Part shown: positions 1 through 64,000 of the stretch, piece by piece
Layout of the letters: each line of letters starts with the position of its first letter
Numbering within the stretch: position 1 is the first letter of the stretch
Position numbers and translations under genes: made by a program
The notes under the pieces: model-generated
Databases searched by the model: none
What the model was told of the DNA's origin: nothing
What the model saw: the letters and a program-made list of their open reading frames with translations, nothing else
Source: Hydrogenovibrio crunogenus
GTDB lineage: Bacteria; Pseudomonadota; Gammaproteobacteria; Thiomicrospirales; Thiomicrospiraceae
NCBI RefSeq assembly: GCF_004786015.1
Contig: NZ_CP032096.1
Coordinates: 930,001-994,000 of the forward strand
DNA: 64,000 nt
Direction of reading: 5' to 3'

Positions 1-1
1 A

Positions 2-232
2 GGTGTTCCTGGATTAGAGTCACTCTTTAGCTGGGTGCCTGGATTTATTTGGCTGTTCGCTAAAGTTGCTTTCTTATTGTTCTTATTCTTATGGTTCCGT
101 GCGACCTTCCCACGCTATCGTTATGATCAGATCATGCGTTTGGGTTGGAAGGTATTGATTCCTGTCACGATTGTATGGGTCTTTGTCGTAGGGATTATGG
201 AATATTTTAAAGTTAGTCCTTGGTTCAATTAA
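2..232 (+). CDS. nuoH: NADH-quinone oxidoreductase subunit H, 3' end only
   Basis: The frame is open from the first bases of the window to a TAA, giving the last 76 residues of a gene that begins upstream. NuoH is the membrane subunit of complex I that helps form the quinone-binding chamber next to the peripheral arm. The visible part has two hydrophobic segments around a basic loop, including the family-typical stretch [18 protein letters not shown], and ends in a short tail. It lies 10 bases before nuoI in the usual order H-I-J-K-L-M-N. The internal GTG at 35 is not a real start. The assignment rests on the motif and on gene order. Confidence 0.93.
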
Positions 233-242
233 GAGGTTAAAA

Positions 243-734
243 ATGATTGCATTTATTAAACATCAAGTAAAAACCTTTGGATTGATTGAGTTATTCAAGG
301 GGTTAGCTGTAACGGGTAAGTACTTATTTAAAAAGAAAATTACGGTGCGTTACCCAGAAGAAAAAACACCTTTATCTCCACGTTTCCGCGGCCATCATGC
401 CTTACGTCGTTATGAAAATGGTGAAGAACGTTGTATTGCCTGTAAGCTGTGTGAAGCAGTTTGTCCTGCAAATGCGATTACCATTGAATCAGAAGAGCGT
501 GAAGACGGTACTCGTAGAACAACGCAATATGATATTGACATGTTTAAGTGTATTTATTGTGGCTTCTGTGAAGAAGCGTGTCCGGTTGATGCGGTGGTAG
601 AAACACGTGTGTTCGAGTATGAGTTTCACGAGCGTGGTTCGCATATTATGACTAAAGAGCAACTGTTGGCTTTTGGTGATAAACACGAAAGCCAAATTGC
701 TGCTGACCGAGCAGCGGATGCTAAGTATCGTTAA
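243..734 (+). CDS. nuoI: NADH-quinone oxidoreductase subunit I
   Basis: This 163-residue protein is the complex I subunit that carries two [4Fe-4S] clusters (N6a and N6b) and passes electrons towards the quinone site. Two ferredoxin motifs are visible: [12 protein letters not shown] from about residue 64 and [12 protein letters not shown] from about residue 103. The N-terminal 50 residues form the amphipathic part that lies on the membrane arm. Length matches the family. It sits between nuoH and nuoJ and is part of the nuo operon, which in a sulfur oxidiser often runs in reverse electron flow to make NADH for CO2 fixation (an inference from lifestyle, not from this sequence). Confidence 0.97.
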
Positions 735-767
735 TTATTACCGTTAATATCAAAGAGAATGTGTTAA

Positions 768-1406
768 ATGACTTTTGAACAATTTATATTTTATCTGTTA
801 GCGGGTATTTCAGCTCTTTCAGCTCTGATGGTTATCAGTGTTAAAAACCCGGTTAAAGCAGCCTTGTGGTTGGTTTTAACATTTATTGCGACTGCAGGGG
901 TTTGGCTAACTGCTCAGGCTGAGTTCCTAGGCCTGGTTCTAATCCTCGTCTATGTCGGTGCCGTTATGGTTCTATTCTTATTCGTGGTGATGATGCTGGA
1001 TATCAATCTAGCGCAGCTCAAAGAAGGGTTTACACGTTATTTGCCTTTGGGTGTGCTTGCTGCCGCTGCCATTTTTGCTTTGATGTACTTAGTACTAGGG
1101 CCAGAACGTTTCGGGTTAGAGCAATTCGCCGCACCGCAATCTGCAGGTGGCGACTATAGCAACACCAAGTCTATCGCTGTTCCTTTATATACTACGCATG
1201 TTTATGCCTTTATCTTGGCAGCCGTTTTGTTGCTGGTCGGTATCGTGGCTGCAATTACATTGACCTTGAGACGCAGACCGCCTAAAGAAGTCTTGTATCA
1301 GGATATCGATAAACAAGTCAGAGTTCAGGCATCTGATCGTTTCAAAATGGTCAAAATGGATGCAGTGGTGAAGGAAAAAGACATTCCAGTGAAGGAGGAA
1401 GACTGA
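768..1406 (+). CDS. nuoJ: NADH-quinone oxidoreductase subunit J
   Basis: NuoJ is a membrane-arm subunit of complex I with about five transmembrane helices. The 212-residue product has hydrophobic segments in its first 165 residues, including the characteristic stretch [19 protein letters not shown], whose TM3 glycine-rich region is known to form a pi-bulge during coupling. It then has a charged cytoplasmic tail of about 45 residues rich in Lys, Asp and Glu. The gene follows nuoI after 33 bases and its stop codon overlaps the start of nuoK (TGATG), which suggests translational coupling. Confidence 0.96.
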
Positions 1407-1711
1407 TGATTGCGTTGTCAGATTATTTAATTTTCGGTGCTATCCTTTTTATGGTCAGTATGGCGGGAATCTTCCTTAACCGGAAGAATGTCATTGTTTT
1501 ATTAATGTCGATTGAATTGCTGTTATTAGCAGTGAACACAAACTTGGTTGCGTTTTCACATTACTTAAACGATGTCACCGGACAGATATTCGTATTCTTT
1601 ATTTTGACCGTTGCGGCAGCTGAAGCGGCAATTGGTTTGGCGATTATCGTGTTGGTCTTCCGTAATCGTAAGAGCATCAATGTCGATGATTTAGGTTCAA
1701 TGAAAGGGTAA
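1406..1711 (+). CDS. nuoK: NADH-quinone oxidoreductase subunit K
   Basis: A 101-residue, three-helix membrane subunit of complex I, homologous to MrpC of antiporters. The two buried glutamates needed for proton transfer are present: Glu37 in [10 protein letters not shown] and Glu73 in [10 protein letters not shown] (Glu36 and Glu72 of the E. coli protein). The ATG overlaps the nuoJ stop codon and a GAAGGAGGAAGAC sequence just before it is a strong ribosome binding site. Length is exactly family-typical. Confidence 0.97.
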
Positions 1712-1719
1712 TAACAACG

Positions 1720-3696
1720 ATGATTTTAAAATTTTTATTAACCATTATCCTTTTATCACCGCTTTTTGGAGCGGTTGCAGCAGGGTTATTTGGTCGCCAA
1801 ATTGGGCGACGCGGAGCGCATACGATCACCATTTTCGGTGTCGCTGTGTCTACGATTTTATCAGCCTATGTTTTCTGGCTTTTCGTTTTCAACGGTCAAG
1901 CCGCTTATAACGATTCACTTTATACCTGGTTAGTTTCAGACGGTATTCGTTTTGAAATCGGTTACATGATTGACGAATTGTCGGCTACGATGATGTTGGT
2001 GGTTACGTTTGTTTCATTGATGGTTCACATCTATACCATTGGATATATGGATCATGATGAAGACTATGAGCACTCTAACCCTTATTATCAAAGATTCTTC
2101 AGTTATATTTCATTGTTTACCTTTTCCATGCTTTCATTGGTTATGGCGAACAACTTCCTGCAACTCTTCTTCGGTTGGGAAGCCGTTGGGTTGGTATCGT
2201 ACTTATTGATCGGTTTCTACATGAAACGTGAATCTGCCATCCAAGCTAACTTAAAGGCATTCTTGGTGAACCGTGTAGGGGACTTCGGCTTTATTCTCGG
2301 GATTGCTGTAGTAGTGATGTACTTTAATACTCTGGACTACAATGACTTCTTTGCAGGTCTGGAAGCACATAAAGAAACCACTATCAGTTTCTTCCCTGGG
2401 GTTGAATGGTCAATGATCACCGCTCTATGTTTGTTGTTATTCGTAGGTGCAATGGGGAAATCAGCGCAAATGCCATTACACGTTTGGCTACCAGAGTCAA
2501 TGGAAGGTCCGACCCCCATTTCTGCTTTAATCCATGCGGCAACAATGGTTACTGCGGGTATCTTTATGGTGGCACGTTTATCTCCAGCTTATGAGCTGTC
2601 GGAAGTGGCTTTAAGCGCTATCTTAATCATCGGGGCGACAACTGCTTTCATGATGGGAGCATTGGGGATTGTTCAGAACGATATTAAACGTGTTGTGGCT
2701 TATTCAACTTTGTCTCAGCTTGGGTATATGGTTGCGGCACTTGGGGCGTCAGCTTATGCCGCAGGGATGTTCCATGTATTAACGCATGCGTTCTTTAAAG
2801 CTTTGTTGTTCTTAGCGGCCGGGTCGGTGATTATCGCTATGCACCATATCCAAGATATTCGTCAAATGGGTGGTTTGCGTAAGCATATGCCTGTAACCTA
2901 TATCGCCTTGTTGGTTGGAACCTTGGCATTAATCGGTTTCCCTGGTTTCTCAGGATTCTTCTCGAAAGACAGTGTTTTAATGGCCGTAGGGCAAACGGAT
3001 GTGTTTGGAGCGGGCTATGCACAAATTCTGTTACTGATTGGTGTGTTTGTCACCGCTTTCTATAGTTTCAGAATGTTCTTCCTGGTATTCCACGGTCAAG
3101 AATCGGATTATGTGAAAAACCATAAGATTTCAGAATCACCATTAGTGGTCACGGTACCTTTGATCCTATTAGCAATTCCTGCTGTCATCATGGGCTTACC
3201 GATGATGGATGGTATTTTCTCAGGCAGTTACTTCGGTAGTTCTATCACCGTGTTGCCAGAAAATGACGTTCTTAAAACCATTTATACTGAGCAATACCAT
3301 GGTGTGGTCGATATGATTCTTCACTCTTTGACAACAGCGCCGGTTATTTTGGCCTTCTCAGGTGTTTTCTTAGCATGGTTGCTGTATATTAAGCGCCCAG
3401 AATTACCTGGCAAAATCAAACAAGCTTGTCCACGAGCATTCTATGTCTTAGATAACGCTTATGGCTTTGACCGATTTAATGAAATCGTGTTTGAAAAAGG
3501 CGCTCGTAAGTTAGGGAATTACTTCTGGAAATCGATTGATGTGAAGATGATCGATACTGGAATCGTAACCAACGGATTTACATCCATTGCAAATGCAGCT
3601 TCCGCACTGAGACTGAGTCAGACTGGTTTCTTATACCACTATGCATTTGTAATGATCTTTGGCCTGCTAGCGATGCTAGTTTGGGTACTGTGGTAA
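1720..3696 (+). CDS. nuoL: NADH-quinone oxidoreductase subunit L
   Basis: NuoL is the distal antiporter-like proton-pumping subunit of complex I. The 658-residue length fits, with about fourteen core helices and a C-terminal region expected to form the long lateral helix. Key proton-path residues are in recognisable contexts: the TM5 glutamate in FFGWEAVGLVSYLLIG, the TM7 lysine in GAMGKSAQMPLHVWLPES, and the following MEGPTPISALIHAATMVTAG segment. It follows nuoK after 8 bases. The related but shorter DabB protein encoded from 19822 belongs to the same superfamily and should not be confused with it. Confidence 0.97.
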   Translation: MILKFLLTIILLSPLFGAVAAGLFGRQIGRRGAHTITIFGVAVSTILSAYVFWLFVFNGQAAYNDSLYTWLVSDGIRFEIGYMIDELSATMMLVVTFVSLMVHIYTIGYMDHDEDYEHSNPYYQRFFSYISLFTFSMLSLVMANNFLQLFFGWEAVGLVSYLLIGFYMKRESAIQANLKAFLVNRVGDFGFILGIAVVVMYFNTLDYNDFFAGLEAHKETTISFFPGVEWSMITALCLLLFVGAMGKSAQMPLHVWLPESMEGPTPISALIHAATMVTAGIFMVARLSPAYELSEVALSAILIIGATTAFMMGALGIVQNDIKRVVAYSTLSQLGYMVAALGASAYAAGMFHVLTHAFFKALLFLAAGSVIIAMHHIQDIRQMGGLRKHMPVTYIALLVGTLALIGFPGFSGFFSKDSVLMAVGQTDVFGAGYAQILLLIGVFVTAFYSFRMFFLVFHGQESDYVKNHKISESPLVVTVPLILLAIPAVIMGLPMMDGIFSGSYFGSSITVLPENDVLKTIYTEQYHGVVDMILHSLTTAPVILAFSGVFLAWLLYIKRPELPGKIKQACPRAFYVLDNAYGFDRFNEIVFEKGARKLGNYFWKSIDVKMIDTGIVTNGFTSIANAASALRLSQTGFLYHYAFVMIFGLLAMLVWVLW

Positions 3697-3729
3697 TGAC
3701 AATAATAAAAAGAGAAGGGAATTAATTAC

Positions 3730-5244
3730 ATGCTTTTCGGTTTTCCTATTTTAAGTACCCTAATATGGTTACCTATCATTGGTGGTCTATTAATTCTATT
3801 CTTAGGGCGAGATAGAGACAATTTTACAAAATGGTTTGCGCTGTCGGTTTCTGTCGTTACCTTTTTAGTCTCTATTCCTCTTTGGACGCAATTTGACACC
3901 TCTACTTCGGCGATGCAGTTTGTCGAGCAGGTTTCTTGGATTTCACAATTCAACATCCAGTATTACCTTGGGGTAGATGGGCTATCTATGCCTTTGGTTT
4001 TACTGACCACCTTCACACAGATCTTGGTGATTGCATCTGCGTGGGACGTTATCAAAGAGCGCGTTGAACAATACATGGGTGCCTTCATGATTATGCAAGG
4101 GCTTATGATTGGTGTTTTCGTCGCGCTGGATGGTATTTTGTTCTATGTGTTTTGGGAAGCCTTGTTGATCCCAATGTTTATCGTAATCGGTAAATGGGGT
4201 GGGCAGGATCGAGTGTATGCCACAATTAAGTTTTTCTTGTATACCTTCTTCGGTTCGGTATTCATGTTGGTTGCTTTTCTGTATATGTACTTTCAGTCAG
4301 GCAGCTTCTCGATTCTTGATTTCCATGCGATGCATTTAGGCAGCACGGCACAGATCTTAATCTTCTTAGCATTCTTAATTGCCTTTGCGGTTAAAGTGCC
4401 AATGTTCCCAGTTCATACTTGGCTGCCTGACGCACACGTTCAAGCACCCACTGCCGGGTCCGTTGTACTGGCAGCAATCATGTTGAAGATGGGGGGTTAC
4501 GGCTTCGTTCGTTTCAGTTTACCGATCACGCCAGATGCGTCGATGGAATTAGATTGGCTTGTGATTGCGCTTTCATTGATTGCCATCTTCTATATTGGTT
4601 TGGTGGCTATGGTTCAAAAAGACATGAAGAAACTGGTCGCTTATTCATCTATCTCTCACATGGGCTTCGTCACCATCGGGATGTTCTTAGTGTATGACAT
4701 CGTACAAAACACAGGTTCAATTCAAGGTTCCATGATCGGGATGGAAGGGGCGATGATTCAAATGATCTCGCATGGCTTTATCTCAGGTGCCATGTTCTTG
4801 ATGATTGGTGTGCTTTACGATCGAATGCATACGCGTGAAATTTCGGCATATGGTGGGGTGGTTAATACCATGCCATGGTTTGGTTTCTTTGCGGTCCTAT
4901 TCGCAATGGCGAATGCAGGTCTACCAGGGACATCTGGTTTCGTTGGGGAATTCATGGTTATCCTGGCATCCTTTAAAGCCAATGTTTGGTACGGAATTAT
5001 TGCGGCCTCTACTTTGATTATCGGTGCGGCTTATACCCTATGGATGGTCAAGCGTGTCTTCTTTGGCGCAGTGGCTAATGACAATGTCGGTTCCTTGAAA
5101 GATTTAAACAAACGAGAGTTTGCCATTATGGCAACCTTGGCTTTCGCCGTGGTTTTATTGGGGATTTACCCAGCACCATTGATCGAAGTCATGCACTCTT
5201 CGGTTGCTAATCTGCTGATCCAAGCGACCACTTCAAAACTATAA
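3730..5244 (+). CDS. nuoM: NADH-quinone oxidoreductase subunit M
   Basis: NuoM is the middle antiporter-like subunit of the complex I membrane arm. The 504-residue product shows the TM5 glutamate in FYVFWEALLIPMFIVIG and the TM7 lysine in AFAVKVPMFPVHTWLPDAH, followed by the family stretch APTAGSVVLAAIMLKMGGYG. An AGAGAAGGGA ribosome binding site precedes the ATG. The gene lies 33 bases after nuoL and 23 bases before nuoN in the same transcript. Confidence 0.97.
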   Translation: MLFGFPILSTLIWLPIIGGLLILFLGRDRDNFTKWFALSVSVVTFLVSIPLWTQFDTSTSAMQFVEQVSWISQFNIQYYLGVDGLSMPLVLLTTFTQILVIASAWDVIKERVEQYMGAFMIMQGLMIGVFVALDGILFYVFWEALLIPMFIVIGKWGGQDRVYATIKFFLYTFFGSVFMLVAFLYMYFQSGSFSILDFHAMHLGSTAQILIFLAFLIAFAVKVPMFPVHTWLPDAHVQAPTAGSVVLAAIMLKMGGYGFVRFSLPITPDASMELDWLVIALSLIAIFYIGLVAMVQKDMKKLVAYSSISHMGFVTIGMFLVYDIVQNTGSIQGSMIGMEGAMIQMISHGFISGAMFLMIGVLYDRMHTREISAYGGVVNTMPWFGFFAVLFAMANAGLPGTSGFVGEFMVILASFKANVWYGIIAASTLIIGAAYTLWMVKRVFFGAVANDNVGSLKDLNKREFAIMATLAFAVVLLGIYPAPLIEVMHSSVANLLIQATTSKL

Positions 5245-5267
5245 GAAACAATAGGTGAGTTAATCGT

Positions 5268-6704
5268 ATGAACTTTGTTATTCCCAGTTTTATTCCTGCA
5301 ATCCCAGAGATCGTCTTACTAACATTGACGTCTTTGCTGCTCATTGCAGACACTATCTGGTCTAAGCGTAGCGAATTTGCAACCTATTATGCGACCCAGT
5401 TAATCTTATTGGTAGTTGGATATTTAGTTTTGACCAGCTTCTCAACCAGCCAAGTGCTTACATTTGATGGTAGCTTTGTCAGAGATGCATTTGGAGACAT
5501 TCTAAAGCTGGTGATTGTCGTGGTTTCAATGGGGATTTTCTTATTCTCTAAAGAATATCTATTGCAAAATAAATTCTATCGTGGCGAATACTTCACTCTC
5601 GGCCTTTTCGGGGTATTGGGGATGTTCGTTATGGTATCGGCCTATAACTTGATTACCATGTATCTTGGGTTGGAAATCATGTCCTTGGCACTATACGCCA
5701 TGGTCGCGATGCGTAAAGACAACCAGCATGCGCTTGAAGCGGCAATGAAGTATTTTGTCCTAGGCGCCTTGGCAACTGGTATGTTGCTGTATGGTTTCTC
5801 AATGATTTATGGTGCAACAGGCAGTATTCAGTTTAATGAAATGGCTCAAATCATCGCCAGTGGGAATGTTGATAATGTGGTCCTATCCTTTGGTGTGGTG
5901 TTCATTGTTATCGGGCTTGCGTTTAAGCTTGGTGCTGTGCCATTCCATATGTGGGTACCAGATGTTTATCACGGGGCGCCAACAGCGGTGACTTTGTATA
6001 TCGGTACCGCAGCGAAAATTGCGGCATTTGCCATGCTATATCGTATTTTGGTCGAAGGACTGCCAGGCCTGGTAAAAGAGTGGCAAAGCTTAATTGTTAT
6101 GATCTCGGTTCTGTCGTTAATTGTCGGGGCTGTCATCACATTGGTACAAGAAAACTTAAAACGTCTACTCGCTTATTCAGGGATCGGGCACATTGGGTTT
6201 ATCTTACTTGGGATTATTGCCGCTAACCCTGATGGGTATTCAGCAGCAATGTTCTACACGATTGTCTATGTCATCACTGCATTAGCCGGGTTTGGTATGA
6301 TTGTCGCCTTGGCGCGTACCAATAACGAATTCGACTTAATTGCAGACTTCAAAGGCATGAACAAACGTAACCCTTGGTTAGCCTTAATGATGTTATTCAT
6401 TATGTTCTCAATGGCCGGGATTCCACCATTTGTTGGGTTCTATGCCAAAGTGGTCGTGATTGAAGAAGTTGTCCAAGCTGGCTTTACATGGTTAGCGGTC
6501 CTTGCGGTTGTGATGGCAGTCATCAGTGCTTTCTACTACTTGAGAGTGGTCAAGGTCATGTATTTTGATGAACCAGAAGACAGTACAAAAATTGAACCAG
6601 TCAGCAATCAGCTGAACTGGGCAGTGAGTTTTGTTTCCATTGCGTTACTGGTTTTAGGTTTAATGCCTTCCTCTTTAATAACGCTCTGTTACAATAGTTT
6701 ATAG
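5268..6704 (+). CDS. nuoN: NADH-quinone oxidoreductase subunit N
   Basis: NuoN is the antiporter-like subunit nearest the quinone site and the last nuo gene here. The 478-residue product has the TM5 glutamate in YLGLEIMSLALYAMVAM and the TM7 lysine in GLAFKLGAVPFHMWVPDVYH. It is followed by a clear intrinsic terminator, so the operon ends here. One copy of the palindrome CCAGGCCTGG lies inside the gene at 6063-6072. Confidence 0.97.
   Translation: MNFVIPSFIPAIPEIVLLTLTSLLLIADTIWSKRSEFATYYATQLILLVVGYLVLTSFSTSQVLTFDGSFVRDAFGDILKLVIVVVSMGIFLFSKEYLLQNKFYRGEYFTLGLFGVLGMFVMVSAYNLITMYLGLEIMSLALYAMVAMRKDNQHALEAAMKYFVLGALATGMLLYGFSMIYGATGSIQFNEMAQIIASGNVDNVVLSFGVVFIVIGLAFKLGAVPFHMWVPDVYHGAPTAVTLYIGTAAKIAAFAMLYRILVEGLPGLVKEWQSLIVMISVLSLIVGAVITLVQENLKRLLAYSGIGHIGFILLGIIAANPDGYSAAMFYTIVYVITALAGFGMIVALARTNNEFDLIADFKGMNKRNPWLALMMLFIMFSMAGIPPFVGFYAKVVVIEEVVQAGFTWLAVLAVVMAVISAFYYLRVVKVMYFDEPEDSTKIEPVSNQLNWAVSFVSIALLVLGLMPSSLITLCYNSL
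6063..6072. repeat. CCAGGCCTGG palindrome inside nuoN
   Basis: An exact copy of the 10-bp palindrome that recurs through this window. This copy lies in coding sequence and encodes part of a Leu-Pro-Gly-Leu-Val stretch, so it has no obvious terminator role. Confidence 0.85.
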
Positions 6705-6725
6705 GCTACAAAATCATTAAACATT

Positions 6726-6755
6726 AAAAAGCCCGTTTTCACGGGCTTTTATTTT
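6726..6755 (+). terminator. Intrinsic terminator of the nuo operon
   Basis: The inverted repeat AAAAGCCCG-TTTTCA-CGGGCTTTT starts about 20 bases after the nuoN stop and runs into a T-rich stretch. It separates nuoN from the downstream DUF2818 gene. Confidence 0.9.
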
Positions 6756-6771
6756 ATAAAAGGTGGATTAC

Positions 6772-7107
6772 ATGTCTTTAGATGTCGCAGTTTGGGTGCT
6801 TCTTGTCACTGCAATCGTTTTAGCAAATATTCCTTGGGTGTTATCAAACCGCATATTTGTTGTTATTCCCGTTCCAAGAAAATCCATCTGGCTTAATTTT
6901 GCCGAATGGTTTTTATACTTCCTCGTAACAGGCTTATTTGCCTATCTACTGGAAAACAACGCCATGGGCCATGTCAAAGAGCAGGGCTGGGAGTTTTATG
7001 CGGTGACGTTGTTTATGTTTGCCATCTTCGCATTTCCAGGGTTTATCTACCGATATAACCTCAAAATGTTCCTTGATAAGACTAAAAAACAAACTAATTC
7101 AAATTAA
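6772..7107 (+). CDS. DUF2818 family membrane protein
   Basis: This 111-residue protein is mainly hydrophobic, with about three transmembrane segments (residues 5-25, 42-62 and 77-97) and a Lys/Asn-rich tail. It resembles the DUF2818 family, which is typically encoded just after nuoN in proteobacteria; its function is unknown, although the linkage suggests a complex I accessory role. The ATG at 6772 is chosen because AAAAGGTGG lies at the right distance upstream. An in-frame GTG at 6763 overlaps that ribosome binding site. The terminator before it means it may have its own promoter or depend on read-through. Confidence 0.8.
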   Translation: MSLDVAVWVLLVTAIVLANIPWVLSNRIFVVIPVPRKSIWLNFAEWFLYFLVTGLFAYLLENNAMGHVKEQGWEFYAVTLFMFAIFAFPGFIYRYNLKMFLDKTKKQTNSN

Positions 7108-7120
7108 TCCCAAATCGCCC

Positions 7121-7148
7121 TTGCAATATCTGTGTAACACACTATAAT
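7121..7148 (+). promoter_or_regulatory. Sigma-70 promoter of the initiator tRNA
   Basis: TTGCAA at 7121-7126 and a perfect TATAAT at 7143-7148 are separated by 16 bases. The -10 element ends about 40 bases before the tRNA. The match is good, but no transcript data support it. Confidence 0.7.
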
Positions 7149-7189
7149 ACGCCACATCGAAACGCAAAGCGCTTTGATAATTACATTGA

Positions 7190-7266
<77 letters not shown>

Positions 7267-7272
7267 CATTCT

Positions 7273-7323
7273 AAAGCCAGATTTTTCAAACACTTACGGG
7301 TGAATGAAGTCTGGCTTTTTTAT
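7273..7323 (+). terminator. Terminator after tRNA-fMet
   Basis: AAAGCCAGA at 7273-7281 pairs with TCTGGCTTT at 7310-7318, followed by a run of T. The loop is 28 bases, longer than usual, but the stem is perfect. Confidence 0.75.
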
Positions 7324-7370
7324 TGCCTAAAATTTATGGCTGTGGTGGCCATATTCACCATTAAATTTGC

Positions 7371-7380
7371 CCAGGCCTGG
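7371..7380. repeat. CCAGGCCTGG palindrome, 3' of the DUF3175 gene
   Basis: An exact copy of the recurrent palindrome, followed by CTCTTTTTAG on the plus strand. It lies between the tRNA terminator and the 3' end of the minus-strand DUF3175 gene, so it may act as a weak terminator in either direction. Confidence 0.85.
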
Positions 7381-7419
7381 CTCTTTTTAGAGACATTTTA
7401 GTTATCTTGTCTGATTAAC

Positions 7420-7722
7420 TTATTTTCTGTAGAGTTTTCTTAGTTCGTCTTTTGCTTGTTCTAGTATTTGACGTTGAGCATCTGATAAGTTTTTTCCTGC
7501 GCGATTGATATAGAAGTTCAGCATGGACATGGCAGAACGAAATGGTGTTGTTTTTCGGTGGGTACTTGTCTCTGCAGAGTGTTGTAAGGAAAGCGCGATG
7601 GTTTTTGGATCTTTCAGTGTAAACACACCGGGTTCTAAAACAAGTGCGTGACTGTTTTCTGTAACTGGCTGTGACCATTTGTTTGTTAGAAGTTGTCTCT
7701 TCTTATCTCTTTTGTCAGGCAT
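7420..7722 (-). CDS. DUF3175 family protein
   Basis: A 100-residue, basic, soluble protein of unknown function. The pattern NKWSQPVTENSHALVLEPGVF, then LKDPKTIALSLQHSAE, then TPFRSAMSMLNFYINRAGKN and a helical C-terminus matches the DUF3175 family as I know it. No catalytic motif or signal peptide is visible. It is transcribed away from cbbL, so its promoter lies in the AT-rich gap that also serves the carboxysome operon. Confidence 0.8.
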   Translation of the reverse strand: MPDKRDKKRQLLTNKWSQPVTENSHALVLEPGVFTLKDPKTIALSLQHSAETSTHRKTTPFRSAMSMLNFYINRAGKNLSDAQRQILEQAKDELRKLYRK

Positions 7723-8174
7723 TACACATTCCTGTGTGATAATTAACTCTTTGATTCTTTTATTTTAATTCTACATCAAAGTGTATTTTTTTATTTTGTA
7801 CTCAAAAAATCTGATTAATGATTCGTGTCTAGTTTTAATTTTTTTACCTGAAAATAGTCTAAGAAAAAACCCATTTTAATTTAGTTTAAAAAGCACTTAG
7901 AGTTATTCATATTTATCTATATTTTAAAAAATGTATAAAAAAACAAAAAAAGATTTATTTTTTTTCGAAATTTATCACTTATCTATAGATTTGTTTCTAG
8001 TGTCTACTTCCCTTTGTTTTAGAGGGGTTTACCTGTTTTTATATCATTCATTTTTTACATTCATAGAGAATGTTCAATGATTTCTATCGTTTCTTTCAAT
8101 TAGTCAATAGGTCTGTTTATTTTTAAGATTGCACTCGAATTCAATTCAACTCCCAAATTAAGGAGAGCATTTTT
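7723..8174. promoter_or_regulatory. AT-rich divergent control region upstream of cbbL
   Basis: This 452-base gap separates the minus-strand DUF3175 gene from cbbL. It is very AT-rich, with long A and T tracts around 7790-7980 that could bend DNA. It contains the palindrome ATCTATAGAT at 7981-7990 and a nested dyad near 8043-8081, in which ACATTC (8057-8062) faces GAATGT (8068-8073) inside an outer ATCATT/AATGAT pair. AAGGAGAG just before the cbbL ATG is the ribosome binding site. The carboxysome promoter must lie here, but I cannot place its -10 and -35 with confidence. Confidence 0.6.
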
Positions 8175-9590
8175 ATGGCAAGTAAAACGTTTGATGCTGG
8201 TGTACAAGATTACCAGCTGACTTATTGGACACCGGATTATACTCCGTTAGATACCGATCTATTGGCTTGTTTCAAAGTCGTACCTCAGGATGGGGTTCCT
8301 CGTGAAGAAGCAGCAGCAGCGGTAGCAGCAGAAAGTTCAACCGGTACATGGACAACAGTTTGGACAGATTTGTTGACCGATATGGAATTCTACAAAGGTC
8401 GTTGTTACAGAATCGAAGACGTACCAGGTGATAAGAACGCTTTCTACGCGTTTATCGCGTACCCTCTAGACCTGTTTGAAGAAGGGTCTGTGGTAAACGT
8501 ACTAACATCTTTGGTTGGTAACGTATTTGGTTTTAAGGCCGTTCGTTCATTGCGTTTGGAAGATCTTCGTTTCCCAATCGCATTTATTAAAACATGTGGT
8601 GGACCTCCAGCAGGTATCCAGGTAGAGCGTGACAAGTTGAACAAGTATGGTCGTCCTATGTTGGGTTGTACTATCAAGCCTAAACTAGGTCTTTCAGCTA
8701 AGAACTATGGTCGTGCTGTTTATGAGTGTCTTCGTGGTGGTCTAGATTTGACCAAGGATGATGAGAACATTAACTCTCAACCATTCCAACGCTGGCAGAA
8801 CCGTTTTGAGTTTGTTGCTGATGCCGTTGATAAAGCGACAGCAGAAACTGGTGAGCGTAAAGGTCACTACTTGAACGTAACTGCGGGCAGTGTTGAAGAA
8901 ATGATGAAACGTGCTGAGTTCGCTAAAGAACTTGGTCAGCCAATCATCATGCATGACTTCTTAACAGCTGGTTTCACTGCGAATACAACACTTGCAAACT
9001 GGTGTCGTGATAACGGTATGTTGTTACACATTCACCGTGCAATGCATGCTGTAATCGACCGTAACCCAAATCACGGTATCCACTTCCGTGTATTAGCGAA
9101 GTGTCTACGTTTGTCAGGTGGTGATCACCTACATACAGGTACAGTTGTTGGTAAATTGGAAGGTGACCGCGCGTCTACACTAGGTTTCGTTGATCAATTG
9201 CGTGAAGCATTTGTTCCTGAAGACCGTTCACGTGGTGTTTTCTTTGACCAAGATTGGGGATCAATGCCAGGTGTTATGGCGGTTGCTTCTGGTGGTATCC
9301 ATGTATGGCATATGCCTGCGTTGGTTAACATCTTTGGTGATGACTCAGTTCTTCAGTTCGGTGGTGGTACGCAAGGTCACCCAGGTGGTAACGCAGCAGG
9401 TGCAGCGGCTAACCGTGTAGCGCTTGAAGCATGTGTTAAAGCACGTAACGAAGGTCGTGATCTGGAAAGAGAAGGTGGAGACATCTTAAGAGATGCCGCA
9501 CGTAACAGTAAAGAATTGGCAGTGGCTCTAGATACTTGGAAAGAAATCAAGTTTGAGTTCGATACAGTTGACAAGCTGGATGTAGGCTAA
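8175..9590 (+). CDS. cbbL: RubisCO large subunit, form IA
   Basis: The large subunit of ribulose-1,5-bisphosphate carboxylase/oxygenase fixes CO2 onto RuBP inside the carboxysome. The 471-residue protein shows the active-site loop [15 protein letters not shown], the catalytic KPKLGLS, the carbamylated lysine in [10 protein letters not shown] (about residue 194), and loop 6 in [13 protein letters not shown]. Form IA is inferred from similarity and from its place at the head of a cso operon. The start is fixed by AAGGAGAG upstream. Codon use favours highly expressed codons, consistent with an abundant protein. Confidence 0.98.
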
Positions 9591-9635
9591 GTTTCGTCTT
9601 AGTTAACTTATTCCCTATAAAACAAGGAGTTAAAT

Positions 9636-9980
9636 ATGTCAATTTCACAAATAGATGATTACCGTACACAGTACACATTAGAAACTTTCTCGTTTCTTCC
9701 AGAGCTGACGGCTGATGAAATTTACGATCAAATCGTTTACATCATCAACCAAGGTTGGTCGCCGGCACTTGAGCACGAAGATCCAGCAAAAGCATCAGAT
9801 CACTACTGGGGTATGTGGAAGTTGCCAATGTTTGGTACACGTGATCCAAATGAAGTTTTGGCTGAGATTGATGCATGTCGTCAAGCTTACCCAAATCACT
9901 TAATCCGTTTGGTTGGGTATGACAACTATACTCAGTGCCAAGGTCACAACTTTGTGGTTTATCGCCCACGTGGTATGTAA
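9636..9980 (+). CDS. cbbS: RubisCO small subunit, form IA
   Basis: The 114-residue small subunit caps the L8S8 RubisCO core. It has the typical [20 protein letters not shown] start region, the [11 protein letters not shown] stretch, [11 protein letters not shown], and the C-terminal [28 protein letters not shown] ribosome binding site precedes the ATG. The gene lies 45 bases after cbbL. In alpha-carboxysomes a groove formed by both subunits binds the N-terminal repeats of CsoS2, whose gene follows. Confidence 0.98.
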
Positions 9981-9991
9981 ACCCAAGCGTG

Positions 9992-10022
9992 AATCCTAAG
10001 GATTAACGAGTGATTAACGAGT
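9992..10022 (+). repeat. Hairpin plus tandem 11-bp repeat between cbbS and csoS2
   Basis: A small perfect hairpin, AATCC-TAA-GGATT (9992-10004), overlaps the first copy of a perfect tandem repeat, GATTAACGAGT at 10001-10011 and 10012-10022. There is no T-run, so it is not a normal terminator. It lies at the boundary between the RubisCO genes and the shell genes. Confidence 0.75.
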
Positions 10023-10038
10023 TAAAGGAGGCTTTAGC

Positions 10039-12027
10039 ATGAGTACAAGTAATGCTCAAAGCGGTCGAGCCGCAGCCATTGCGCGCCGTAAAGCACAGGT
10101 AAAAGGAAAAGGTCACACGGCTTCAGCTGCTCCGGCAGCACCTCGTAAGCCAGCTGCTCCGGTTGCTGAACCTGTGGTTGCTGCTGCGCCTGCTCCTTCT
10201 CAGCCGTCTCGTTCTCGTCGTCAAGTATCTGCTGCTCCGACTGCCAAGCCGGCAGCCTCAGCAGCGGGTCGTGAAGCGGCTAAATTAAAGAGACAGCAAC
10301 AGAAGAACGGTAAAAGTTCGGCTGGTGCATCAAGCACAATGCCTCACCCTAAGGCAAAAGCAAAGCGAAAACCTGAAGAGCCGATTATCGAGCCTCGTCA
10401 GGCGAAGGCGGAAAAACCTGCTAAGCGATCTGATCGCAGAACAGGGGTGAAGCCTCAAGTTGCTTCGCAGCAGCCAAGTGGTCGACTTCAATCGAAGGCG
10501 TATCGCAAGGCTCAAGCAAAAGGGAAAGCTGGTCAAGATGCATTTAAGTCAAGTGGTAGCAGCCAATCTGGCGCTAAAGCTAAGTTGGCTAACCCTGACG
10601 CTTCTACACGAGAAATTGCTCAGCAAGTTCGTGCAGAAAGATGCGCGCATGGAAAAACCTGTGCGACAGGTGGTTCCAGACCAATGCGTAAGCCAAGAAA
10701 CCAAAAGGATGCACCATCGAAAGTAGGTGAGTCTGAGACCCTTCACGGTCAAAGCGTTTCTGGTACACAAGTTGGTCAAGGCGAAAAGAAAATGACAGGT
10801 GCTGAATCAGGTGCATGCCAATTGGTCAGCGGGACTGAATATTTAGGTTCAGAAGAGTTCAGTAAGAACTGTGATGTACAACCAACACCTCAGCCAGCCA
10901 AGGTAACGCAAACACAGACCACTCGTGGTCAGGTTGTAAGCGGTACTACCAAGGTCGGTCGTGGCGATAAAATGACGGGTAATGAGACGGGCACTTGTTC
11001 ATCTATTACCGGTACTGAATATCTTCCTGCAGATCAAAGCAAAATGTATTGCGGTGATGTACCTGCCAAGTCTAAGGCAACCGGTTTTTCGGTAATGTCT
11101 CAGGCAACGCAGAAAAGTGAACAAAAGGTAACTGGTGGCGATAGCCGTAAGTCTCAATCGACTACGATTAGCCCTAAAAACCCTGCGAAAGCACCTCAAA
11201 AAGTGATGCCTTCGCAAACCGCCAAAGGAAACACCACGACGGGTAGCCAAGTGGGTCGTCTGGAATCGGTAACAGGGGGTGATAAAGGGAACTGCCAATC
11301 TGTCACAGGAACTGGGTACCAAGGCGCTGAAGAAGTTAAAGCATGTGATATGCCTATGACTGAAACGCCTACTAAGGTAACGGCTTCTGGTACAAGTGGT
11401 GGTCAGAAAGTAACTGGTGATCGAAGTGGTGCTTATTATGGAATGACTGGTGCAGAAGCAGGCGACTGCCAAACTGTAACAGGAACTTCTTACACTGGTA
11501 CAGAGCAATCTCAGTTCTGTTCAGTTGAGCAGCAAAACGAGATGAAAGTTCGTCAGCGTCGAGGTGCAAACCCTTCAATTTCTGGGGTTCAACCTGGTCC
11601 GCAAGGGCTGACAGGCGCACAGAAAGGGGCTTGTGAATTGGTTACAGGATCTCATTACCAAGGCGGTGATCAAACTGCGATGGTATGTGATTCAACTAAT
11701 GCAGCAGCACCTGGAGAGTCGGACTTTCCGGCAATGATTGGACAAGCGCAACCTGCTTTTTCAACGAATGAAGTAGAACCGATGGTTGATGAAGGTTCAC
11801 GAATTACCGGTGACGGATGGGACAGAGGTTCCAAAGTAACGGGTACGGATGGACCTTGGGCAGCACAACGTAATTCTTCGATTCGAGGTGTAGCAGGACA
11901 GTCGCCAATGGGAGCAAGTCAATTTAGACCTGTTAACAATGAAGTTCCGATGAGCCCGATTACGGGGTCTTCTGGAAATACTGATACGGGCGCGAAAGTG
12001 ACCTTGTCAGGCGGCGCAAGAGCGTAA
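10039..12027 (+). CDS. csoS2: Carboxysome scaffold protein CsoS2
   Basis: CsoS2 is an intrinsically disordered scaffold that links RubisCO to the alpha-carboxysome shell. The 662-residue product has a basic, Ala/Pro-rich N-terminal region (1-230) with short helical RubisCO-binding repeats, such as GRAAAIARRKAQ, GREAAKLKRQQQ and LQSKAYRKAQAKGKA. A middle region (about 230-560) follows with repeated VTG/ITG motifs and spaced cysteines. The C-terminal domain (about 560-662) ends in KVTLSGGARA. One middle repeat near residues 345-385 is degenerate and lacks cysteines. It is clearly shorter than the roughly 870-residue Halothiobacillus protein. No frameshift site was identified with confidence. 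Confidence 0.95.
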   Translation: MSTSNAQSGRAAAIARRKAQVKGKGHTASAAPAAPRKPAAPVAEPVVAAAPAPSQPSRSRRQVSAAPTAKPAASAAGREAAKLKRQQQKNGKSSAGASSTMPHPKAKAKRKPEEPIIEPRQAKAEKPAKRSDRRTGVKPQVASQQPSGRLQSKAYRKAQAKGKAGQDAFKSSGSSQSGAKAKLANPDASTREIAQQVRAERCAHGKTCATGGSRPMRKPRNQKDAPSKVGESETLHGQSVSGTQVGQGEKKMTGAESGACQLVSGTEYLGSEEFSKNCDVQPTPQPAKVTQTQTTRGQVVSGTTKVGRGDKMTGNETGTCSSITGTEYLPADQSKMYCGDVPAKSKATGFSVMSQATQKSEQKVTGGDSRKSQSTTISPKNPAKAPQKVMPSQTAKGNTTTGSQVGRLESVTGGDKGNCQSVTGTGYQGAEEVKACDMPMTETPTKVTASGTSGGQKVTGDRSGAYYGMTGAEAGDCQTVTGTSYTGTEQSQFCSVEQQNEMKVRQRRGANPSISGVQPGPQGLTGAQKGACELVTGSHYQGGDQTAMVCDSTNAAAPGESDFPAMIGQAQPAFSTNEVEPMVDEGSRITGDGWDRGSKVTGTDGPWAAQRNSSIRGVAGQSPMGASQFRPVNNEVPMSPITGSSGNTDTGAKVTLSGGARA

Positions 12028-12054
12028 TTAAGTAACTGAATATTGGGTGTTTTG

Positions 12055-13641
12055 ATGAATCGTTTGAAAAAAAGTCATCGTCAAAAGTCATTGTTTTGGA
12101 GACCGATAGCACCAAACCCTCAGTGGCAGAAGGAAAATCCTACTGCTCATGGATCTACTGAAACTGAGAGCTTTGGTTATAACGGTGGAAACGCAGAGGT
12201 GAAAACCTCTTCGGCAATGATGACTGGCATCCATGCTTTGGTTAATGAAAGACAAAACCAATGGCTGCGCGAGTATGAAGTGGATATCAAATCCCGTTTT
12301 GATGATATCGAACCGGTTTTGAAAGACATTTTAGCTCAGCAAAGCCAACCAAGTTTTGTCAGTTGGGCCAACCAACAGTTATTTGCAAAGTTGGGTGTAT
12401 CCTTAACAGAACAAGATTGGCAATCTGGAGTGCAATTGCAATCTCAGAAAGGCTTTCAGTTTTTGTACGGAAAAACCCTCTTTGCCCAATTTATGAGAAT
12501 GTCAGAAGACTTCTTTGTGAATGATCCTTTGTTGGGTCAAAGAAAACATGAAGCAGAGCGTATTTTTAAAGAAGCTGGCTTCCATGCAGTAGGAATTGCT
12601 CCTTGTGCAGATGGACGTTTGGCACACATTTTAAGTTACGTACTCCGCTTACCTTATGCCTTAGCAAGACGTAAGGCACATGCAGGCGTCATGTTTGATG
12701 TCAGCGAAAGTGTTAGAAACTGGGTGTTTATAGAACACACGAGATTTCGTGAAGGTGAGCCAAATTTGGCTGATGAACCTACACGTTACTTAAAGATTGC
12801 GGTGTATCACTTTTCTAAGGCAGACCCGACACATCAAGGGTGTGCAGCTCATGGGAGTGATGACCATAAAGCGGCGCAAGCGGCTTTACAAAAACTAAAA
12901 GATTTTAAACAAGCGATTGAAAACCGTTTTGGTTGCGGGTCAACGGTTCAAACTCTATTACTAGGGTTGAACACAGATGATGACAGCATGAAGGTGCATA
13001 TCCCGAATGCGAGTGGTGAAGTCTGTTTGGATCGTTATGTTGAAACGGAGCAGCTATATCAGATCACAGCAAGTTTATCTGATACGGAGGCCAAGCAAAC
13101 GTTGGAAAATGCCATCCTTGCTTGTAACCAAGCTCTTGGATCAACCGCACCACAACCAGAGTTGGTTAAATTGTTGAGCTGGTTGATTGGAAATAATTTT
13201 TCTCAGATTGCTTATGTGAATCAATATGAGAATGGTTGTTACAGCGACATAGGCCATGCTGAGAGATTTATCGGTATTGGTAACGGCTTTGAAGAAGTGC
13301 AATTACGTAACCTGAGTTATTACAGTTTTCTTGATACGGTTGAGGAAGGTGTAAATGACGTGGATGTCGGAATCAAGATTTTTAAAGGCTTGAATGTCAA
13401 AAAAGGATTACCGATTCCAATCATTATCCGCTGTGATTATGACGGTCGCGTACCAGGCTCTAAAGATAGAGCTGAGGCAAAGGCTTTACGTATTGAGAAG
13501 GCATTGCACAATCGCTATCAAGAATTGTCGGCACCGGGCTTATTGCAAACGTTACCGACATTAAGAGATTTTACCAGCTGTAAACCAGCTGAAAAATTAC
13601 CAGGCCTGGCGGATTTATCGGCCAAGCAAAGAACCGCATAG
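12055..13641 (+). CDS. csoSCA: Carboxysomal carbonic anhydrase CsoSCA
   Basis: CsoSCA (also CsoS3) is the carboxysomal beta-type (epsilon) carbonic anhydrase that turns bicarbonate into CO2 next to RubisCO. From the ATG at 12055 it has 528 residues. The zinc ligands can be placed at Cys184, His252 and Cys263, with the Asp186-Arg188 dyad in PCADGRLAHIL and the second site in the CAAHGSDDHKA region; spacings agree with the Halothiobacillus enzyme. The first 70 residues are likely disordered and probably bind RubisCO. A TTG at 12043 in frame is an alternative start but lacks a ribosome binding site. A CCAGGCCTGG copy lies near the 3' end. Confidence 0.95.
   Translation: MNRLKKSHRQKSLFWRPIAPNPQWQKENPTAHGSTETESFGYNGGNAEVKTSSAMMTGIHALVNERQNQWLREYEVDIKSRFDDIEPVLKDILAQQSQPSFVSWANQQLFAKLGVSLTEQDWQSGVQLQSQKGFQFLYGKTLFAQFMRMSEDFFVNDPLLGQRKHEAERIFKEAGFHAVGIAPCADGRLAHILSYVLRLPYALARRKAHAGVMFDVSESVRNWVFIEHTRFREGEPNLADEPTRYLKIAVYHFSKADPTHQGCAAHGSDDHKAAQAALQKLKDFKQAIENRFGCGSTVQTLLLGLNTDDDSMKVHIPNASGEVCLDRYVETEQLYQITASLSDTEAKQTLENAILACNQALGSTAPQPELVKLLSWLIGNNFSQIAYVNQYENGCYSDIGHAERFIGIGNGFEEVQLRNLSYYSFLDTVEEGVNDVDVGIKIFKGLNVKKGLPIPIIIRCDYDGRVPGSKDRAEAKALRIEKALHNRYQELSAPGLLQTLPTLRDFTSCKPAEKLPGLADLSAKQRTA
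13600..13609. repeat. CCAGGCCTGG palindrome inside csoSCA
   Basis: An exact copy of the recurrent palindrome in the last 45 bases of csoSCA, in coding sequence for a Leu-Pro-Gly-Leu-Ala stretch, the same reading as the nuoN copy up to the last residue. Confidence 0.85.
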
Positions 13642-13655
13642 AAGGGAGGTGAAGC

Positions 13656-13928
13656 TTGAAAATTTATAAAGTTGATAAAACCCTCGTTTCAACAAATCGT
13701 ATTTCGATGATGGAGCATAAACCTCTATTAGTTGTGCGAGAAAAGGATGGAGGCACGCCTCAAGTTGCGGTAGATCCGGTAGGTTGTAAACCAGGTGATT
13801 GGGTCATTTGTTGTGGTAGTTCGGCGGCACGTGATGCAACCGGCGTTAAAGGTTACCCTAGCGATCTCACAATAGTGGGCATTATCGATAAATGGGAAGT
13901 ACCACAAGATGCAGATACTACAAGTTAA
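13656..13928 (+). CDS. csoS4A: Carboxysome vertex protein CsoS4A (BMV)
   Basis: CsoS4A belongs to the EutN/CcmL family, whose pentamers close the twelve vertices of the shell. The 90-residue protein has the family pattern KPLLVVREKDGG, VAVDPVGCKPGDWVICCGSSAARDA and LTIVGIIDKWEV. The start is a TTG with an excellent GGGAGGTGA ribosome binding site; the next in-frame ATG would remove the conserved first strand. Its 3' end overlaps csoS4B by 20 bases, which suggests coupled translation. Confidence 0.95.
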   Translation: MKIYKVDKTLVSTNRISMMEHKPLLVVREKDGGTPQVAVDPVGCKPGDWVICCGSSAARDATGVKGYPSDLTIVGIIDKWEVPQDADTTS

Positions 13929-14163
13929 AAAACAGTTGGTTCTGACCAGTCGCTTAGAGGATTTGGGACACCTTCCTTTAAAAGCGCTGACTTCAGAAAC
14001 GGGTGAACTATTTGTAGCGATGGATCCGGTAGGCACAAAAGATGGTGACTGGGTTTTTACCATCGCGAATTCTGCAGCACGAGATGCAGCAGGAGACAAA
14101 AGATTATTAACAGATTTAACGGTTGGCGGCATCATTGATGACTGGCAGCCAAAACAGAAGTAA
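13909..14163 (+). CDS. csoS4B: Carboxysome vertex protein CsoS4B (BMV)
   Basis: The second vertex protein, 84 residues, paralogous to CsoS4A. It shows MQILQVKKQLVLTSR, the FVAMDPVGTKDGDWVFTIA core, NSAARDAAGDK, and LTVGGIIDDW. The ATG lies within the last codons of csoS4A in another frame and no strong ribosome binding site is visible, so translation is probably coupled. Vertex proteins are needed in small numbers, which fits weak initiation. Confidence 0.95.
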   Translation: MQILQVKKQLVLTSRLEDLGHLPLKALTSETGELFVAMDPVGTKDGDWVFTIANSAARDAAGDKRLLTDLTVGGIIDDWQPKQK

Positions 14164-14201
14164 GTTTTAAATTTAAAGTGAGCAACTCGAAGGAGAAAGT
14201 T

Positions 14202-14492
14202 ATGAGTGATTACGGTATTGCCCTAGGCATGATTGAGACCCGTGGTTTGGTGCCAGCAATTGAAGCAGCAGATGCTATGACTAAAGCAGCTGAAGTTCGC
14301 TTGGTAAGCCGTGAATTTGTTGGTGGTGGTTATGTCACTGTATTGGTTCGTGGTGAGACAGGTGCGGTAAACGCAGCGGTTCGTGCTGGTGCTGATGCTT
14401 GTGAACGTGTAGGTGACGGACTAGTCGCAGCGCACATCATTGCTCGCCCACACAAAGAAGTGGAACCAGTTTTAACAATGGAACAGAAATAA
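14202..14492 (+). CDS. csoS1: Carboxysome shell hexamer protein CsoS1 (first copy)
   Basis: CsoS1 proteins are single-BMC-domain hexamers that tile the shell facets. The 96-residue product has IALGMIETRGLVPAIEAADA, the pore region FVGGGYVTVLVRGETG, and GAVNAAVRAGADACERVGDG. The ATG at 14202 follows GAAGGAGAAAG; an in-frame GTG at 14178 has no such site. It is the first of three consecutive genes whose proteins are identical over about 90 residues and differ mainly at the ends. I cannot say which copy corresponds to csoS1A, B or C. Confidence 0.96.
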   Translation: MSDYGIALGMIETRGLVPAIEAADAMTKAAEVRLVSREFVGGGYVTVLVRGETGAVNAAVRAGADACERVGDGLVAAHIIARPHKEVEPVLTMEQK

Positions 14493-14518
14493 TTAATTTT
14501 CTTTAAAGGAGAAATGTG

Positions 14519-14812
14519 ATGAGTACGGAATATGGAATTGCATTAGGAATGATTGAAACTCGTGGTTTGGTACCTGCAATTGAAGCAGCAGATGCTATGA
14601 CTAAAGCAGCAGAAGTTCGCTTGGTAAGCCGTGAGTTTGTTGGTGGCGGTTATGTCACAGTTTTGGTTCGCGGTGAAACAGGTGCGGTAAACGCAGCGGT
14701 TCGTGCTGGTGCTGATGCTTGTGAACGTGTAGGTGACGGTCTTGTTGCAGCACACATCATTGCTCGCCCTCACAAAGAAGTTGAGCCTGTTTTAACAATG
14801 GAAAAGAAATAA
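14519..14812 (+). CDS. csoS1: Carboxysome shell hexamer protein CsoS1 (second copy)
   Basis: A second BMC-domain shell hexamer protein of 97 residues. It begins MSTEYG rather than MSDYG and ends TMEKK, but is otherwise identical in sequence to the first copy. Most DNA differences are synonymous, and a stretch of about 60 bases near 14680-14740 is identical to the first copy. AAAGGAGAAATGTG precedes the ATG. A GTG directly before the ATG extends the frame by one codon and is not needed. Confidence 0.96.
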   Translation: MSTEYGIALGMIETRGLVPAIEAADAMTKAAEVRLVSREFVGGGYVTVLVRGETGAVNAAVRAGADACERVGDGLVAAHIIARPHKEVEPVLTMEKK

Positions 14813-14838
14813 GACTTTTTCTATAAGGAGAAAAAATC

Positions 14839-15147
14839 ATGAGTACAGAATACGGAATTGCTTTAGGTATGATCGAAACACGCGGTTTGGTTCCAGCAAT
14901 TGAAGCTGCGGATGCAATGACTAAAGCAGCAGAAGTTCGCTTAGTTAGCCGTGAATTTGTTGGTGGCGGATACGTTACTGTTTTGGTTCGCGGTGAAACA
15001 GGTGCGGTAAACGCAGCGGTTCGTGCTGGTGCAGACGCTTGCGAACGTGTTGGTGACGGTCTAGTTGCAGCACACATCATTGCTCGCCCACACAAAGAAG
15101 TTGAACCTGTTTTAACATTAGGTAACAGTTCAGCTGACCGAAGCTAA
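14839..15147 (+). CDS. csoS1: Carboxysome shell hexamer protein CsoS1 (third copy, extended C-terminus)
   Basis: The third BMC-domain copy, 102 residues, has the same core as the two before it. Its C-terminus differs: after VEPVLTL it continues GNSSADRS instead of ending MEKK, so it corresponds to the slightly longer paralogue seen in other cso operons. AAGGAGAAAAAATC precedes the ATG. The extra tail may contact neighbouring shell proteins, but that is inference. A strong hairpin follows before the ferritin-like gene. Confidence 0.95.
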   Translation: MSTEYGIALGMIETRGLVPAIEAADAMTKAAEVRLVSREFVGGGYVTVLVRGETGAVNAAVRAGADACERVGDGLVAAHIIARPHKEVEPVLTLGNSSADRS

Positions 15148-15158
15148 GCTATTTTTAG

Positions 15159-15182
15159 GGAGGTTATAATTTTTTAACCTCC
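15159..15182 (+). other. Intra-operon stem-loop between csoS1 and the ferritin-like gene
   Basis: GGAGGTTA (15159-15166) pairs perfectly with TAACCTCC (15175-15182) around an 8-base loop. It is followed by AATTTAAGG and no T-run, so it is unlikely to stop transcription fully. It may mark the 3' end of a stable shell mRNA or be a processing site. Confidence 0.75.
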
Positions 15183-15206
15183 AATTTAAGGTACCAGGAG
15201 AGGGAC

Positions 15207-15755
15207 ATGCGTTATTCATCAAGAATGCCAGGAAGTGTCATGCCAGGTGCGGGTGCACACCCAAGAATACCTCAAGCTCAAACGTCTGTAGCAAACAGTC
15301 AGATCTTAGGATATTTAGGACGTGCCCTTAGCCTGGAATTCACAGCAGGTCAGCATTATCTCGCACAAGCTTCGTTGGCAAAGTTCCGACAAGAAATTTC
15401 GTATGCAGAAGGCTTTGTTACATTAGCGAATGAAGAATTCCAACATGCAAATTTGATTACCGATCGTATGGTAGCACAAGGTGCTTTGCCAGCAGGTAGT
15501 GTGTTAAGACCCGCTGGTAGTGCCAATAATATTGCAGAAGCCTTGAAAAGTTGTGAAGAGCGTGAAATCGCACTGATTCAACTTTACACAGAAGCCACTC
15601 AATATTGTGCCAATATGGGCGCTCAGGAAGACCATGCTTTGTTCAGCCGCTTATTAGAGGAAGAACAATCTCAATTAATGAGAGTACAGGCTTGGTTACA
15701 AGACTACTTCCAAATGATGGCAAACACGTATCAACCTGATAGGAGTTTTCTATGA
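15207..15755 (+). CDS. Ferritin-like (bacterioferritin-type) protein of the carboxysome operon
   Basis: A 182-residue protein with a predicted four-helix ferritin-like bundle after a 30-residue flexible N-terminus rich in Pro and Gly. Candidate metal ligands lie in RALSLEFTAGQHYL, VTLANEEFQHANLITDR and LLEEEQSQLMR. Genes of this type are regular members of alpha-carboxysome operons; their exact role is not known and iron storage has not been shown. The last bases overlap the next start codon (ATGA), so it is translated together with acRAF. The start has GGAGAGGGAC upstream. Confidence 0.85.
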   Translation: MRYSSRMPGSVMPGAGAHPRIPQAQTSVANSQILGYLGRALSLEFTAGQHYLAQASLAKFRQEISYAEGFVTLANEEFQHANLITDRMVAQGALPAGSVLRPAGSANNIAEALKSCEEREIALIQLYTEATQYCANMGAQEDHALFSRLLEEEQSQLMRVQAWLQDYFQMMANTYQPDRSFL

Positions 15756-16027
15756 ATGAGCGATGGAAGTTGAAAAAAAAGCCAGCCAGCTTAGAGGCAC
15801 GTTTTGAATTCAACGATTTTGAAAAGTTAAGAGCTTTTTTAGATGAGTTGGCCGAGCAGGCAGATTTACTGGATCATCATCCTAATATCAGTTTTGGTAG
15901 AGGGCATGCTTCAGTCATTATTTATTCAAACAGTGAAGAGTTAACCGAAATTGATTATGCCCTTGCAAAAGGAATTGATGAAGGTTTTCATCGTGTTACC
16001 GCTTATTTACAAGGAACAGAGTCATGA
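15752..16027 (+). CDS. Alpha-carboxysome RubisCO assembly factor, pterin-dehydratase-like (acRAF)
   Basis: A 91-residue protein of the pterin-4a-carbinolamine dehydratase fold. Alpha-carboxysome members of this family are known as acRAF and act as RubisCO chaperones, not dehydratases. The N-terminal MNERWKLKKKPASLEARFEF is basic; the core has the LLDHHPNISFGRGHASVIIY stretch with the HHP motif, then a helix EIDYALAKGIDEGF. It overlaps the ferritin-like gene by four bases and is overlapped by the next gene in the same way, so three genes form one translation-coupled block. Confidence 0.88.
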   Translation: MNERWKLKKKPASLEARFEFNDFEKLRAFLDELAEQADLLDHHPNISFGRGHASVIIYSNSEELTEIDYALAKGIDEGFHRVTAYLQGTES

Positions 16028-16386
16028 CAGCTTCAAAAGATGCAAATAAAACTGCTCCGACGACAGCACAGAAAAAAACTGCAAACGTTTCGAGTAATCC
16101 TCAAGCGGAAACAGTTAAACCAAGCTCTAGTACTCAAAAAGTGGCTAGCACAGCTTCTGTCGCGAAATCTCAAACAGGTGGGGCTCAGGCACAAAAGCCA
16201 GCAAACAAGAAGACCGGTGCTGCAAAGCCATCTTCTTCTAGCGCTGTGTCTAATAAAGCGACACCTGCTAAAAAAACACCTACAAAATCCACTGCTAACG
16301 CAAGTAAAGCGAACACAGCAGCGGAATCACAGCATATTGCTGATCAGATTAAAGTTTTCTCTAGCAGAAGAGTTTGGCCTGATTAG
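16024..16386 (+). CDS. Probable carboxysome-positioning protein McdB (alpha type)
   Basis: A 120-residue, low-complexity protein rich in Ala, Lys, Thr, Ser and Gln with no predicted folded domain before the last 30 residues. It ends SSRRVWPD after a short helix AESQHIADQIKVF. Alpha-McdB proteins are small, disordered, encoded in cso operons and carry an invariant tryptophan close to the C-terminus, which is present here at the third residue from the end. McdB works with the ParA-type ATPase McdA to space carboxysomes over the nucleoid. No ParA-like gene is present in this window, so the identification rests on composition, position and the terminal Trp. Confidence 0.6.
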   Translation: MTASKDANKTAPTTAQKKTANVSSNPQAETVKPSSSTQKVASTASVAKSQTGGAQAQKPANKKTGAAKPSSSSAVSNKATPAKKTPTKSTANASKANTAAESQHIADQIKVFSSRRVWPD

Positions 16387-16759
16387 AAATATAGCCTTTT
16401 ATTAGGCATCCAAACCGGAGTCTTAGCCGAAATTTGGGGCAGTGCCGGTTCTGCCCACCTCTTTTTTTAACGCTTATTTTTGCCTGATGGATTGGGTAAG
16501 GGCTTTTTGTGCTATTTAAATACTGTACTATTTAAAATACATTGATTCTAATCTATGGATACAAAAGAATATTTCAATTTCTCAAAATGGATTGAGTTCA
16601 ATATCATAGATGTAGTTAGATAACAGAGAGATTCAACCAGGAAAAGAACACCGTTTTGATTGTTTTAATCGACATCGGAAAGAATAAAGCCAATTTTTAT
16701 CGTTCTTATTTCTTATATGACCTTTATTGAAAAGTGAAATCATTAAATGGAGACTTTGC
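16387..16759 (+). promoter_or_regulatory. Internal gap of the carboxysome cluster with terminator and direct repeats
   Basis: This 373-base stretch holds no gene. After the mcdB-like gene comes a GC-rich hairpin with T-run (16437-16468). Further on, two direct repeats, CTATTTAAATAC (16512-16523) and CTATTTAAAATAC (16528-16540), lie 16 bases apart, about 220 bases before the PII-like gene. This suggests that the distal genes have their own promoter, but I cannot assign -10 and -35 boxes. Confidence 0.5.
16437..16468 (+). terminator. Intrinsic terminator after the mcdB-like gene
   Basis: GGGCAG (16437-16442) pairs with CTGCCC (16451-16456) around TGCCGGTT, then ACCT and eight bases C plus seven T. 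It probably ends or attenuates the cbbL-to-mcdB transcript. Confidence 0.75.
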
Positions 16760-17146
16760 ATGAAATGGTACGAAGATGAGAATGAAGTTGAAAATTGGAA
16801 TATGGGGCGTGCGGTCTCATCTTCAAGAGAAACCAGCGATATTGCAAATTCTGCTGTAATTGATGTCAATGCGAATAAGTGGGTTCAAATTATTTTTCCT
16901 GAAGTACTTGAAAAAGAGTTATTGGAAGTAATCAAAATTTTAGGGATTGAAAGTTATACCCTTTTTGATGCCAAAACGAATACCAATAACGCCTCTTTAT
17001 CAGAAAACAGTCAAACCATGTTGATGGCTGAAGTTGAAAATGAAACGTTAAGTTTATTGTTAGATGAAATGAACTTGTATATTGAAAAAGGTCATCCTTT
17101 AACGGTACTAACGTCCGATGTAGAAGTGATGACGCAATCGAATTGA
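16760..17146 (+). CDS. PII-like (ferredoxin-fold) protein, possibly carboxysome-associated CPII
   Basis: I do not recognise this 128-residue protein with certainty. After a 40-residue hydrophilic N-terminus, it has a beta-alpha-beta unit (NKWVQIIFPEVLEKELLEVI then IESYTLFDA) and a second one (TMLMAEVENETLSLLLDEMN then PLTVLTSD), the pattern expected of PII-like signalling proteins. A bicarbonate- and nucleotide-binding PII-like protein (CPII) is known from some cso operons, so this gene could be a sensor of carbon status. GGAGACTTTGC precedes the ATG at 16760; a TTG at 16727 in frame has no such site. The gene is followed closely by rdgB. Confidence 0.5.
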   Translation: MKWYEDENEVENWNMGRAVSSSRETSDIANSAVIDVNANKWVQIIFPEVLEKELLEVIKILGIESYTLFDAKTNTNNASLSENSQTMLMAEVENETLSLLLDEMNLYIEKGHPLTVLTSDVEVMTQSN

Positions 17147-17154
17147 GATTAAAT

Positions 17155-17766
17155 ATGATGTCTCCGATTATTTTGGCAACCAACAACCCTCATAAAGTGG
17201 CTGAAATTGCCCCTATTATGAATAGAGCTGGATTATTGACTCAAAGCCAAGCGGACTTCTTTAATGAGGAAGTGGTTGAAGATGAGTTGAGCTTTGTAGA
17301 AAACGCTTTGAAAAAAGCACGTTTTGCCAGTGAAAAAACAGGATTGCCTGCATTGGCGGATGACTCTGGATTGGAAGTGAATGCCCTTGGAGGCAGGCCT
17401 GGTCTTTTTTCGGCCAGATATGCAGGCGGTGACCAGAAACCGTCTGAGGAAGAGAATTTAAAAAAGTTGTTAAATGATATGACCCAGCTCCCTTACCCTC
17501 AGCGTCAAGCCCGTTACTCGTGTGCAGTGGTGTATGTTGAACACGCGCAGGATCCGATGCCTTTGATTGGTATCGGCCATTGGTATGGTGAAATTTTAAT
17601 GAGACCAAGAACGGGAACTGGTATCGGTTATGATGATGTGTTTTGGATACCGAAGTTATTGAAATCGGTATCGGAAATTCCATTTGAATTAAAGAACCAG
17701 ATTAGTCATCGCGCTCAAGCCGTAAAATCGGTAGTTCAACAGTTAGCAGAAAGGGGTGGACGATGA
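17155..17766 (+). CDS. rdgB: RdgB/HAM1 non-canonical purine NTP pyrophosphatase
   Basis: A 203-residue protein of the HAM1/RdgB family, which hydrolyses dITP, ITP and XTP to monophosphates. Family motifs are present: the N-terminal [12 protein letters not shown], the central [14 protein letters not shown] and GLFSARYAG, then [13 protein letters not shown] and the SHRAQAV end. The ATG at 17155 is chosen because the protein normally starts just before LATNN; a TTG at 17143 overlaps the previous stop. Its stop overlaps the start of csoS1D (ATGA), so it is translated with a shell gene. HAM1 genes are also found by csoS1 in marine cyanobacteria, which suggests a conserved link whose reason is unclear. 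Confidence 0.92.
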
Positions 17767-18380
17767 TTGAGTTACGCACGTATGTGTTTTTGGATTCGCT
17801 TCAACCGCAGTTGGCCTCTTATATGGCGACTGCTTCGATGGGCTTTTTGCCTGTTCCGGGTGACTCTTCATTATGGATTGAGGTTGCACCTGGGATGGCC
17901 GTTCATCGTTTGTCCGACATTGCCTTAAAAGCATCAAATGTCCGACTTGGACAACAGATTGTCGAGCGTGCATATGGTTCTATGGTTATTCACCATAGAG
18001 ATCAGAGTGATGTTTTGGAAGCAGGTCAACGCATCTTAGACCATCTTCAAACGCGAGAATATGATCGTCAACAATGTGTGGTGATGTGGAATGAAATCAT
18101 TCGAGGCGTAACGGCTGACCATGCGACTCTGATTAACCGAGACAATCGAAAAGGGTCGATGATTTTGCCTGGCCAGAGCATGTTTATTATGGAAACGGAA
18201 CCGGCAGGTTATATTATTTACGCTGCAAATGAAGCAGAGAAAGCGGCTGATGTTACCCTGGTTGAAGCGCGTGCAGTTGGGGCTTATGGTCGTTTATTGA
18301 TGTGTGGAAAAGAGGCTGATATTACGGAAGCTGCCAGAGCGGCAAACGATGCATTACAAAGATTAACGTGTCGATCATAA
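17763..18380 (+). CDS. csoS1D: Tandem-BMC carboxysome shell protein CsoS1D
   Basis: A 205-residue protein with two BMC domains in tandem, resembling CsoS1D, which forms stacked trimers with a large, gated pore for bigger metabolites such as RuBP. The first domain spans roughly residues 1-100 ([33 protein letters not shown]) and the second roughly 101-205 ([45 protein letters not shown]). The start codon overlaps the rdgB stop codon. An A/T hairpin, AAAACAA-ATGA-TTGTTTT, follows at 18384-18401. Confidence 0.9.
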
Positions 18381-18454
18381 TATAAAACAAATGATTGTTT
18401 TAATTTGTAAAGTTGTATGTATAGAATACTTACAAGCAATATGAGATTTTTATC

Positions 18455-19411
18455 ATGAGCCAATATGCAGATAACAATAAGCCTAAAAACTTTTTAATAC
18501 GCCATGCTTCGTTGCGTCAAATTCAGGTGTTTGAATCTGTGGCTCGTAATTTAAGTTTCACCAAGGCCGCTGAAGAACTTCATTTGACCCAACCAACTGT
18601 TTCTTCTCAGGTAAAGAGCTTGGGTGAAGCGATAGGTGTGGCACTTTACGAACAAGTCGGGCGAAAAATTTATCTGACTCAAATTGGTGAAGAAGTCGCA
18701 TGTAGTTGCCGAGATGTCATTAATAATTTCTCAAATCTAGAGATGAAATTAGATGACTACAGTGGCATGAAGCGCGGGCGATTACGTATTGCGGTTATGA
18801 CCACAGCCAAGTATTTCATGCCGGTGGCACTGGGGCATTTCTGTAAAAAATACCCGGATATCGAGCTTGAATTAACCATTGCCAATCGTAATACCTTGCT
18901 CAAGCGCATCAGTCGAAATTTGGATGATATTTATATTTTGGGTCAGATCCCTCCCAGCGATTTGGACTTGGAAGTGATTCAGTTCGCGCCTAATCCATTA
19001 GTCATTATCGCGAATAGAGAGCATGAGCTCGCAGGGAAAAAAGTGACGCTTAAGCGTTTGTCTAAAGAACCTTTTATTTTACGCGAAGAGGGTTCCGGTA
19101 TTCGTATGGCGGTTGAAAAAGCTTTTTCTGATAAAGGTTTAAAGGTCAATGGACGCTTAACCCTCAAAAGCAATGAAGCCATTAAGCAGTGCGTGGTGGG
19201 TGATCTTGGTGTTGCCTGCGTTTCTAAGCATGCTCTTTATTTGGAAAGTCTTGCGAAAGATATGGGCCCGATAGTGGAATTGAATGTGGAAGGATTTCCG
19301 ATTGAAAAACACTGGAACATTGTTTATTTATCGGGCAAAGAACTGTCTGTCATCGCCAAAGAATTTTTAGATTTCTTAGTGGAATCTGGTAATAAATATA
19401 TTCACCTTTAG
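18455..19411 (+). CDS. cbbR: LysR-type transcriptional regulator, probable CbbR
   Basis: A 318-residue LysR-type regulator. The N-terminal winged helix-turn-helix is clear (SLRQIQVFESVARNLSFTKA, then LHLTQPTVSSQVKSLGEAIG) and a periplasmic-binding-protein-like effector domain spans about residues 105-310. Similarity and location between the carboxysome genes and dabBA point to CbbR, the regulator of Calvin-cycle and carbon-uptake genes. It is unusual in not being divergent from cbbL. A 75-base gap precedes it. The real targets need binding data; the dabB promoter and the cbbL leader are the obvious candidates. Confidence 0.88.
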   Translation: MSQYADNNKPKNFLIRHASLRQIQVFESVARNLSFTKAAEELHLTQPTVSSQVKSLGEAIGVALYEQVGRKIYLTQIGEEVACSCRDVINNFSNLEMKLDDYSGMKRGRLRIAVMTTAKYFMPVALGHFCKKYPDIELELTIANRNTLLKRISRNLDDIYILGQIPPSDLDLEVIQFAPNPLVIIANREHELAGKKVTLKRLSKEPFILREEGSGIRMAVEKAFSDKGLKVNGRLTLKSNEAIKQCVVGDLGVACVSKHALYLESLAKDMGPIVELNVEGFPIEKHWNIVYLSGKELSVIAKEFLDFLVESGNKYIHL

Positions 19412-19821
19412 TTTTTAAACTGCTTAAATTTTGATTTAAAGGGGATTAATCCTTCTTTAAGCGTCTCCCATTTGTTTCTTTTTTCTACCAACCTGCTGTC
19501 TATTTTAGTTGATATTATTCAACTATGATTTTTGCGTTAAATCGTCTCTGATTCATTGTGATTTTTTAACAGTAAAAATTAATTTTTTTTGTCTGATATT
19601 TCAGTATTTAAGTCAGGAAAGAACAGTCCTGCAACGCCCATTTTATAAGCTTTTAAAGCCAATTTCTGGCAACCATTCTCTTTAGTCTATAGGTCTTATT
19701 TGAATTCCCAATTTTTCATTAGCATAGCAATCTCCTAATATTTAAAACACATTGAAATGTTTGGATTATAGAAAACGAAATTGAGCATTTGACGTTAAAA
19801 GATTTTTTAAGGAGTCTGTTT
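19412..19821 (+). promoter_or_regulatory. cbbR-dabB intergenic control region
   Basis: This 410-base AT-rich gap has no convincing gene. It contains ATTAG (19718-19722) and CTAAT (19734-19738) separated by 11 bases, a spacing seen in LysR-type binding sites, and further down ACAT-TGAA-ATGT (19749-19760). CAGGA/TCCTG near 19614-19631 forms another short dyad. AAGGAG at 19809-19814 is the dabB ribosome binding site. The position suggests that dabBA is switched separately from the carboxysome genes. Confidence 0.45.
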
Positions 19822-21378
19822 ATGAATATGCAATGGGTAGGGGCTTCAATGATGCTGTTAATCCCAGTACTGTTTTTTATTGGTGCGCTCACTAATGAAA
19901 GACGAGCGAACTGGCGTTTGGCATCAGCTATCAGCTTGCTTGGATTATTTTTAAGCGTGTTTTTAGGAATTGCCGTTTATTTTGAATGGGTCAATCTGTC
20001 GATTTCTGGGCAGTGGGTTGGTGTATCCAAAATGAGTTTGGTCATGTTGGGGCTGGTGTGCTTTATTGCATTTGTGAACATTCGTTATTCCAGTGCTTAT
20101 ATGGCCGGGAATATTGATGAAGAAAAGCGTTATCTTCGTTGGTTGATGGTGACTTTAGGCAGTGTTGTAACTGTGATTATCAGTAATCATATGTTGCTGT
20201 TGATGGTTGCATGGATTGCAATAAGCTTGAGTTTACACCGTTTGCTGGTATTTTTCCCGAATCGCCAAAGAGCCGTTTTGGCATCGCATAAAAAATTTAT
20301 TTTTGCGCGTGTTGCTGAAGCATGCCTGCTGGGCGCCATCTTAATTTTGTATTACGAACATGGTACTTGGTTTATCAGTGACATTTACCAAAATGTCAGT
20401 TTATCGGCTTCATTAACGACGCCTGATCAATTTGCGGCAATGCTATTGGCTTTAGCTGCGTTAGTAAAATGCGCTCAACTGCCATTACATGGCTGGTTGA
20501 TTCAAGTGGTAGAAGCGCCCACGCCCGTTTCCGCGTTATTACATGCTGGAATTATTAATTTAGGCGGCTATTTACTGATTATCTTCGCACCTTTAATCGT
20601 GTTGTCAGACATGGCGCAATGGATTTTATTAGTTGTGGGAGGCATAACCACCGTTTTGGCCGCTTTAGTCATGATGACCCGTACATCAGTCAAGGTGCGT
20701 TTGGCCTGGTCAACTATGTCACAAATGGGACTGATGCTGGTTGAATGTGCCTTAGGGTTGTTTGAGTTGGCGTTGTTGCACCTAGTCGCACACTCTTGTT
20801 ACAAAGCATACGCCTTCCTGAATGCAGGGTCGGAAGTTGAGTCAAGTATGAAACGTCGACTGTCGAGACCGATTGCCCCATCCGTTAAAGAGTGGTGGTT
20901 TGCAGGTATTGTGTCTGTAGCCATGGTTGTGAGCTTGATTTGGGTGGCTGATTTGTCTGGCCCATACAGTCCTTGGTTATTGTTTGCTATTGCATTAACG
21001 CTTTTGATTGCCGAAAGACGCGGGCGTTTAACTTCGTCTTCTGCGATTGGAATGGTGGGACTAGGTGTCGTTTTGTTAGTGGTGTATAGCTTGCAAAAAA
21101 ATGGCGCCAGTTTCATTGTGCCTTCAATGGAAACCAGCGTGGGTTGGATTGGCGATTTATGGATTGGTTTCTTATTGATTATGTTTATGGTGGGGTATCT
21201 ATTGTTGCGATACCACAGTGAGCACATTTGGATGAGAAAAGTCAGACGTGCTTTTTATGCCGGATTTTATCTGGACGAATGGGTAACTCGTTTAAATTTG
21301 AGAATTTATCCGACAAAGTTACCGGTTCGTTTTAAACCTAAAAAGTTACAAGTTCCTAAAGAGGAGTTATTTCAATGA
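19822..21378 (+). CDS. dabB: DabB, membrane subunit of the DAB inorganic carbon pump
   Basis: A 518-residue membrane protein of the NuoL/MrpA antiporter-like family that forms the proton-translocating partner of DabA in the energy-coupled CO2-to-bicarbonate uptake system first shown in Halothiobacillus. The helix-7-like region KCAQLPLHGWLIQVVEAPTP, followed by SALLHAGIINLGGYLLI, keeps the coupling lysine. About 12-13 hydrophobic segments are visible and a basic C-terminal tail ends the protein. The ATG at 19822 follows AAGGAG at 7 bases; a TTG at 19789 has none. The stop overlaps the dabA start (ATGATG), so both are translated together. Confidence 0.95.
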   Translation: MNMQWVGASMMLLIPVLFFIGALTNERRANWRLASAISLLGLFLSVFLGIAVYFEWVNLSISGQWVGVSKMSLVMLGLVCFIAFVNIRYSSAYMAGNIDEEKRYLRWLMVTLGSVVTVIISNHMLLLMVAWIAISLSLHRLLVFFPNRQRAVLASHKKFIFARVAEACLLGAILILYYEHGTWFISDIYQNVSLSASLTTPDQFAAMLLALAALVKCAQLPLHGWLIQVVEAPTPVSALLHAGIINLGGYLLIIFAPLIVLSDMAQWILLVVGGITTVLAALVMMTRTSVKVRLAWSTMSQMGLMLVECALGLFELALLHLVAHSCYKAYAFLNAGSEVESSMKRRLSRPIAPSVKEWWFAGIVSVAMVVSLIWVADLSGPYSPWLLFAIALTLLIAERRGRLTSSSAIGMVGLGVVLLVVYSLQKNGASFIVPSMETSVGWIGDLWIGFLLIMFMVGYLLLRYHSEHIWMRKVRRAFYAGFYLDEWVTRLNLRIYPTKLPVRFKPKKLQVPKEELFQ

Positions 21379-23843
21379 TGTTGCACAACGCAAAAGCTTC
21401 TGATAACAATGAGTTAGACCAAGCGAAGCCGTTGATTCCCCAGCTGTCAGACAGGCAAAAAGAAGCTCTGAAGGATGCTTGTGGACGTATTGCGCCGACT
21501 TGGCCGCTAGATGAATTAATCGCGGTAAATCCTTGGTGGGAAATGCGAGATCAGCATATTTCTAAAATTTCCGCTAAACTCAGTGCATTGAGCCAAGCTC
21601 AATGTGTGATGCCGAAATCTTATTTCCAGGAAGTTTGGATGGAAACGTTGCAACCTCAGCATGTGCAGCAGGCCATCGATGAAATGGGAAAAGAGTATAC
21701 CGTAGACAACCTTGAACGGTATCTGCTAGAAGAAGACGAACATACACATTGGCATAACGTCAGTGATTTTGTCGACAGTGGACGAGACCGTAAATATAAA
21801 ATGGCTTGGCGGGATGAAATCACCCATCAAATCAGCCAATTCTGTGCAGATTTTTTCCGTTTGAAAGAGAGTCAGGGCACTTTTTCCAAGACCTACCAAG
21901 GACTTTATCATGAGTGGTTGGCGACAACCCGTCAAGATAAGGGAATTGAAATCCTTATGGGTGAAGATGGACTGACTGAGCACTTTATGGACTTACCGGA
22001 AAGTAGCGAAGGTCTGCTTGCCGAAGCATTAGTGGGTTTAAGAGTGCCAGATAGTCAAATTGCTGATTACGCACATGCGTTGTTATTAGATGCCAATGGC
22101 TGGGCTTCTTGGGTTGCGTATTTACGTTGGCAAGATCGTTTAAACAATGCTGACAATGATTTGATGATGGATTTCCTAGCGATTCGCGTCGCATGGGAAT
22201 GGGTGTTGTGGCAGCATCAAAAAGACAGTGATCGTTCTGTTTTCAATGAATTAAAAGTGATGTGGCATCACCAAATGAGTATTTTACCGGAGTTGATCGC
22301 CACCCATGAAGCGGCTCAGGCCAAGTCTTGGATTTGGCAAAGAGCAGCCGAAATCGCATATCAATCGGAATTGCAACAACAGCTTAAGCACGCCAGTAAA
22401 ACGGACTTGAAAGCGGAAACGCAATCGTCTTCTACTTTGCTCCAGGCGGCTTTTTGTATTGATGTTCGATCGGAAGTCATTCGACGCGCTTTAGAAGCAC
22501 AGGACTCTCGAGTAGAAACACTGGGCTTTGCTGGTTTTTTTGGCTTGCCAATTGAGTATCAGCCTGCTGGAACGGACGTGTCTCGTCCACAGTTGCCCGG
22601 GCTATTAAAGTCTGGCATTAAAGTAACGCCAGTAATGACGAGTGTGTCTAAAAGAACCACCAAGCAAGCATTAAACCGAAAAGCACGTTGGATCGAGTGG
22701 GGGAATGCGCCTCCAGCAACATTTAGTATGGTTGAGGCGACAGGGTTAATGTATGCGTTTAAATTATTGCGTAACAGTCTGTTTCCAGAAAATCATACGA
22801 ACCCGATCAATGCTTTACCGGCAACAGATGCATTTGAGTTGACGCAAGACGATTCTCCTTTAACGTTGGCGCAAAAAGTAGAGTTGGCTGCGGGTATTTT
22901 ACATGCGATGGGGCTGGATCATGATCTTGCTGAAACGGTGATGCTGGTAGGGCATGGTAGTACCAGTTGTAATAACCCGCATGCCGCCGGATTAGATTGT
23001 GGCGCATGTGGTGGTCAAACCGGGGAAATCAATGTACGGGTATTGGCGTTCTTGCTCAATGATGAAGAGGTGCGACAAGGCTTGCTTGAAAAAGACATTA
23101 AAATCCCGGAGCAAACCCGTTTTGTGGCAGCAATGCATAATACGACCACCGACGAATTCACTTGTTTTGGTTTGAACCATGTGGATGAAACCATTCAAAA
23201 ATGGTTGGCTAGAGCTACTGAACTTGCCCGTCAAGAGCGTTCGACACGATTGGGGTTGAACCATCTTGAAGGGCAAAACTTGCACCAGACAATTCAACGA
23301 CGCGCCAAAGATTGGTCTCAGGTGAGACCCGAGTGGGGCTTGTCGAATAATGCAGCTTTCGTTGTCGCACCGCGTGCCAGAACAAGAGGGTTAGATTTTC
23401 AAGGGCGCGCTTTCTTGCATGACTACGATTGGCAGGAAGATGCCGATAACAGTTTGTTAACCTTGATTATGACGGCTCCTATGGTGGTAACCAATTGGAT
23501 TAATCTACAATATTATGCATCTGTTTGTGATAATCACGTTTATGGAAGCGGAAATAAAGTACTCCATAATGTAGTGGATGGCTGCATTGGTGTGTTTGAA
23601 GGAAACGGAGGGGATTTACGAATCGGTCTACCGATGCAGTCTTTGCATAATGGTGAAAAATGGATGCACGAACCTTTACGTTTGAGTGTGTACATTGATG
23701 CGCCACACGAGGCTATTGCACAAGTGGTCGCTGAGAACGAAGTGGTTCGCCATTTAATTGATAATGAATGGTTGTACTGCTTTAGTTGGGGGCGAGATGG
23801 CCAAATTCACCGTTACTTTAATAATCAGTGGCTGGCATCTTAA
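21375..23843 (+). CDS. dabA: DabA, zinc-containing subunit of the DAB inorganic carbon pump (DUF2309)
   Basis: An 822-residue soluble protein of the DUF2309 family. DabA has a beta-carbonic-anhydrase-like zinc site and hydrates CO2 in one direction while DabB couples the reaction to the proton gradient. Putative ligands are Cys361 and Asp363 in AFCIDVRSEV, His527 in LVGHGSTSCNN and Cys542 in GLDCGACGG; the spacing matches the known Halothiobacillus residues (351, 353, 524, 539). The following GAFVVAPRARTRGLD-type region (here AAFVVAPRARTRGLDF) is typical. A perfect hairpin terminator follows at 23941. Confidence 0.96.
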   Translation: MMLHNAKASDNNELDQAKPLIPQLSDRQKEALKDACGRIAPTWPLDELIAVNPWWEMRDQHISKISAKLSALSQAQCVMPKSYFQEVWMETLQPQHVQQAIDEMGKEYTVDNLERYLLEEDEHTHWHNVSDFVDSGRDRKYKMAWRDEITHQISQFCADFFRLKESQGTFSKTYQGLYHEWLATTRQDKGIEILMGEDGLTEHFMDLPESSEGLLAEALVGLRVPDSQIADYAHALLLDANGWASWVAYLRWQDRLNNADNDLMMDFLAIRVAWEWVLWQHQKDSDRSVFNELKVMWHHQMSILPELIATHEAAQAKSWIWQRAAEIAYQSELQQQLKHASKTDLKAETQSSSTLLQAAFCIDVRSEVIRRALEAQDSRVETLGFAGFFGLPIEYQPAGTDVSRPQLPGLLKSGIKVTPVMTSVSKRTTKQALNRKARWIEWGNAPPATFSMVEATGLMYAFKLLRNSLFPENHTNPINALPATDAFELTQDDSPLTLAQKVELAAGILHAMGLDHDLAETVMLVGHGSTSCNNPHAAGLDCGACGGQTGEINVRVLAFLLNDEEVRQGLLEKDIKIPEQTRFVAAMHNTTTDEFTCFGLNHVDETIQKWLARATELARQERSTRLGLNHLEGQNLHQTIQRRAKDWSQVRPEWGLSNNAAFVVAPRARTRGLDFQGRAFLHDYDWQEDADNSLLTLIMTAPMVVTNWINLQYYASVCDNHVYGSGNKVLHNVVDGCIGVFEGNGGDLRIGLPMQSLHNGEKWMHEPLRLSVYIDAPHEAIAQVVAENEVVRHLIDNEWLYCFSWGRDGQIHRYFNNQWLAS

Positions 23844-23940
23844 GTTCTGTCTGAACGCAATTTGACTGGTAATGAGAGATGAAGTCTGTTTTTCATTATC
23901 GTCAGATATGTTTTGGATGGGTCAGCCATTCTCTTTCTTG

Positions 23941-23970
23941 AAACCAGATACTTAGGTATCTGGTTTTGAT
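23941..23970 (+). terminator. Terminator hairpin after dabA
   Basis: AAACCAGATAC (23941-23951) pairs perfectly with GTATCTGGTTT (23956-23966) around TTAG. The T-run is short. It lies between convergent genes and could work on both strands. Confidence 0.75.
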
Positions 23971-23992
23971 GTTTTAAGCACTTTCAATTTGA

Positions 23993-24002
23993 CCAGGCCT
24001 GG
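23993..24002. repeat. CCAGGCCTGG palindrome between dabA and the HDAC-like gene
   Basis: An exact copy of the recurrent palindrome, flanked by GA and CTATTTTAT. It lies 6 bases from the 3' end of the minus-strand HDAC-like gene and may help end its transcript. Confidence 0.85.
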
Positions 24003-24007
24003 CTATT

Positions 24008-24928
24008 TTATAAGGCTCGTAAGGCTTTGACATGGGCCGTGGCTGAATCCGACAGGGCTTTTAACTCATAGCCACCTTCCAAAATTGAAATGACTTTCCC
24101 ATCACAGACTTCATTGGCAAGTGTCATGAGTTGTTGTGTCCAATGGTAGAAATCTTGTTCTGTCAGGTTCAAGTTTGCAAGAGGATCCGCCTTGTGAGCG
24201 TCAAATCCAGCCGAAATTAAAATCAACTGCGGTTTGAAGTGCCGAATGAATTCAAACCCTTTTTGTTGCCATGCGTCCATAAAGGCTTGACCATCACTTT
24301 GAGCGGGTAACGGGAGTTTGCTCATATTATTGAGATCTGAAATCGGATCGGTAAAGGGAAAGATACCGTCTTCAAAACTGGAGACATATCCCACACGTGC
24401 TTCGTGTCGAACATAGTCTTCTGTGCCATTGCCATGATGGACGTCAAAGTCGACAATGACGATGCGTTCTAAGGCATATTTTTCCAAAGCATAAGCGGCA
24501 CCGATGGCAATGTGGTTGATAAGACAAAACCCCATAGGGCGATTTCTTTCTGCGTGATGCCCTGGAGGACGAACATTACAGAAAGCTTGACCCGCTTCCT
24601 GGTTCATGATGGCATCAATTGCGGTTAACATCGCGCCGCTTGCCGTCAATGCAGACTCTAAGCTGCCGGGGTTGAGAGAGGTATCCTCATCGATTTTGAC
24701 AAAGCCGTTTTCGGGAAGGTGTTTTTTTAAGGTTTCCCAAAAAGACGAGGAATGAACGCGAAACACATCTTCTTCGGTGGCGGGCATAATGTCTTTGTGA
24801 AGCGTGTTGGATAACAGTAGGGCTTCGGTTAAAGCCTGTTCTATACGAATGATACGTTGTGCATTTTCTGGATGCCCCCAGCCATTGCTGTGGTGTTGGC
24901 AGAGAGAAGAACTTAAATATAAAAACAT
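24008..24928 (-). CDS. Histone-deacetylase family (class II-like) deacylase
   Basis: A 306-residue member of the arginase/deacetylase superfamily, likely a zinc-dependent deacylase of acetyl-lysine, acetylated polyamine or similar substrates; the substrate cannot be read from sequence. The zinc site is visible in VDFDVHHGNGTED (Asp and His) and ISAGFDAHKADPLA (Asp). The catalytic His pair is in NVRPPGHHAERNRPMGFC. LEGGYEL near the end matches the usual Gly-Gly-Tyr. It begins 175 bases before the divergent MYG1-like gene and is convergent with dabA. Confidence 0.9.
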   Translation of the reverse strand: MFLYLSSSLCQHHSNGWGHPENAQRIIRIEQALTEALLLSNTLHKDIMPATEEDVFRVHSSSFWETLKKHLPENGFVKIDEDTSLNPGSLESALTASGAMLTAIDAIMNQEAGQAFCNVRPPGHHAERNRPMGFCLINHIAIGAAYALEKYALERIVIVDFDVHHGNGTEDYVRHEARVGYVSSFEDGIFPFTDPISDLNNMSKLPLPAQSDGQAFMDAWQQKGFEFIRHFKPQLILISAGFDAHKADPLANLNLTEQDFYHWTQQLMTLANEVCDGKVISILEGGYELKALSDSATAHVKALRAL

Positions 24929-25103
24929 CGGCCAGTGCTCTCGTTGAAGAATGTATTGAGTGGAGATGTTTCTTATCTTAACAATAATGAAAACAATCTG
25001 CTTCTGTTCGGCGCTTTAGTGCCCATCTCGCCGTAAAATGCGCTAACATAATGCACATTGATTTTTTCTAGAAACTCGTTATTAACTCCAATAAGGAACC
25101 TTT

Positions 25104-25946
25104 ATGCTCGTTACCCATTCCGGCCGTTTTCATGCCGATGAAGTGTTTGCCATTGCCATGATCCAGATGATTGAAGAAGTCGACATTGTACGATCTCGTG
25201 ATCAGGAAGTGATTGACCAAGCCGAGATGGTGTTGGATGTGGGCGGTGAGTATGTTCCGGAAAGATTGCGTTTTGATCATCATCAAAACAGCTTTACGCG
25301 CGCTCGTGAAGATGGGACACCTTATGCCACTGCAGGGTTGGTATGGGAGCATTTCGGTGCGCAAATTCTTGCTGCGAAAGGGTTGGAAGGGGAATATGAA
25401 ATTCAGTTTGCATTAGAGTGGGTGGATAAAAAAATCATCCGTGATATCGATGCTGTCGACAATGGCATGTTTACGGAAGACCCACGTCCCTCTGTGTCGA
25501 TGTTGATTGGTATGATGAATGCGTCATCGACAGATGATGTGGAACAGCAGGAAACGGCTTTTAAAGACGCAATTGCATTCACCAGTGGTATTTTGAATAA
25601 CTTTATTCAGGCGGCGATTAAAGAAGCGGAAGTGATTGTGGAATTGGAAGCCTGTGCCAAAAATGTGGATGAAGGCATTTTGGTGTTGGCGGAAAACTTA
25701 CCGTTTAAAGATTTTATTCGTTCTCATCCGGAGATTACCCGGGTGGTTTACCCGAAAGGCAGTGAAGGATATGGCGTGTTTTGCAATGGCAAAGACAACC
25801 ATTTGCCGGAACGTTTTCGCGGTTTGAGAGAAGAAGAGTTGAAAGCGGTAACCGGGTTGGAGGATGCCGTATTCTGTCATAAATCGGGGTTTATGTCGGT
25901 ATGCAGAAGCTTTGAAAGTGCTTTGGCCATGGCGAAAAGTCATTGA
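25104..25946 (+). CDS. MYG1 family protein (DHH-type phosphoesterase/exonuclease)
   Basis: A 280-residue protein similar to the MYG1 (UPF0160) family, whose eukaryotic members are 3'-5' RNA exonucleases with a DHH-like metal site. The metal-binding motifs THSGRFHADEVFAIAM near the start and RFDHHQNSF near residue 55 are present, and so is the C-terminal FCHKSGFMSVCRS region. Length fits bacterial members, which are usually 280-300 residues. AATAAGGAACC precedes the ATG. A small Fe-S gene follows after 25 bases and may be co-transcribed. Confidence 0.88.
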   Translation: MLVTHSGRFHADEVFAIAMIQMIEEVDIVRSRDQEVIDQAEMVLDVGGEYVPERLRFDHHQNSFTRAREDGTPYATAGLVWEHFGAQILAAKGLEGEYEIQFALEWVDKKIIRDIDAVDNGMFTEDPRPSVSMLIGMMNASSTDDVEQQETAFKDAIAFTSGILNNFIQAAIKEAEVIVELEACAKNVDEGILVLAENLPFKDFIRSHPEITRVVYPKGSEGYGVFCNGKDNHLPERFRGLREEELKAVTGLEDAVFCHKSGFMSVCRSFESALAMAKSH

Positions 25947-25971
25947 TGTTCAAGAAAAATCTTAAAAAAAT

Positions 25972-26211
25972 ATGATTACGAATCCGCTGGATAAATTGCC
26001 TGATATTCTCAAAAAAGATTTGGACGAAAACTTATGCGTGTGTAATGAAGTGCCAAAGAGGGTGATTATTAATGCGATTGCCGAAGGCGCGTTGACACTT
26101 GAAGAGGTGCAGCGTAAAACCTATGCTTCCGATGGCAATGGTTGTTGTAAACGACAGGTCAATCGTTTGTTAGAATGCTTAGTGTCGGAGTCCGTTGCTT
26201 CAGATGCTTAA
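25972..26211 (+). CDS. BFD-like [2Fe-2S]-binding domain protein with atypical cysteines
   Basis: A 79-residue protein resembling the BFD-like [2Fe-2S] domain found in bacterioferritin-associated ferredoxin and NifU. The first cysteine pair, Cys22-x-Cys24, is normal (NLCVCNEVPKRVI). The second pair, normally Cys-x2-Cys, is replaced by adjacent Cys58-Cys59 in GNGCCKRQV, with another cysteine at 69. The cluster may therefore be bound differently or be absent. The helix LTLEEVQRKTYASDG is typical of the domain. No clear ribosome binding site is seen; it may rely on coupling with the MYG1-like gene. Confidence 0.7.
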   Translation: MITNPLDKLPDILKKDLDENLCVCNEVPKRVIINAIAEGALTLEEVQRKTYASDGNGCCKRQVNRLLECLVSESVASDA

Positions 26212-26237
26212 AACAGCCAGGCCTGGCTGTTTTTTTA
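26210..26237. terminator. Bidirectional terminator built on CCAGGCCTGG
   Basis: AAAACAGCCAGG and CCTGGCTGTTTT form one perfect 24-base palindrome (26210-26233) with the core CCAGGCCTGG at 26217-26226 and a T-run to 26237. It lies between the convergent BFD-like and umuD genes, so it can end both transcripts. Confidence 0.88.
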
Positions 26238-26260
26238 TGAAATATGCTCAAAGCAACTGA

Positions 26261-26881
26261 TTAGAATTGTTTAATCGTGGCGGTCACTACACCCCAAATA
26301 ACAATGTCGGATTCTTCTCTGACAGGGATAGGGGGATAGTTATCATTTTCGGGCACGAGCCACGTGCCGGTGGATTTGATGGAGAGCGTTTTCACGGTCA
26401 GTTCGCCATCCAAAGCGGCGATAACGATTTTGCCATCTTGTGGGGTCAAACTTCGATCCACTACTAAAATATCGCCATCTTGAATGCCCGCTTTTTTCAT
26501 CGAGTCACCCTGTACGGTCAATAGAAACGTGGCTTGTTTGTTTTGAATGAGTTTGTCGTTTAAATCCAGCCGCGTTTCCACGTAATCATCCGCCGGACTG
26601 GGAAAACCAGCCACCACTTTATGACTGTGCAGGGGAAGCAACACCTCTTCATTAAATTCCGGAAGTTGAATCTGTAATTTATCGCCCGCCAAGGCCTGCG
26701 CTTCTTGTAAGGTTTTTTGTTGTTGCTCGGCTTCCGCCTGTTCTGAAAGCCAGTGTTTTACAACTGTGACTTTTGATTCCGGCACCCGAATCACCTTGGT
26801 ACCTTCGCCGAATTTTCCGGAGCCTTTTTTGCGGCCTGCGCCTTTTCTTGCACCACCTGCTGTCGTGTTTTTTTCTGCCAT
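26261..26881 (-). CDS. umuD: UmuD-like self-cleaving protein with DNA-binding-like N-terminal extension
   Basis: A 206-residue member of the LexA/UmuD peptidase S24 family. The cleavage site Ala91-Gly92 (VVAGFPSP), the nucleophile Ser127 in VQGDSMKKAGI and Lys164 in GELTVKTL have exactly the spacing of E. coli UmuD (35 and 37 residues). UmuD' joins UmuC to form DNA polymerase V. Unlike the 139-residue E. coli protein, this one has about 67 extra N-terminal residues, with a basic GGARKGAGRKKGSGKFGEG motif and a RVPESKV turn. Longer UmuD proteins such as Acinetobacter UmuDAb also act as repressors, which may be the case here. It is divergent from umuC. Confidence 0.88.
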   Translation of the reverse strand: MAEKNTTAGGARKGAGRKKGSGKFGEGTKVIRVPESKVTVVKHWLSEQAEAEQQQKTLQEAQALAGDKLQIQLPEFNEEVLLPLHSHKVVAGFPSPADDYVETRLDLNDKLIQNKQATFLLTVQGDSMKKAGIQDGDILVVDRSLTPQDGKIVIAALDGELTVKTLSIKSTGTWLVPENDNYPPIPVREESDIVIWGVVTATIKQF

Positions 26882-26897
26882 TTGCCTGCTTTTATTT

Positions 26898-26952
26898 GAA
26901 TTCTGTTACAGGAATTATAAAAGATAGACTATAATTTTTGTAACAAAATTCA
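26898..26952. promoter_or_regulatory. Divergent umuD/umuC promoters with paired TGTNACA palindromes
   Basis: Two palindromes share the core TGT-N-ACA: CTGTTACAG at 26903-26911 and TTTTGTAACAAAA at 26936-26948. Their centres are 35 bases apart. A plus-strand promoter can be read as TTACAG (26907-26912), 17 bases, TATAAT (26930-26935). A minus-strand promoter can be read as TTACAA (26943-26938), 18 bases, TATAAT (26919-26914). Each palindrome covers one -35 element. This differs from the E. coli LexA box, CTGT-N8-ACAG. Confidence 0.65.
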
Positions 26953-26979
26953 AAAAAACGTTTAGGGGCATGAAAAATT

Positions 26980-28332
26980 ATGACGGTTTTTGCACTGGTG
27001 GATGGCAACAGTTTTTATGTATCTTGTCAAATAGCGTTTGAACCCGCATTAAAGAACCGACCCGCAGTGGTCTTGTCGAATAATGATGGCTGTGTGGTGG
27101 CGGCGAACGCTAAGGCGAAAGCGATTGATGCCTTTTTGAAACAGCAGAAAACGCATTTGGGTCCAGGCGGGTATAAAGCCGCACGGCCGGAAAGTATTAT
27201 GTTTCAACCTTACTTTAAGGTGAAGCGGTATTTAGACCAGATCAATGCGGTGGTGTTTAGCTCCAACTATGAATTGTATGCCGACATGAGCAGTCGAATG
27301 CATTCGATTTTATCCGGCTTTGCTGTCCAGCAAGAAATCTACTCGATTGATGAAAGTTTTTTGGATTTATCAGGCATGTCTTTATCCGATTTCACGACGT
27401 ATGGCGAAGAGATGAAGCGTACGGTGATGCAGTGTTTAGGGTTGCCGGTGGCGGTCGGATTTGGATCGTCTCGAACCTTGGCAAAGCTGGCGAACCATTT
27501 GGCCAAAAAACAACCAGATCATCAGGACGTGTTGGATTTGACGGTGTTATCGGAAGGCAGTTTGAATGCTTTACTTAAAAAAGTTGCGATTCGAGATGTG
27601 TGGGGCATCGGCAAAGGATTGTCCACCAAACTGGAAATGCAGGGCATTCTCTCCGCATATGATTTAAAGATCAGTGATCTTAAGTTCATCCGAAAACGCT
27701 ATTCCATTACGTTGGAGCGTATCGTAAGAGAGTTGAGAGGAGAGTCGTGTTTGTCTTTAGGGGCTTTAAAAACATCGGATCGACAAATCATTTCTTCTCG
27801 CTCTTTTGGAAACCCTGTGACGGAATATGCTGAAATGGAACAAGCGGTGGCAAGTTATATTGTGCGTGCGGCAGAAAAAATGCGTGCCCAAAACAAAGTG
27901 TGTCAGTTTGTGACCGTATCGATTAGAACCAGCCCTTTTCAAGGCAGGCAACGTTACTATCAGAATGCACAAACCTTACCTTTAATTTACCCTTCGGACA
28001 GTTCTGTCTTGTTAATCAAATTAGCGAAACGTGCTTTAAGATCAATCTGGCGGTCAGGCTACGCCTATCAGAAAGCAGGTGTGGTTTTATCAGGGGTAAC
28101 GGAAAAAGGTGCGGTTCAGATTGACTGCTTTGCCCCCAATCCGCAATATTCGGCGAACCCAAAATCAGATCGTTTAATGCAGGTCATGGATTCCTTAAAT
28201 CAACATATGGGAAAAGGAACGGTTCAATTGGCCGCAGAAGGGCATAAAAACGGCCAGACCTGGCAGATGAAGCGCTCTAAAATGTCAAAACGTTATACCA
28301 CACGTTGGGATGAGTTATTAACAGTACGTTGA
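26980..28332 (+). CDS. umuC: DNA polymerase V catalytic subunit UmuC
   Basis: UmuC is a Y-family polymerase for error-prone translesion synthesis. The 450-residue protein has the N-terminal metal-binding motif FALVDGNSFYVSCQ, the typical PAVVLSNNDGCVVAANAKAK stretch, the second catalytic motif YSIDESFLDL, and the helix-hairpin-helix region with VWGIGKGLSTKLE. The C-terminal part has the little-finger domain and a UmuC-type tail. Length agrees with the usual 420-450. TTAGGGG lies about 12 bases before the ATG, a rather long spacing. Confidence 0.95.
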   Translation: MTVFALVDGNSFYVSCQIAFEPALKNRPAVVLSNNDGCVVAANAKAKAIDAFLKQQKTHLGPGGYKAARPESIMFQPYFKVKRYLDQINAVVFSSNYELYADMSSRMHSILSGFAVQQEIYSIDESFLDLSGMSLSDFTTYGEEMKRTVMQCLGLPVAVGFGSSRTLAKLANHLAKKQPDHQDVLDLTVLSEGSLNALLKKVAIRDVWGIGKGLSTKLEMQGILSAYDLKISDLKFIRKRYSITLERIVRELRGESCLSLGALKTSDRQIISSRSFGNPVTEYAEMEQAVASYIVRAAEKMRAQNKVCQFVTVSIRTSPFQGRQRYYQNAQTLPLIYPSDSSVLLIKLAKRALRSIWRSGYAYQKAGVVLSGVTEKGAVQIDCFAPNPQYSANPKSDRLMQVMDSLNQHMGKGTVQLAAEGHKNGQTWQMKRSKMSKRYTTRWDELLTVR

Positions 28333-28465
28333 TGATTACAATGAATTTTTTAAGGTTTTTTTCCAATGATTAATTTTTTGTTATAAAATCAGAAATAAGT
28401 ACAATTTACCATCTCAGAACATATTAGGTCTTTTTTTATTCAAGGCCAAGAATCAGGTTTGATAA

Positions 28466-29659
28466 ATGGAAAAACTTTTTATTGGTCGACAGCCAATTTT
28501 TGATCGGTCAAATCAAGTCTATGGGTATGAACTTCTTTTTAGAAATGGATTTCATCCTAATGAAGCGGTATTTGATGATGACCATTATGCAACGGCAACC
28601 GTCATTCACAACTCCATGATGGGGTTAGAATTAAGTGACTTGGTTGGTAGCGCCAAAGCTTTTATCAATTTTCCAGAATCGTTTTTTGAACCTGAAGTCG
28701 ATCCTTGTTTTTCTTCCAACCGTATTGTCTGTGAAGTGTTGGAAACCGTGCCGGTGACAGATGCCACTTTAGCAGGCATTCGGCGTTTAAAGCAAAAAGG
28801 ATTTCCCATCGCGCTGGATGACTTTATCTTTAAAAAAGAATTTATTCCTTTCATTCGTTTGGCGGATATCATCAAGCTGGATATTGAAAATGTAACCCCA
28901 AAAAAGATTCCATTGTTGGTTCAAAAGATTCGTGGTGTCGCCAGTGCGCGTACCAAAATTTTAGTCGAAAGAGTGGAAACGAAAGAAGTTCATAAAATTT
29001 GTTTAGACGCAGGCTGTGATTATTTTCAAGGGTATTATTTTGCCAGGCCGGAGATTGTGACAGGCCAACAACTGTCGGTCTCTAAATTGCATTTGTTCGA
29101 GTTGCTACGAAACCTTTCCGAACCGAGTATTTCATTAGACAAACTGGAAGACATTGTTTCAAAAGATGTCGGTTTGATGCATAAGCTGGTAAAGCTGGCG
29201 GTACAGCATCGCACGGCTAAAATGCCGGAGTTTGAAACCTTGAGGCAGGTTTTGGTTTTATTTGGGTTAAAGCGCGTTCAATCATGGGCGAGTATGATTT
29301 CATTGAGTTTGATGGATGATGTCGTACCCGAAGTTTTTAATATTGCGAGAACACGTGCTATTTTCTTACGGTTATGTGCTCAGCATGAAAAACTGGTCAA
29401 TCCAGAGTCTTACTATTTAACAGGAATGTTCTCTTTATTAGATGTGATCCTTAAAAAACCGATGGAAGAATTACTCAAAGGTTTGGCTTTAAATGACGCC
29501 ATTATTCAAGGTATCTTAAAGGAAGAGGGCGATTACGGGCGATTATTGAAAATGATCAAGTCATTTGAACGATCTGATTCTGATGATTTGGAAGAGACAT
29601 ATCGATACCTGTATGTTCAAGCTTTAAAAGAAAGCCATGATACTCAAGGGGTGATGTAA
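28466..29659 (+). CDS. EAL-HDOD (YuxH/CdgJ-like) signalling protein
   Basis: A 397-residue protein with an N-terminal EAL-like domain (about 1-200) and a C-terminal HDOD domain (about 205-390). The EAL part starts FIGRQPIFDRSNQVYGYELLFR, with CEVLET, LDDFIFKKE and IIKLDI segments, but the core metal-binding glutamates are poorly preserved, so it is probably an inactive c-di-GMP receptor or adapter. Vibrio CdgJ and related proteins influence motility. Its stop codon overlaps the start of the next gene, a diguanylate cyclase (TAATG), so the two probably work together. Confidence 0.85.
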   Translation: MEKLFIGRQPIFDRSNQVYGYELLFRNGFHPNEAVFDDDHYATATVIHNSMMGLELSDLVGSAKAFINFPESFFEPEVDPCFSSNRIVCEVLETVPVTDATLAGIRRLKQKGFPIALDDFIFKKEFIPFIRLADIIKLDIENVTPKKIPLLVQKIRGVASARTKILVERVETKEVHKICLDAGCDYFQGYYFARPEIVTGQQLSVSKLHLFELLRNLSEPSISLDKLEDIVSKDVGLMHKLVKLAVQHRTAKMPEFETLRQVLVLFGLKRVQSWASMISLSLMDDVVPEVFNIARTRAIFLRLCAQHEKLVNPESYYLTGMFSLLDVILKKPMEELLKGLALNDAIIQGILKEEGDYGRLLKMIKSFERSDSDDLEETYRYLYVQALKESHDTQGVM

Positions 29660-30657
29660 TGAGTATTCAACAATTCTTTGTGAAAACAGATTATCGGTTT
29701 GTTTTTTTAATCCCGGTTTATTTTTTAACCGTTGCCGTGTTTGCAGTCATTGCCTTCTTCAATCAAGAATGGCCTTTGTTTTCAGTGTTAAGTATCTTCA
29801 CACTGGCCATTTTTTTGTTTGGTATTTATATTATTAAACGAGGGTTAACATGGTGGAGCAAGGCCTTTATGCTACTGGTCAATGCTGCATTTGTTATTTT
29901 TTTGATGGTTCATGGCGGCCATAATCATACGGGATACTTTTGGGTATTCCCGATTTTAGTGGCGACCATTCAAATTCTAGGCGCATTGTCTGGCATTTTT
30001 TTCGCGTGTTTATTGGTGCTGATGATATGGCTGCTTGAAAAGTGGGGTATGACGGATTTAATCCTGTCGAGTCGCTTTTATTTTGCATCATTAGCACTGG
30101 TATTCATTACCGGTATTCATGAGATGACCTTGGAAAACAATCGAAAAATTCTGAAAAAACAAGTGGATGACAAAGAGTATGAGAATCGACTAGACCCTTT
30201 AACAAAGGTAGGAAATCGCCGTTTAGTCGACTATGAATTAGAACGAATTAATGCTCAAGGGATGGATGGATTAGCTGTCGGAGCGCTTGTTGTCGATCTG
30301 GATAACTTTAAAAAAGTGAATGACACCTTAGGGCATAGCGCCGGTGATGAAGTGCTTAAAACCATTGCCAATCATTTGACTTCCTGTGTTCGCCCGAGTG
30401 ATAAAGTCGCTCGTTGGGGCGGGGATGAGTTTATGTTGTTGTTATACGGCATCAGCTTGATTGATGTGGAACGGGTCGCCAAACGTATTCAAGAATCCAT
30501 TACCCATGATGAACGTCTGGAATCGCTGGATGTCAGTGTGAGCATGGGAGGGGCAATCACGTCTTCAGACTATTCTGAGTTATTTAAAGCAGCGGATAGA
30601 AATTTATTGTCGATTAAAAACCATACGAAAAATAGCTTTAAGATAACGATGTTGTAA
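29659..30657 (+). CDS. Membrane-bound diguanylate cyclase (GGDEF)
   Basis: A 332-residue enzyme that makes c-di-GMP from two GTP. Residues 15-155 contain about five or six transmembrane helices of an unnamed sensor region, including a His-rich short loop (HGGHNHTG). The GGDEF domain follows from about residue 175, with the intact active-site RWGGDEFML and a product-inhibition site RPSD five residues before it. The start overlaps the stop of the EAL-HDOD gene. Its 3' end overlaps the convergent GNAT gene by 20 bases. Confidence 0.93.
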   Translation: MSIQQFFVKTDYRFVFLIPVYFLTVAVFAVIAFFNQEWPLFSVLSIFTLAIFLFGIYIIKRGLTWWSKAFMLLVNAAFVIFLMVHGGHNHTGYFWVFPILVATIQILGALSGIFFACLLVLMIWLLEKWGMTDLILSSRFYFASLALVFITGIHEMTLENNRKILKKQVDDKEYENRLDPLTKVGNRRLVDYELERINAQGMDGLAVGALVVDLDNFKKVNDTLGHSAGDEVLKTIANHLTSCVRPSDKVARWGGDEFMLLLYGISLIDVERVAKRIQESITHDERLESLDVSVSMGGAITSSDYSELFKAADRNLLSIKNHTKNSFKITML

Positions 30658-31108
30658 ATCGCATGGCGATTAAATTTTTACCATTAGCTTGATAACGTAA
30701 TAAACGTGTTTTTAACGAGTTGGGCAGTTCATCGGCCAATACTTCGTCAAACCCAATTGATTGGTAAAAAGGGTGTAAAGACGGAGTATTAAAGCAATAG
30801 TAAGACATATTTTTATTTTCTTTAATGGCATAGCGAAGCAATTTCGTTCCAATACCAAGATGACGATGACATGATTCAACGAATACGTTTCTAATCCAAC
30901 AATAGGTTGGTTGAATCTCCATCCAAAAAGCACCGACGATTTTTGTGTCATTGAGTTGCGCGATATAAAGTCGGGTTTCTCTTCCCGCTTGCATTTGCTT
31001 GTGTTTTTTAAGAAAGTGGTTGCCAAGCCGAAAGGTGGAGTCTTTCGCCTGCTGAATATGAAGGGAATTGAGTGGCGAGATAGAAATGCTTCGTGAATCT
31101 TGTGTCAT
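30638..31108 (-). CDS. GNAT family N-acetyltransferase
   Basis: A 156-residue GNAT-fold protein that probably transfers an acyl group from acyl-CoA to an amine; the substrate is unknown. The acyl-CoA-binding motif RHLGIGTKLLRYAI (R-x-x-G-x-G) follows the strand CWIRNVFVESC, and the C-terminal PSLHPFYQSIGFDEV is typical of the family. It is convergent with the diguanylate cyclase and overlaps its end by 20 bases. It is divergent from the DTW gene, with only 42 bases between. Confidence 0.85.
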   Translation of the reverse strand: MTQDSRSISISPLNSLHIQQAKDSTFRLGNHFLKKHKQMQAGRETRLYIAQLNDTKIVGAFWMEIQPTYCWIRNVFVESCHRHLGIGTKLLRYAIKENKNMSYYCFNTPSLHPFYQSIGFDEVLADELPNSLKTRLLRYQANGKNLIAMRFTTSLS

Positions 31109-31150
31109 ATTGCTATTATAGCGCGCTTATGAATAACAGGTACTTTAAGA

Positions 31151-31747
31151 ATGCCCAGAGAAAAATGCCCGGATTGTTTACGCCTGAAGTCACTTTGTTT
31201 GTGTGATGCTATAGCCCCCTTTGAACCGCTAGTCGAAGTAATTTTTTTACAGCACCCGCTAGAGCAGAACCAGGTAAAGGGGACCGCTTTTTTAACACAC
31301 CGGTGTTTGAAAGGCTCTCAATTTTTGGTCGGCGAAAAGTTTTCCAATGAGCAGTTGTCACCGTATTTAACCGAAACTAAAAAAACCTTTTTACTTTATC
31401 CGCCTGAAGACGGTGTCGATGCGCCAGAGGTGCTCAGTGCAGCGGACATGGCAGACACCGAATGTTTAGAATCGGTTCGTATTCTGGTATTGGATGGTAC
31501 CTGGCGTAAAACTCGAAAGATGCTTTTCTTGAATCCAGAGCTGGCAGCCTTGCCCCGAGTGCAGATTTACCCAACGGCCCCTTCGGTTTATTCAATTCGA
31601 AAACAAAAAAATGTGACCAGTTTTTCGACGCTGGAAGCCGTTAAGCAGCTTTTGATCGAGCTTGATTCGTCGTTTCCGTATACTAAAAACTTAGATCAAA
31701 TCATGGCTGCATTGGTCGCTCAGCAAAAGCAATTCCAACCAAATTGA
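31151..31747 (+). CDS. DTW-domain tRNA aminocarboxypropyltransferase
   Basis: A 198-residue DTW-domain protein. E. coli TapT of this family adds a 3-amino-3-carboxypropyl group from S-adenosylmethionine to uridine-47 of tRNAs. The N-terminal zinc motif CPDCLRLKSLCLCD and the signature LDGTWRKTRKML (here DGTW, the family DTW motif region) are present, with the YSIRKQ segment typical of the family. The start is supported by an ATG close to TTTAAGA, a weak ribosome binding site. Confidence 0.87.
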   Translation: MPREKCPDCLRLKSLCLCDAIAPFEPLVEVIFLQHPLEQNQVKGTAFLTHRCLKGSQFLVGEKFSNEQLSPYLTETKKTFLLYPPEDGVDAPEVLSAADMADTECLESVRILVLDGTWRKTRKMLFLNPELAALPRVQIYPTAPSVYSIRKQKNVTSFSTLEAVKQLLIELDSSFPYTKNLDQIMAALVAQQKQFQPN

Positions 31748-31824
31748 CCTTTTTAAATCTAGTTTCTTTTCTGTCATTTTTTGTTTTTTACATTACATAA
31801 AATTGTTATAAAACCGTTACTTTC

Positions 31825-31853
31825 TTGTCGTTAAAGTTACACAAAACTGACAT
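31825..31853 (+). promoter_or_regulatory. Pho-box-like array upstream of phoX
   Basis: Three 7-bp half-sites recur every 11 bases: TTGTCGT (31825), GTTACAC (31836) and CTGACAT (31847), separated by A/T-rich 4-base spacers. This is the layout of PhoB boxes (CTGTCAT with 11-bp period). CTATCAT follows at 31859 and CTGTCAT lies upstream at 31771. It ends about 75 bases before the phoX start, so PhoB activation in phosphate starvation is likely. Confidence 0.65.
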
Positions 31854-31929
31854 TATATCTATCATTTTCTTTCCTAAAATTTAGCCACCGATTCAAGGTA
31901 TAAATTTTTTAAATTTAAGGGCTAAAGAA

Positions 31930-33822
31930 ATGAAATTCAATCAACTAACACTTGCGATTTCAACGGTTATAGCATCATCAGCTATTTTGACTGGCTGTAA
32001 TGATTTACAGGGCGAAGATGGCGTTAATCTGACATCAAGTAATAATGATGTTAGCTTTGCTTCGATTCCGGTTCCTAGTGATACGGCTACCAAAACTTCG
32101 CTTCAAACAACGTCTGAAGTGGTTGTGAACGGCCAGAAACAAACCATTGGGTATACCAAATTATTTGCAACGGGTGAACTGGATTCTTCCGGTGAAACTT
32201 GGGGAGCGGTTAAGGATTATTTGGATCAAGGGATTACGTTTGCAGATGGTTCCGCGTATATCTGTAATGGGACGAATTCGGGCGTTGGCTCAGGGTTAGA
32301 CCATATTTCGATTCTACAAAAAAACGATAAGCTGTATATGGTCTCTCAATATGAGTGTCAAATCGGCTCCATGTATATGAATGAGCTAAAGCAAGACAGT
32401 AAGACTGGGGCTCTGTCTGTAAAAGACGGATCGCTTCAGTTTATCAGTCAAAAAGATGATTTTGGTGGGTATGTACATTGTGCTGGTCAAACAACGCCTT
32501 GGCAGTCTCACTTGGGGTCAGAAGAGTATGAACCTGATGCGCGTTCGGTTGAAGCCAATGCGGATCCGGTAACAGGTCTAACGTCGAATACTTATTATGA
32601 TGAGGTGGCTAAGTTCTGGGGCAATGATGCCACTAAAATGAGTCCATATTACTACGGTTGGACACCTGAAGTAAAAATCACTGCTTCTGGAACAGCAGAT
32701 TATGCTAAGCATTATTCCATGGGGCGTTTTGCGCATGAGCTAGCTTACGTTATGCCGGATAAGAAAACGGTTTATCTATCGGATGATGGTACAAACGGTA
32801 GTTTGTTTATGTTTGTTGCAGATGCGGCTGAAGACCTTTCTGCCGGTACTTTATATGCAGCTAAGTGGAACCAAGTTACTGCTGATGGTTTAGGGCGAGC
32901 AACGATAACCTGGGTTAGTTTGGGTCATTCAACCGATGCGGCGGTTAAAGCGATTTTGAACCCTGATGGTAATGTTCAGACCAATGATGCGCCAAAGTTC
33001 TCTGATATTTTTTCTACAGAGGCACCTCAAGCGGATGGTTCTTGTGCCACAGCTGGCTTTATCAACATCAATACATCAGCTGGCAATGAGTGTTTAAAGC
33101 TTAAAGATGTTAACGGTGATGCTGCGATTGATGCAACAGATGAAGCCTTGGCGGCTCGTTTGGAATCGCGTCGTATGGCCGCTTATAAAGGTGCTACGTC
33201 TGAGTTCCGTAAGAAAGAAGGAATTACGTTCAATGCGCGTGATAACAAGCTTTATGTCGCTATCTCAGAAGTGGCTCGCGGAATGGAAGACAATGCAAAG
33301 AATGGTGCAGCCAATACCACTTATGATTTAGGTGGAAATAATGATATTAAGCTTCCATATAACAAGTGTGGTGGCGTGTATGAACTAAACGTGACTAAAG
33401 ACAGCACGATCGGTTCTGATTATGTTGCTTACGATATGGTTGGCGAAGTAGCAGGTATTGCAACGGATTATTCTGGAACGGCGTTATCTGCGAATAGTTG
33501 TGATGTCAATAACATCTCCAATCCTGATAATGTGACTTTCTTGGAAGGCACAGATATTTTGGTAATTGGTGAAGATACCAGCAAACATGAAAACAACATG
33601 ATCTGGGCTTATAACATCAAAGATAAGTCTTTATCGCGTATCTTAACAACTCCATTAGATGCCGAAACAACATCTCCTTTCTGGCATAAAAATATCAATG
33701 GATTCGGCTATTTGACTGCAGTCACTCAGCATCCTATGGATGGACAAGCGGGTGCCACGGCAGCAGAAAAAGAATCTCAAGCCGGTGTGATGGGGCCTTT
33801 CGACTTTACGACGATTAAATAA
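31930..33822 (+). CDS. PhoX-like alkaline phosphatase (DUF839), lipoprotein
   Basis: A 630-residue secreted protein of the DUF839/PhoX family; PhoX enzymes are calcium- and iron-dependent alkaline phosphatases that release phosphate from monoesters. The N-terminus is a lipoprotein signal with lipobox LTGC (Cys23). Family features include the CAGQTTPWQSHLGSEEYEPD stretch, GRFAHELAYVMPD, YLSDDGTNGSLFMFV, and a late VLVIGEDTSKHENN-like segment (here ILVIGEDTSKHENN). Many PhoX proteins use the Tat route, while this one has no twin arginine. A Pho box lies upstream. Phosphatase function is inferred from the family. Confidence 0.85.
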   Translation: MKFNQLTLAISTVIASSAILTGCNDLQGEDGVNLTSSNNDVSFASIPVPSDTATKTSLQTTSEVVVNGQKQTIGYTKLFATGELDSSGETWGAVKDYLDQGITFADGSAYICNGTNSGVGSGLDHISILQKNDKLYMVSQYECQIGSMYMNELKQDSKTGALSVKDGSLQFISQKDDFGGYVHCAGQTTPWQSHLGSEEYEPDARSVEANADPVTGLTSNTYYDEVAKFWGNDATKMSPYYYGWTPEVKITASGTADYAKHYSMGRFAHELAYVMPDKKTVYLSDDGTNGSLFMFVADAAEDLSAGTLYAAKWNQVTADGLGRATITWVSLGHSTDAAVKAILNPDGNVQTNDAPKFSDIFSTEAPQADGSCATAGFININTSAGNECLKLKDVNGDAAIDATDEALAARLESRRMAAYKGATSEFRKKEGITFNARDNKLYVAISEVARGMEDNAKNGAANTTYDLGGNNDIKLPYNKCGGVYELNVTKDSTIGSDYVAYDMVGEVAGIATDYSGTALSANSCDVNNISNPDNVTFLEGTDILVIGEDTSKHENNMIWAYNIKDKSLSRILTTPLDAETTSPFWHKNINGFGYLTAVTQHPMDGQAGATAAEKESQAGVMGPFDFTTIK

Positions 33823-33848
33823 ATTGCCGTAGGTTAAACATTATATTT

Positions 33849-33882
33849 AGGGGTACAAATGTCTTTGTATCCCTATTTTTTA
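33849..33882 (+). terminator. Terminator after phoX
   Basis: AGGGGTACAAA pairs with TTTGTATCCCT (one G-T pair) around TGTC, followed by ATTTTTTA. A second hairpin lies just downstream. Confidence 0.8.
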
Positions 33883-33888
33883 AAGTAA

Positions 33889-33929
33889 AGCATCAGACCA
33901 AACTGAAATTTGGTGTGCTGCTTTTTATT
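33889..33929 (+). terminator. Second hairpin before the dihaem lipoprotein gene
   Basis: A stem with AAAGCA and ACCAAA on the left pairs with TTTGGT and TGCTTT on the right, followed by TTA. It ends 15 bases before the next gene, so it could act as a terminator or as an attenuator for that gene. Confidence 0.55.
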
Positions 33930-33943
33930 CAGGAAAAGAAGTA

Positions 33944-35653
33944 ATGAATATTTTAATAAGATTGTTAAGTGGCATGATGTTGGCTCTAATGGCTGGGTGT
34001 GATAGTACACAAAAGGAAAGCCAAACCAGTTTGAATTCGAACTCAGGTGAGCATGTCGCCATCGACTTATTATCCAATCAAATACACAATAATAAAGCCG
34101 CTTATATTCCGGCTCAGTGTTATACCAAAACACGAAATAAGAGAGGACAGGTTCATAATCCTTGTTTTAGCTGTCACACGGTTGGGCAGGAACCTAACTA
34201 TATTGATGACTCTGCTTTTCAAATGGCTTATGACTTCAGAACTTATAGTCGTACCAATCGTTGGACTAACCTTTTTAAGGATCGTTCAGCCGTTGTTAAA
34301 GCAATCTCGGATGAGGATATTTTGAAATATGTTCGATCCTCGAATTATTTTGATGAAGAGGGAAATATTCGCTTGGCTTCTTTAGGTAAGCAGGTGCCTT
34401 CTGATTGGGATGTGAATCAAAATAAACGGTGGGATGGTTATGTACCGGATTGTTTTTTTAATTTTGATTCGGAAGGGTTTGATGTGACACCACAAGGGCA
34501 TGACAGTGGGTGGAGAGCGTTTGCTTACAGTCCATTTTTAGGAACGTTTTGGCCAACCAATGGCAGCGCTGATGATGTCTTGATTCGATTACCTGAAAGC
34601 ATGCGTCAAACAGAAGCAGGTCTTTATTCACGCATTGTCTATCGTTTGAATTTAGCCATTGTTGAAGCCATGATTACGCGAAAAAATATCGCCATTCCAG
34701 CAACCGATGAATCCGTCTATCAAGTGGATTTAAACCGAAATGGCGTTTTGGATATGGCTACCGAAGTGGTTTATCGGTGGGCGCCCACCAAAGGTCAAAA
34801 TATGTCTTATGTTGGAAAAGCAAAACAGCTTCAGAAAAAAGGCCGCATTCACCTTGCCGCAGGTTTGTATCCTGAAGGCACGGAGTTTCTCCATACGGTA
34901 CGGTATCTAAATGTGAATTCCGATCAAAAAATTGAATTAGCACCAAGGGTTAAAGAACTTCGTTACAGTTATAAGCAAAGCTGGAATAATTATTCTCAAC
35001 TGAACAGTGCGGCAATGGGAGAGGTAATTGAAGGTGACCAATTTCCAGACCGCCTAAGAACCATTACAGGCAATTCTGAAACCGGTGTTATCAACGGCTT
35101 AGGGTGGGTTTACCAAGGCTTTATTGAAGATCAATCGGGGCATTTGCGTCCACAAACGTATGAAGAAAGCATGAGTTGTATAGGATGCCACTCCGGGTTG
35201 AGCGTGACAGCGGACAGCAGTTTTGCCTTTTCTCGAAAGTTAGGGAGCTCTAATTTTCAGGCGGGTTGGTTTCACTGGTCTCAAAAAGGGCTTTCGGGTC
35301 TGAAAGAGCCGCAATGGAAAGATGGTCGTTGGGAATATACCCAATATCTTCTTGAAAATCATTCTGGGAATGAATTTCGAAACAATGAAGAGGTCAAAAA
35401 TAAATTCTTCGACTCGAAAGGCATCTTAAAACCGGCTGAGGTAGAAACGCTTCATCATGATATAGCGCATTTGTTAGAGCCTTCCACAGAAAGAGCATTA
35501 ACGCTGAACAAGGCTTATAAAGTGATAGTGGAAGAGCAAAGTTATATTTATGGACGAGAGCCACATGTGCTCCCTTTAAATGACACTGTTTGGGATATCA
35601 TTCCGGATGGAGAAACAACTGGGGTGGAGGCTCCAATTATCAAACCGCATTGA
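33944..35653 (+). CDS. Dihaem cytochrome c lipoprotein of unknown function
   Basis: A 569-residue exported protein. The N-terminal signal ends in a lipobox (LMAGC, Cys19), so it is anchored to a membrane facing the periplasm or outside. Two haem c motifs are visible, CFSCH at residue 74 and CIGCH at residue 412, far apart and likely in different domains. A DLNRNGVLDMATEVVYR segment resembles calcium-binding loops. I do not recognise the family. It lies directly after phoX behind two hairpins and is convergent with recN with only 14 bases between them. Confidence 0.75.
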   Translation: MNILIRLLSGMMLALMAGCDSTQKESQTSLNSNSGEHVAIDLLSNQIHNNKAAYIPAQCYTKTRNKRGQVHNPCFSCHTVGQEPNYIDDSAFQMAYDFRTYSRTNRWTNLFKDRSAVVKAISDEDILKYVRSSNYFDEEGNIRLASLGKQVPSDWDVNQNKRWDGYVPDCFFNFDSEGFDVTPQGHDSGWRAFAYSPFLGTFWPTNGSADDVLIRLPESMRQTEAGLYSRIVYRLNLAIVEAMITRKNIAIPATDESVYQVDLNRNGVLDMATEVVYRWAPTKGQNMSYVGKAKQLQKKGRIHLAAGLYPEGTEFLHTVRYLNVNSDQKIELAPRVKELRYSYKQSWNNYSQLNSAAMGEVIEGDQFPDRLRTITGNSETGVINGLGWVYQGFIEDQSGHLRPQTYEESMSCIGCHSGLSVTADSSFAFSRKLGSSNFQAGWFHWSQKGLSGLKEPQWKDGRWEYTQYLLENHSGNEFRNNEEVKNKFFDSKGILKPAEVETLHHDIAHLLEPSTERALTLNKAYKVIVEEQSYIYGREPHVLPLNDTVWDIIPDGETTGVEAPIIKPH

Positions 35654-35667
35654 GGTTGAAAAGGGGA

Positions 35668-37335
35668 CTAACGGTTAGATTGTGCCGTCTGTAGCATCTC
35701 TTCCGCATGTTTCAAGGTTTGTTCAGTGATTTTCATTCCTCCGAGCATGCGCGCTAATTCTTGCACGCGCTCTTCTGTTTGGAGTGCGATCACCTGAGTG
35801 GTGGTTTGGTCATTTTGGGTTTGTTTGCTGATGTTCAGCTGCTGATCACCATAGGCCGCTACTTGCGCGAGATGGGTGATCGAGAAGATTTGGCGGTGTC
35901 GTCCCAATTGTTGCATTTTTTGACCGACCACTTCAGCGATGCCGCCGCCAATGCCAACGTCGACTTCATCAAAAATCATCGACGGCAAGCTCGCCACCTC
36001 CGCACTCGCGACCTGTATAGCCAGACTGATTCGTGAAAGTTCCCCACCCGACGCAACTTTGGCAAGCGGTTGTAGTGGTTGGCCTTTATTGGCAGTCACT
36101 TTAAACTGGGTACTGTCTAATCCTAGGCGAGTCGCTTTGTCGGATGCTAGAACATCAATGGCAAACTGGCCGTTTTCCATACCGAGTGTTTGCATGGTTT
36201 CGGTCACGGTTTGACTGAGTTGTGAGGCGGCTTTTTGACGAGAAGCGGTTAGAGCTTCAGCGGCTTGATTAAACTCTGACCAGGCCTGGTCAATATTTTG
36301 TTTCAGCTGTTCAAGTGATTCGCCAGATTGCATTAAACCGGCCAAACTGGCTTGGATTTCTTGATGTTTGTTAATCAGGTTTTCCGGATCAAGCTGATAT
36401 TTTTTGGCCAAACCAAACAGCTCCGATAAACGTTCGTCGACCACTTGTAACCGTTCAGGGTCTAATTCGACCTGGTGGTTTTGTGATTGGATGTCATCGG
36501 CGACTTCCTGACATTCAATCTGAATGCTATTCAGCTGTTGCAAGACATCGGACAATTGTGGTGAAAATTCGCTGACTTTTTCGAGTTCAGAAATGGCATG
36601 GCTGAGTTTTTCAGTGACACCGCCATCGCCTTCTAGGATGTCATAGGCGGTAAAGACCGATTGCTTGATTTCATTGGCGTGCGACAAACTGTTTTGTTCT
36701 TCCGACAACGCTTCAAATTCATCTGCTTGCGGCTGAACTTTGTCGAATTCTTGTTGCTGAAAGCTCAGCAGTTCAATTTTGCTTTGGCGGTCTGTTTGGT
36801 CATTGAGCAACGTTTGGTATTCTTGATTGAGTTTTTGCCAGGCCTGGTAGGCTTTCTCCGTCTCATTCAGTAAGGCGTCATGTTGAGCGTAAGCATCTAA
36901 AAGCTCCAATTGCTTACTGGTATGCATCAGCGATTGGTGCTCGTGCTGACCATGAATATCAATCAAGAGACTGCTCAGCATCTTTAACTGTGAAACCGAG
37001 GCGGGTAAACCATTAATGTAGGCTTTTGAACGTCCTTCTGACGTCAGTGTACGACGCAACAAACATTCATTGTCTTCATCCAATTCATTCTCTGCCAACC
37101 AGGCCTGAACTTGTGGCAGATTGGTAATATCAAAATCGGCGGTAATGTCCGCTTTTAAGGTGCCATGGCGCACCAAACTGCTGTCGGCTCTTTCGCCTAG
37201 CGCCAGCCCTAAGGCATCGAGTAAAATCGATTTTCCGGCACCGGTTTCCCCGGTTAAGGTGGTGAACCCTGTGTCAAAGTTGAGTTGAAGTTTTTCGATA
37301 AGAGCAAGATTTTGAATCGACAATTCTTGTAGCAT
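35668..37335 (-). CDS. recN: DNA repair protein RecN
   Basis: RecN is an SMC-like ATPase that helps repair double-strand breaks. The 555-residue protein has Walker A in TGETGAGKSILLDALGLALG, a long coiled coil around residues 160-370, the ABC signature SGGELSRISLA and Walker B MIFDEVDVGIGG. The start MLQELSIQNLALIEK is standard. It is 42 bases downstream of nadK, forming a nadK-recN operon as in many gammaproteobacteria. Two exact copies of CCAGGCCTGG lie within it, plus a one-mismatch copy at 37099. Confidence 0.96.
   Translation of the reverse strand: MLQELSIQNLALIEKLQLNFDTGFTTLTGETGAGKSILLDALGLALGERADSSLVRHGTLKADITADFDITNLPQVQAWLAENELDEDNECLLRRTLTSEGRSKAYINGLPASVSQLKMLSSLLIDIHGQHEHQSLMHTSKQLELLDAYAQHDALLNETEKAYQAWQKLNQEYQTLLNDQTDRQSKIELLSFQQQEFDKVQPQADEFEALSEEQNSLSHANEIKQSVFTAYDILEGDGGVTEKLSHAISELEKVSEFSPQLSDVLQQLNSIQIECQEVADDIQSQNHQVELDPERLQVVDERLSELFGLAKKYQLDPENLINKHQEIQASLAGLMQSGESLEQLKQNIDQAWSEFNQAAEALTASRQKAASQLSQTVTETMQTLGMENGQFAIDVLASDKATRLGLDSTQFKVTANKGQPLQPLAKVASGGELSRISLAIQVASAEVASLPSMIFDEVDVGIGGGIAEVVGQKMQQLGRHRQIFSITHLAQVAAYGDQQLNISKQTQNDQTTTQVIALQTEERVQELARMLGGMKITEQTLKHAEEMLQTAQSNR
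36280..36289. repeat. CCAGGCCTGG palindrome inside recN (first)
   Basis: An exact copy of the recurrent palindrome in recN coding sequence, extended to GACCAGGCCTGGTC, a perfect 14-base palindrome. Confidence 0.85.
36838..36847. repeat. CCAGGCCTGG palindrome inside recN (second)
   Basis: A second exact copy in recN, 558 bases from the first, in the coiled-coil region where a Gln-Ala-Trp is encoded on the minus strand. Confidence 0.85.
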
Positions 37336-37377
37336 ACAGTTCTCAAAATTCGTTGGCCGGAAGACGCGCTTTTTTCA

Positions 37378-38253
37378 TTAAAGTTTTTGACCCCAATTCA
37401 GTTTCGCACGCAGTAATTCATAATGATCATGGTTTTTAGGATGCACCATTTTAATGAAGTTAGGGTGGCGTGTCACATAGGTTTCGTGTTTGGCTTCAAT
37501 TTGAAAGGTCACTTGACCATCACAAATAATCGATGCTGTGCCACTACAGTTATCATGCGGACGAATTAAAATTTCGCTGTCACCCGAAACCACGACTGGA
37601 CGGTTGCTCATCGTATGGGGGTTAATCGATACCAGTGTCATAGCGTTAAGACCCGGGTCAACGATGGGACCGCCTGCAGACAACGAATAAGCGGTTGATC
37701 CGGTTGGCGTGGCGATAATCAACCCATCAGAACGTTGACTGTTCAAAAAACGATTGTCGACAAAGGTTTCGAATTCAATCATACGTGGCGAGTCATTTTT
37801 GTGTAAAACGACATCGTTGAACGCGACTTCATCAAATAAGGTTTCGCCATCTTTTTTAATGAGCACATGCAGCAGTGTTCTTTCTTCACAGGTGTAATCA
37901 TCGGCAAGCACTTCGTCCAGCGTGACCATCATCGTATCAGGGGAAACATCTGCTAAGAATCCTAAGCGCCCTAAATTGACGCCGAGAATAGGGATGTTGT
38001 AATCGACGATACACCGAGCGACGTCCAGAAAAGTGCCATCACCGCCCACGACAACGGCAAAATCAATTTCTTTCATGAGTGCATCTCGTTCTAAGCGCTC
38101 TATGCCATAACGCTCGATAGGGAAGTCGGCACAAGACCGTTGATCTAATATGACCTTTTTCTGCTTCTTTTGAAAATATAAAATCAGTTTATCAATCAAA
38201 TCCCATGATTGAATGCCGCTGTATTTACCAAAAATACCGATTTTATTAAACAT
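37378..38253 (-). CDS. nadK: NAD kinase
   Basis: NAD kinase phosphorylates NAD to NADP. The 291-residue protein has the nucleotide-binding motif VVGGDGTFLDVAR, the NAD-binding NDVVLHKNDSPRM and the family signature DGLIIATPTGSTAYSLSAGG. It lies divergent from hrcA, sharing the 187-base gap with it, and is followed by recN on the same strand. Length fits bacterial NadK. Confidence 0.97.
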   Translation of the reverse strand: MFNKIGIFGKYSGIQSWDLIDKLILYFQKKQKKVILDQRSCADFPIERYGIERLERDALMKEIDFAVVVGGDGTFLDVARCIVDYNIPILGVNLGRLGFLADVSPDTMMVTLDEVLADDYTCEERTLLHVLIKKDGETLFDEVAFNDVVLHKNDSPRMIEFETFVDNRFLNSQRSDGLIIATPTGSTAYSLSAGGPIVDPGLNAMTLVSINPHTMSNRPVVVSGDSEILIRPHDNCSGTASIICDGQVTFQIEAKHETYVTRHPNFIKMVHPKNHDHYELLRAKLNWGQKL

Positions 38254-38310
38254 GGACCGATTCCTTGATGCTTTGCCTATCGTGTTTTAAACAGGATTTG
38301 CTTAAGTCTG

Positions 38311-38339
38311 CTTGAAAATTAAAAAATTGTTCCCATAAT
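38311..38339 (+). promoter_or_regulatory. Sigma-32 type promoter of hrcA
   Basis: CTTGAAA (38311-38317) is a perfect sigma-32 -35 element and CCCATAAT (38332-38339) fits the -10 consensus, 14 bases away. It lies about 100 bases before the hrcA ATG. No CIRCE repeat was seen in this gap. Confidence 0.75.
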
Positions 38340-38440
38340 ACTGATAACTTCGTGCCAAATAGTCAACTGAGAAAACCATTTAATTCTGATTATTGGGCGT
38401 ATAACAAACAATAACGCAGTAACCTAATATAAGTCTGATT

Positions 38441-39469
38441 ATGAATTTAAATGATCGTTCGCAATTACTTTTTAAGCACTTGATGGCATTATACCTAAAT
38501 GATGGAAAGCCTGTCGGGTCATCCGTGCTCGCTAAATTGCCGGATGTTTCAGTCAGTTCTGCCACGGTTCGTAATGTCATGTCGGATTTGGAAAAAATGG
38601 GCTTGATTCATTCCCCTCATACTTCTGCAGGGCGAGTACCGACAGATCATGGTTTTCGCGTATTTGTCGATTCTATCTTGACGGTACAGCCTTTAAACTC
38701 CTCTTTAACACAAGAAATTCAGCGCGGATTTACTCAAGCACAAACGCAAGAAGAATTGCTGGGCTCGGCATCCAATATCCTTTCTGGATTAACGGGGATG
38801 GCAAGTTTGGTGATGTTGCCGAATCAAGAGCAAGAAACGTTACGTCATATTGATTTCGTTAAACTGAATAACAAGCGTGTATTGGTCGTTTTGGTTTTAA
38901 ATGATCAGGATGTGCAAAATCGAATTATTGAGTTTGAAGAAGATGTTTCTTCGTCTCAACTCATTCAAGCGGCTAATTATTTGAATGAGCATTTCGCCGG
39001 ACGCCATTTGTCAGAGGTGAAAAAAATGCTGGTAGAACGCTTGGATGAGTTACGTAGAACAATGGACGCTTTGATGCTGTCGATTGTTGAAGCGACGGAT
39101 CAGGTCATTGAACAAAAGATGCAGAAGAGTGCGCCTTATTTCGTCTCAGGCAAAACCAACTTACTCAATTACGATGAATTGGCGGATGCAGAAAAACTGA
39201 AAGCACTGTTCCATTCTTTTGAAGAGCACTCTGATATGTTGGGGTTGCTCAATAAGAGTATGCAGGCCAATGGCGTTCAGGTTTTCATTGGCAGTGAATG
39301 TGGTAATGAAACCTATCAAAACTGCAGTGTGATTACCACGCCTTATGAGCGAGAAGGTGAAGTGATGGGGGTGCTGGGCGTGGTGGGCCCCAGCCGAATG
39401 CCGTATGACAAAATCGTACCTAAAGTCGATATGACTGCTCGAATCTTAAGCTCCTTGCTGAAAAAATAA
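38441..39469 (+). CDS. hrcA: Heat-inducible transcription repressor HrcA
   Basis: HrcA represses heat-shock genes by binding CIRCE elements with the help of GroEL. The 342-residue protein has an N-terminal winged helix (DRSQLLFKHLMALYLNDGKP, SSATVRNVMSDLEKMG, SPHTSAGRVPTDHGFRVFVD) and a GAF-like middle domain. The gene is directly before grpE-dnaK-dnaJ, the usual order hrcA-grpE-dnaK-dnaJ. It ends with a strong terminator. Confidence 0.96.
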   Translation: MNLNDRSQLLFKHLMALYLNDGKPVGSSVLAKLPDVSVSSATVRNVMSDLEKMGLIHSPHTSAGRVPTDHGFRVFVDSILTVQPLNSSLTQEIQRGFTQAQTQEELLGSASNILSGLTGMASLVMLPNQEQETLRHIDFVKLNNKRVLVVLVLNDQDVQNRIIEFEEDVSSSQLIQAANYLNEHFAGRHLSEVKKMLVERLDELRRTMDALMLSIVEATDQVIEQKMQKSAPYFVSGKTNLLNYDELADAEKLKALFHSFEEHSDMLGLLNKSMQANGVQVFIGSECGNETYQNCSVITTPYEREGEVMGVLGVVGPSRMPYDKIVPKVDMTARILSSLLKK

Positions 39470-39493
39470 ACCGCCAGGCCTGGCGGTTTTTTT
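39466..39493 (+). terminator. Terminator of hrcA built on CCAGGCCTGG
   Basis: AAACCGCCAGG and CCTGGCGGTTT form a perfect palindrome with the core at 39474-39483, followed by eight T. It separates hrcA from grpE. Confidence 0.9.
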
Positions 39494-39531
39494 TGATTGT
39501 AAATTTTTTTATAAAAAAACTGACTTTTTGG

Positions 39532-39559
39532 GTTGAATCCCCAAAATGCGTCCTTATAA
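39532..39559 (+). promoter_or_regulatory. Sigma-32-like promoter of grpE
   Basis: GTTGAAT (39532-39538) and CCTTATAA (39552-39559) are 13 bases apart and match the promoter seen before dnaK (CTTGAAT-N13-CCTTATAT). It lies 40 bases before the grpE ATG. Confidence 0.6.
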
Positions 39560-39598
39560 ACCTCGTGATTTAAAATTATCATATTCTGGAGATTTTTT

Positions 39599-40159
39599 AT
39601 GTCTGATAACAAGACAGAACTTAATGAAGAACAACACAATGCAACGGCTGAAGGGGAAGTATCAGAAGAAACGCATCAAGCAGAGGATGCGGTTGAACAT
39701 GACCTAGAAGCCATGCTGGAAGAAGCAAAAAAAGAGGCGGAATCTCAAAAAGAATTGGCGCTGAGAACGTTGGCGGATATGGAAAATTTAAAACGCCGCA
39801 CACGCATGGATGTTGAAAGCGCCCATAAGTTCGCTCTGGAAAAATTTGTCAATGAGTTGCTACCGGTTTTGGATTCTATGGAAATGGGATTGGACGCATC
39901 TTCAAAAGAAGATGTAACGGTTGACAGTATCCGTGAAGGGTTGGATATGACCTTTAAGCAATTCCTGGATGTGATGCAAAAGTTCAATGTTGAACGTGTC
40001 AACCCAGCAGGTGAGAAGTTTGACCCACAATTGCATGAAGCCATGACGATGATTCCATCACCGGATCATGATTCACAAATGGTCATTGAAGTTTTCCAAA
40101 AAGGCTATGTGTTAAATGACCGTCTGGTTCGTCCGGCACGCGTTGTGGTCGCTGAATAA
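39599..40159 (+). CDS. grpE: Nucleotide exchange factor GrpE
   Basis: GrpE releases ADP from DnaK. The 186-residue protein has an acidic N-terminal region, a long helix (EEAKKEAESQKELALRTLAD, then MENLKRRTRMDVE) and the C-terminal beta domain with NVERVNPAGEKFDPQLHEAM, which is the family signature region. TTCTGGAGATTTTTT precedes the ATG. It has its own heat-shock-like promoter. Confidence 0.97.
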   Translation: MSDNKTELNEEQHNATAEGEVSEETHQAEDAVEHDLEAMLEEAKKEAESQKELALRTLADMENLKRRTRMDVESAHKFALEKFVNELLPVLDSMEMGLDASSKEDVTVDSIREGLDMTFKQFLDVMQKFNVERVNPAGEKFDPQLHEAMTMIPSPDHDSQMVIEVFQKGYVLNDRLVRPARVVVAE

Positions 40160-40196
40160 AAAATCTTAAAAAATACGAAAAAAGTTGTAAGAAAGC

Positions 40197-40224
40197 CTTG
40201 AATAATAAATCAACCGCCTTATAT
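40197..40224 (+). promoter_or_regulatory. Sigma-32-like promoter of dnaK
   Basis: CTTGAAT (40197-40203), 13 bases, CCTTATAT (40217-40224). The -35 is a near-perfect sigma-32 match. It lies about 75 bases before the dnaK ATG. Confidence 0.7.
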
Positions 40225-40299
40225 ACAACGTAACGTTAAAAGTTTTAATTAAAGTTAAAAATATCTCGCCTAGTCTGGCGATGAAATTTGGAGAAAATT

Positions 40300-42216
40300 A
40301 TGGGAAAAATTATCGGGATTGACTTAGGGACAACAAACTCATGTGTCGCAGTCATGGAAGGAAAAGAAACAAAAGTAATTCCTAACGCAGAAGGGGCTCG
40401 TACAACACCTTCTATTGTTGCTTATGCTGATGATGGTGAAGTATTAGTAGGGGATTCTGCAAAACGTCAAGCAGTGACGAACCCGGAAAACACTTTGTTT
40501 GCTATCAAGCGTCTGATCGGTCGTCGTGCTGATGATGCAGTCGTTGAAAAAGATAAGGACATGGTGTCTTACAAAATCATTTCAGCAGACAATGGCGATG
40601 CATGGGTGCAGGTAGGTGATAAAAAACTTTCTCCACAGGAAGTATCTGCTCGTACCTTGATGAAAATGAAGAAAACTGCAGAAGATTATTTAGGTCATGA
40701 AGTGACAGAAGCGGTTATCACGGTTCCGGCTTATTTTAATGACTCTCAGCGTCAAGCAACGAAAGATGCAGGTAAAATCGCGGGTCTAGAAGTTAAACGT
40801 ATCATCAACGAGCCAACGGCAGCGGCATTGGCTTATGGTATGGATAAAGTCAAAGCGGATAGCAAAATCGCGGTTTACGATTTAGGTGGGGGGACATTCG
40901 ATATCTCAATCATCGAAGTGGCTGACTTAGATGGTGAAAAGCAAGTTGAAGTTTTATCAACCAATGGGGACACTTTCTTAGGGGGTGAAGACTTCGATAA
41001 CGTAATCGTAGATTACATCGCAACCGAATTTAAGAAAGATCAAAATGTTGACTTGAAGCTGGATAAATTGGCACTTCAACGTGTTCGTGAAGCGGCTGAG
41101 AAAGCAAAAATTGAACTTTCTTCACGTGAGCAAACAGACATTAACTTGCCATATGTAACGGCTGATGCAACGGGACCTAAGCATTTGAACATGAAAATCA
41201 CCCGTGCGAAGTTCGAGTCGCTAATTGAAGGGTTGGTTCAACGTTCTATCGATCCTTGTAAGACAGCACTTAAAGATGCTGGTTTATCAGCTTCTGAAAT
41301 TGATGATGTTATTTTGGTTGGTGGTTCAACGCGTGTTCCAATGGTTCAGGCAGCGGTTAAAGAATTTTTCGGTAAAGAACCTCGTAAAGACGTTAACCCG
41401 GATGAAGCCGTGGCAATGGGTGCCGCAATTCAAGGGGGTGTCTTATCAGGTGATGTGAACGACGTTCTTCTATTAGACGTAACGCCTTTATCTCTAGGGA
41501 TTGAGACAATGGGTGGCGTGATGACGAAGTTGATCGAGAAAAACACGACTATTCCGACACGTAAGTCACAAACGTTCTCGACAGCGGAAGATAATCAGTC
41601 AGCAGTAACCATTCACGTGCTTCAAGGTGAGCGTGAAATGTCATCAGGGAACAAGTCCTTAGGTCAGTTCAACCTAGATGAAATTCCACCTGCACCACGT
41701 GGTACGCCACAAATCGAAGTAACATTCGATATTGATGCGAACGGTATCTTAAATGTTTCTGCGAAAGATAAAGCGACGAACAAAGAGCAACACATCACGA
41801 TCCAAGCTTCATCAGGTCTATCTGAAGATGAGATCGAAGCAATGGTTAAAGATGCTGAAGCGCATGCTGCTGAAGATGCGAAACTGAAAGAGTTGGTTGA
41901 AGCGCGTAACCAAGCGGATGCGATGGTTCACGGCACCAAAAAGCTTTTAGATGAGCAAGGTGACGGGGTTGAAGCTTCTGAAAAAGAAGCCATTGAAAAA
42001 GCGATTGCGGACCTGGAAGAAGCCATTAAAGGCGATGACAAGGCGGTTATCGATGAGAAAACTCAAGCGCTGGCGACAGCAAGTCAAAAACTGGCTGAAA
42101 AAGCGTACGCTCAACCAGGTGCTGATGCGGGTGCTGAACAGCAAGGTTCTGCAAACAATGCCGACGATGACATCGTCGATGCCGAGTTTGAAGAAGTAAA
42201 CGACGACAAAAAATAA
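40300..42216 (+). CDS. dnaK: Chaperone DnaK (Hsp70)
   Basis: DnaK is the main Hsp70 chaperone. From the ATG at 40300 it has 638 residues. It begins [20 protein letters not shown], has the ATPase motifs [20 protein letters not shown] and [16 protein letters not shown], the [13 protein letters not shown]-like segment (here [14 protein letters not shown]), and the C-terminal [30 protein letters not shown] precedes this ATG; a TTG four codons upstream is not needed. A hairpin terminator follows at 42264. Confidence 0.98.
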
Positions 42217-42263
42217 TTCTTTTACGGGTTAAAAGTGTATTGATTGTCAAAATCGGTATAATT

Positions 42264-42293
42264 CGGGCAATTCTTCGGGATTGCCCGTTTTTA
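42264..42293 (+). terminator. Terminator of dnaK
   Basis: CGGGCAAT (42264-42271) pairs with ATTGCCCG (42280-42287) around TCTTCGGG, followed by TTTTTA. dnaJ therefore likely has read-through or its own promoter. Confidence 0.88.
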
Positions 42294-42357
42294 TATGTTC
42301 CATCAATGAATGAATTACGATTCAAAAGAGTATTGTGACCTTGTTAACGTTTAAAAA

Positions 42358-42378
42358 ATGACCAGGCCTGGCTTTTTT
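42358..42378 (+). terminator. CCAGGCCTGG palindrome with T-run between dnaK and dnaJ
   Basis: The exact palindrome at 42362-42371 is followed by CTTTTTTA. The stem is only ten bases and has no loop of its own, so it is a weak terminator, second in line after the dnaK hairpin. Confidence 0.55.
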
Positions 42379-42451
42379 ATGACGCATAACCTTTCGTGAT
42401 CATATTGTTTTGAATACTAATTTTAAAAAAGATCAAAAGAAATAAACCGTT

Positions 42452-43615
42452 ATGAGCAAAAGAGATTATTACGAAATTCTAGAAGTTTCTGCCACTGCGT
42501 CAGAAGGGGAAATCAAAAAAGCCTATCGTAAATTGGCGATGCGCTATCACCCAGATCGCAACCCAGACAATAAAGAAGCGGAAGATAAGTTCAAAGAAGC
42601 CTCTGAAGCTTATGAAGTATTATCCGATGCACAGAAACGTCAGGCTTATGATCAATTTGGTCATGCCGGCGTGGATGGCAGCGCTGGACAAGGTGGCTTC
42701 GGTGGCGGAGGTTTCGCGGATTTCGGTGATATCTTTGGTGATATCTTCGGTGGTGGTTTTGGAGGCGGTCATCGTGGGCCGCAACCAGGAAATGATTTAC
42801 AGTATGAACTTGAAGTTTCGTTAGAAGATGCGGTGGCCGGCACGACGGTCGATGTTCGTATTCCAACCAAAGAGTTGTGTGAAAGTTGTGATGGCAGTGG
42901 TGCAGAACCTGGATCTGACGTTCAAACTTGTCCTACTTGTCAAGGTATTGGGCAAGTTCGCGTTCAACAAGGATTCTTTGCGGTTTCTCGTACCTGTCCA
43001 AACTGTCATGGTACGGGGAAACTGATTAAAACACCTTGTAAAGCCTGTCGAGGAGAGGGATATAAGCACAGCAGCAAAACCCTTTCTGTTAAGATTCCGG
43101 CGGGTGTCGATAATGGCGACCGTATTCGCTTGCAAGGAGAAGGGGAAGCAGGAGAGCCAGGCGCTCCACACGGAGATTTGTACGTTCGTATTCGTGTGAA
43201 AGAGCATGAGATCTTTCAGCGTGATGGTAATACGCTGTTCTGCGATATGCCGCTTTCGTTTGCAACGGCAACTCTGGGGGGCACGATGGATGTTCCGACA
43301 TTGAGTGGCAAAGCGAATCTGAAAATTCCTGCAGGAACGCAATCAGGTCAACGTTTTAAATTGGCTGGTAAGGGCGTGAAATCGGTACGTTCAGCACATG
43401 TGGGCGATATGATTGTTGAAGTGCATATTGAAACCCCAGTGAAATTGACGGCTGAGCAGAAAGAGCTGCTAAAAGCATTTGACGAAAGTTTGCAAGGTAA
43501 GCATCATAAACAGCATAGTCCTAAAACGCATAGCTTTTTCGACTCGGTTAAAGCCTTCTTTAAAGGTGATGACGAAGATGATAGCAAAGATAAAAAAGAT
43601 GGGCCTTGGAACTAA
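42452..43615 (+). CDS. dnaJ: Chaperone DnaJ (Hsp40)
   Basis: DnaJ stimulates DnaK ATPase and delivers clients. The 387-residue protein has a J domain with the essential YHPDRNPD motif, a Gly/Phe-rich linker (about 75-110), four zinc repeats ([32 protein letters not shown]) and a C-terminal substrate domain. The tail is acidic and Lys-rich. A dapB gene follows after 13 bases and is likely co-transcribed. Confidence 0.97.
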
Positions 43616-43619
43616 TTAG

Positions 43620-44429
<810 letters not shown>

Positions 44430-44448
44430 TCGTTTTTTCAGTTAACTT

Positions 44449-44486
44449 TCAAAAAAGGCGTTCATATTAATGAGCGCCTTTTTTAT
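44449..44486 (+). terminator. Terminator of dapB
   Basis: AAAAAAGGCG (44451-44460) pairs with CGCCTTTTTT (44475-44484) around a 14-base loop containing TTCATATTAATGAG, with a T-rich tail. Confidence 0.9.
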
Positions 44487-44566
44487 TTGGGTCAAATTAA
44501 GCATAAAAAAATATTGATAGAGTAAAATGACATCATTCCCACTTCATTGCATAAGAGTAAGCAGTC

Positions 44567-44722
44567 ATGAATCGCAAGAAAAAAATTTCTCAGAAAATCG
44601 CCAAGCGATTAAAGAATGCCAGTGCCAAAAAAAGCCCTAAAAAGAAAGAGCGTTATATTCCAAAAGCTGAGAGAGAGGCGATGGCACTTGAAGCTGATCA
44701 TTTAAACCCCTCTGAAAAGTAA
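44567..44722 (+). CDS. DUF2986 family small basic protein
   Basis: A 51-residue protein that is very rich in lysine (starting MNRKKKISQKIAKRLKNASA, then KKSPKKKERYIPKAEREAMA). It resembles the small DUF2986 family of gammaproteobacteria, whose function is unknown. The basic character suggests RNA or ribosome binding. No strong ribosome binding site is visible (AAGAGTAAGCAGTC). It lies between the dapB terminator and a DsrE-like gene on the same strand. Confidence 0.72.
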   Translation: MNRKKKISQKIAKRLKNASAKKSPKKKERYIPKAEREAMALEADHLNPSEK

Positions 44723-44828
44723 GTTTTTCTTTTTAAATTAAAGGTTTATTCATTTTTAGAGAGCTGAAAAAAAGTAATATACTTTGTGAAGATGGCGTTT
44801 GGCATCTGTTTTATCAAGGAGAAGGTCT

Positions 44829-45344
44829 ATGTTGATTTCACTTCGATACACTCAAAGAATGATTGTGTTACTCAGTGCGCTACTGTTCTCAAGCGTTTCT
44901 TTTGCGGCAGATTCAAATATTGTGACGGTTAAAGATAAACAAGATATCAAAGTTGTTTACGATATTAACCAAAATAATATTGAAGCGGGTATAGGGAAAG
45001 GGTTGTATTATCTCCGAGGGTTACTGGAAGCTTACCAAAAACAAGGTGTTTCAGAAAAACAGCTTCACATCAGCGTTGTGGTGCATGGTGCGGCAGGATA
45101 TTGGCTGTTAAAAGACAAACCGTATCAAGAGTTTACCGGTAATCCTTTTGATGTGAATGCAAACAAAAAGGTTGTGCAAGAATTGATGGATCACGGTGTG
45201 AGCGTTGAATTATGCCATGTAACAATGAAAGGGCATGGCTGGGCCGAAAATGATGTATTGCCGGGAGTCAAAATTGTGTTTGATGCTTATACTCGAATGA
45301 TTGATTTGCAACAGCAAGGCTATGCTTACATCAAGTTTATCTAG
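44829..45344 (+). CDS. Exported DsrE-family protein
   Basis: A 171-residue protein with a signal peptide of about 27 residues (hydrophobic MIVLLSALLFSSVSFA then ADSN) and a DsrE/F-like fold. The conserved cysteine is present in SVELCHVTMKGHGWAEND, preceded by the FNPFDVNANKKV-like loop (here NPFDVNANKKV). DsrE-like proteins carry sulfur in sulfur metabolism; in a sulfur oxidiser this periplasmic version could bind or transfer sulfane sulfur, which is inference. CAAGGAGAAGGTCT precedes the ATG at 44829; an in-frame TTG at 44799 is before that site. Confidence 0.8.
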   Translation: MLISLRYTQRMIVLLSALLFSSVSFAADSNIVTVKDKQDIKVVYDINQNNIEAGIGKGLYYLRGLLEAYQKQGVSEKQLHISVVVHGAAGYWLLKDKPYQEFTGNPFDVNANKKVVQELMDHGVSVELCHVTMKGHGWAENDVLPGVKIVFDAYTRMIDLQQQGYAYIKFI

Positions 45345-45380
45345 CCAAATTTAACGTATCATAAGAGGACGTTGCTCGAT

Positions 45381-45797
45381 TTGTTAGTTATTTCCAATAC
45401 GGTTTCTATTCCAGATAGTGAGATTGAACTGACTGCTATTCGCTCGCAGGGGGCTGGCGGGCAAAATGTCAATAAAGTCGCTTCCGCGATTCATTTGCGG
45501 TTCGATATCGCGGCTTCGTCCTTACCCGATTTTTATAAACAACGTCTACTCACATTGCGTGATTCTCGTATCACAAAGCAAGGTATTGTGGTCATTAAAG
45601 CCCAGCAGTTTCGTACGCAAGAAGCTAATCGAGAAAGTGCATTGGAACGTTTGAGAATGCTGATTAAATCGGTCGCAGTGGTGAAAAAAAAGCGAGTGGC
45701 GACCAAACCAACCAAAGGCTCTCAGCGCCGTCGTTTGGAAAGTAAAGCTAAAAAAGGGCGGATCAAGGCCTTAAGACAAAAAGTACAGCTTGATTAG
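45381..45797 (+). CDS. arfB: Alternative ribosome-rescue factor ArfB (YaeJ)
   Basis: ArfB hydrolyses peptidyl-tRNA on ribosomes stalled at the end of broken mRNA. The 138-residue protein has the release-factor motif SQGAGGQNVNKVASAIHLRF with catalytic GGQ, and a basic C-terminal tail (KKKRVATKPTKGSQRRRLE and on) that enters the mRNA channel. The start is uncertain: by homology (MIVIS in E. coli) the TTG at 45381 gives MLVIS, about 11 bases after GAGGA. A TTG at 45372 is nearer. The terminator with CCAGGCCTGG follows. Confidence 0.93.
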   Translation: MLVISNTVSIPDSEIELTAIRSQGAGGQNVNKVASAIHLRFDIAASSLPDFYKQRLLTLRDSRITKQGIVVIKAQQFRTQEANRESALERLRMLIKSVAVVKKKRVATKPTKGSQRRRLESKAKKGRIKALRQKVQLD

Positions 45798-45811
45798 TTT
45801 CTTTCTTTAAA

Positions 45812-45837
45812 GAAACAGCCAGGCCTGGCTGTTTTGG
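45812..45837. terminator. Terminator built on CCAGGCCTGG after arfB
   Basis: GAAACAGCCAGG and CCTGGCTGTTTT form a palindrome with the core at 45820-45829. It lies between the convergent arfB and DUF2798 genes and can serve both strands. Confidence 0.85.
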
Positions 45838-45892
45838 GTGGTTAGGCGACTATTATATGTAGACGTTTGTAATTGATTGCGCTTCTGAAGGT

Positions 45893-46117
45893 TTATTTGC
45901 AGCAAATTTTAGCCGCCGTTTTTTGTACGTGTTTACTGATAAGCAAAATGACAATGAATGCGATTGGCCAAGCGACAATCATTGCTTCCCACCAGCGATA
46001 CAAAAAATCCCCTTCAATGCCGGTATTAACGGCTGTAATAACGCCAGTCATAATGAAGACCATCATGATAGACATAATAAATGCAGAAACGAGGCGATGA
46101 TATTGTTGTGACAGCAT
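45893..46117 (-). CDS. DUF2798 family small membrane protein
   Basis: A 74-residue protein with two transmembrane segments: about residues 10-32 (SAFIMSIMMVFIMTGVITAV) and 44-64 (EAMIVAWPIAFIVILLISKH). The polar loop between them, NTGIEGDFLYRWW, and the AWP motif fit the DUF2798 family, of unknown function. A perfect 9-bp inverted repeat lies about 30 bases upstream of its start. Confidence 0.78.
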   Translation of the reverse strand: MLSQQYHRLVSAFIMSIMMVFIMTGVITAVNTGIEGDFLYRWWEAMIVAWPIAFIVILLISKHVQKTAAKICCK

Positions 46118-46147
46118 GATGTTATCCAGTTAAAAAAGAAAGTATTG

Positions 46148-46167
46148 TAATAGATTGAAATCTATTA
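46148..46167. promoter_or_regulatory. Perfect inverted repeat upstream of the DUF2798 gene
   Basis: TAATAGATT-GA-AATCTATTA is a perfect 9-bp inverted repeat with a 2-base centre, 31 bases before the minus-strand start codon. Its symmetry and position suit an operator bound by a dimeric repressor. Confidence 0.55.
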
Positions 46168-46400
46168 AGACAAGCGAAGCCTTTGTTTAAGTCTTATAGG
46201 TAAGTGTGTTGAAAATGCCAAATCAACGGTCATTATTTTGAGGGCAAACACTTATGATGTTATTTCGAGTAATTCATATATGATTGACTTTTATATATAG
46301 ACAGAAATCCTTGAATAAAGTACAATTCACGTCATATTATTTTTATGACTTTAGCTTATTGGGGTCGGTACTGGAATGCTAGTGAAAATCACTAATTTCT

Positions 46401-46447
46401 AAAAAAACGGAGTGAGTTCCTGAGAGGGAATTGGCTCCGTTTTTTTA
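46401..46447 (+). terminator. Terminator-like hairpin in the carA leader
   Basis: AAAAACGGAG (46403-46412) pairs with CTCCGTTTTT (46435-46444), with an inner stem GTTCC/GGAAT. A T-run follows. It ends about 48 bases before carA, so it is a possible attenuator; it could also end a small upstream RNA. Confidence 0.75.
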
Positions 46448-46494
46448 TATGTGCCTCCCTAAAAGTTTTGCATTTCTGTTGGGCGGAAAAATCA

Positions 46495-47631
46495 ATGACA
46501 CAAACAGCTTTATTAGCTTTAGAAGACGGGACCCTTTTTTGGGGTATTTCTCTGGGAGCAGAAGGTGAAACCGTAGGAGAAGTGGTTTTTAATACTTCTT
46601 TAACCGGGTACCAAGAAATTCTGACAGATCCTTCTTATTACAAACAACTTGTAACTTTGACTTACCCTCATATTGGGAATGTTGGGGTAAACGAAGAAGA
46701 TGAAGAGTCCCCTTCGATTATGGCGCAAGGGTTGATCGTTCGAGATTGTCCTCCGTTAATGAGTAACTTCCGTGCGCAAAAGTCATTGCCAGAATATTTA
46801 AAAGAGCAAGGCGTTGTCGCCATTTCAGATATTGATACACGTAAGCTAACACGAATTCTTCGTGATAAAGGTGCTCAGTCAGGTGTGATTGTGGCCGGCG
46901 AAAATATTGATGCCGATGCCGCCATCGCTAAGGCGAAAACATTTGCAGGTCTGAAAGGAATGGATCTAGCGAAAGAAGTCACAACATCTGAGACTTATGT
47001 TTGGACGGAAGGTACCTGGTCATTGGAAAAGGGTCATACTGATTGCGCGTCTAAATCGGAATACCATGTGGTTGCGTTTGATTATGGTATCAAGCGTAAC
47101 ATTCTTCGTATGTTAGCTGACCGAGGCTGTAAGCTGACAGTGGTTCCAGCTAAAACTCCAGCGTCTGAAGTATTGGCGATGAAGCCAGATGGAATTTTCT
47201 TATCTAATGGTCCGGGAGATCCAGAGCCTTGTGATTATGCGATTCAAGCCATTCAAGAAGTATTAACAACCGATATTCCTGTCTTTGGAATTTGTTTAGG
47301 GCACCAGTTATTGGCGCTTGCTTCGGGGGCGAAAACAGTCAAAATGAAATTTGGCCATCATGGTGGTAACCATCCTGTTCAGGATTTGAAAACGAAAAAA
47401 GTCATGATTACAGCGCAAAACCATGGTTTTGCAGTGGATGCGGACTCTTTGCCTGACACTTTGGAAGCCACGCACAGTTCTTTATTTGACGGTTCTTCGC
47501 AGGGTATACAGCATAAGGATAAAGCGGCCTTTAGTTTCCAGGGACACCCTGAAGCCAGTCCGGGTCCACACGATGTGGCACCTCTATTTGACCAATTTAT
47601 TGAAAACATTAAAAAATATAAACAAGCATAA
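46495..47631 (+). CDS. carA: Carbamoyl-phosphate synthase small subunit
   Basis: CarA releases ammonia from glutamine for carbamoyl-phosphate synthesis (pyrimidine and arginine pathways). From the ATG at 46495 it has 378 residues, with the typical [14 protein letters not shown] start, the class I amidotransferase nucleophile in [14 protein letters not shown], and the catalytic His/Glu in [17 protein letters not shown] at 46468 in frame is an unlikely start. carB follows after 17 bases. Confidence 0.97.
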
Positions 47632-47648
47632 GTGATAGGAAGATAAAG

Positions 47649-50600
47649 ATGCCAAAAAGAACTGATTTAGAAAGTATTCTGATTATTGGTGCCGGTCCTA
47701 TCATTATTGGACAGGCATGTGAGTTTGATTACTCTGGTGTTCAGGCTTGTAAAGCTTTGAAAGAAGAGGGGTATCGCGTTATTCTGGTGAACTCGAATCC
47801 AGCAACGATTATGACCGACCCTGAGATGGCTGATGCCACTTATATTGAGCCGATTGAGTGGAAAACAGTTCGAAACATTATTGCAAAAGAACGCCCTGAT
47901 GCAATTCTACCCACGATGGGTGGGCAGACAGCGCTAAATTGTGCTTTAGATTTAGACAATCATGGTGTGTTAAAAGAATTTGGTGTTGAGCTGATTGGTG
48001 CGAATGCCGATGCCATCGATAAAGCCGAAAACCGTGACCGTTTCCGTCAAGCCATGACTCGAATCGGGTTAGACATGCCTATTTCTGATGTGGCGCATAA
48101 TCTTGAAGAAGCATGGGAAATTCAGCAAAGAGTCGGTTTTCCAACCATTATACGCCCGTCTTTTACATTGGGTGGCTCCGGCGGTGGAATCGCTTATAAC
48201 AAAACCGAGTTTGAGCAAATCTGTAAATTTGGTTTGGACTTGTCTCCAACGAAAGAATTATTGATTGAAGAATCCATTTTGGGCTGGAAAGAGTACGAAA
48301 TGGAAGTGGTGCGCGATAAAAACGATAACGCGATCATTATCTGTTCAATTGAAAACTTGGATCCTATGGGGGTTCATACGGGTGATTCTATTACGGTTGC
48401 TCCGGCCCAGACATTAACCGATAAAGAATATCAAATTATGCGAAATGCTTCATTAGCCGTTTTGCGTGAGATTGGTGTTGAAACAGGTGGGTCCAACGTT
48501 CAGTTCTCGATTAACCCTGAAACGGGTCGAATGATTATCATCGAAATGAATCCACGAGTTTCCCGTTCATCCGCTTTGGCTTCGAAAGCAACCGGTTTCC
48601 CGATTGCAAAAGTGGCAGCCAAGTTGGCGGTAGGGTATACGCTGGATGAATTGAGTAATGATATTACTGATGGTGCGACGCCTGCTTCATTTGAACCATC
48701 TATTGACTATGTGGTCACGAAGATTCCTCGTTTCACATTTGAAAAATTCCCACTGGCTGATAAGCGCTTGTCAACGCAAATGAAATCAGTCGGTGAAGTG
48801 ATGGCAATGGGTCGCAATTTCCAAGAGTCGATTCACAAAGCCATGCGTGGTTTGGAAACCGGTAAAAATGGTTTTGATGAAATCATGCCACTGGCGACGA
48901 TGGATGAAAAAGAAGTGAAAGACATCCTCCGTCAAGAACTACGTGCTCCAGGACCAGATCGTTTATGGTATGTTGCGGATGCGTTCCGTGCAGGCTGGAG
49001 CTTAGAGACGGTTTTTGATATTTCAAAAATTGACCCTTGGTTCCTGTCACAGATCAAGCAGTTAATTGACATGGAAGACGATATCAAGCAACGTGGGTTG
49101 GATGCGTTGGATGAGACGATGCTTCGTAATTTGAAGCGTAAAGGGTTCTCTGATAATCGTTTAGCTGATTTGCTTGATACGGACGCAGCTTTTATCCGTA
49201 AGTTCCGCCATACGTTAAATATTCGACCCGTTTATAAACGGGTTGATACCTGTGCGGCTGAGTTTGAAACCTCAACAGCGTATATGTACTCTACTTATGA
49301 AGAAGAGTGCGAAGCGAACCCTTCTGATCGTGAAAAGATTATGGTATTGGGCGGAGGTCCTAACCGTATCGGACAAGGGATCGAGTTTGATTATTGTTGC
49401 GTTCATGCAGCGATGGCGATGCGTGAAGATGGTTACGAAACCATTATGGTGAACTGTAACCCAGAAACGGTTTCAACCGATTATGACACCTCAGACCGCT
49501 TATACTTTGAGCCATTGACTTTGGAAGATGTGCTTGAGATTGTTGAAGTAGAGAAGCCTAAAGGGGTGATTGTTCAATATGGTGGACAAACGCCTTTGAA
49601 ATTGGCAGAAGATCTAGAGGCAGCAGGTGTTCCGATTATCGGTACATCGCCTGAATCGATTGACTTGGCAGAAGATAGAGAACGTTTCCAGCAACTGCTA
49701 CATGGTTTGGAATTAAAACAACCACCAAACAGAACTGCACGCAGTGAAGATCAAGCGTTGGCATTGGCAAATGAAATTGGTTATCCATTGGTGGTTCGAC
49801 CTTCTTATGTACTAGGTGGTCGAGCGATGGAGATCGTTTATAACGATACGGACCTGACGCGTTACATGACGGAAGCGGTTAAGGTGTCAAATGACTCACC
49901 TGTATTACTGGATCGTTTCTTGGATGATGCGATTGAATTGGACGTCGATGCTGTTTGTGATGGTGAACAAGTCGTTATTGGCGGCGTGATGGAACACATT
50001 GAGCAAGCAGGGATTCACTCTGGTGATTCGGCTTGTTCCTTGCCGCCATACAGTATTCCTATGCATATCCAAGATGAAATTCGAAACCAGGTTGAAAAGA
50101 TGGCGCTTGGTTTGAATGTGGTCGGCTTGATGAATACGCAATTTGCTGTGAAGGGAGAAGACATTTATGTGTTGGAAGTGAATCCTCGAGCATCAAGAAC
50201 GGTTCCTTTCGTGTCAAAAGCGATTGGCAGTCCGCTTGCAAAGATTGCAGCCCGCTGTATGGTTGGTCAAAAGTTAACCGCGCAGAACTTTACCAAGGAA
50301 GTGCGTCCAACTTACTTCTCTGTTAAAGAAGCCGTGTTCCCTTTCATTAAGTTCTTGGGAGTTGATCCTATTTTAGGGCCAGAAATGAAGTCGACGGGTG
50401 AAGTGATGGGGGTTGGAGAAACTTTCCCTGAAGCTTACCAAAAAGCACAACTTGCAGGCGGAACCATTCTGCCGACATCTGGTAAAGCGTTCCTAAGCGT
50501 GCGTCAAGCAGACCGTGCGAAAGTGATTGATCTAGCCCAAAAGCTTATCAAGAAAGGCTTTACGATTTTGGCGACCCGTGGAACGGCCAAATCGCTTGAA

Positions 50601-50861
50601 GAAGCCGGGATTGAATGCGAAATCGTTAATAAAGTTACAGAAGGACGTCCTAATATTGTCGATTCGATTGTTAATGAAGAGGTGGATTTGATTGTGAATA
50701 CTTCGGACGGTTCTGTTAGTATTAAAGATTCATCGAGCATTCGACGTGAAGCGTTAATGCATAAAACGTGTTACACCACGACAATGGCTGGCGCCTTAGC
50801 AATGGTGGCTTCAATGGATTACTTGGATAACCAGAAAGTGACTAAGCTCCAAGCTGACTAA
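47649..50861 (+). CDS. carB: Carbamoyl-phosphate synthase large subunit
   Basis: CarB makes carbamoyl phosphate from bicarbonate, ammonia and two ATP. It has 1070 residues, with duplicated ATP-grasp halves: [20 protein letters not shown] opens the first, and [20 protein letters not shown] opens the second. The C-terminal regulatory MGS-like domain (about 935-1070) contains [19 protein letters not shown]. Since the enzyme consumes bicarbonate, it depends on the same pool that DabBA would raise. Confidence 0.98.
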
Positions 50862-50883
50862 TTAAAAAACACGGTTTGACAGA

Positions 50884-50917
50884 GAGCGCCGAGGCAGTAT
50901 GCTTCGGCGTTTTTTGT
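50884..50917 (+). terminator. Terminator of carAB
   Basis: GCGCCGAGGCA pairs with TGCTTCGGCG (one mismatch) around GTA, followed by TTTTTTG. It ends shortly before greA. Confidence 0.85.
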
Positions 50918-50943
50918 TTAAAGAAACGTTAGAGGAATATAAA

Positions 50944-51420
50944 ATGCAAAGACATCCTATGACAAAAGAAGGTGCAGATGCACTTCAAGAAGAACTACAA
51001 CATTTAAAGAAAGTTGAGCGTCCTGCTATTTCAAATGCGATTGCCGAAGCCAGAGAGCATGGTGATTTAAAAGAAAATGCCGAATATCATGCTGCCAGAG
51101 AGCAACAAGGCCTAATGGAAGCTCGTATCAAACAAATAGAATCTTTGTTGGGTAGTGTTCAAATTATCGATGTCACTAAATTGAATCCAAATGGAAAAGT
51201 CGTTTTTGGTTCAACGGTCACTATTTTGAATATCGATACGGATGAAGAAGTGACCTATAAAATTGTTGGAGAAGAAGAAGCGGATATTAAACACAATAAG
51301 ATTTCGGTGAGTTCTCCCATTGCGCGTGCGCTAATTGCGAAAGAAGAAGGTGAAGAAATAACGGTTAAGGCACCAAGTGGTAATATTGAATATGAAATTG
51401 TTGAAATTCAATATGTTTAA
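50944..51420 (+). CDS. greA: Transcription elongation factor GreA
   Basis: GreA rescues backtracked RNA polymerase by stimulating transcript cleavage. From the ATG at 50944 it has 158 residues, exactly family length. The N-terminal coiled coil contains [20 protein letters not shown] and the acidic tip [20 protein letters not shown]; the C-terminal FKBP-like domain has [18 protein letters not shown] and [24 protein letters not shown] precedes this ATG. An in-frame ATG at 50899 lies within the carAB terminator and is rejected. Confidence 0.97.
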
Positions 51421-51451
51421 TTATCTTCGTGATATTGCGTGTAATTAACGC

Positions 51452-51883
51452 ATGATAAACGCATTGATAGTCGCCTTTTTATCCATCAATATTACTATTG
51501 GATACGTGGTTGCCAGTGTTTTGTTTAGTCATTTAGAATCTGCTGTAGCGGGAAAAATTATGGGACTTTTTTTCTCGGGACTTTACATAATAGATGTTTT
51601 GATTCTTTTGGCGGTTATTTTGATTCTCTTTCTAAGAAAACAGCGTGGGTTCTACAAACAGGGATGGCTTTGGGTCTCTCTGTTACTCATTTTGCTGAAT
51701 GCTTTGTATCTTTCCCCGATCATGGCACAATTAAAGCTTGCAGGGGCTGATGCACAAGCTCTAGGAATGAGTTTTTCAGGTTGGCATGCCGTTTCCCAAA
51801 TTATTTTTATGTTGGCGTTGGGGTTTGTCATTATTTGGTGGCTTTTTGTTTATTCAAAAACTTATTCAGCGTCCACTGACTAA
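51452..51883 (+). CDS. DUF4149 family membrane protein
   Basis: A 143-residue integral membrane protein with four predicted helices (about 5-27, 42-63, 74-92 and 112-134). It resembles the DUF4149 family, with the conserved ASVLFSHLESAVAGKIMGLFF near the start and the FSGWHAVSQIIFM segment towards the end. In gammaproteobacteria such genes often follow greA or carB, as here; the function is unknown. No ribosome binding site of good strength is visible (TAATTAACGC). Confidence 0.75.
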   Translation: MINALIVAFLSINITIGYVVASVLFSHLESAVAGKIMGLFFSGLYIIDVLILLAVILILFLRKQRGFYKQGWLWVSLLLILLNALYLSPIMAQLKLAGADAQALGMSFSGWHAVSQIIFMLALGFVIIWWLFVYSKTYSASTD

Positions 51884-52021
51884 GGGATTTGAATATAAAC
51901 TGAGCTTATGAGTGATTAATTATTTTCTAGTGTAAAGCAACGATTTTCTGTTGCAATTTAAGCCGAAAAAGCTGAAAATAGATGCGTTAAATAATTAAGT
52001 CCTAATATTTGGAGTGATTGA

Positions 52022-52384
52022 ATGAAACAATTGACACTAAAAGCACTTTTCGCAGCAGCAGTTGCTGTGTTTTCTTTAAATGCTCAAGCAGCAGAATCTA
52101 AGTATGACCTATGTGTTGCAGACGGCGATACAATTATCAAGCTAGCAAACACTAAAGGGTCTGAAGCAGCTCGTGCTTATGAGCAAAAAACAACTCTAGT
52201 TGAGTGTTTTGGTGAGTTAAGCAAAATCGAAGCGAAGTATGGCGATAAGACTGTTGCTCGTAACCCATCTTCTGTAATGACACCTCAAGATCGTGCTAAG
52301 TGGGCAAAATTGTTTGATTCAATTGACGCTAAGCAATATCGTGGTACACCTTATTTACAAGCAGCTTACTACTTCAATAAGTAA
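52022..52384 (+). CDS. Small exported protein of unknown function
   Basis: A 120-residue protein with a clear signal peptide (MKQLTLKALFAAAVAVFSLN then AQAAES). The mature part, about 97 residues, is soluble and charged with two cysteines (Cys31 and Cys62 approximately) that could form a disulfide bond. I do not recognise the family. TTTGGAGTGATTGA precedes the ATG and the codon use looks like that of an expressed gene. A strong terminator follows, so it is a single-gene transcript. Confidence 0.72.
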   Translation: MKQLTLKALFAAAVAVFSLNAQAAESKYDLCVADGDTIIKLANTKGSEAARAYEQKTTLVECFGELSKIEAKYGDKTVARNPSSVMTPQDRAKWAKLFDSIDAKQYRGTPYLQAAYYFNK

Positions 52385-52402
52385 GCCACCTTGTTAAGGA
52401 CT

Positions 52403-52432
52403 GAAAAAACCGGCTTAAAGCCGGTTTTTTTG
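52403..52432 (+). terminator. Terminator of the small exported protein gene
   Basis: AAAAAACCGGCTT and AAGCCGGTTTTTT form a nearly perfect palindrome around AA, ending in seven T. It is a strong terminator. Confidence 0.92.
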
Positions 52433-52471
52433 TTTCTGGATATTAACAATTCTTCATTCCAAAATTAAGAG

Positions 52472-53287
52472 ATGCGTGTGAGTTATAATTTATTTGAAGA
52501 AGTGTACCGTTGTCTGATGGAAACGGCGTTGGATGAGAAAGTTCAACAGTTACAAATGTTGCAACAACATTGGACAGAAGGCGCTTTCAATTTTGAACCG
52601 ACCAAAACACTTCACAAAGTACCCGATGCCGGACGACCAGACAAACCAGATTTGGTTCCCCCAAAAGAGTTACCTCGCCGACGTTTAGGTTCCAAGGAGG
52701 GGCATGCGGCGTTAATGCACTCCATCTTGCATATTGAATTCAATGCGGTGAATCTGGCTTTGGATGCGGTCTATCGGTTTCAAGATATGCCCAGAGAGTT
52801 TTATCGAGATTGGCTGGGTGTCGCTGGTGAAGAAGCCTACCATTTTCAGATGGTACGTGAACATTTATATCATTTAGGGTATGAATATGGTGACTTCCCC
52901 GCCCATAATGGACTTTGGGTAACGACGTATGAAACCGACCATGATCCGTTGGTTAGAATGGCTCTTGTTCCAAGGACACTGGAAGCAAGAGGGTTGGATG
53001 TGACACCAAGTATGATTCAAAAGCTCCGAGCGGTAGGTGATAAAAGAGGGGTAGAGATTCTAAAAATTTTACTGAATGATGAAATCGGCCATGTAGAAGT
53101 GGGGACACGATGGTTTCGTTATTTGTGCCACCAAAGAAATCTCAATCCATTTGATACGTTTACCGATATCGTTAAAAATTATTTTCATGGCGATTTAAAA
53201 GGGCCTTTTAATTTTGAAGCACGGCAAGATGCCGGGTTCAGTGACGAAGAGATTGATTGGTTAAAAAGCTTGGAAACGGCTTCATGA
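52472..53287 (+). CDS. DUF455 ferritin-like protein
   Basis: A 271-residue protein of the DUF455 family, thought to have a ferritin-like helical bundle with a di-metal site. Candidate ligands occur in SILHIEFNAVNLALDA, AGEEAYHFQMVREHL, RTLEARGLDVTP and LLNDEIGHVEVG, each with a glutamate followed by a histidine or similar. The N-terminal region PDKPDLVPPKELPRR is typical. The function is unknown. It is followed after 24 bases by a methyltransferase gene and then by a sugar-kinase-like gene, forming a likely operon. Confidence 0.85.
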   Translation: MRVSYNLFEEVYRCLMETALDEKVQQLQMLQQHWTEGAFNFEPTKTLHKVPDAGRPDKPDLVPPKELPRRRLGSKEGHAALMHSILHIEFNAVNLALDAVYRFQDMPREFYRDWLGVAGEEAYHFQMVREHLYHLGYEYGDFPAHNGLWVTTYETDHDPLVRMALVPRTLEARGLDVTPSMIQKLRAVGDKRGVEILKILLNDEIGHVEVGTRWFRYLCHQRNLNPFDTFTDIVKNYFHGDLKGPFNFEARQDAGFSDEEIDWLKSLETAS

Positions 53288-53311
53288 ATTTTATGCAAAG
53301 AGCTTGTAAGA

Positions 53312-53965
53312 ATGAAACTCCCAGATAAACAGCGGCAACGAATTATTAAACGCCATCAGCATGCAATTCAAGAAAGAGGGTATCAAGCGACGGCTTTATT
53401 TTGGAGCAGTCAATCCGTCCAAGAAAAACGTTTTGATATTTTAATAGACTTTATTCGTTTGCACAGCATGCGAAAGAAGAACCAGCCAATTACAGTGCTG
53501 GATGTAGGCTGTGGTTTTGGCGATTTGTGTTCGTATCTGAAAAAATCCGAATTTGAGGTGGAGTATATCGGCATTGATGTTTCGCCTGATATGGTTCAAG
53601 CAGGGCAGTTCAAGTATCAAGACATCCATTTGTTGAGTGGAGAGTTGTTTGATTTTGATTGGTCTGACGCTTCTTTTGATTGGGTCGTTTGTTCGGGCGC
53701 GATGAATGAAGTGGTTGACCCTTATGGTTTAGAGGGCATGTATGCCAAGACAATGATTCAAAAAATGTATGCACTGTGCCGACAAGGCGTGGTGTTTAAT
53801 CTATTAAATGCTGCGCATGAATGGACAAATTCACGACCCGATTTACAGAGTTTTGACCCGAAAGCGATAACGGGTTTTTGTGAAGAATTTGCAGCTCAAG
53901 TGTTTGTCAGACAGGATTATCTTCCAAATGACTTTACGGTTTGTTTAACCAAAATGGATGATTAA
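53312..53965 (+). CDS. SAM-dependent class I methyltransferase
   Basis: A 217-residue protein with a Rossmann-like methyltransferase fold. Motif I is VLDVGCGFGDLCSYL, followed by YIGIDVSPDMVQAG and the loop WVVCSGAMNEV. The substrate cannot be read from the sequence. The stop codon lies next to or overlaps the start of the ROK kinase gene, so expression is coupled. It is downstream of DUF455 in the same direction. Confidence 0.85.
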   Translation: MKLPDKQRQRIIKRHQHAIQERGYQATALFWSSQSVQEKRFDILIDFIRLHSMRKKNQPITVLDVGCGFGDLCSYLKKSEFEVEYIGIDVSPDMVQAGQFKYQDIHLLSGELFDFDWSDASFDWVVCSGAMNEVVDPYGLEGMYAKTMIQKMYALCRQGVVFNLLNAAHEWTNSRPDLQSFDPKAITGFCEEFAAQVFVRQDYLPNDFTVCLTKMDD

Positions 53966-53966
53966 A

Positions 53967-54863
53967 ATGAAAGTCGGCATTGATTTAGGCGGGACAAAAA
54001 TTGAAATTGCGGTGCTGGGTCTTGACCATCAGGTCCTGTTTCGTGAACGCATAGAAACACCCCAAGGTGATTATAAAAAGACTGTTGAAGCCATCGTGAC
54101 GCTGGTGCAAGAAACAGAAGAGCTCTATGGTCCTTTTGACCAAGTTGGAATCGGTATTCCGGGAGCGGTTTCCAAAAAGACGGGGAAGATTAAAAATGCC
54201 AATTCGACTTGTTTGATTGGTCAGGATTTGCGGGGTGATTTAGCTTCACGATTGAAGATGACAATCCGTTTAGCCAATGATGCCAATTGCTTAGCCTTGT
54301 CAGAAGCATCTGATGGGGGTGCAGCCGGTGAAGAGGTGGTGTTTGGTGTGATTCTGGGAACCGGCTGTGGTGGTGGTTTGGTTGTAGATGGGCATATTGT
54401 TAATGGAGCGAATGCCATTGCAGGAGAATGGGGGCATAACCCCTTGCCTTGGCGCGCTTATGAAGACACTGAAAATGCATGCTATTGTGGTTTACAGGGA
54501 TGTCTTGAAACGTTTTTATCTGGGCCTGGATTGTCAAAACACTATGAAATGATGACAGGTGAGGTCGCATCGGCACAAAAAATCAATGCGCTAGCTCAGC
54601 AAGGTCATACCGCTGCACAAGCAATGCTTGAAACTTATGCCATTTGGTTAGCTAAAGGATTAGCGAGTGTTATCAATATCGTTGATCCGGATGTGATTGT
54701 GCTGGGTGGTGGGCTGTCTAATATGGTATTTTTATATCAACGGGTCCCTCAGCTTTGGGGGCAGTGGGTCTTTAGTGATCAGGTGGAAACTCGTCTCGTT
54801 CCGCCTAAATGGGGTGACTCCAGTGGCGTTCGTGGTGCAGCTTGGTTGAGTAAGTTGGATTAA
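53967..54863 (+). CDS. ROK family sugar kinase (fructokinase-like)
   Basis: A 298-residue ROK protein, probably a hexose kinase such as fructokinase or glucokinase. The ATP-binding KVGIDLGGTKIEIAVLG, the catalytic GIGIPGAVS and RLANDANCLALSE (with the base Asp) and the zinc motif CYCGLQGCLETFLSGPGL are present. No DNA-binding domain is present, so it is a kinase rather than a repressor. The ATG at 53967 matches the usual start; an ATG at 53958 would overlap the methyltransferase by eight bases. Confidence 0.9.
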   Translation: MKVGIDLGGTKIEIAVLGLDHQVLFRERIETPQGDYKKTVEAIVTLVQETEELYGPFDQVGIGIPGAVSKKTGKIKNANSTCLIGQDLRGDLASRLKMTIRLANDANCLALSEASDGGAAGEEVVFGVILGTGCGGGLVVDGHIVNGANAIAGEWGHNPLPWRAYEDTENACYCGLQGCLETFLSGPGLSKHYEMMTGEVASAQKINALAQQGHTAAQAMLETYAIWLAKGLASVINIVDPDVIVLGGGLSNMVFLYQRVPQLWGQWVFSDQVETRLVPPKWGDSSGVRGAAWLSKLD

Positions 54864-54873
54864 CCACTTTGTA

Positions 54874-54897
54874 AGATGGCCAGGCCTGGCTATTTTT
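54874..54897 (+). terminator. CCAGGCCTGG hairpin with T-run after the ROK gene
   Basis: GGCCAGGCCTGGC with the core at 54880-54889 is followed by TATTTTTAA. The pairing is short, so termination is probably partial before the thioredoxin-like gene. Confidence 0.6.
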
Positions 54898-54920
54898 AAA
54901 GGTTTTTATAAGGGAAAGAT

Positions 54921-55253
54921 ATGCAAGATATTACTTCGCTAGAAATGTTGGATCGTTTGAAACGAGAAGAAGATGCGTTGCTGGTGTTGTTTGGTGGGAG
55001 AGAATGTAATGTATGCCACTCAATCAAACCTAAGTTGATCGAGTTGGTTGAAGCGCGGTATCCAAAGATCAAAATGGTCTATGTGGATTGTCATGAAGTA
55101 ACGGATATCTGTGCACAGGAAGGTGTGTTTACACTGCCTACATTACAAGTTTTCTTTACCGGACAGCGCTTTATTGAAGAAGTTCGAAGTTTCAGCCTGC
55201 AAAAGGTTGTGCAGGAAATTGAACGTCCTTATCAATTATTGTTTGAAAGCTAA
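54921..55253 (+). CDS. Thioredoxin-family protein
   Basis: A 110-residue thioredoxin-fold protein. The active site is ECNVCHSIKPKL, giving a Cys-Asn-Val-Cys dithiol; the cis-proline loop is in FTLPTLQVFFTG. It lacks a signal peptide, so it is cytosolic. The substrate is unknown; two extra cysteines in YVDCHEVTDICAQ may be regulatory. AAGGGAAAGAT precedes the ATG. It is convergent with the patatin-like gene, with 9 bases between. Confidence 0.85.
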   Translation: MQDITSLEMLDRLKREEDALLVLFGGRECNVCHSIKPKLIELVEARYPKIKMVYVDCHEVTDICAQEGVFTLPTLQVFFTGQRFIEEVRSFSLQKVVQEIERPYQLLFES

Positions 55254-55262
55254 AAAGTATTT

Positions 55263-57512
55263 TTAATTAAACGCATGGCCGAAGTAAAGATAAAGCGATT
55301 GTCTTTGGTTGTTGTGGTATCCATAAGCAAAGTGAATCGGACCAACAAAGGTGTTCATTCCGAAAAAAATACTCCCCGCCTGTTTGGTGTTCTGCCAACT
55401 GATGTCTGATGAGATGCCATTGGTAAAGGCGTCTTTGTCGTAAACGTTGCCTGCCTCCAGTGTTGCTCCAATGTAATAAGGAAAATCTAAAGGATTGTTG
55501 GTAGCAGAGAATCGGTATAAATATTTTAGTTTAGCAAAAAGAAGCTGATTTCCAATCAGCTCATCTTCTGCATAACCGGAGAGTTTTTGAAAGCCTCCCA
55601 AAGAATAGAAACGATGGATGTTGTCCTGATTTTCTGCCTCAATATTGGTTGCTTCAATGTGTAGATTAAAGGTATGACGATGATAAGAGAAATAACTCGA
55701 GAGCAGTCCTTTGTACTCAATAACTTTATTGGCTTGGTCAAAGTTTTCAAGTGTGTTGTGGTAAGACAGGTTGAGTAAGGTTCCTCTTTGTGGAAATGTT
55801 ACCTGATCTAAGCTGTCATGGTGTAATCCAACGCTGACAATATTATCACTGTAATGTTCTTTTATTTGTGAGCTGGCATACTTACCTAAGATTAAATCTC
55901 CTTGGTCATTTTGATAAGACACTGCAGCTCGCCAGTTTTGAGAAAAGTTATACCCCAACGCCAGTTTGGGAGAGATGGTTTGTTGTTCTAGTTGCACGGA
56001 AGTGATATTCGATTCTGTTCCTAAGCTATACACTCGTTTTTTAATTTGAAACGAAGGTTCGATATACGGCTTTTGGCTATAGGACAACGGTTGGTAGAAA
56101 GCGGTTTTTAATAATTGTGTTTGGCCTATTTCTATTTTGTTTCGCCATTCAGCTCCGAGCATGTTGGCTGGCGCATAAGTATGGCGTAGCCCGAGATTGA
56201 AAATGTTAGAGTCATCCAGGTTTGAGGCCAAATTAAATTTTAATTTAAAAAAATGTGGTCCCCAAGAAGGAGCTTGAGTATGGATGATTAGGACATTTTT
56301 TTGATCTTTGTGCTCGATGGTATAGGTAACCAATTCAAAAAAACCTAAGCCGTATAGTTTTGTGATGTCAGTTTCCAACTGTGTTCGATCAATTAGCGTA
56401 CCTGTTTTTTGTTGTATCGCCTGGCGAATAAGTTGATTTGAAACAGAAGTGTCATTGTGAATTTGAATGGCATCGATTATAGGAAGTGTCTTCTTGGGAT
56501 CGGGTGCAGTGTAGCCGGGTCGGCTGAGTTTTTTAAGAGGTTCTAGCTGGCTTAAACATGCATGATAGCCGATCTCAATAATTTTTTTGGCATCGCTGAA
56601 GTTCGTGGGGCTGATAGTGGTTGGGATGGTGGGCCGAATTAATATGTCTTGTGACTTGAGTGTTTTTAATTGCCTTAAGCTGTTAGCCGTAATCATGCTG
56701 GAGAGGATTTGCCCGCCAATATTGACGTATGAGTCCATTTCCATGTTAGGGTCATTAGTGGTGTGAATATCTGACACGATGACGATATCTGCTCCCATGT
56801 TTCTGACAATGTTAATCGGAGTGTTATTGGTGACGCCACCATCCACCAAGTAGTGTCCTTGAATTAAAACAGGTGCAAATATACCGGGAACTGCCATGCT
56901 GGCCCTAAGTGCTTGTGAAAGGTCGCCTGATTTTAAAACGACTTCCTCTCCTGTTTTGACATTAGTTGCAACAGCACGAAAAGGAATGGGGAGTTGGTCA
57001 AAGTCTTTGATGCTGCTGGTTGCAAGTGTCATGCCTTTGAGTAAGATTGCTTGCTGCTGACCGAGCACCAGCCCGTTTGGTAACTTGAAACGCCCATTGC
57101 CATAGCCAAATTCGCCTTTTACAAAATAATCATATTGGTCTGATTTTCGTCGAAAAGACAGAAAGTGTCTTGAGTTGTCGTCTGTAAAGGTTTGATCCCA
57201 ATTAACATGGGTCACAAAGCTTTCTATTTGACTGGTGCTGAGACCTGAAGCATAGAGCCCACCAATGACTGCCCCCATACTGGTGCCTGAAATATAATCA
57301 ATGGGGATGTTGAATTTTTCTAATTGTTTTAACACGCCTATGTGAGCCAATCCATGCGCACCGCCACCAGGGAGTACCAGGCCTATTTTGGGGCGTGAAG
57401 AATCTTTTTCAGAAGCGGAGGAGGCGGTGCTGGCTAAGCTGTTAGTGCTTGTAAGAGCAAAGAGATAAATAACGAGCTTTATGAAAAAACGATTAGCGTT
57501 TGCCATCTCCAC
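55263..57512 (-). CDS. Patatin-like phospholipase with outer-membrane beta barrel (PlpD/type Vd-like)
   Basis: A 749-residue exported protein with a patatin domain (about 40-320), then a POTRA-like domain (about 345-420) and a C-terminal 16-stranded barrel ending in a Phe-rich strand. The patatin active site is visible: oxyanion loop GLVLPGGGAHGLAHIGVL, serine in YISGTSMGAVIGG and aspartate in LVDGGVTNNTP. This is the plan of PlpD-type autotransporters, which place a lipase at the cell surface or in the periplasm. The 5' end overlaps the upstream SDR gene by 20 bases. Confidence 0.88.
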   Translation of the reverse strand: MEMANANRFFIKLVIYLFALTSTNSLASTASSASEKDSSRPKIGLVLPGGGAHGLAHIGVLKQLEKFNIPIDYISGTSMGAVIGGLYASGLSTSQIESFVTHVNWDQTFTDDNSRHFLSFRRKSDQYDYFVKGEFGYGNGRFKLPNGLVLGQQQAILLKGMTLATSSIKDFDQLPIPFRAVATNVKTGEEVVLKSGDLSQALRASMAVPGIFAPVLIQGHYLVDGGVTNNTPINIVRNMGADIVIVSDIHTTNDPNMEMDSYVNIGGQILSSMITANSLRQLKTLKSQDILIRPTIPTTISPTNFSDAKKIIEIGYHACLSQLEPLKKLSRPGYTAPDPKKTLPIIDAIQIHNDTSVSNQLIRQAIQQKTGTLIDRTQLETDITKLYGLGFFELVTYTIEHKDQKNVLIIHTQAPSWGPHFFKLKFNLASNLDDSNIFNLGLRHTYAPANMLGAEWRNKIEIGQTQLLKTAFYQPLSYSQKPYIEPSFQIKKRVYSLGTESNITSVQLEQQTISPKLALGYNFSQNWRAAVSYQNDQGDLILGKYASSQIKEHYSDNIVSVGLHHDSLDQVTFPQRGTLLNLSYHNTLENFDQANKVIEYKGLLSSYFSYHRHTFNLHIEATNIEAENQDNIHRFYSLGGFQKLSGYAEDELIGNQLLFAKLKYLYRFSATNNPLDFPYYIGATLEAGNVYDKDAFTNGISSDISWQNTKQAGSIFFGMNTFVGPIHFAYGYHNNQRQSLYLYFGHAFN

Positions 57513-58341
57513 CTGCCTTAATGAGAAGAAAATCTAGCCAACGGTTGGGTAACAATCTTTTTAACCAGGCAAAAGCGATGGTAGGAACGGTTACGCGATA
57601 TCGAATCGCTGGGCGTTGGCTGTTAATGATGTGCTCAAATTTCTGTGTTACCGCTTCCGGGCCGAGGGTGAAAGGTGCTGAAGGTCCGACAGTTTCCAGT
57701 CGGTTAATCATCGCCTGATAATTTTTGTGATGGGCGCTTTGTTCTGGATGGGAAATCCAGTGTTTAAATTGCGTGTAAGCGTTTGCGCGAAAGTGGGAGC
57801 GGATCGGACCCGGTTCAATTAAGCTAACGTGAATATTGTCTGCTTTAAGTTCCAGCCTGAGTGTGTCTGCAAGCCCTTCAATGGCAAACTTGCTTGCATT
57901 GTAGGCACCGCGATATTGCATGGCGGCAAACCCTAAAATCGAACTGTTATACACTATTTTTCCATGACCTTGGGCACGCATGACAGGGATAATAAGGTTG
58001 GTGAGCTCTTGTGTGCCGAATACATTGGTTTCAAACTGAAAACGTAGTGCATCGCGGCTTAAATCTTCCACCGCGCCAGGTAAGCCGAATGCCGCATTGT
58101 TGAATAATACGTCAATAACAGGGTGCATGGCTAAGATAATTTGAACAGCTGATTGAATCGAGGTCGGGTCTGCCAAATCCATCTGAATACAGGTTATGCC
58201 TTCCTGATTGAGCCGTGCCACATCTTTTTCCTGTCGACAGGTTGCGATGACCTGATAGCCTTTTTGAAATAATGTTTTTGCGGTGTGATAGCCAATTCCA
58301 CTGGAGCAGCCTGTTACTAAAATAGTGGGAGTGTCTTGCAT
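57493..58341 (-). CDS. Short-chain dehydrogenase/reductase
   Basis: A 282-residue SDR-family oxidoreductase. The cofactor-binding motif ILVTGCSSGIGYHTA, the NNAAFG motif (VLFNNAAFGLPGAVED) and the catalytic Ser/Tyr/Lys in YNSSILGFAAMQYRGAYNASKF are present. The substrate is unknown; the C-terminal extension ends in RWLDFLLIKAGGDGKR. Its stop lies within the first codons of the patatin gene, so both are probably co-transcribed and may act on the same lipid. Confidence 0.9.
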   Translation of the reverse strand: MQDTPTILVTGCSSGIGYHTAKTLFQKGYQVIATCRQEKDVARLNQEGITCIQMDLADPTSIQSAVQIILAMHPVIDVLFNNAAFGLPGAVEDLSRDALRFQFETNVFGTQELTNLIIPVMRAQGHGKIVYNSSILGFAAMQYRGAYNASKFAIEGLADTLRLELKADNIHVSLIEPGPIRSHFRANAYTQFKHWISHPEQSAHHKNYQAMINRLETVGPSAPFTLGPEAVTQKFEHIINSQRPAIRYRVTVPTIAFAWLKRLLPNRWLDFLLIKAGGDGKR

Positions 58342-58581
58342 GTAATCTCTATTGTGGATGAAAAATAATGCATTTATCTTAGAGCAAAGTCATCAAACTT
58401 GATAGCCTAAAACAATAAAATTAGATAGTGAGGTTTAATAGTTTGTAAAATGCACGACTGAAAGAACAAAAAAGAGTCAATTCAATAAGAATGCTTGGAT
58501 TTCAGCCAAACTTTTGCCAAATTCTTATATAATAATGGGCTTGTTTTAATTTATTAATTTGCGTTGCCGAGAAGCGAAAAA

Positions 58582-59274
58582 ATGTCATTCATAAAACGTT
58601 ATTTGATTGCCGGGTTATTGGTCTGGTTACCTTTAGGGGTTACTATTGCGGCGCTGATTTTTTTGGTCAATTTGTTTGATCAAAGTTTACTATTGTTGCC
58701 AGAGCATCTGAGACCGGATGAGCTGTTGGGTCGTCACATTCCCGGATTTGGCATTATTTTGTCGTTTGTCCTGATTTTTGTCACCGGCATGTTGGTCGCT
58801 AATTTCTTTGGCCGCTATTTATATGGTATTTGGGAAAAGCTGCTTTCCCGAATTCCGTTGGTGCGTTCTATTTACATGGCGGTAAAGCAGATTTCAGAAG
58901 CGCTTTTTGGCGATGGGTCACAAACGTTTCAAAAAGCGTATTTGTTGCAATATCCCAGAGCAGGTTTATGGACCTTGGCTTTTCAGACCAGCAAAACACA
59001 AGGCGAAGCCCAGATTAAAACTAATATGGCGGAAGTGGTGAATTTGTTTGTGCCGACAACACCTAACCCGACATCAGGCTTTTTTATTATGGCGTCGAAT
59101 ACGGAAATTATAGAGCTCGATATGAGTGTGGATGATGCCTTGAAAATGGTCATTTCTGGCGGCGTCGTCGTTCCATATTGGCCCGGCACAGAGAATGCAG
59201 TTGGTCAAATTGAACCGCCAAAAACTGCTTCGGAATATGATTTTTTCGATGCCGGCAAGAAAGCCCAAGATTAA
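58582..59274 (+). CDS. DUF502 family membrane protein
   Basis: A 230-residue protein with two transmembrane segments (about 10-32 and 56-80) and a soluble C-terminal domain. It resembles DUF502 proteins, which have a FPGFGIILSFVLIF-like second helix (here IPGFGIILSFVLIF) and IPLVRSIYMAVKQI. The function is unknown. The gene often precedes aspS, as here. The ATG at 58582 is chosen over a TTG at 58564 because GCCGAGAAG lies upstream at a plausible distance and the N-terminus MSFIKRY is usual. Confidence 0.85.
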   Translation: MSFIKRYLIAGLLVWLPLGVTIAALIFLVNLFDQSLLLLPEHLRPDELLGRHIPGFGIILSFVLIFVTGMLVANFFGRYLYGIWEKLLSRIPLVRSIYMAVKQISEALFGDGSQTFQKAYLLQYPRAGLWTLAFQTSKTQGEAQIKTNMAEVVNLFVPTTPNPTSGFFIMASNTEIIELDMSVDDALKMVISGGVVVPYWPGTENAVGQIEPPKTASEYDFFDAGKKAQD

Positions 59275-59365
59275 AAAAAACAGAATTTATATTTAACAGA
59301 TTAACCATTAAGAATTGAAATCGTTCGGGCATGTCTCGACATTCAGCAAGAAAGGTAATAAACAC

Positions 59366-61156
59366 ATGATGCGTACACACTACTGTGGACAAGTAACAGA
59401 GATTTTAGAAAACCAGCAAGTCACCGTTTCAGGGTGGGTTCACCGACGCCGTGACCATGGTGGCGTTATCTTTATTGATTTACGTGATCGTGAAGGCTTG
59501 GTTCAAGTAGTGGTAAATCCTGACAATGCAGAGATGTTTGCAATTGCTGAACGTGTTCGTTCGGAATACGTCTTGAAAGTTGAAGGGAAAGTGTGCGCCA
59601 GAACGCCAGAAACCATTAATCCGAAAATGAATACCGGCAAGATTGAGATTGTGGCAGAAAATTTGGAAGTGTTGAGTTCTGCAGAACCGATTCCTTTCCA
59701 ATTGGATGATAAACATATTTCGGAAGAAGTTCGCTTGACTTACCGTTATTTGGATTTGCGTCGCGAAGAAATGCAATCGGCTATGAGAACGCGTTATCGT
59801 GTGACGCGTTCTATGCGTCGTTATTTGGATGATAATGGTTTTATGGATATGGAAACGCCTATCCTCACAAAATCAACGCCTGAAGGCGCGCGCGATTATT
59901 TGGTGCCCAGCCGTACACATCCTAATAAGTTTTTTGCTTTGCCGCAGTCGCCTCAACTGTTTAAGCAATTGTTGATGATGTCAGGGTTTGATCGTTATTA
60001 TCAAATTACTCGCTGTTTCCGTGATGAAGATTTGCGTGCAGATCGTCAACCTGAGTTTACACAGTTAGATATTGAAACCTCTTTCATGACCGAAGAAGAA
60101 GTGATGAATATGATGGAGGGATTAACGAAAACGATCTTTAGAGAAGGCGTTGAGGTTAATTTTGAAGATGACTTTCCGCGCATGACGTACGCAGAAGCGA
60201 TTGAGAAATATGGCATTGACCGTCCGGATTTACGTATTCCGCTACAGCTGGTTGACGTGGCTGACTTATTGCAGGATATTGATTTTAAAGTATTTGCGGG
60301 GCCGGCAAAAGATCCAATGGGGCGTGTGGCGGCTTTACGTGTACCACAAGGTGGAAAGTTGTCACGTAAAGAAATTGATGACTATACCAAGTATGTGGGT
60401 ATCTATGGTGCAAAAGGGCTGGCCTATATCAAGGTAAATGACTTATCAGCTGGTTTGGACGGGTTGCAGTCTCCGATTGTGAAATTCTTCCCAGATCAAG
60501 CGATGGAAATTATGCAGCGTGTCGGTGCAGAAGATGGTGATATTGTTTTCTTTGGTGCGGATAAAGCGAAGATTGTCAATGAAGCCTTAGGCGCTTTGCG
60601 CTGTAAGATTGGTGAAGATCTCGATATGGTCGAAAAAGAATGGGCGCCTGTTTGGGTGGTGGACTTCCCAATGTTTGAAATGGATGAAAAAACCGCGAAG
60701 ATGACGGCGATTCACCATCCTTTCACACAACCTAAAGCGACGACAGAAGAAATTTTAAATCATGATGAACCGCATCAAATGTTATCTCGCGCTTATGACT
60801 TGGTCATTAACGGTATAGAAGTAGGGGGTGGATCGGTTCGTATCCATGATACCAATATGCAAGCCGCCGTTTTAAAAATGCTGGGTATTTCAGATGAAGA
60901 AGCGCAAGAAAAGTTTGGTTTTCTATTGAACGCTTTAAAATATGGTTGTCCACCGCATGCCGGTATGGCATTTGGGTTGGACCGTTTAGTGATGTTAATG
61001 GCCAATCGAGATTCGATTCGTGATGTAATCGCCTTCCCGAAAACTCAGTCCGCAGCCTGTATGCTGACCGATGCACCAGGCAATGTTGATAACACCCAGT
61101 TGGCGGATCTTGAATTACGTTTCCGTAAGTCTCTTGTCGCAAAAGATGCGAGTTAA
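59366..61156 (+). CDS. aspS: Aspartate--tRNA ligase
   Basis: AspS charges tRNA-Asp. The 596-residue class II synthetase starts [12 protein letters not shown], has the anticodon-binding OB fold with [20 protein letters not shown], class II motif 2 ([20 protein letters not shown]) and motif 3 ([14 protein letters not shown]), and the bacterial insertion domain in the centre. ATG at 59366 or 59369 agrees with known starts; an in-frame ATG or alternative codon at 59315 would add 17 atypical residues. nadA follows after 28 bases. Confidence 0.97.
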
Positions 61157-61184
61157 TCAGTTTAATTAAGGTTCTAGTTTATAT

Positions 61185-62261
61185 ATGTCTTCTTTAGCTA
61201 AAACAGTTCCTCTAGAGCTTTTAGGGCGAATTGACAAACTCGCGCAATCAACTCAGCCAGCCATGAGTCTGGATGACGAAGAAAAAGCGACATTAACAGC
61301 TAAAATCAAACGTCTGTTAAAAGAAAAAAATGCGCAGATGATTGCGCATTATTATGTCAGTGATGATTTGCAGGCATTGGCTGAAGAAACCGGTGGGAAA
61401 GTAGCGGATTCGCTTGAGATGGCGAATTTTGGTGCGCAATCTGATGCAGACATGTTAGTGGTCTGCGGGGTTCGCTTTATGGGAGAAACCGCCAAAATGC
61501 TCAGCCCGGAAAAGACAGTCTTAATGCCGGATTTAAACGCAACTTGTTCTTTGGATGAAAGCTGTCCACCAAAAGCGTTTGCCGAGTTTTGCGCGCAATA
61601 CCCGGACCATAAAGTAGTTGTTTATGCCAACACCAGTGTGGAAGTCAAAGCACTGGCTGATTGGGTGGTCACCTCCGGAAATGCTTTGGAAATTGTCACG
61701 CATTTAAAAGAACAAGGTGAAAAGATCATCTGGGCGCCAGACCGTCATTTAGGTCATTGGATTGAAAAAGAGACGGGCGTGGAAATGATCCGATGGCAAG
61801 GGCATTGTATTGTGCATGATGAATTCCAAACCTACGGATTAATGGAATTGGCCAAGGAGCATCCTGACGCCAAAATTATCGTACACCCTGAATCTCCGGC
61901 AGAAGTGGTTGATTTAGCTGATGTTGTGGGTTCAACTCGAGTGATGATTGAAGCGGTCCAGAATTTACCTGATCAGAAATTTATCGTGGCGACCGATTAT
62001 GGCATTTTCTATAAAATGCAACAATTGGCTCCGGAAAAGCAATTGATTGTTGCTCCAACTGGTGGAAAAGCCGGTAGTTGTATCAGTTGCGCGCACTGTC
62101 CCTGGATGGCAATGAATGGTTTGCAGAACTTAGCGGATTGCTTAGAAAATGAAACCGGTGAAATTGTGATTGAAGAGTCCATTCGCTTAAAAGCCTTACA
62201 GTCGGTAGAACGCATGTTGACGTTTTCGCGAGAAAAGGGACTGGTTAAAACCAACCCATAA
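61185..62261 (+). CDS. nadA: Quinolinate synthase A
   Basis: NadA condenses iminoaspartate with dihydroxyacetone phosphate to quinolinate for NAD synthesis, using a [4Fe-4S] cluster. The 358-residue protein shows [20 protein letters not shown], the first cluster cysteine region [13 protein letters not shown], and the [20 protein letters not shown] region with the other ligands. Length is usual for the longer bacterial form. A terminator built on CCAGGCCTGG follows. Confidence 0.96.
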
Positions 62262-62275
62262 TGAGCGGTTAACTT

Positions 62276-62303
62276 CAAAACCACCAGGCCTGGTGGTTTT
62301 TTT
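62276..62303 (+). terminator. Terminator of nadA built on CCAGGCCTGG
   Basis: AAAACCACCAGG and CCTGGTGGTTTT make a perfect 24-base palindrome with the core at 62284-62293, followed by TTTTG. It is a strong terminator before ruvC. Confidence 0.9.
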
Positions 62304-62387
62304 GTGTTTAGAGGACGGTCAAATATCAGAGGTGGTATGATTGATGCACCTTATCTCGTAATTATTTTTTAGCACTTAGGAACTAGT

Positions 62388-62906
62388 GTGGCACAACTTC
62401 AAAGAATTTTAGGGATTGATCCAGGCTCGCGTAAAACCGGTTTTGGAATTATTGAATCCGGTCGGTTTCATCCCAGTTATGTTTCCAGTGGTGTGATTCG
62501 AGTTGAAAAACTGGCAGGGGCCCAAAGATTGAAGACCATCTTTGAATCGGTGTGTCAGATCATTGATCAATATCAGCCCCATGTTATGGCGATTGAAAAG
62601 GTGTTTGTTTACAAAAATCCCAGTTCGGCCATTAAGCTGGGGCAAGCCAGAGGGGTCATTTTGTGTGCCGCTGCTATCAAAGAAATTCCGATTATGGAAT
62701 ACACTCCGACGCAAATTAAAAGTACGATTGTCGGGCAAGGGCATGCAACGAAAGACCAGATTCAGTTTATGGTTCAGAACCTATTGAAGTTGACCGAAAG
62801 CCCACAGGAAGATGCGGCAGATGCACTAGCCGGTGCACTTTGCCATGATCGCTATTTAACGCTTGGTATTGATCCGGAAAAGATTTCAAAAGGCACTAAG
62901 TTTTAA
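62388..62906 (+). CDS. ruvC: Holliday junction resolvase RuvC
   Basis: RuvC cleaves Holliday junctions. The 172-residue protein has the catalytic Asp in ILGIDPGSRKTGFG, the Glu in MAIEKVFVYKNP, and the late acidic pair in SPQEDAADALAGALCHDR. The start is a GTG, with TTAGGAACTA upstream. ruvA follows after 9 bases; the usual order ruvC-ruvA-ruvB is kept, though ruvB is separated by 216 bases. TTAGCACTTAGGA at 62369 is a half-CIRCE look-alike only. Confidence 0.96.
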   Translation: MAQLQRILGIDPGSRKTGFGIIESGRFHPSYVSSGVIRVEKLAGAQRLKTIFESVCQIIDQYQPHVMAIEKVFVYKNPSSAIKLGQARGVILCAAAIKEIPIMEYTPTQIKSTIVGQGHATKDQIQFMVQNLLKLTESPQEDAADALAGALCHDRYLTLGIDPEKISKGTKF

Positions 62907-62915
62907 GGAAAAGAG

Positions 62916-63518
62916 ATGATTGGGTTCTTATCTGGGAAACTTCACGCAAAGTTACCCCCGCAAATTTTAATTAATGTCAACGGTGTAGGATATGAAGTCG
63001 AAGCCCCAATGTCGACATTTTACGCCATCGGCGAAGTTGGCGATGAGGTGATGCTGTTAACGCATATGCATGTGCGCGAAGATGCGATGCTGTTGTTTGG
63101 GTTTGCCTCAGAGCTTGAAAGAAGCTTGTTTAAAGAATTAATTAAAGTGAATGGTATTGGTGCCAAAATGGCGATTGGTATTTTGTCTGCCATGTCGGTC
63201 AATGATTTCGTCGGATTGGTTGAGGTTGGCGATGCGCCGGCGCTGACAAAAATTCCAGGGGTCGGTAAGAAAACGGCCGAACGTCTGGTGATTGAAATGC
63301 GAGATCGTTTAAAAGGATGGGGGAGCGTAGCGAGTTCCAGCGTTTCATCAGAAACAATGGTACCCCCTGCACCGCATAATCAAAAAGCCTCAGCCGTCGA
63401 AGCGCTGATTTCTTTGGGGTATAAGCCGACTCAAGCCGATAAAATGGTACAAGCTGTTGAATCCGACTTAACTTTGGAAGAGACAATTAAAAAAGCACTG
63501 CAGTCCGTTAAGCTTTAA
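62916..63518 (+). CDS. ruvA: Holliday junction DNA helicase subunit RuvA
   Basis: RuvA binds four-way junctions and loads RuvB. The 200-residue protein has the N-terminal OB fold ([20 protein letters not shown]), two helix-hairpin-helix motifs ([16 protein letters not shown] and [17 protein letters not shown]) and the C-terminal RuvB-contact domain with [26 protein letters not shown] lies before the ATG. It is in operon with ruvC. Confidence 0.97.
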
Positions 63519-63558
63519 AGTGGTCTTTGAAAAGTGAGTGCTTCACTGTTTTTCAATG

Positions 63559-63576
63559 ATGTGAGTCATGTGAGTC
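63559..63576 (+). repeat. Tandem 9-bp repeat between ruvA and ruvB
   Basis: ATGTGAGTC is present twice head to tail (63559-63567 and 63568-63576) in the 216-base gap between ruvA and ruvB. It might be a regulatory site or a simple duplication. Confidence 0.6.
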
Positions 63577-63734
63577 TGTAAAATAAAACTCAAAAAAACA
63601 TCTCGCCCTGAGGAAAAAGCTTTCATGGAAGCAAGAACGAAATTCGACTCAAAAAATTGGTTAGAAAGATTATAATTGGATTCGTTATTTTTTATTCAGT
63701 CAGGCTTGAAAAAGCTTAAAGTTAGTGGGTTGAG

Positions 63735-64000
63735 ATGATAGAAACAGATCGTATTGTCGGTGGACAGTCGCTTGAAGAAGATATGTATGTTCAGCCGTCT
63801 GTTCGTCCTCAAATAATTACCGACTATATTGGTCAACAAGCGGTTCGAGAACAGCTTCAGCTTTCGATTAATGCCGCTAAAATGCGCCAAGAACATTTAG
63901 ATCATGTCTTGTTGTACGGCCCGCCTGGACTTGGAAAAACCACTCTTTCTAATATCATTGCTCAAGAAATGGGCGTGACGCTCCGACAGACCTCAGGCCC
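63735..64000 (+). CDS. ruvB: Holliday junction DNA helicase RuvB, 5' part
   Basis: RuvB is the hexameric AAA+ motor that drives branch migration. The first 88 codons are visible before the window ends. They show the [20 protein letters not shown] segment and Walker A in [20 protein letters not shown], then [11 protein letters not shown]. The ATG at 63735 follows GGGTTGAG. The 216-base gap before it suggests its own promoter; a TATAAT-like TTATAATT lies near 63671. Confidence 0.96.

Follow-up and report, generated by a model that had tools for sequence, protein, structure and literature searches.

The umuD-umuC locus

The window, i.e. the whole stretch of 64,000 nucleotides of Hydrogenovibrio crunogenus DNA analysed here, harbours a umuD and a umuC gene that lie divergently on either side of a 98 bp intergenic region. 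The features of this locus are, in order of position:

26261..26881, minus strand: umuD, 206 aa, an N-terminal module (putatively operator-binding) joined to a self-cleaving S24 UmuD domain
26390..26392, minus strand: codon of the catalytic Lys164, placed by alignment
26501..26503, minus strand: codon of the catalytic Ser127, placed by alignment
26606..26611, minus strand: A91 and G92 codons, encoding the predicted cleavage site, an AG pair that UmuDAb and LexA also have
26747..26860, minus strand: codons of residues 8-45, the UmuDAb-type N-terminal module, conserved and with no Pfam family
26896..26918, no strand: putative operator O1, TTGAATTCTGTTACAGGAATTAT, overlapping the umuD -10 and the umuC -35
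26914..26919, minus strand: candidate umuD -10, TATAAT, a perfect box that is absent from the strict promoter scan
26930..26935, plus strand: candidate umuC -10, TATAAT, also a perfect box and also absent from that scan
26931..26953, no strand: putative operator O2, ATAATTTTTGTAACAAAATTCAA, overlapping the umuC -10 and the umuD -35
26980..28332, plus strand: umuC, divergent from umuD

The core of UmuD matches the profiles Peptidase_S24 (E 7e-32) and UmuD NF007621 (E 2e-50), with the UmuD-type self-cleaving S24 domain running from residue 87 onward. As in a UmuDAb-type repressor UmuD, this domain possesses a Ser-Lys dyad and an AG cleavage site, and A91-G92, S127 and K164 are invariant amongst 17 aligned relatives. 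The exact spacing of the self-cleavage residues, claimed in an earlier note on this DNA, is confirmed: G92, S127 and K164 are separated by 35 and 37 residues, equal to the spacing in E. coli UmuD, for which G25-S60-K97 are taken here to be the reference positions. The 67 extra N-terminal residues described in the same note are also real (91 minus 24). This UmuD is the only one encoded by the complete, one-contig genome (2,453,259 bases), in which just two S24 genes occur, the other encoding a 153-aa LexA without a DNA-binding domain, and umuC is the sole Y-family polymerase gene found. A contig scan with the single protein, which returned 7 loci, places its close relatives in Thiomicrorhabdus and Thiomicrospira. 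In a tree of the UmuD core, the 30 family sequences group together (support 99/98), but the tree is used lightly, as it has few columns and long branches, omits 14 loci including UmuDAb, and mislabels L253 and L255, both of which carry the module.

Operators between umuD and umuC

The intergenic region contains CTGTTACAG at 26903 and TTTTGTAACAAAA at 26936, previously described as twin TGTNACA sites. Their positions and the 35 bp between the centres of O1 and O2 stand, but the operator is really TTGA-N5-GTWAC-N5-TCAA, with each heptamer being the centre of a larger 23-bp dyad. When the 98-bp region was subjected to 2000 dinucleotide shuffles, one equally good site arose in 8 and two arose in none. 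The proposal that each site covers the -35 of one of two divergent promoters holds in part: each operator core contains a weak -35 box (TTACAG / TTACAA) positioned 18 bp from a TATAAT, whilst a strict scan calls no promoter in the region. A LexA box had been thought missing from the shared promoter, and no CTGT-N8-ACAG is apparent there by reading; together with the lack of any wHTH match in the genome, this led to rejection of a LexA box reading of the sites.

In PMC11332147, the operator of UmuDAb is given as TTGA-N4-GTWAC-N4-TCAA, with the GTnAC core mattering more than the arms, and UmuDAb is reported to bind it; this operator sequence was also seen in locus L093. The umuD promoter of H. 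crunogenus thus carries the same GTWAC core and TTGA/TCAA arms, with an arm spacing of N5 as opposed to the N4 of UmuDAb.

With regard to conservation within the family (Thiomicrospiraceae), an N5 operator matching at least 12/16 positions lies upstream of umuD in 25 of 30 loci (shuffles: mean 1.12, maximum 4), and in all 24 of the 24 loci for which umuC was found to be divergent. A good upstream operator is missing from the remaining five umuD loci (L022, L027, L028, L031 and L032). Allowing one mismatch, the N5 pattern yields 86 strand-matches in 60 family genomes, compared with 10 for the reversed control, and 31 of the 60 genomes are matched. The corresponding N4 search returns 33 matches versus 13, and the Acinetobacter spacing was therefore rejected for this family. 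A looser search of the H. crunogenus genome, with two mismatches (117 versus 66 control matches), was too noisy to use. The palindromes picked out in the earlier note hence prove to be conserved, extended operators across the family.

The N-terminal module of UmuD

Ahead of the S24 domain, the 206-aa UmuD displays the motif GGxRxGAGRKKGSG-FGExTKVxRVPESKVxxIKxWL. Its 30 family orthologues have H-GGxRxGAGRKKGSG-xFGExTKVxRVPESKVxxIKxWL in common, followed by a variable linker and then the S24 domain, and a match that includes the module is present in 46 of 62 family genomes. No family in Pfam or NCBIfam covers the module, which returns only weak matches, two to PHROGs of unknown function and one to CdrS (E 0.024), and no ribbon-helix-helix match was obtained in Pfam or PDB profile searches. 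An AF2 model of the full 206-aa protein has a mean pLDDT of 55, and a separate AF2 model of residues 1-66 displays a single confident helix (35-65) and no recognisable DNA-binding fold.

What had been offered as an analogy with Acinetobacter UmuDAb proves to be homology, as the two proteins have a common N-terminal module and a near-identical operator. The A. baumannii UmuDAb of the public record (locus L093, recognised as such by the published operator upstream) starts MPKKKEFEHGGARENAGRKAQFNEPTKVIRVPESQVNFIKNWL and is 53% identical to the 206-aa UmuD over a 38-residue row of the module. According to PMC4807011, the UmuDAb mutations K40P/R41P and E24K relieve repression, and the primers printed there translate to RVPESQVAFI(KR to PP)WLLDN and GRKA(E to K)YQKPTK, i.e. 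to the same motif. Due to this identity, and to the mutated residues falling within the shared motif, the UmuD extension, which corresponds to UmuDAb residues 1-59, is on sequence grounds a homologue of the UmuDAb repressor domain.

The module and operator beyond the family

The module occurs in 34 of 370 Gammaproteobacteria genomes (27 of 273 genera), a set that includes two very short, weak matches in G147 and G311. Amongst 24 upstream regions from outside the family, one of which (L237) is in fact from a family member, N5 operators with at most one mismatch are found in 3 and N4 operators in 1 (shuffle means 0.0 and 0.05, respectively), whilst many module-bearing UmuDs of other families have no clear GTWAC operator, N5 sites with at most two mismatches being present in only 6 of the 24 (shuffle mean 0.25). 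Further outside-family loci display, by eye, a variant with a GTAC core.

The module is also found alone, in proteins of 41-91 aa, most of which have the same operators nearby. Genome G219 possesses three such proteins of 90-91 aa, none with an S24 domain and all three with 2-4 tandem operators directly upstream, mostly 32 bp apart. Two phage contigs similarly encode module-only proteins of 41-46 aa, in gene runs that either begin at an operator or have one upstream. Their locations are:

L303:1663-2004, L304:26-364 and L305:1459-1855: stand-alone module proteins of G219, one of them near an integrase-like gene
L312:1171-1311 and L313:1186-1314: module-only proteins of phages

Two other phage candidates, L314 and L315, have no good operator nearby. 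For phage UmuDs that carry the module, perfect N5 operators are present at L268, L274, L280, L281, L282, L291 and L293, and a perfect N4 operator at L267; others, e.g. L275, L277, L278 and L284-L286, have no operator within 200 bases of the start used. The stand-alone modules beside operators tie the module to the operator without UmuD, and no other evidence speaks as strongly for direct reading of this sequence by the module.

These occurrences are relevant to a different explanation, in which some other host regulator binds the operators and the N-terminal extension merely lengthens a UmuD arm used in contacts with polymerase or RecA. The arms of E. coli UmuD reportedly do contact partners, and the module has no recognised fold, both of which would suit such a role. 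The same operator, however, precedes stand-alone module proteins that have no S24 domain, as well as phage UmuDs, and it also precedes UmuDAb, described in PMC11332147 as a binder of that operator; an arm-only function is consequently judged unlikely.

LexA in H. crunogenus and its relatives

The winged-helix domain of LexA (PF01726) has no match in the one-contig H. crunogenus genome, although controls were matched, and it was not found at the N-terminus of UmuD. By this measure the genome is without LexA, as in the UmuDAb-DdrR system, which answers the question raised in the earlier note of whether a lexA gene exists elsewhere, although a LexA-like C-terminal domain (CTD) protein without a DNA-binding domain is still present:

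L002:1402-1863, equivalent to G000:C1:1365320-1365781: headless lexA, 153 aa, whose C-terminal domain scores above the lexA equivalog cut-off

Headless LexA keeps the AG site and the Ser-Lys residues, with 30 conserved residues (MSNVAYLIPKRNQKLQL...) in place of the winged helix. This form (CTD of ~155 aa) is present in 53 of 62 family genomes, with a broken copy in G020, whilst a full-length LexA-like protein occurs in 4 of 62 (genus g2) and neither form in another 4. The two genes occupy different genomic places: by eye, the full-length lexA-like gene of the g2 genomes G001, G002 and G004 (L297, L298 and L299) lies between clpB-like and yggS-like genes, and headless lexA has an asparaginase-like gene downstream in G000 (the genome studied here) and G026, being located behind a yciI-like gene in the former. 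The single g2 UmuD examined (G002, L300) is without the module. Across the Gammaproteobacteria, a LexA DNA-binding domain is present in 9 of 34 module-bearing genomes versus 231 of 336 others (Fisher p 2e-6, or 1e-4 without the Thiomicrospiraceae, kinship being ignored in both).

The persistence of headless LexA raises the prospect that this protein (153 aa, no wHTH) senses damage and, together with another DNA-binding protein, acts on these operators, and that UmuD only responds. Its CTD, with the AG site, is conserved in the 53 genomes noted above in addition to the broken copy, and an operator is found in its promoter in 4 of 28 scored loci, plus G026. Yet the protein has no DNA-binding domain of its own, and in G000 and most relatives its promoter is without an operator, making it very improbable as the damage sensor.

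Extent of the regulon

Besides O1 and O2, the N5 pattern has just one match in the H. crunogenus genome, an orphan site. The suggestion that the palindromes might also lie upstream of further DNA-damage genes fails in this genome, as recA, recN and headless lexA are without an operator, with scores below the background of the position weight matrix (PWM), and a genome-wide SOS regulon under these sites was rejected. This argues for a small polymerase switch rather than a full SOS regulon. The recN gene lies within the window itself (35689-37335), with a promoter that has no operator. The umuD sites themselves served to train the PWM, and its background is high owing to background loci that the loose operator pattern brought in.

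Amongst relatives, operators are seen at recA in G026, at recN in G028, G030 and G061 (two further genomes having weak sites at a distance), and at a second umuC in G006. Such sporadic sites at other damage genes indicate that the polymerase switch has been extended in some relatives. The scans of recA and recN include three loci chosen for their existing operator matches (L157, L159 and L160); without these, a PWM score of at least 8.3 is reached at recA in 0 of 29 and at recN in 3 of 27 scored loci, with two of those three recN sites being far upstream, at -237 and -260. The notion that these sites are no more than conserved promoter sequence unconnected with damage control, for which the weak -35 elements inside them might speak, is scarcely credible against a 23-bp dyad conserved well beyond the hexamers, a requirement for exact spacing (N5 86:10 versus N4 33:13) and the presence of the dyad at recN, recA and a second umuC in some relatives.

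A proposed mechanism and its relation to known systems

Module homology, operator conservation, the catalytic residues and their spacing, the absence of a LexA DNA-binding domain, a single UmuD and a single Y-family gene were all established by computation. On this basis, UmuD is probably an autoregulated UmuDAb-type repressor, with RecA-stimulated cleavage both derepressing umuD and umuC and yielding UmuD'. It is from these features that we infer DNA binding, repression, RecA-stimulated cleavage and a dual role as repressor and polymerase subunit. A dimer, or pair of dimers, of UmuD would bind O1 and O2 through the N-terminal module, shutting off umuD itself and umuC; since O1 and O2 each overlap one promoter at its candidate -35 and the opposite promoter at its -10, a bound protein is expected to block transcription of umuD and umuC alike. 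Upon DNA damage, RecA filaments would stimulate cleavage at A91-G92, parting the module from the dimerising S24 domain, such that umuD and umuC would become derepressed. The UmuD' released (residues 92-206) would then combine with the sole UmuC to give polymerase V. With one UmuD and one Y-family gene in the genome, any active polymerase V would have to draw its UmuD-type subunit from this protein, and a dual role is expected here, unlike in Acinetobacter. This step is weakened by the finding in PMC4807011 that UmuDAb did not substitute for the E. coli protein in polymerase V.

Regulation by UmuDAb is itself already known. The H. crunogenus system resembles Acinetobacter UmuDAb-DdrR in its UmuD-type S24 domain with an AG site, its homologous N-terminal module, a promoter that bears a GTWAC-centred operator flanked by TTGA/TCAA arms (autoregulation, presumed here), control of an error-prone polymerase (likewise presumed) and a genome without LexA. 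It differs in having N5 rather than N4 spacing and two operators, in the divergent gene being umuC instead of ddrR, and in the persistence of headless LexA. Canonical SOS control by LexA similarly relies on a self-cleaving S24 domain joined to an operator-binding N-terminus (putative here), but H. crunogenus UmuD has no winged helix, its promoter no CTGT-N8-ACAG box by reading, and its regulon is tiny. E. coli UmuD shares the core fold family and the spacing of cleavage and catalytic residues, whereas the protein described here has 67 more N-terminal residues that include the module, an AG rather than CG cleavage site, and a gene that diverges from umuC rather than sharing its operon. Francisella FddR, as presented in PMC13148647, is also an S24 protein that replaces LexA, in that case over a small damage network, but is derived from lambdoid repressors, not from UmuD. 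Within the open-licence PMC literature, no account was found of UmuDAb-type regulation outside Acinetobacter, the N5 operator, a divergent umuD-umuC layout, a single dual-role UmuD or the stand-alone module.

In broader terms, there is perhaps an even chance that the module is an uncatalogued, mobile DNA-binding domain of ~40 residues with its own operator code (TTGA-N4/5-GTWAC-N4/5-TCAA), which stands by itself in phages and mobile elements and in many lineages is joined to UmuD, there being enriched in genomes without LexA, and that in Thiomicrospiraceae repressor and polymerase V precursor are one protein, one cleavage event sufficing both to turn on the mutagenic polymerase and to make it. 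In a sulfur-oxidising marine family without a normal LexA, a polymerase subunit appears to double as its own repressor, and the module and operator run through free-living chemolithoautotrophs of this family, phages, plasmids and stand-alone proteins. This would point to a general route for LexA replacement, and would provide a new small DNA-binding domain to study. It also offers a harmless, non-pathogenic model whose repressor should serve at the same time as a polymerase subunit, making the coexistence of both roles in one UmuD testable.

Operator-like sites near mobile elements

The orphan operator-like site of the H. crunogenus genome (C1:2364687-2364709; L150:1688-1710) is near an integrase-like gene, with no clear target gene behind it, and a similar site near an integrase-like gene is seen in G014 (L151). 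In three genomes of genus g5 (G023, G032 and G034), an operator is located at the start of a transposase gene that is TnpB-like (IS605-type, by eye), at L155:1716-1738, L162:1713-1735 and L167:1631-1653, which suggests either damage control of a transposon or an element end that resembles the operator by chance.
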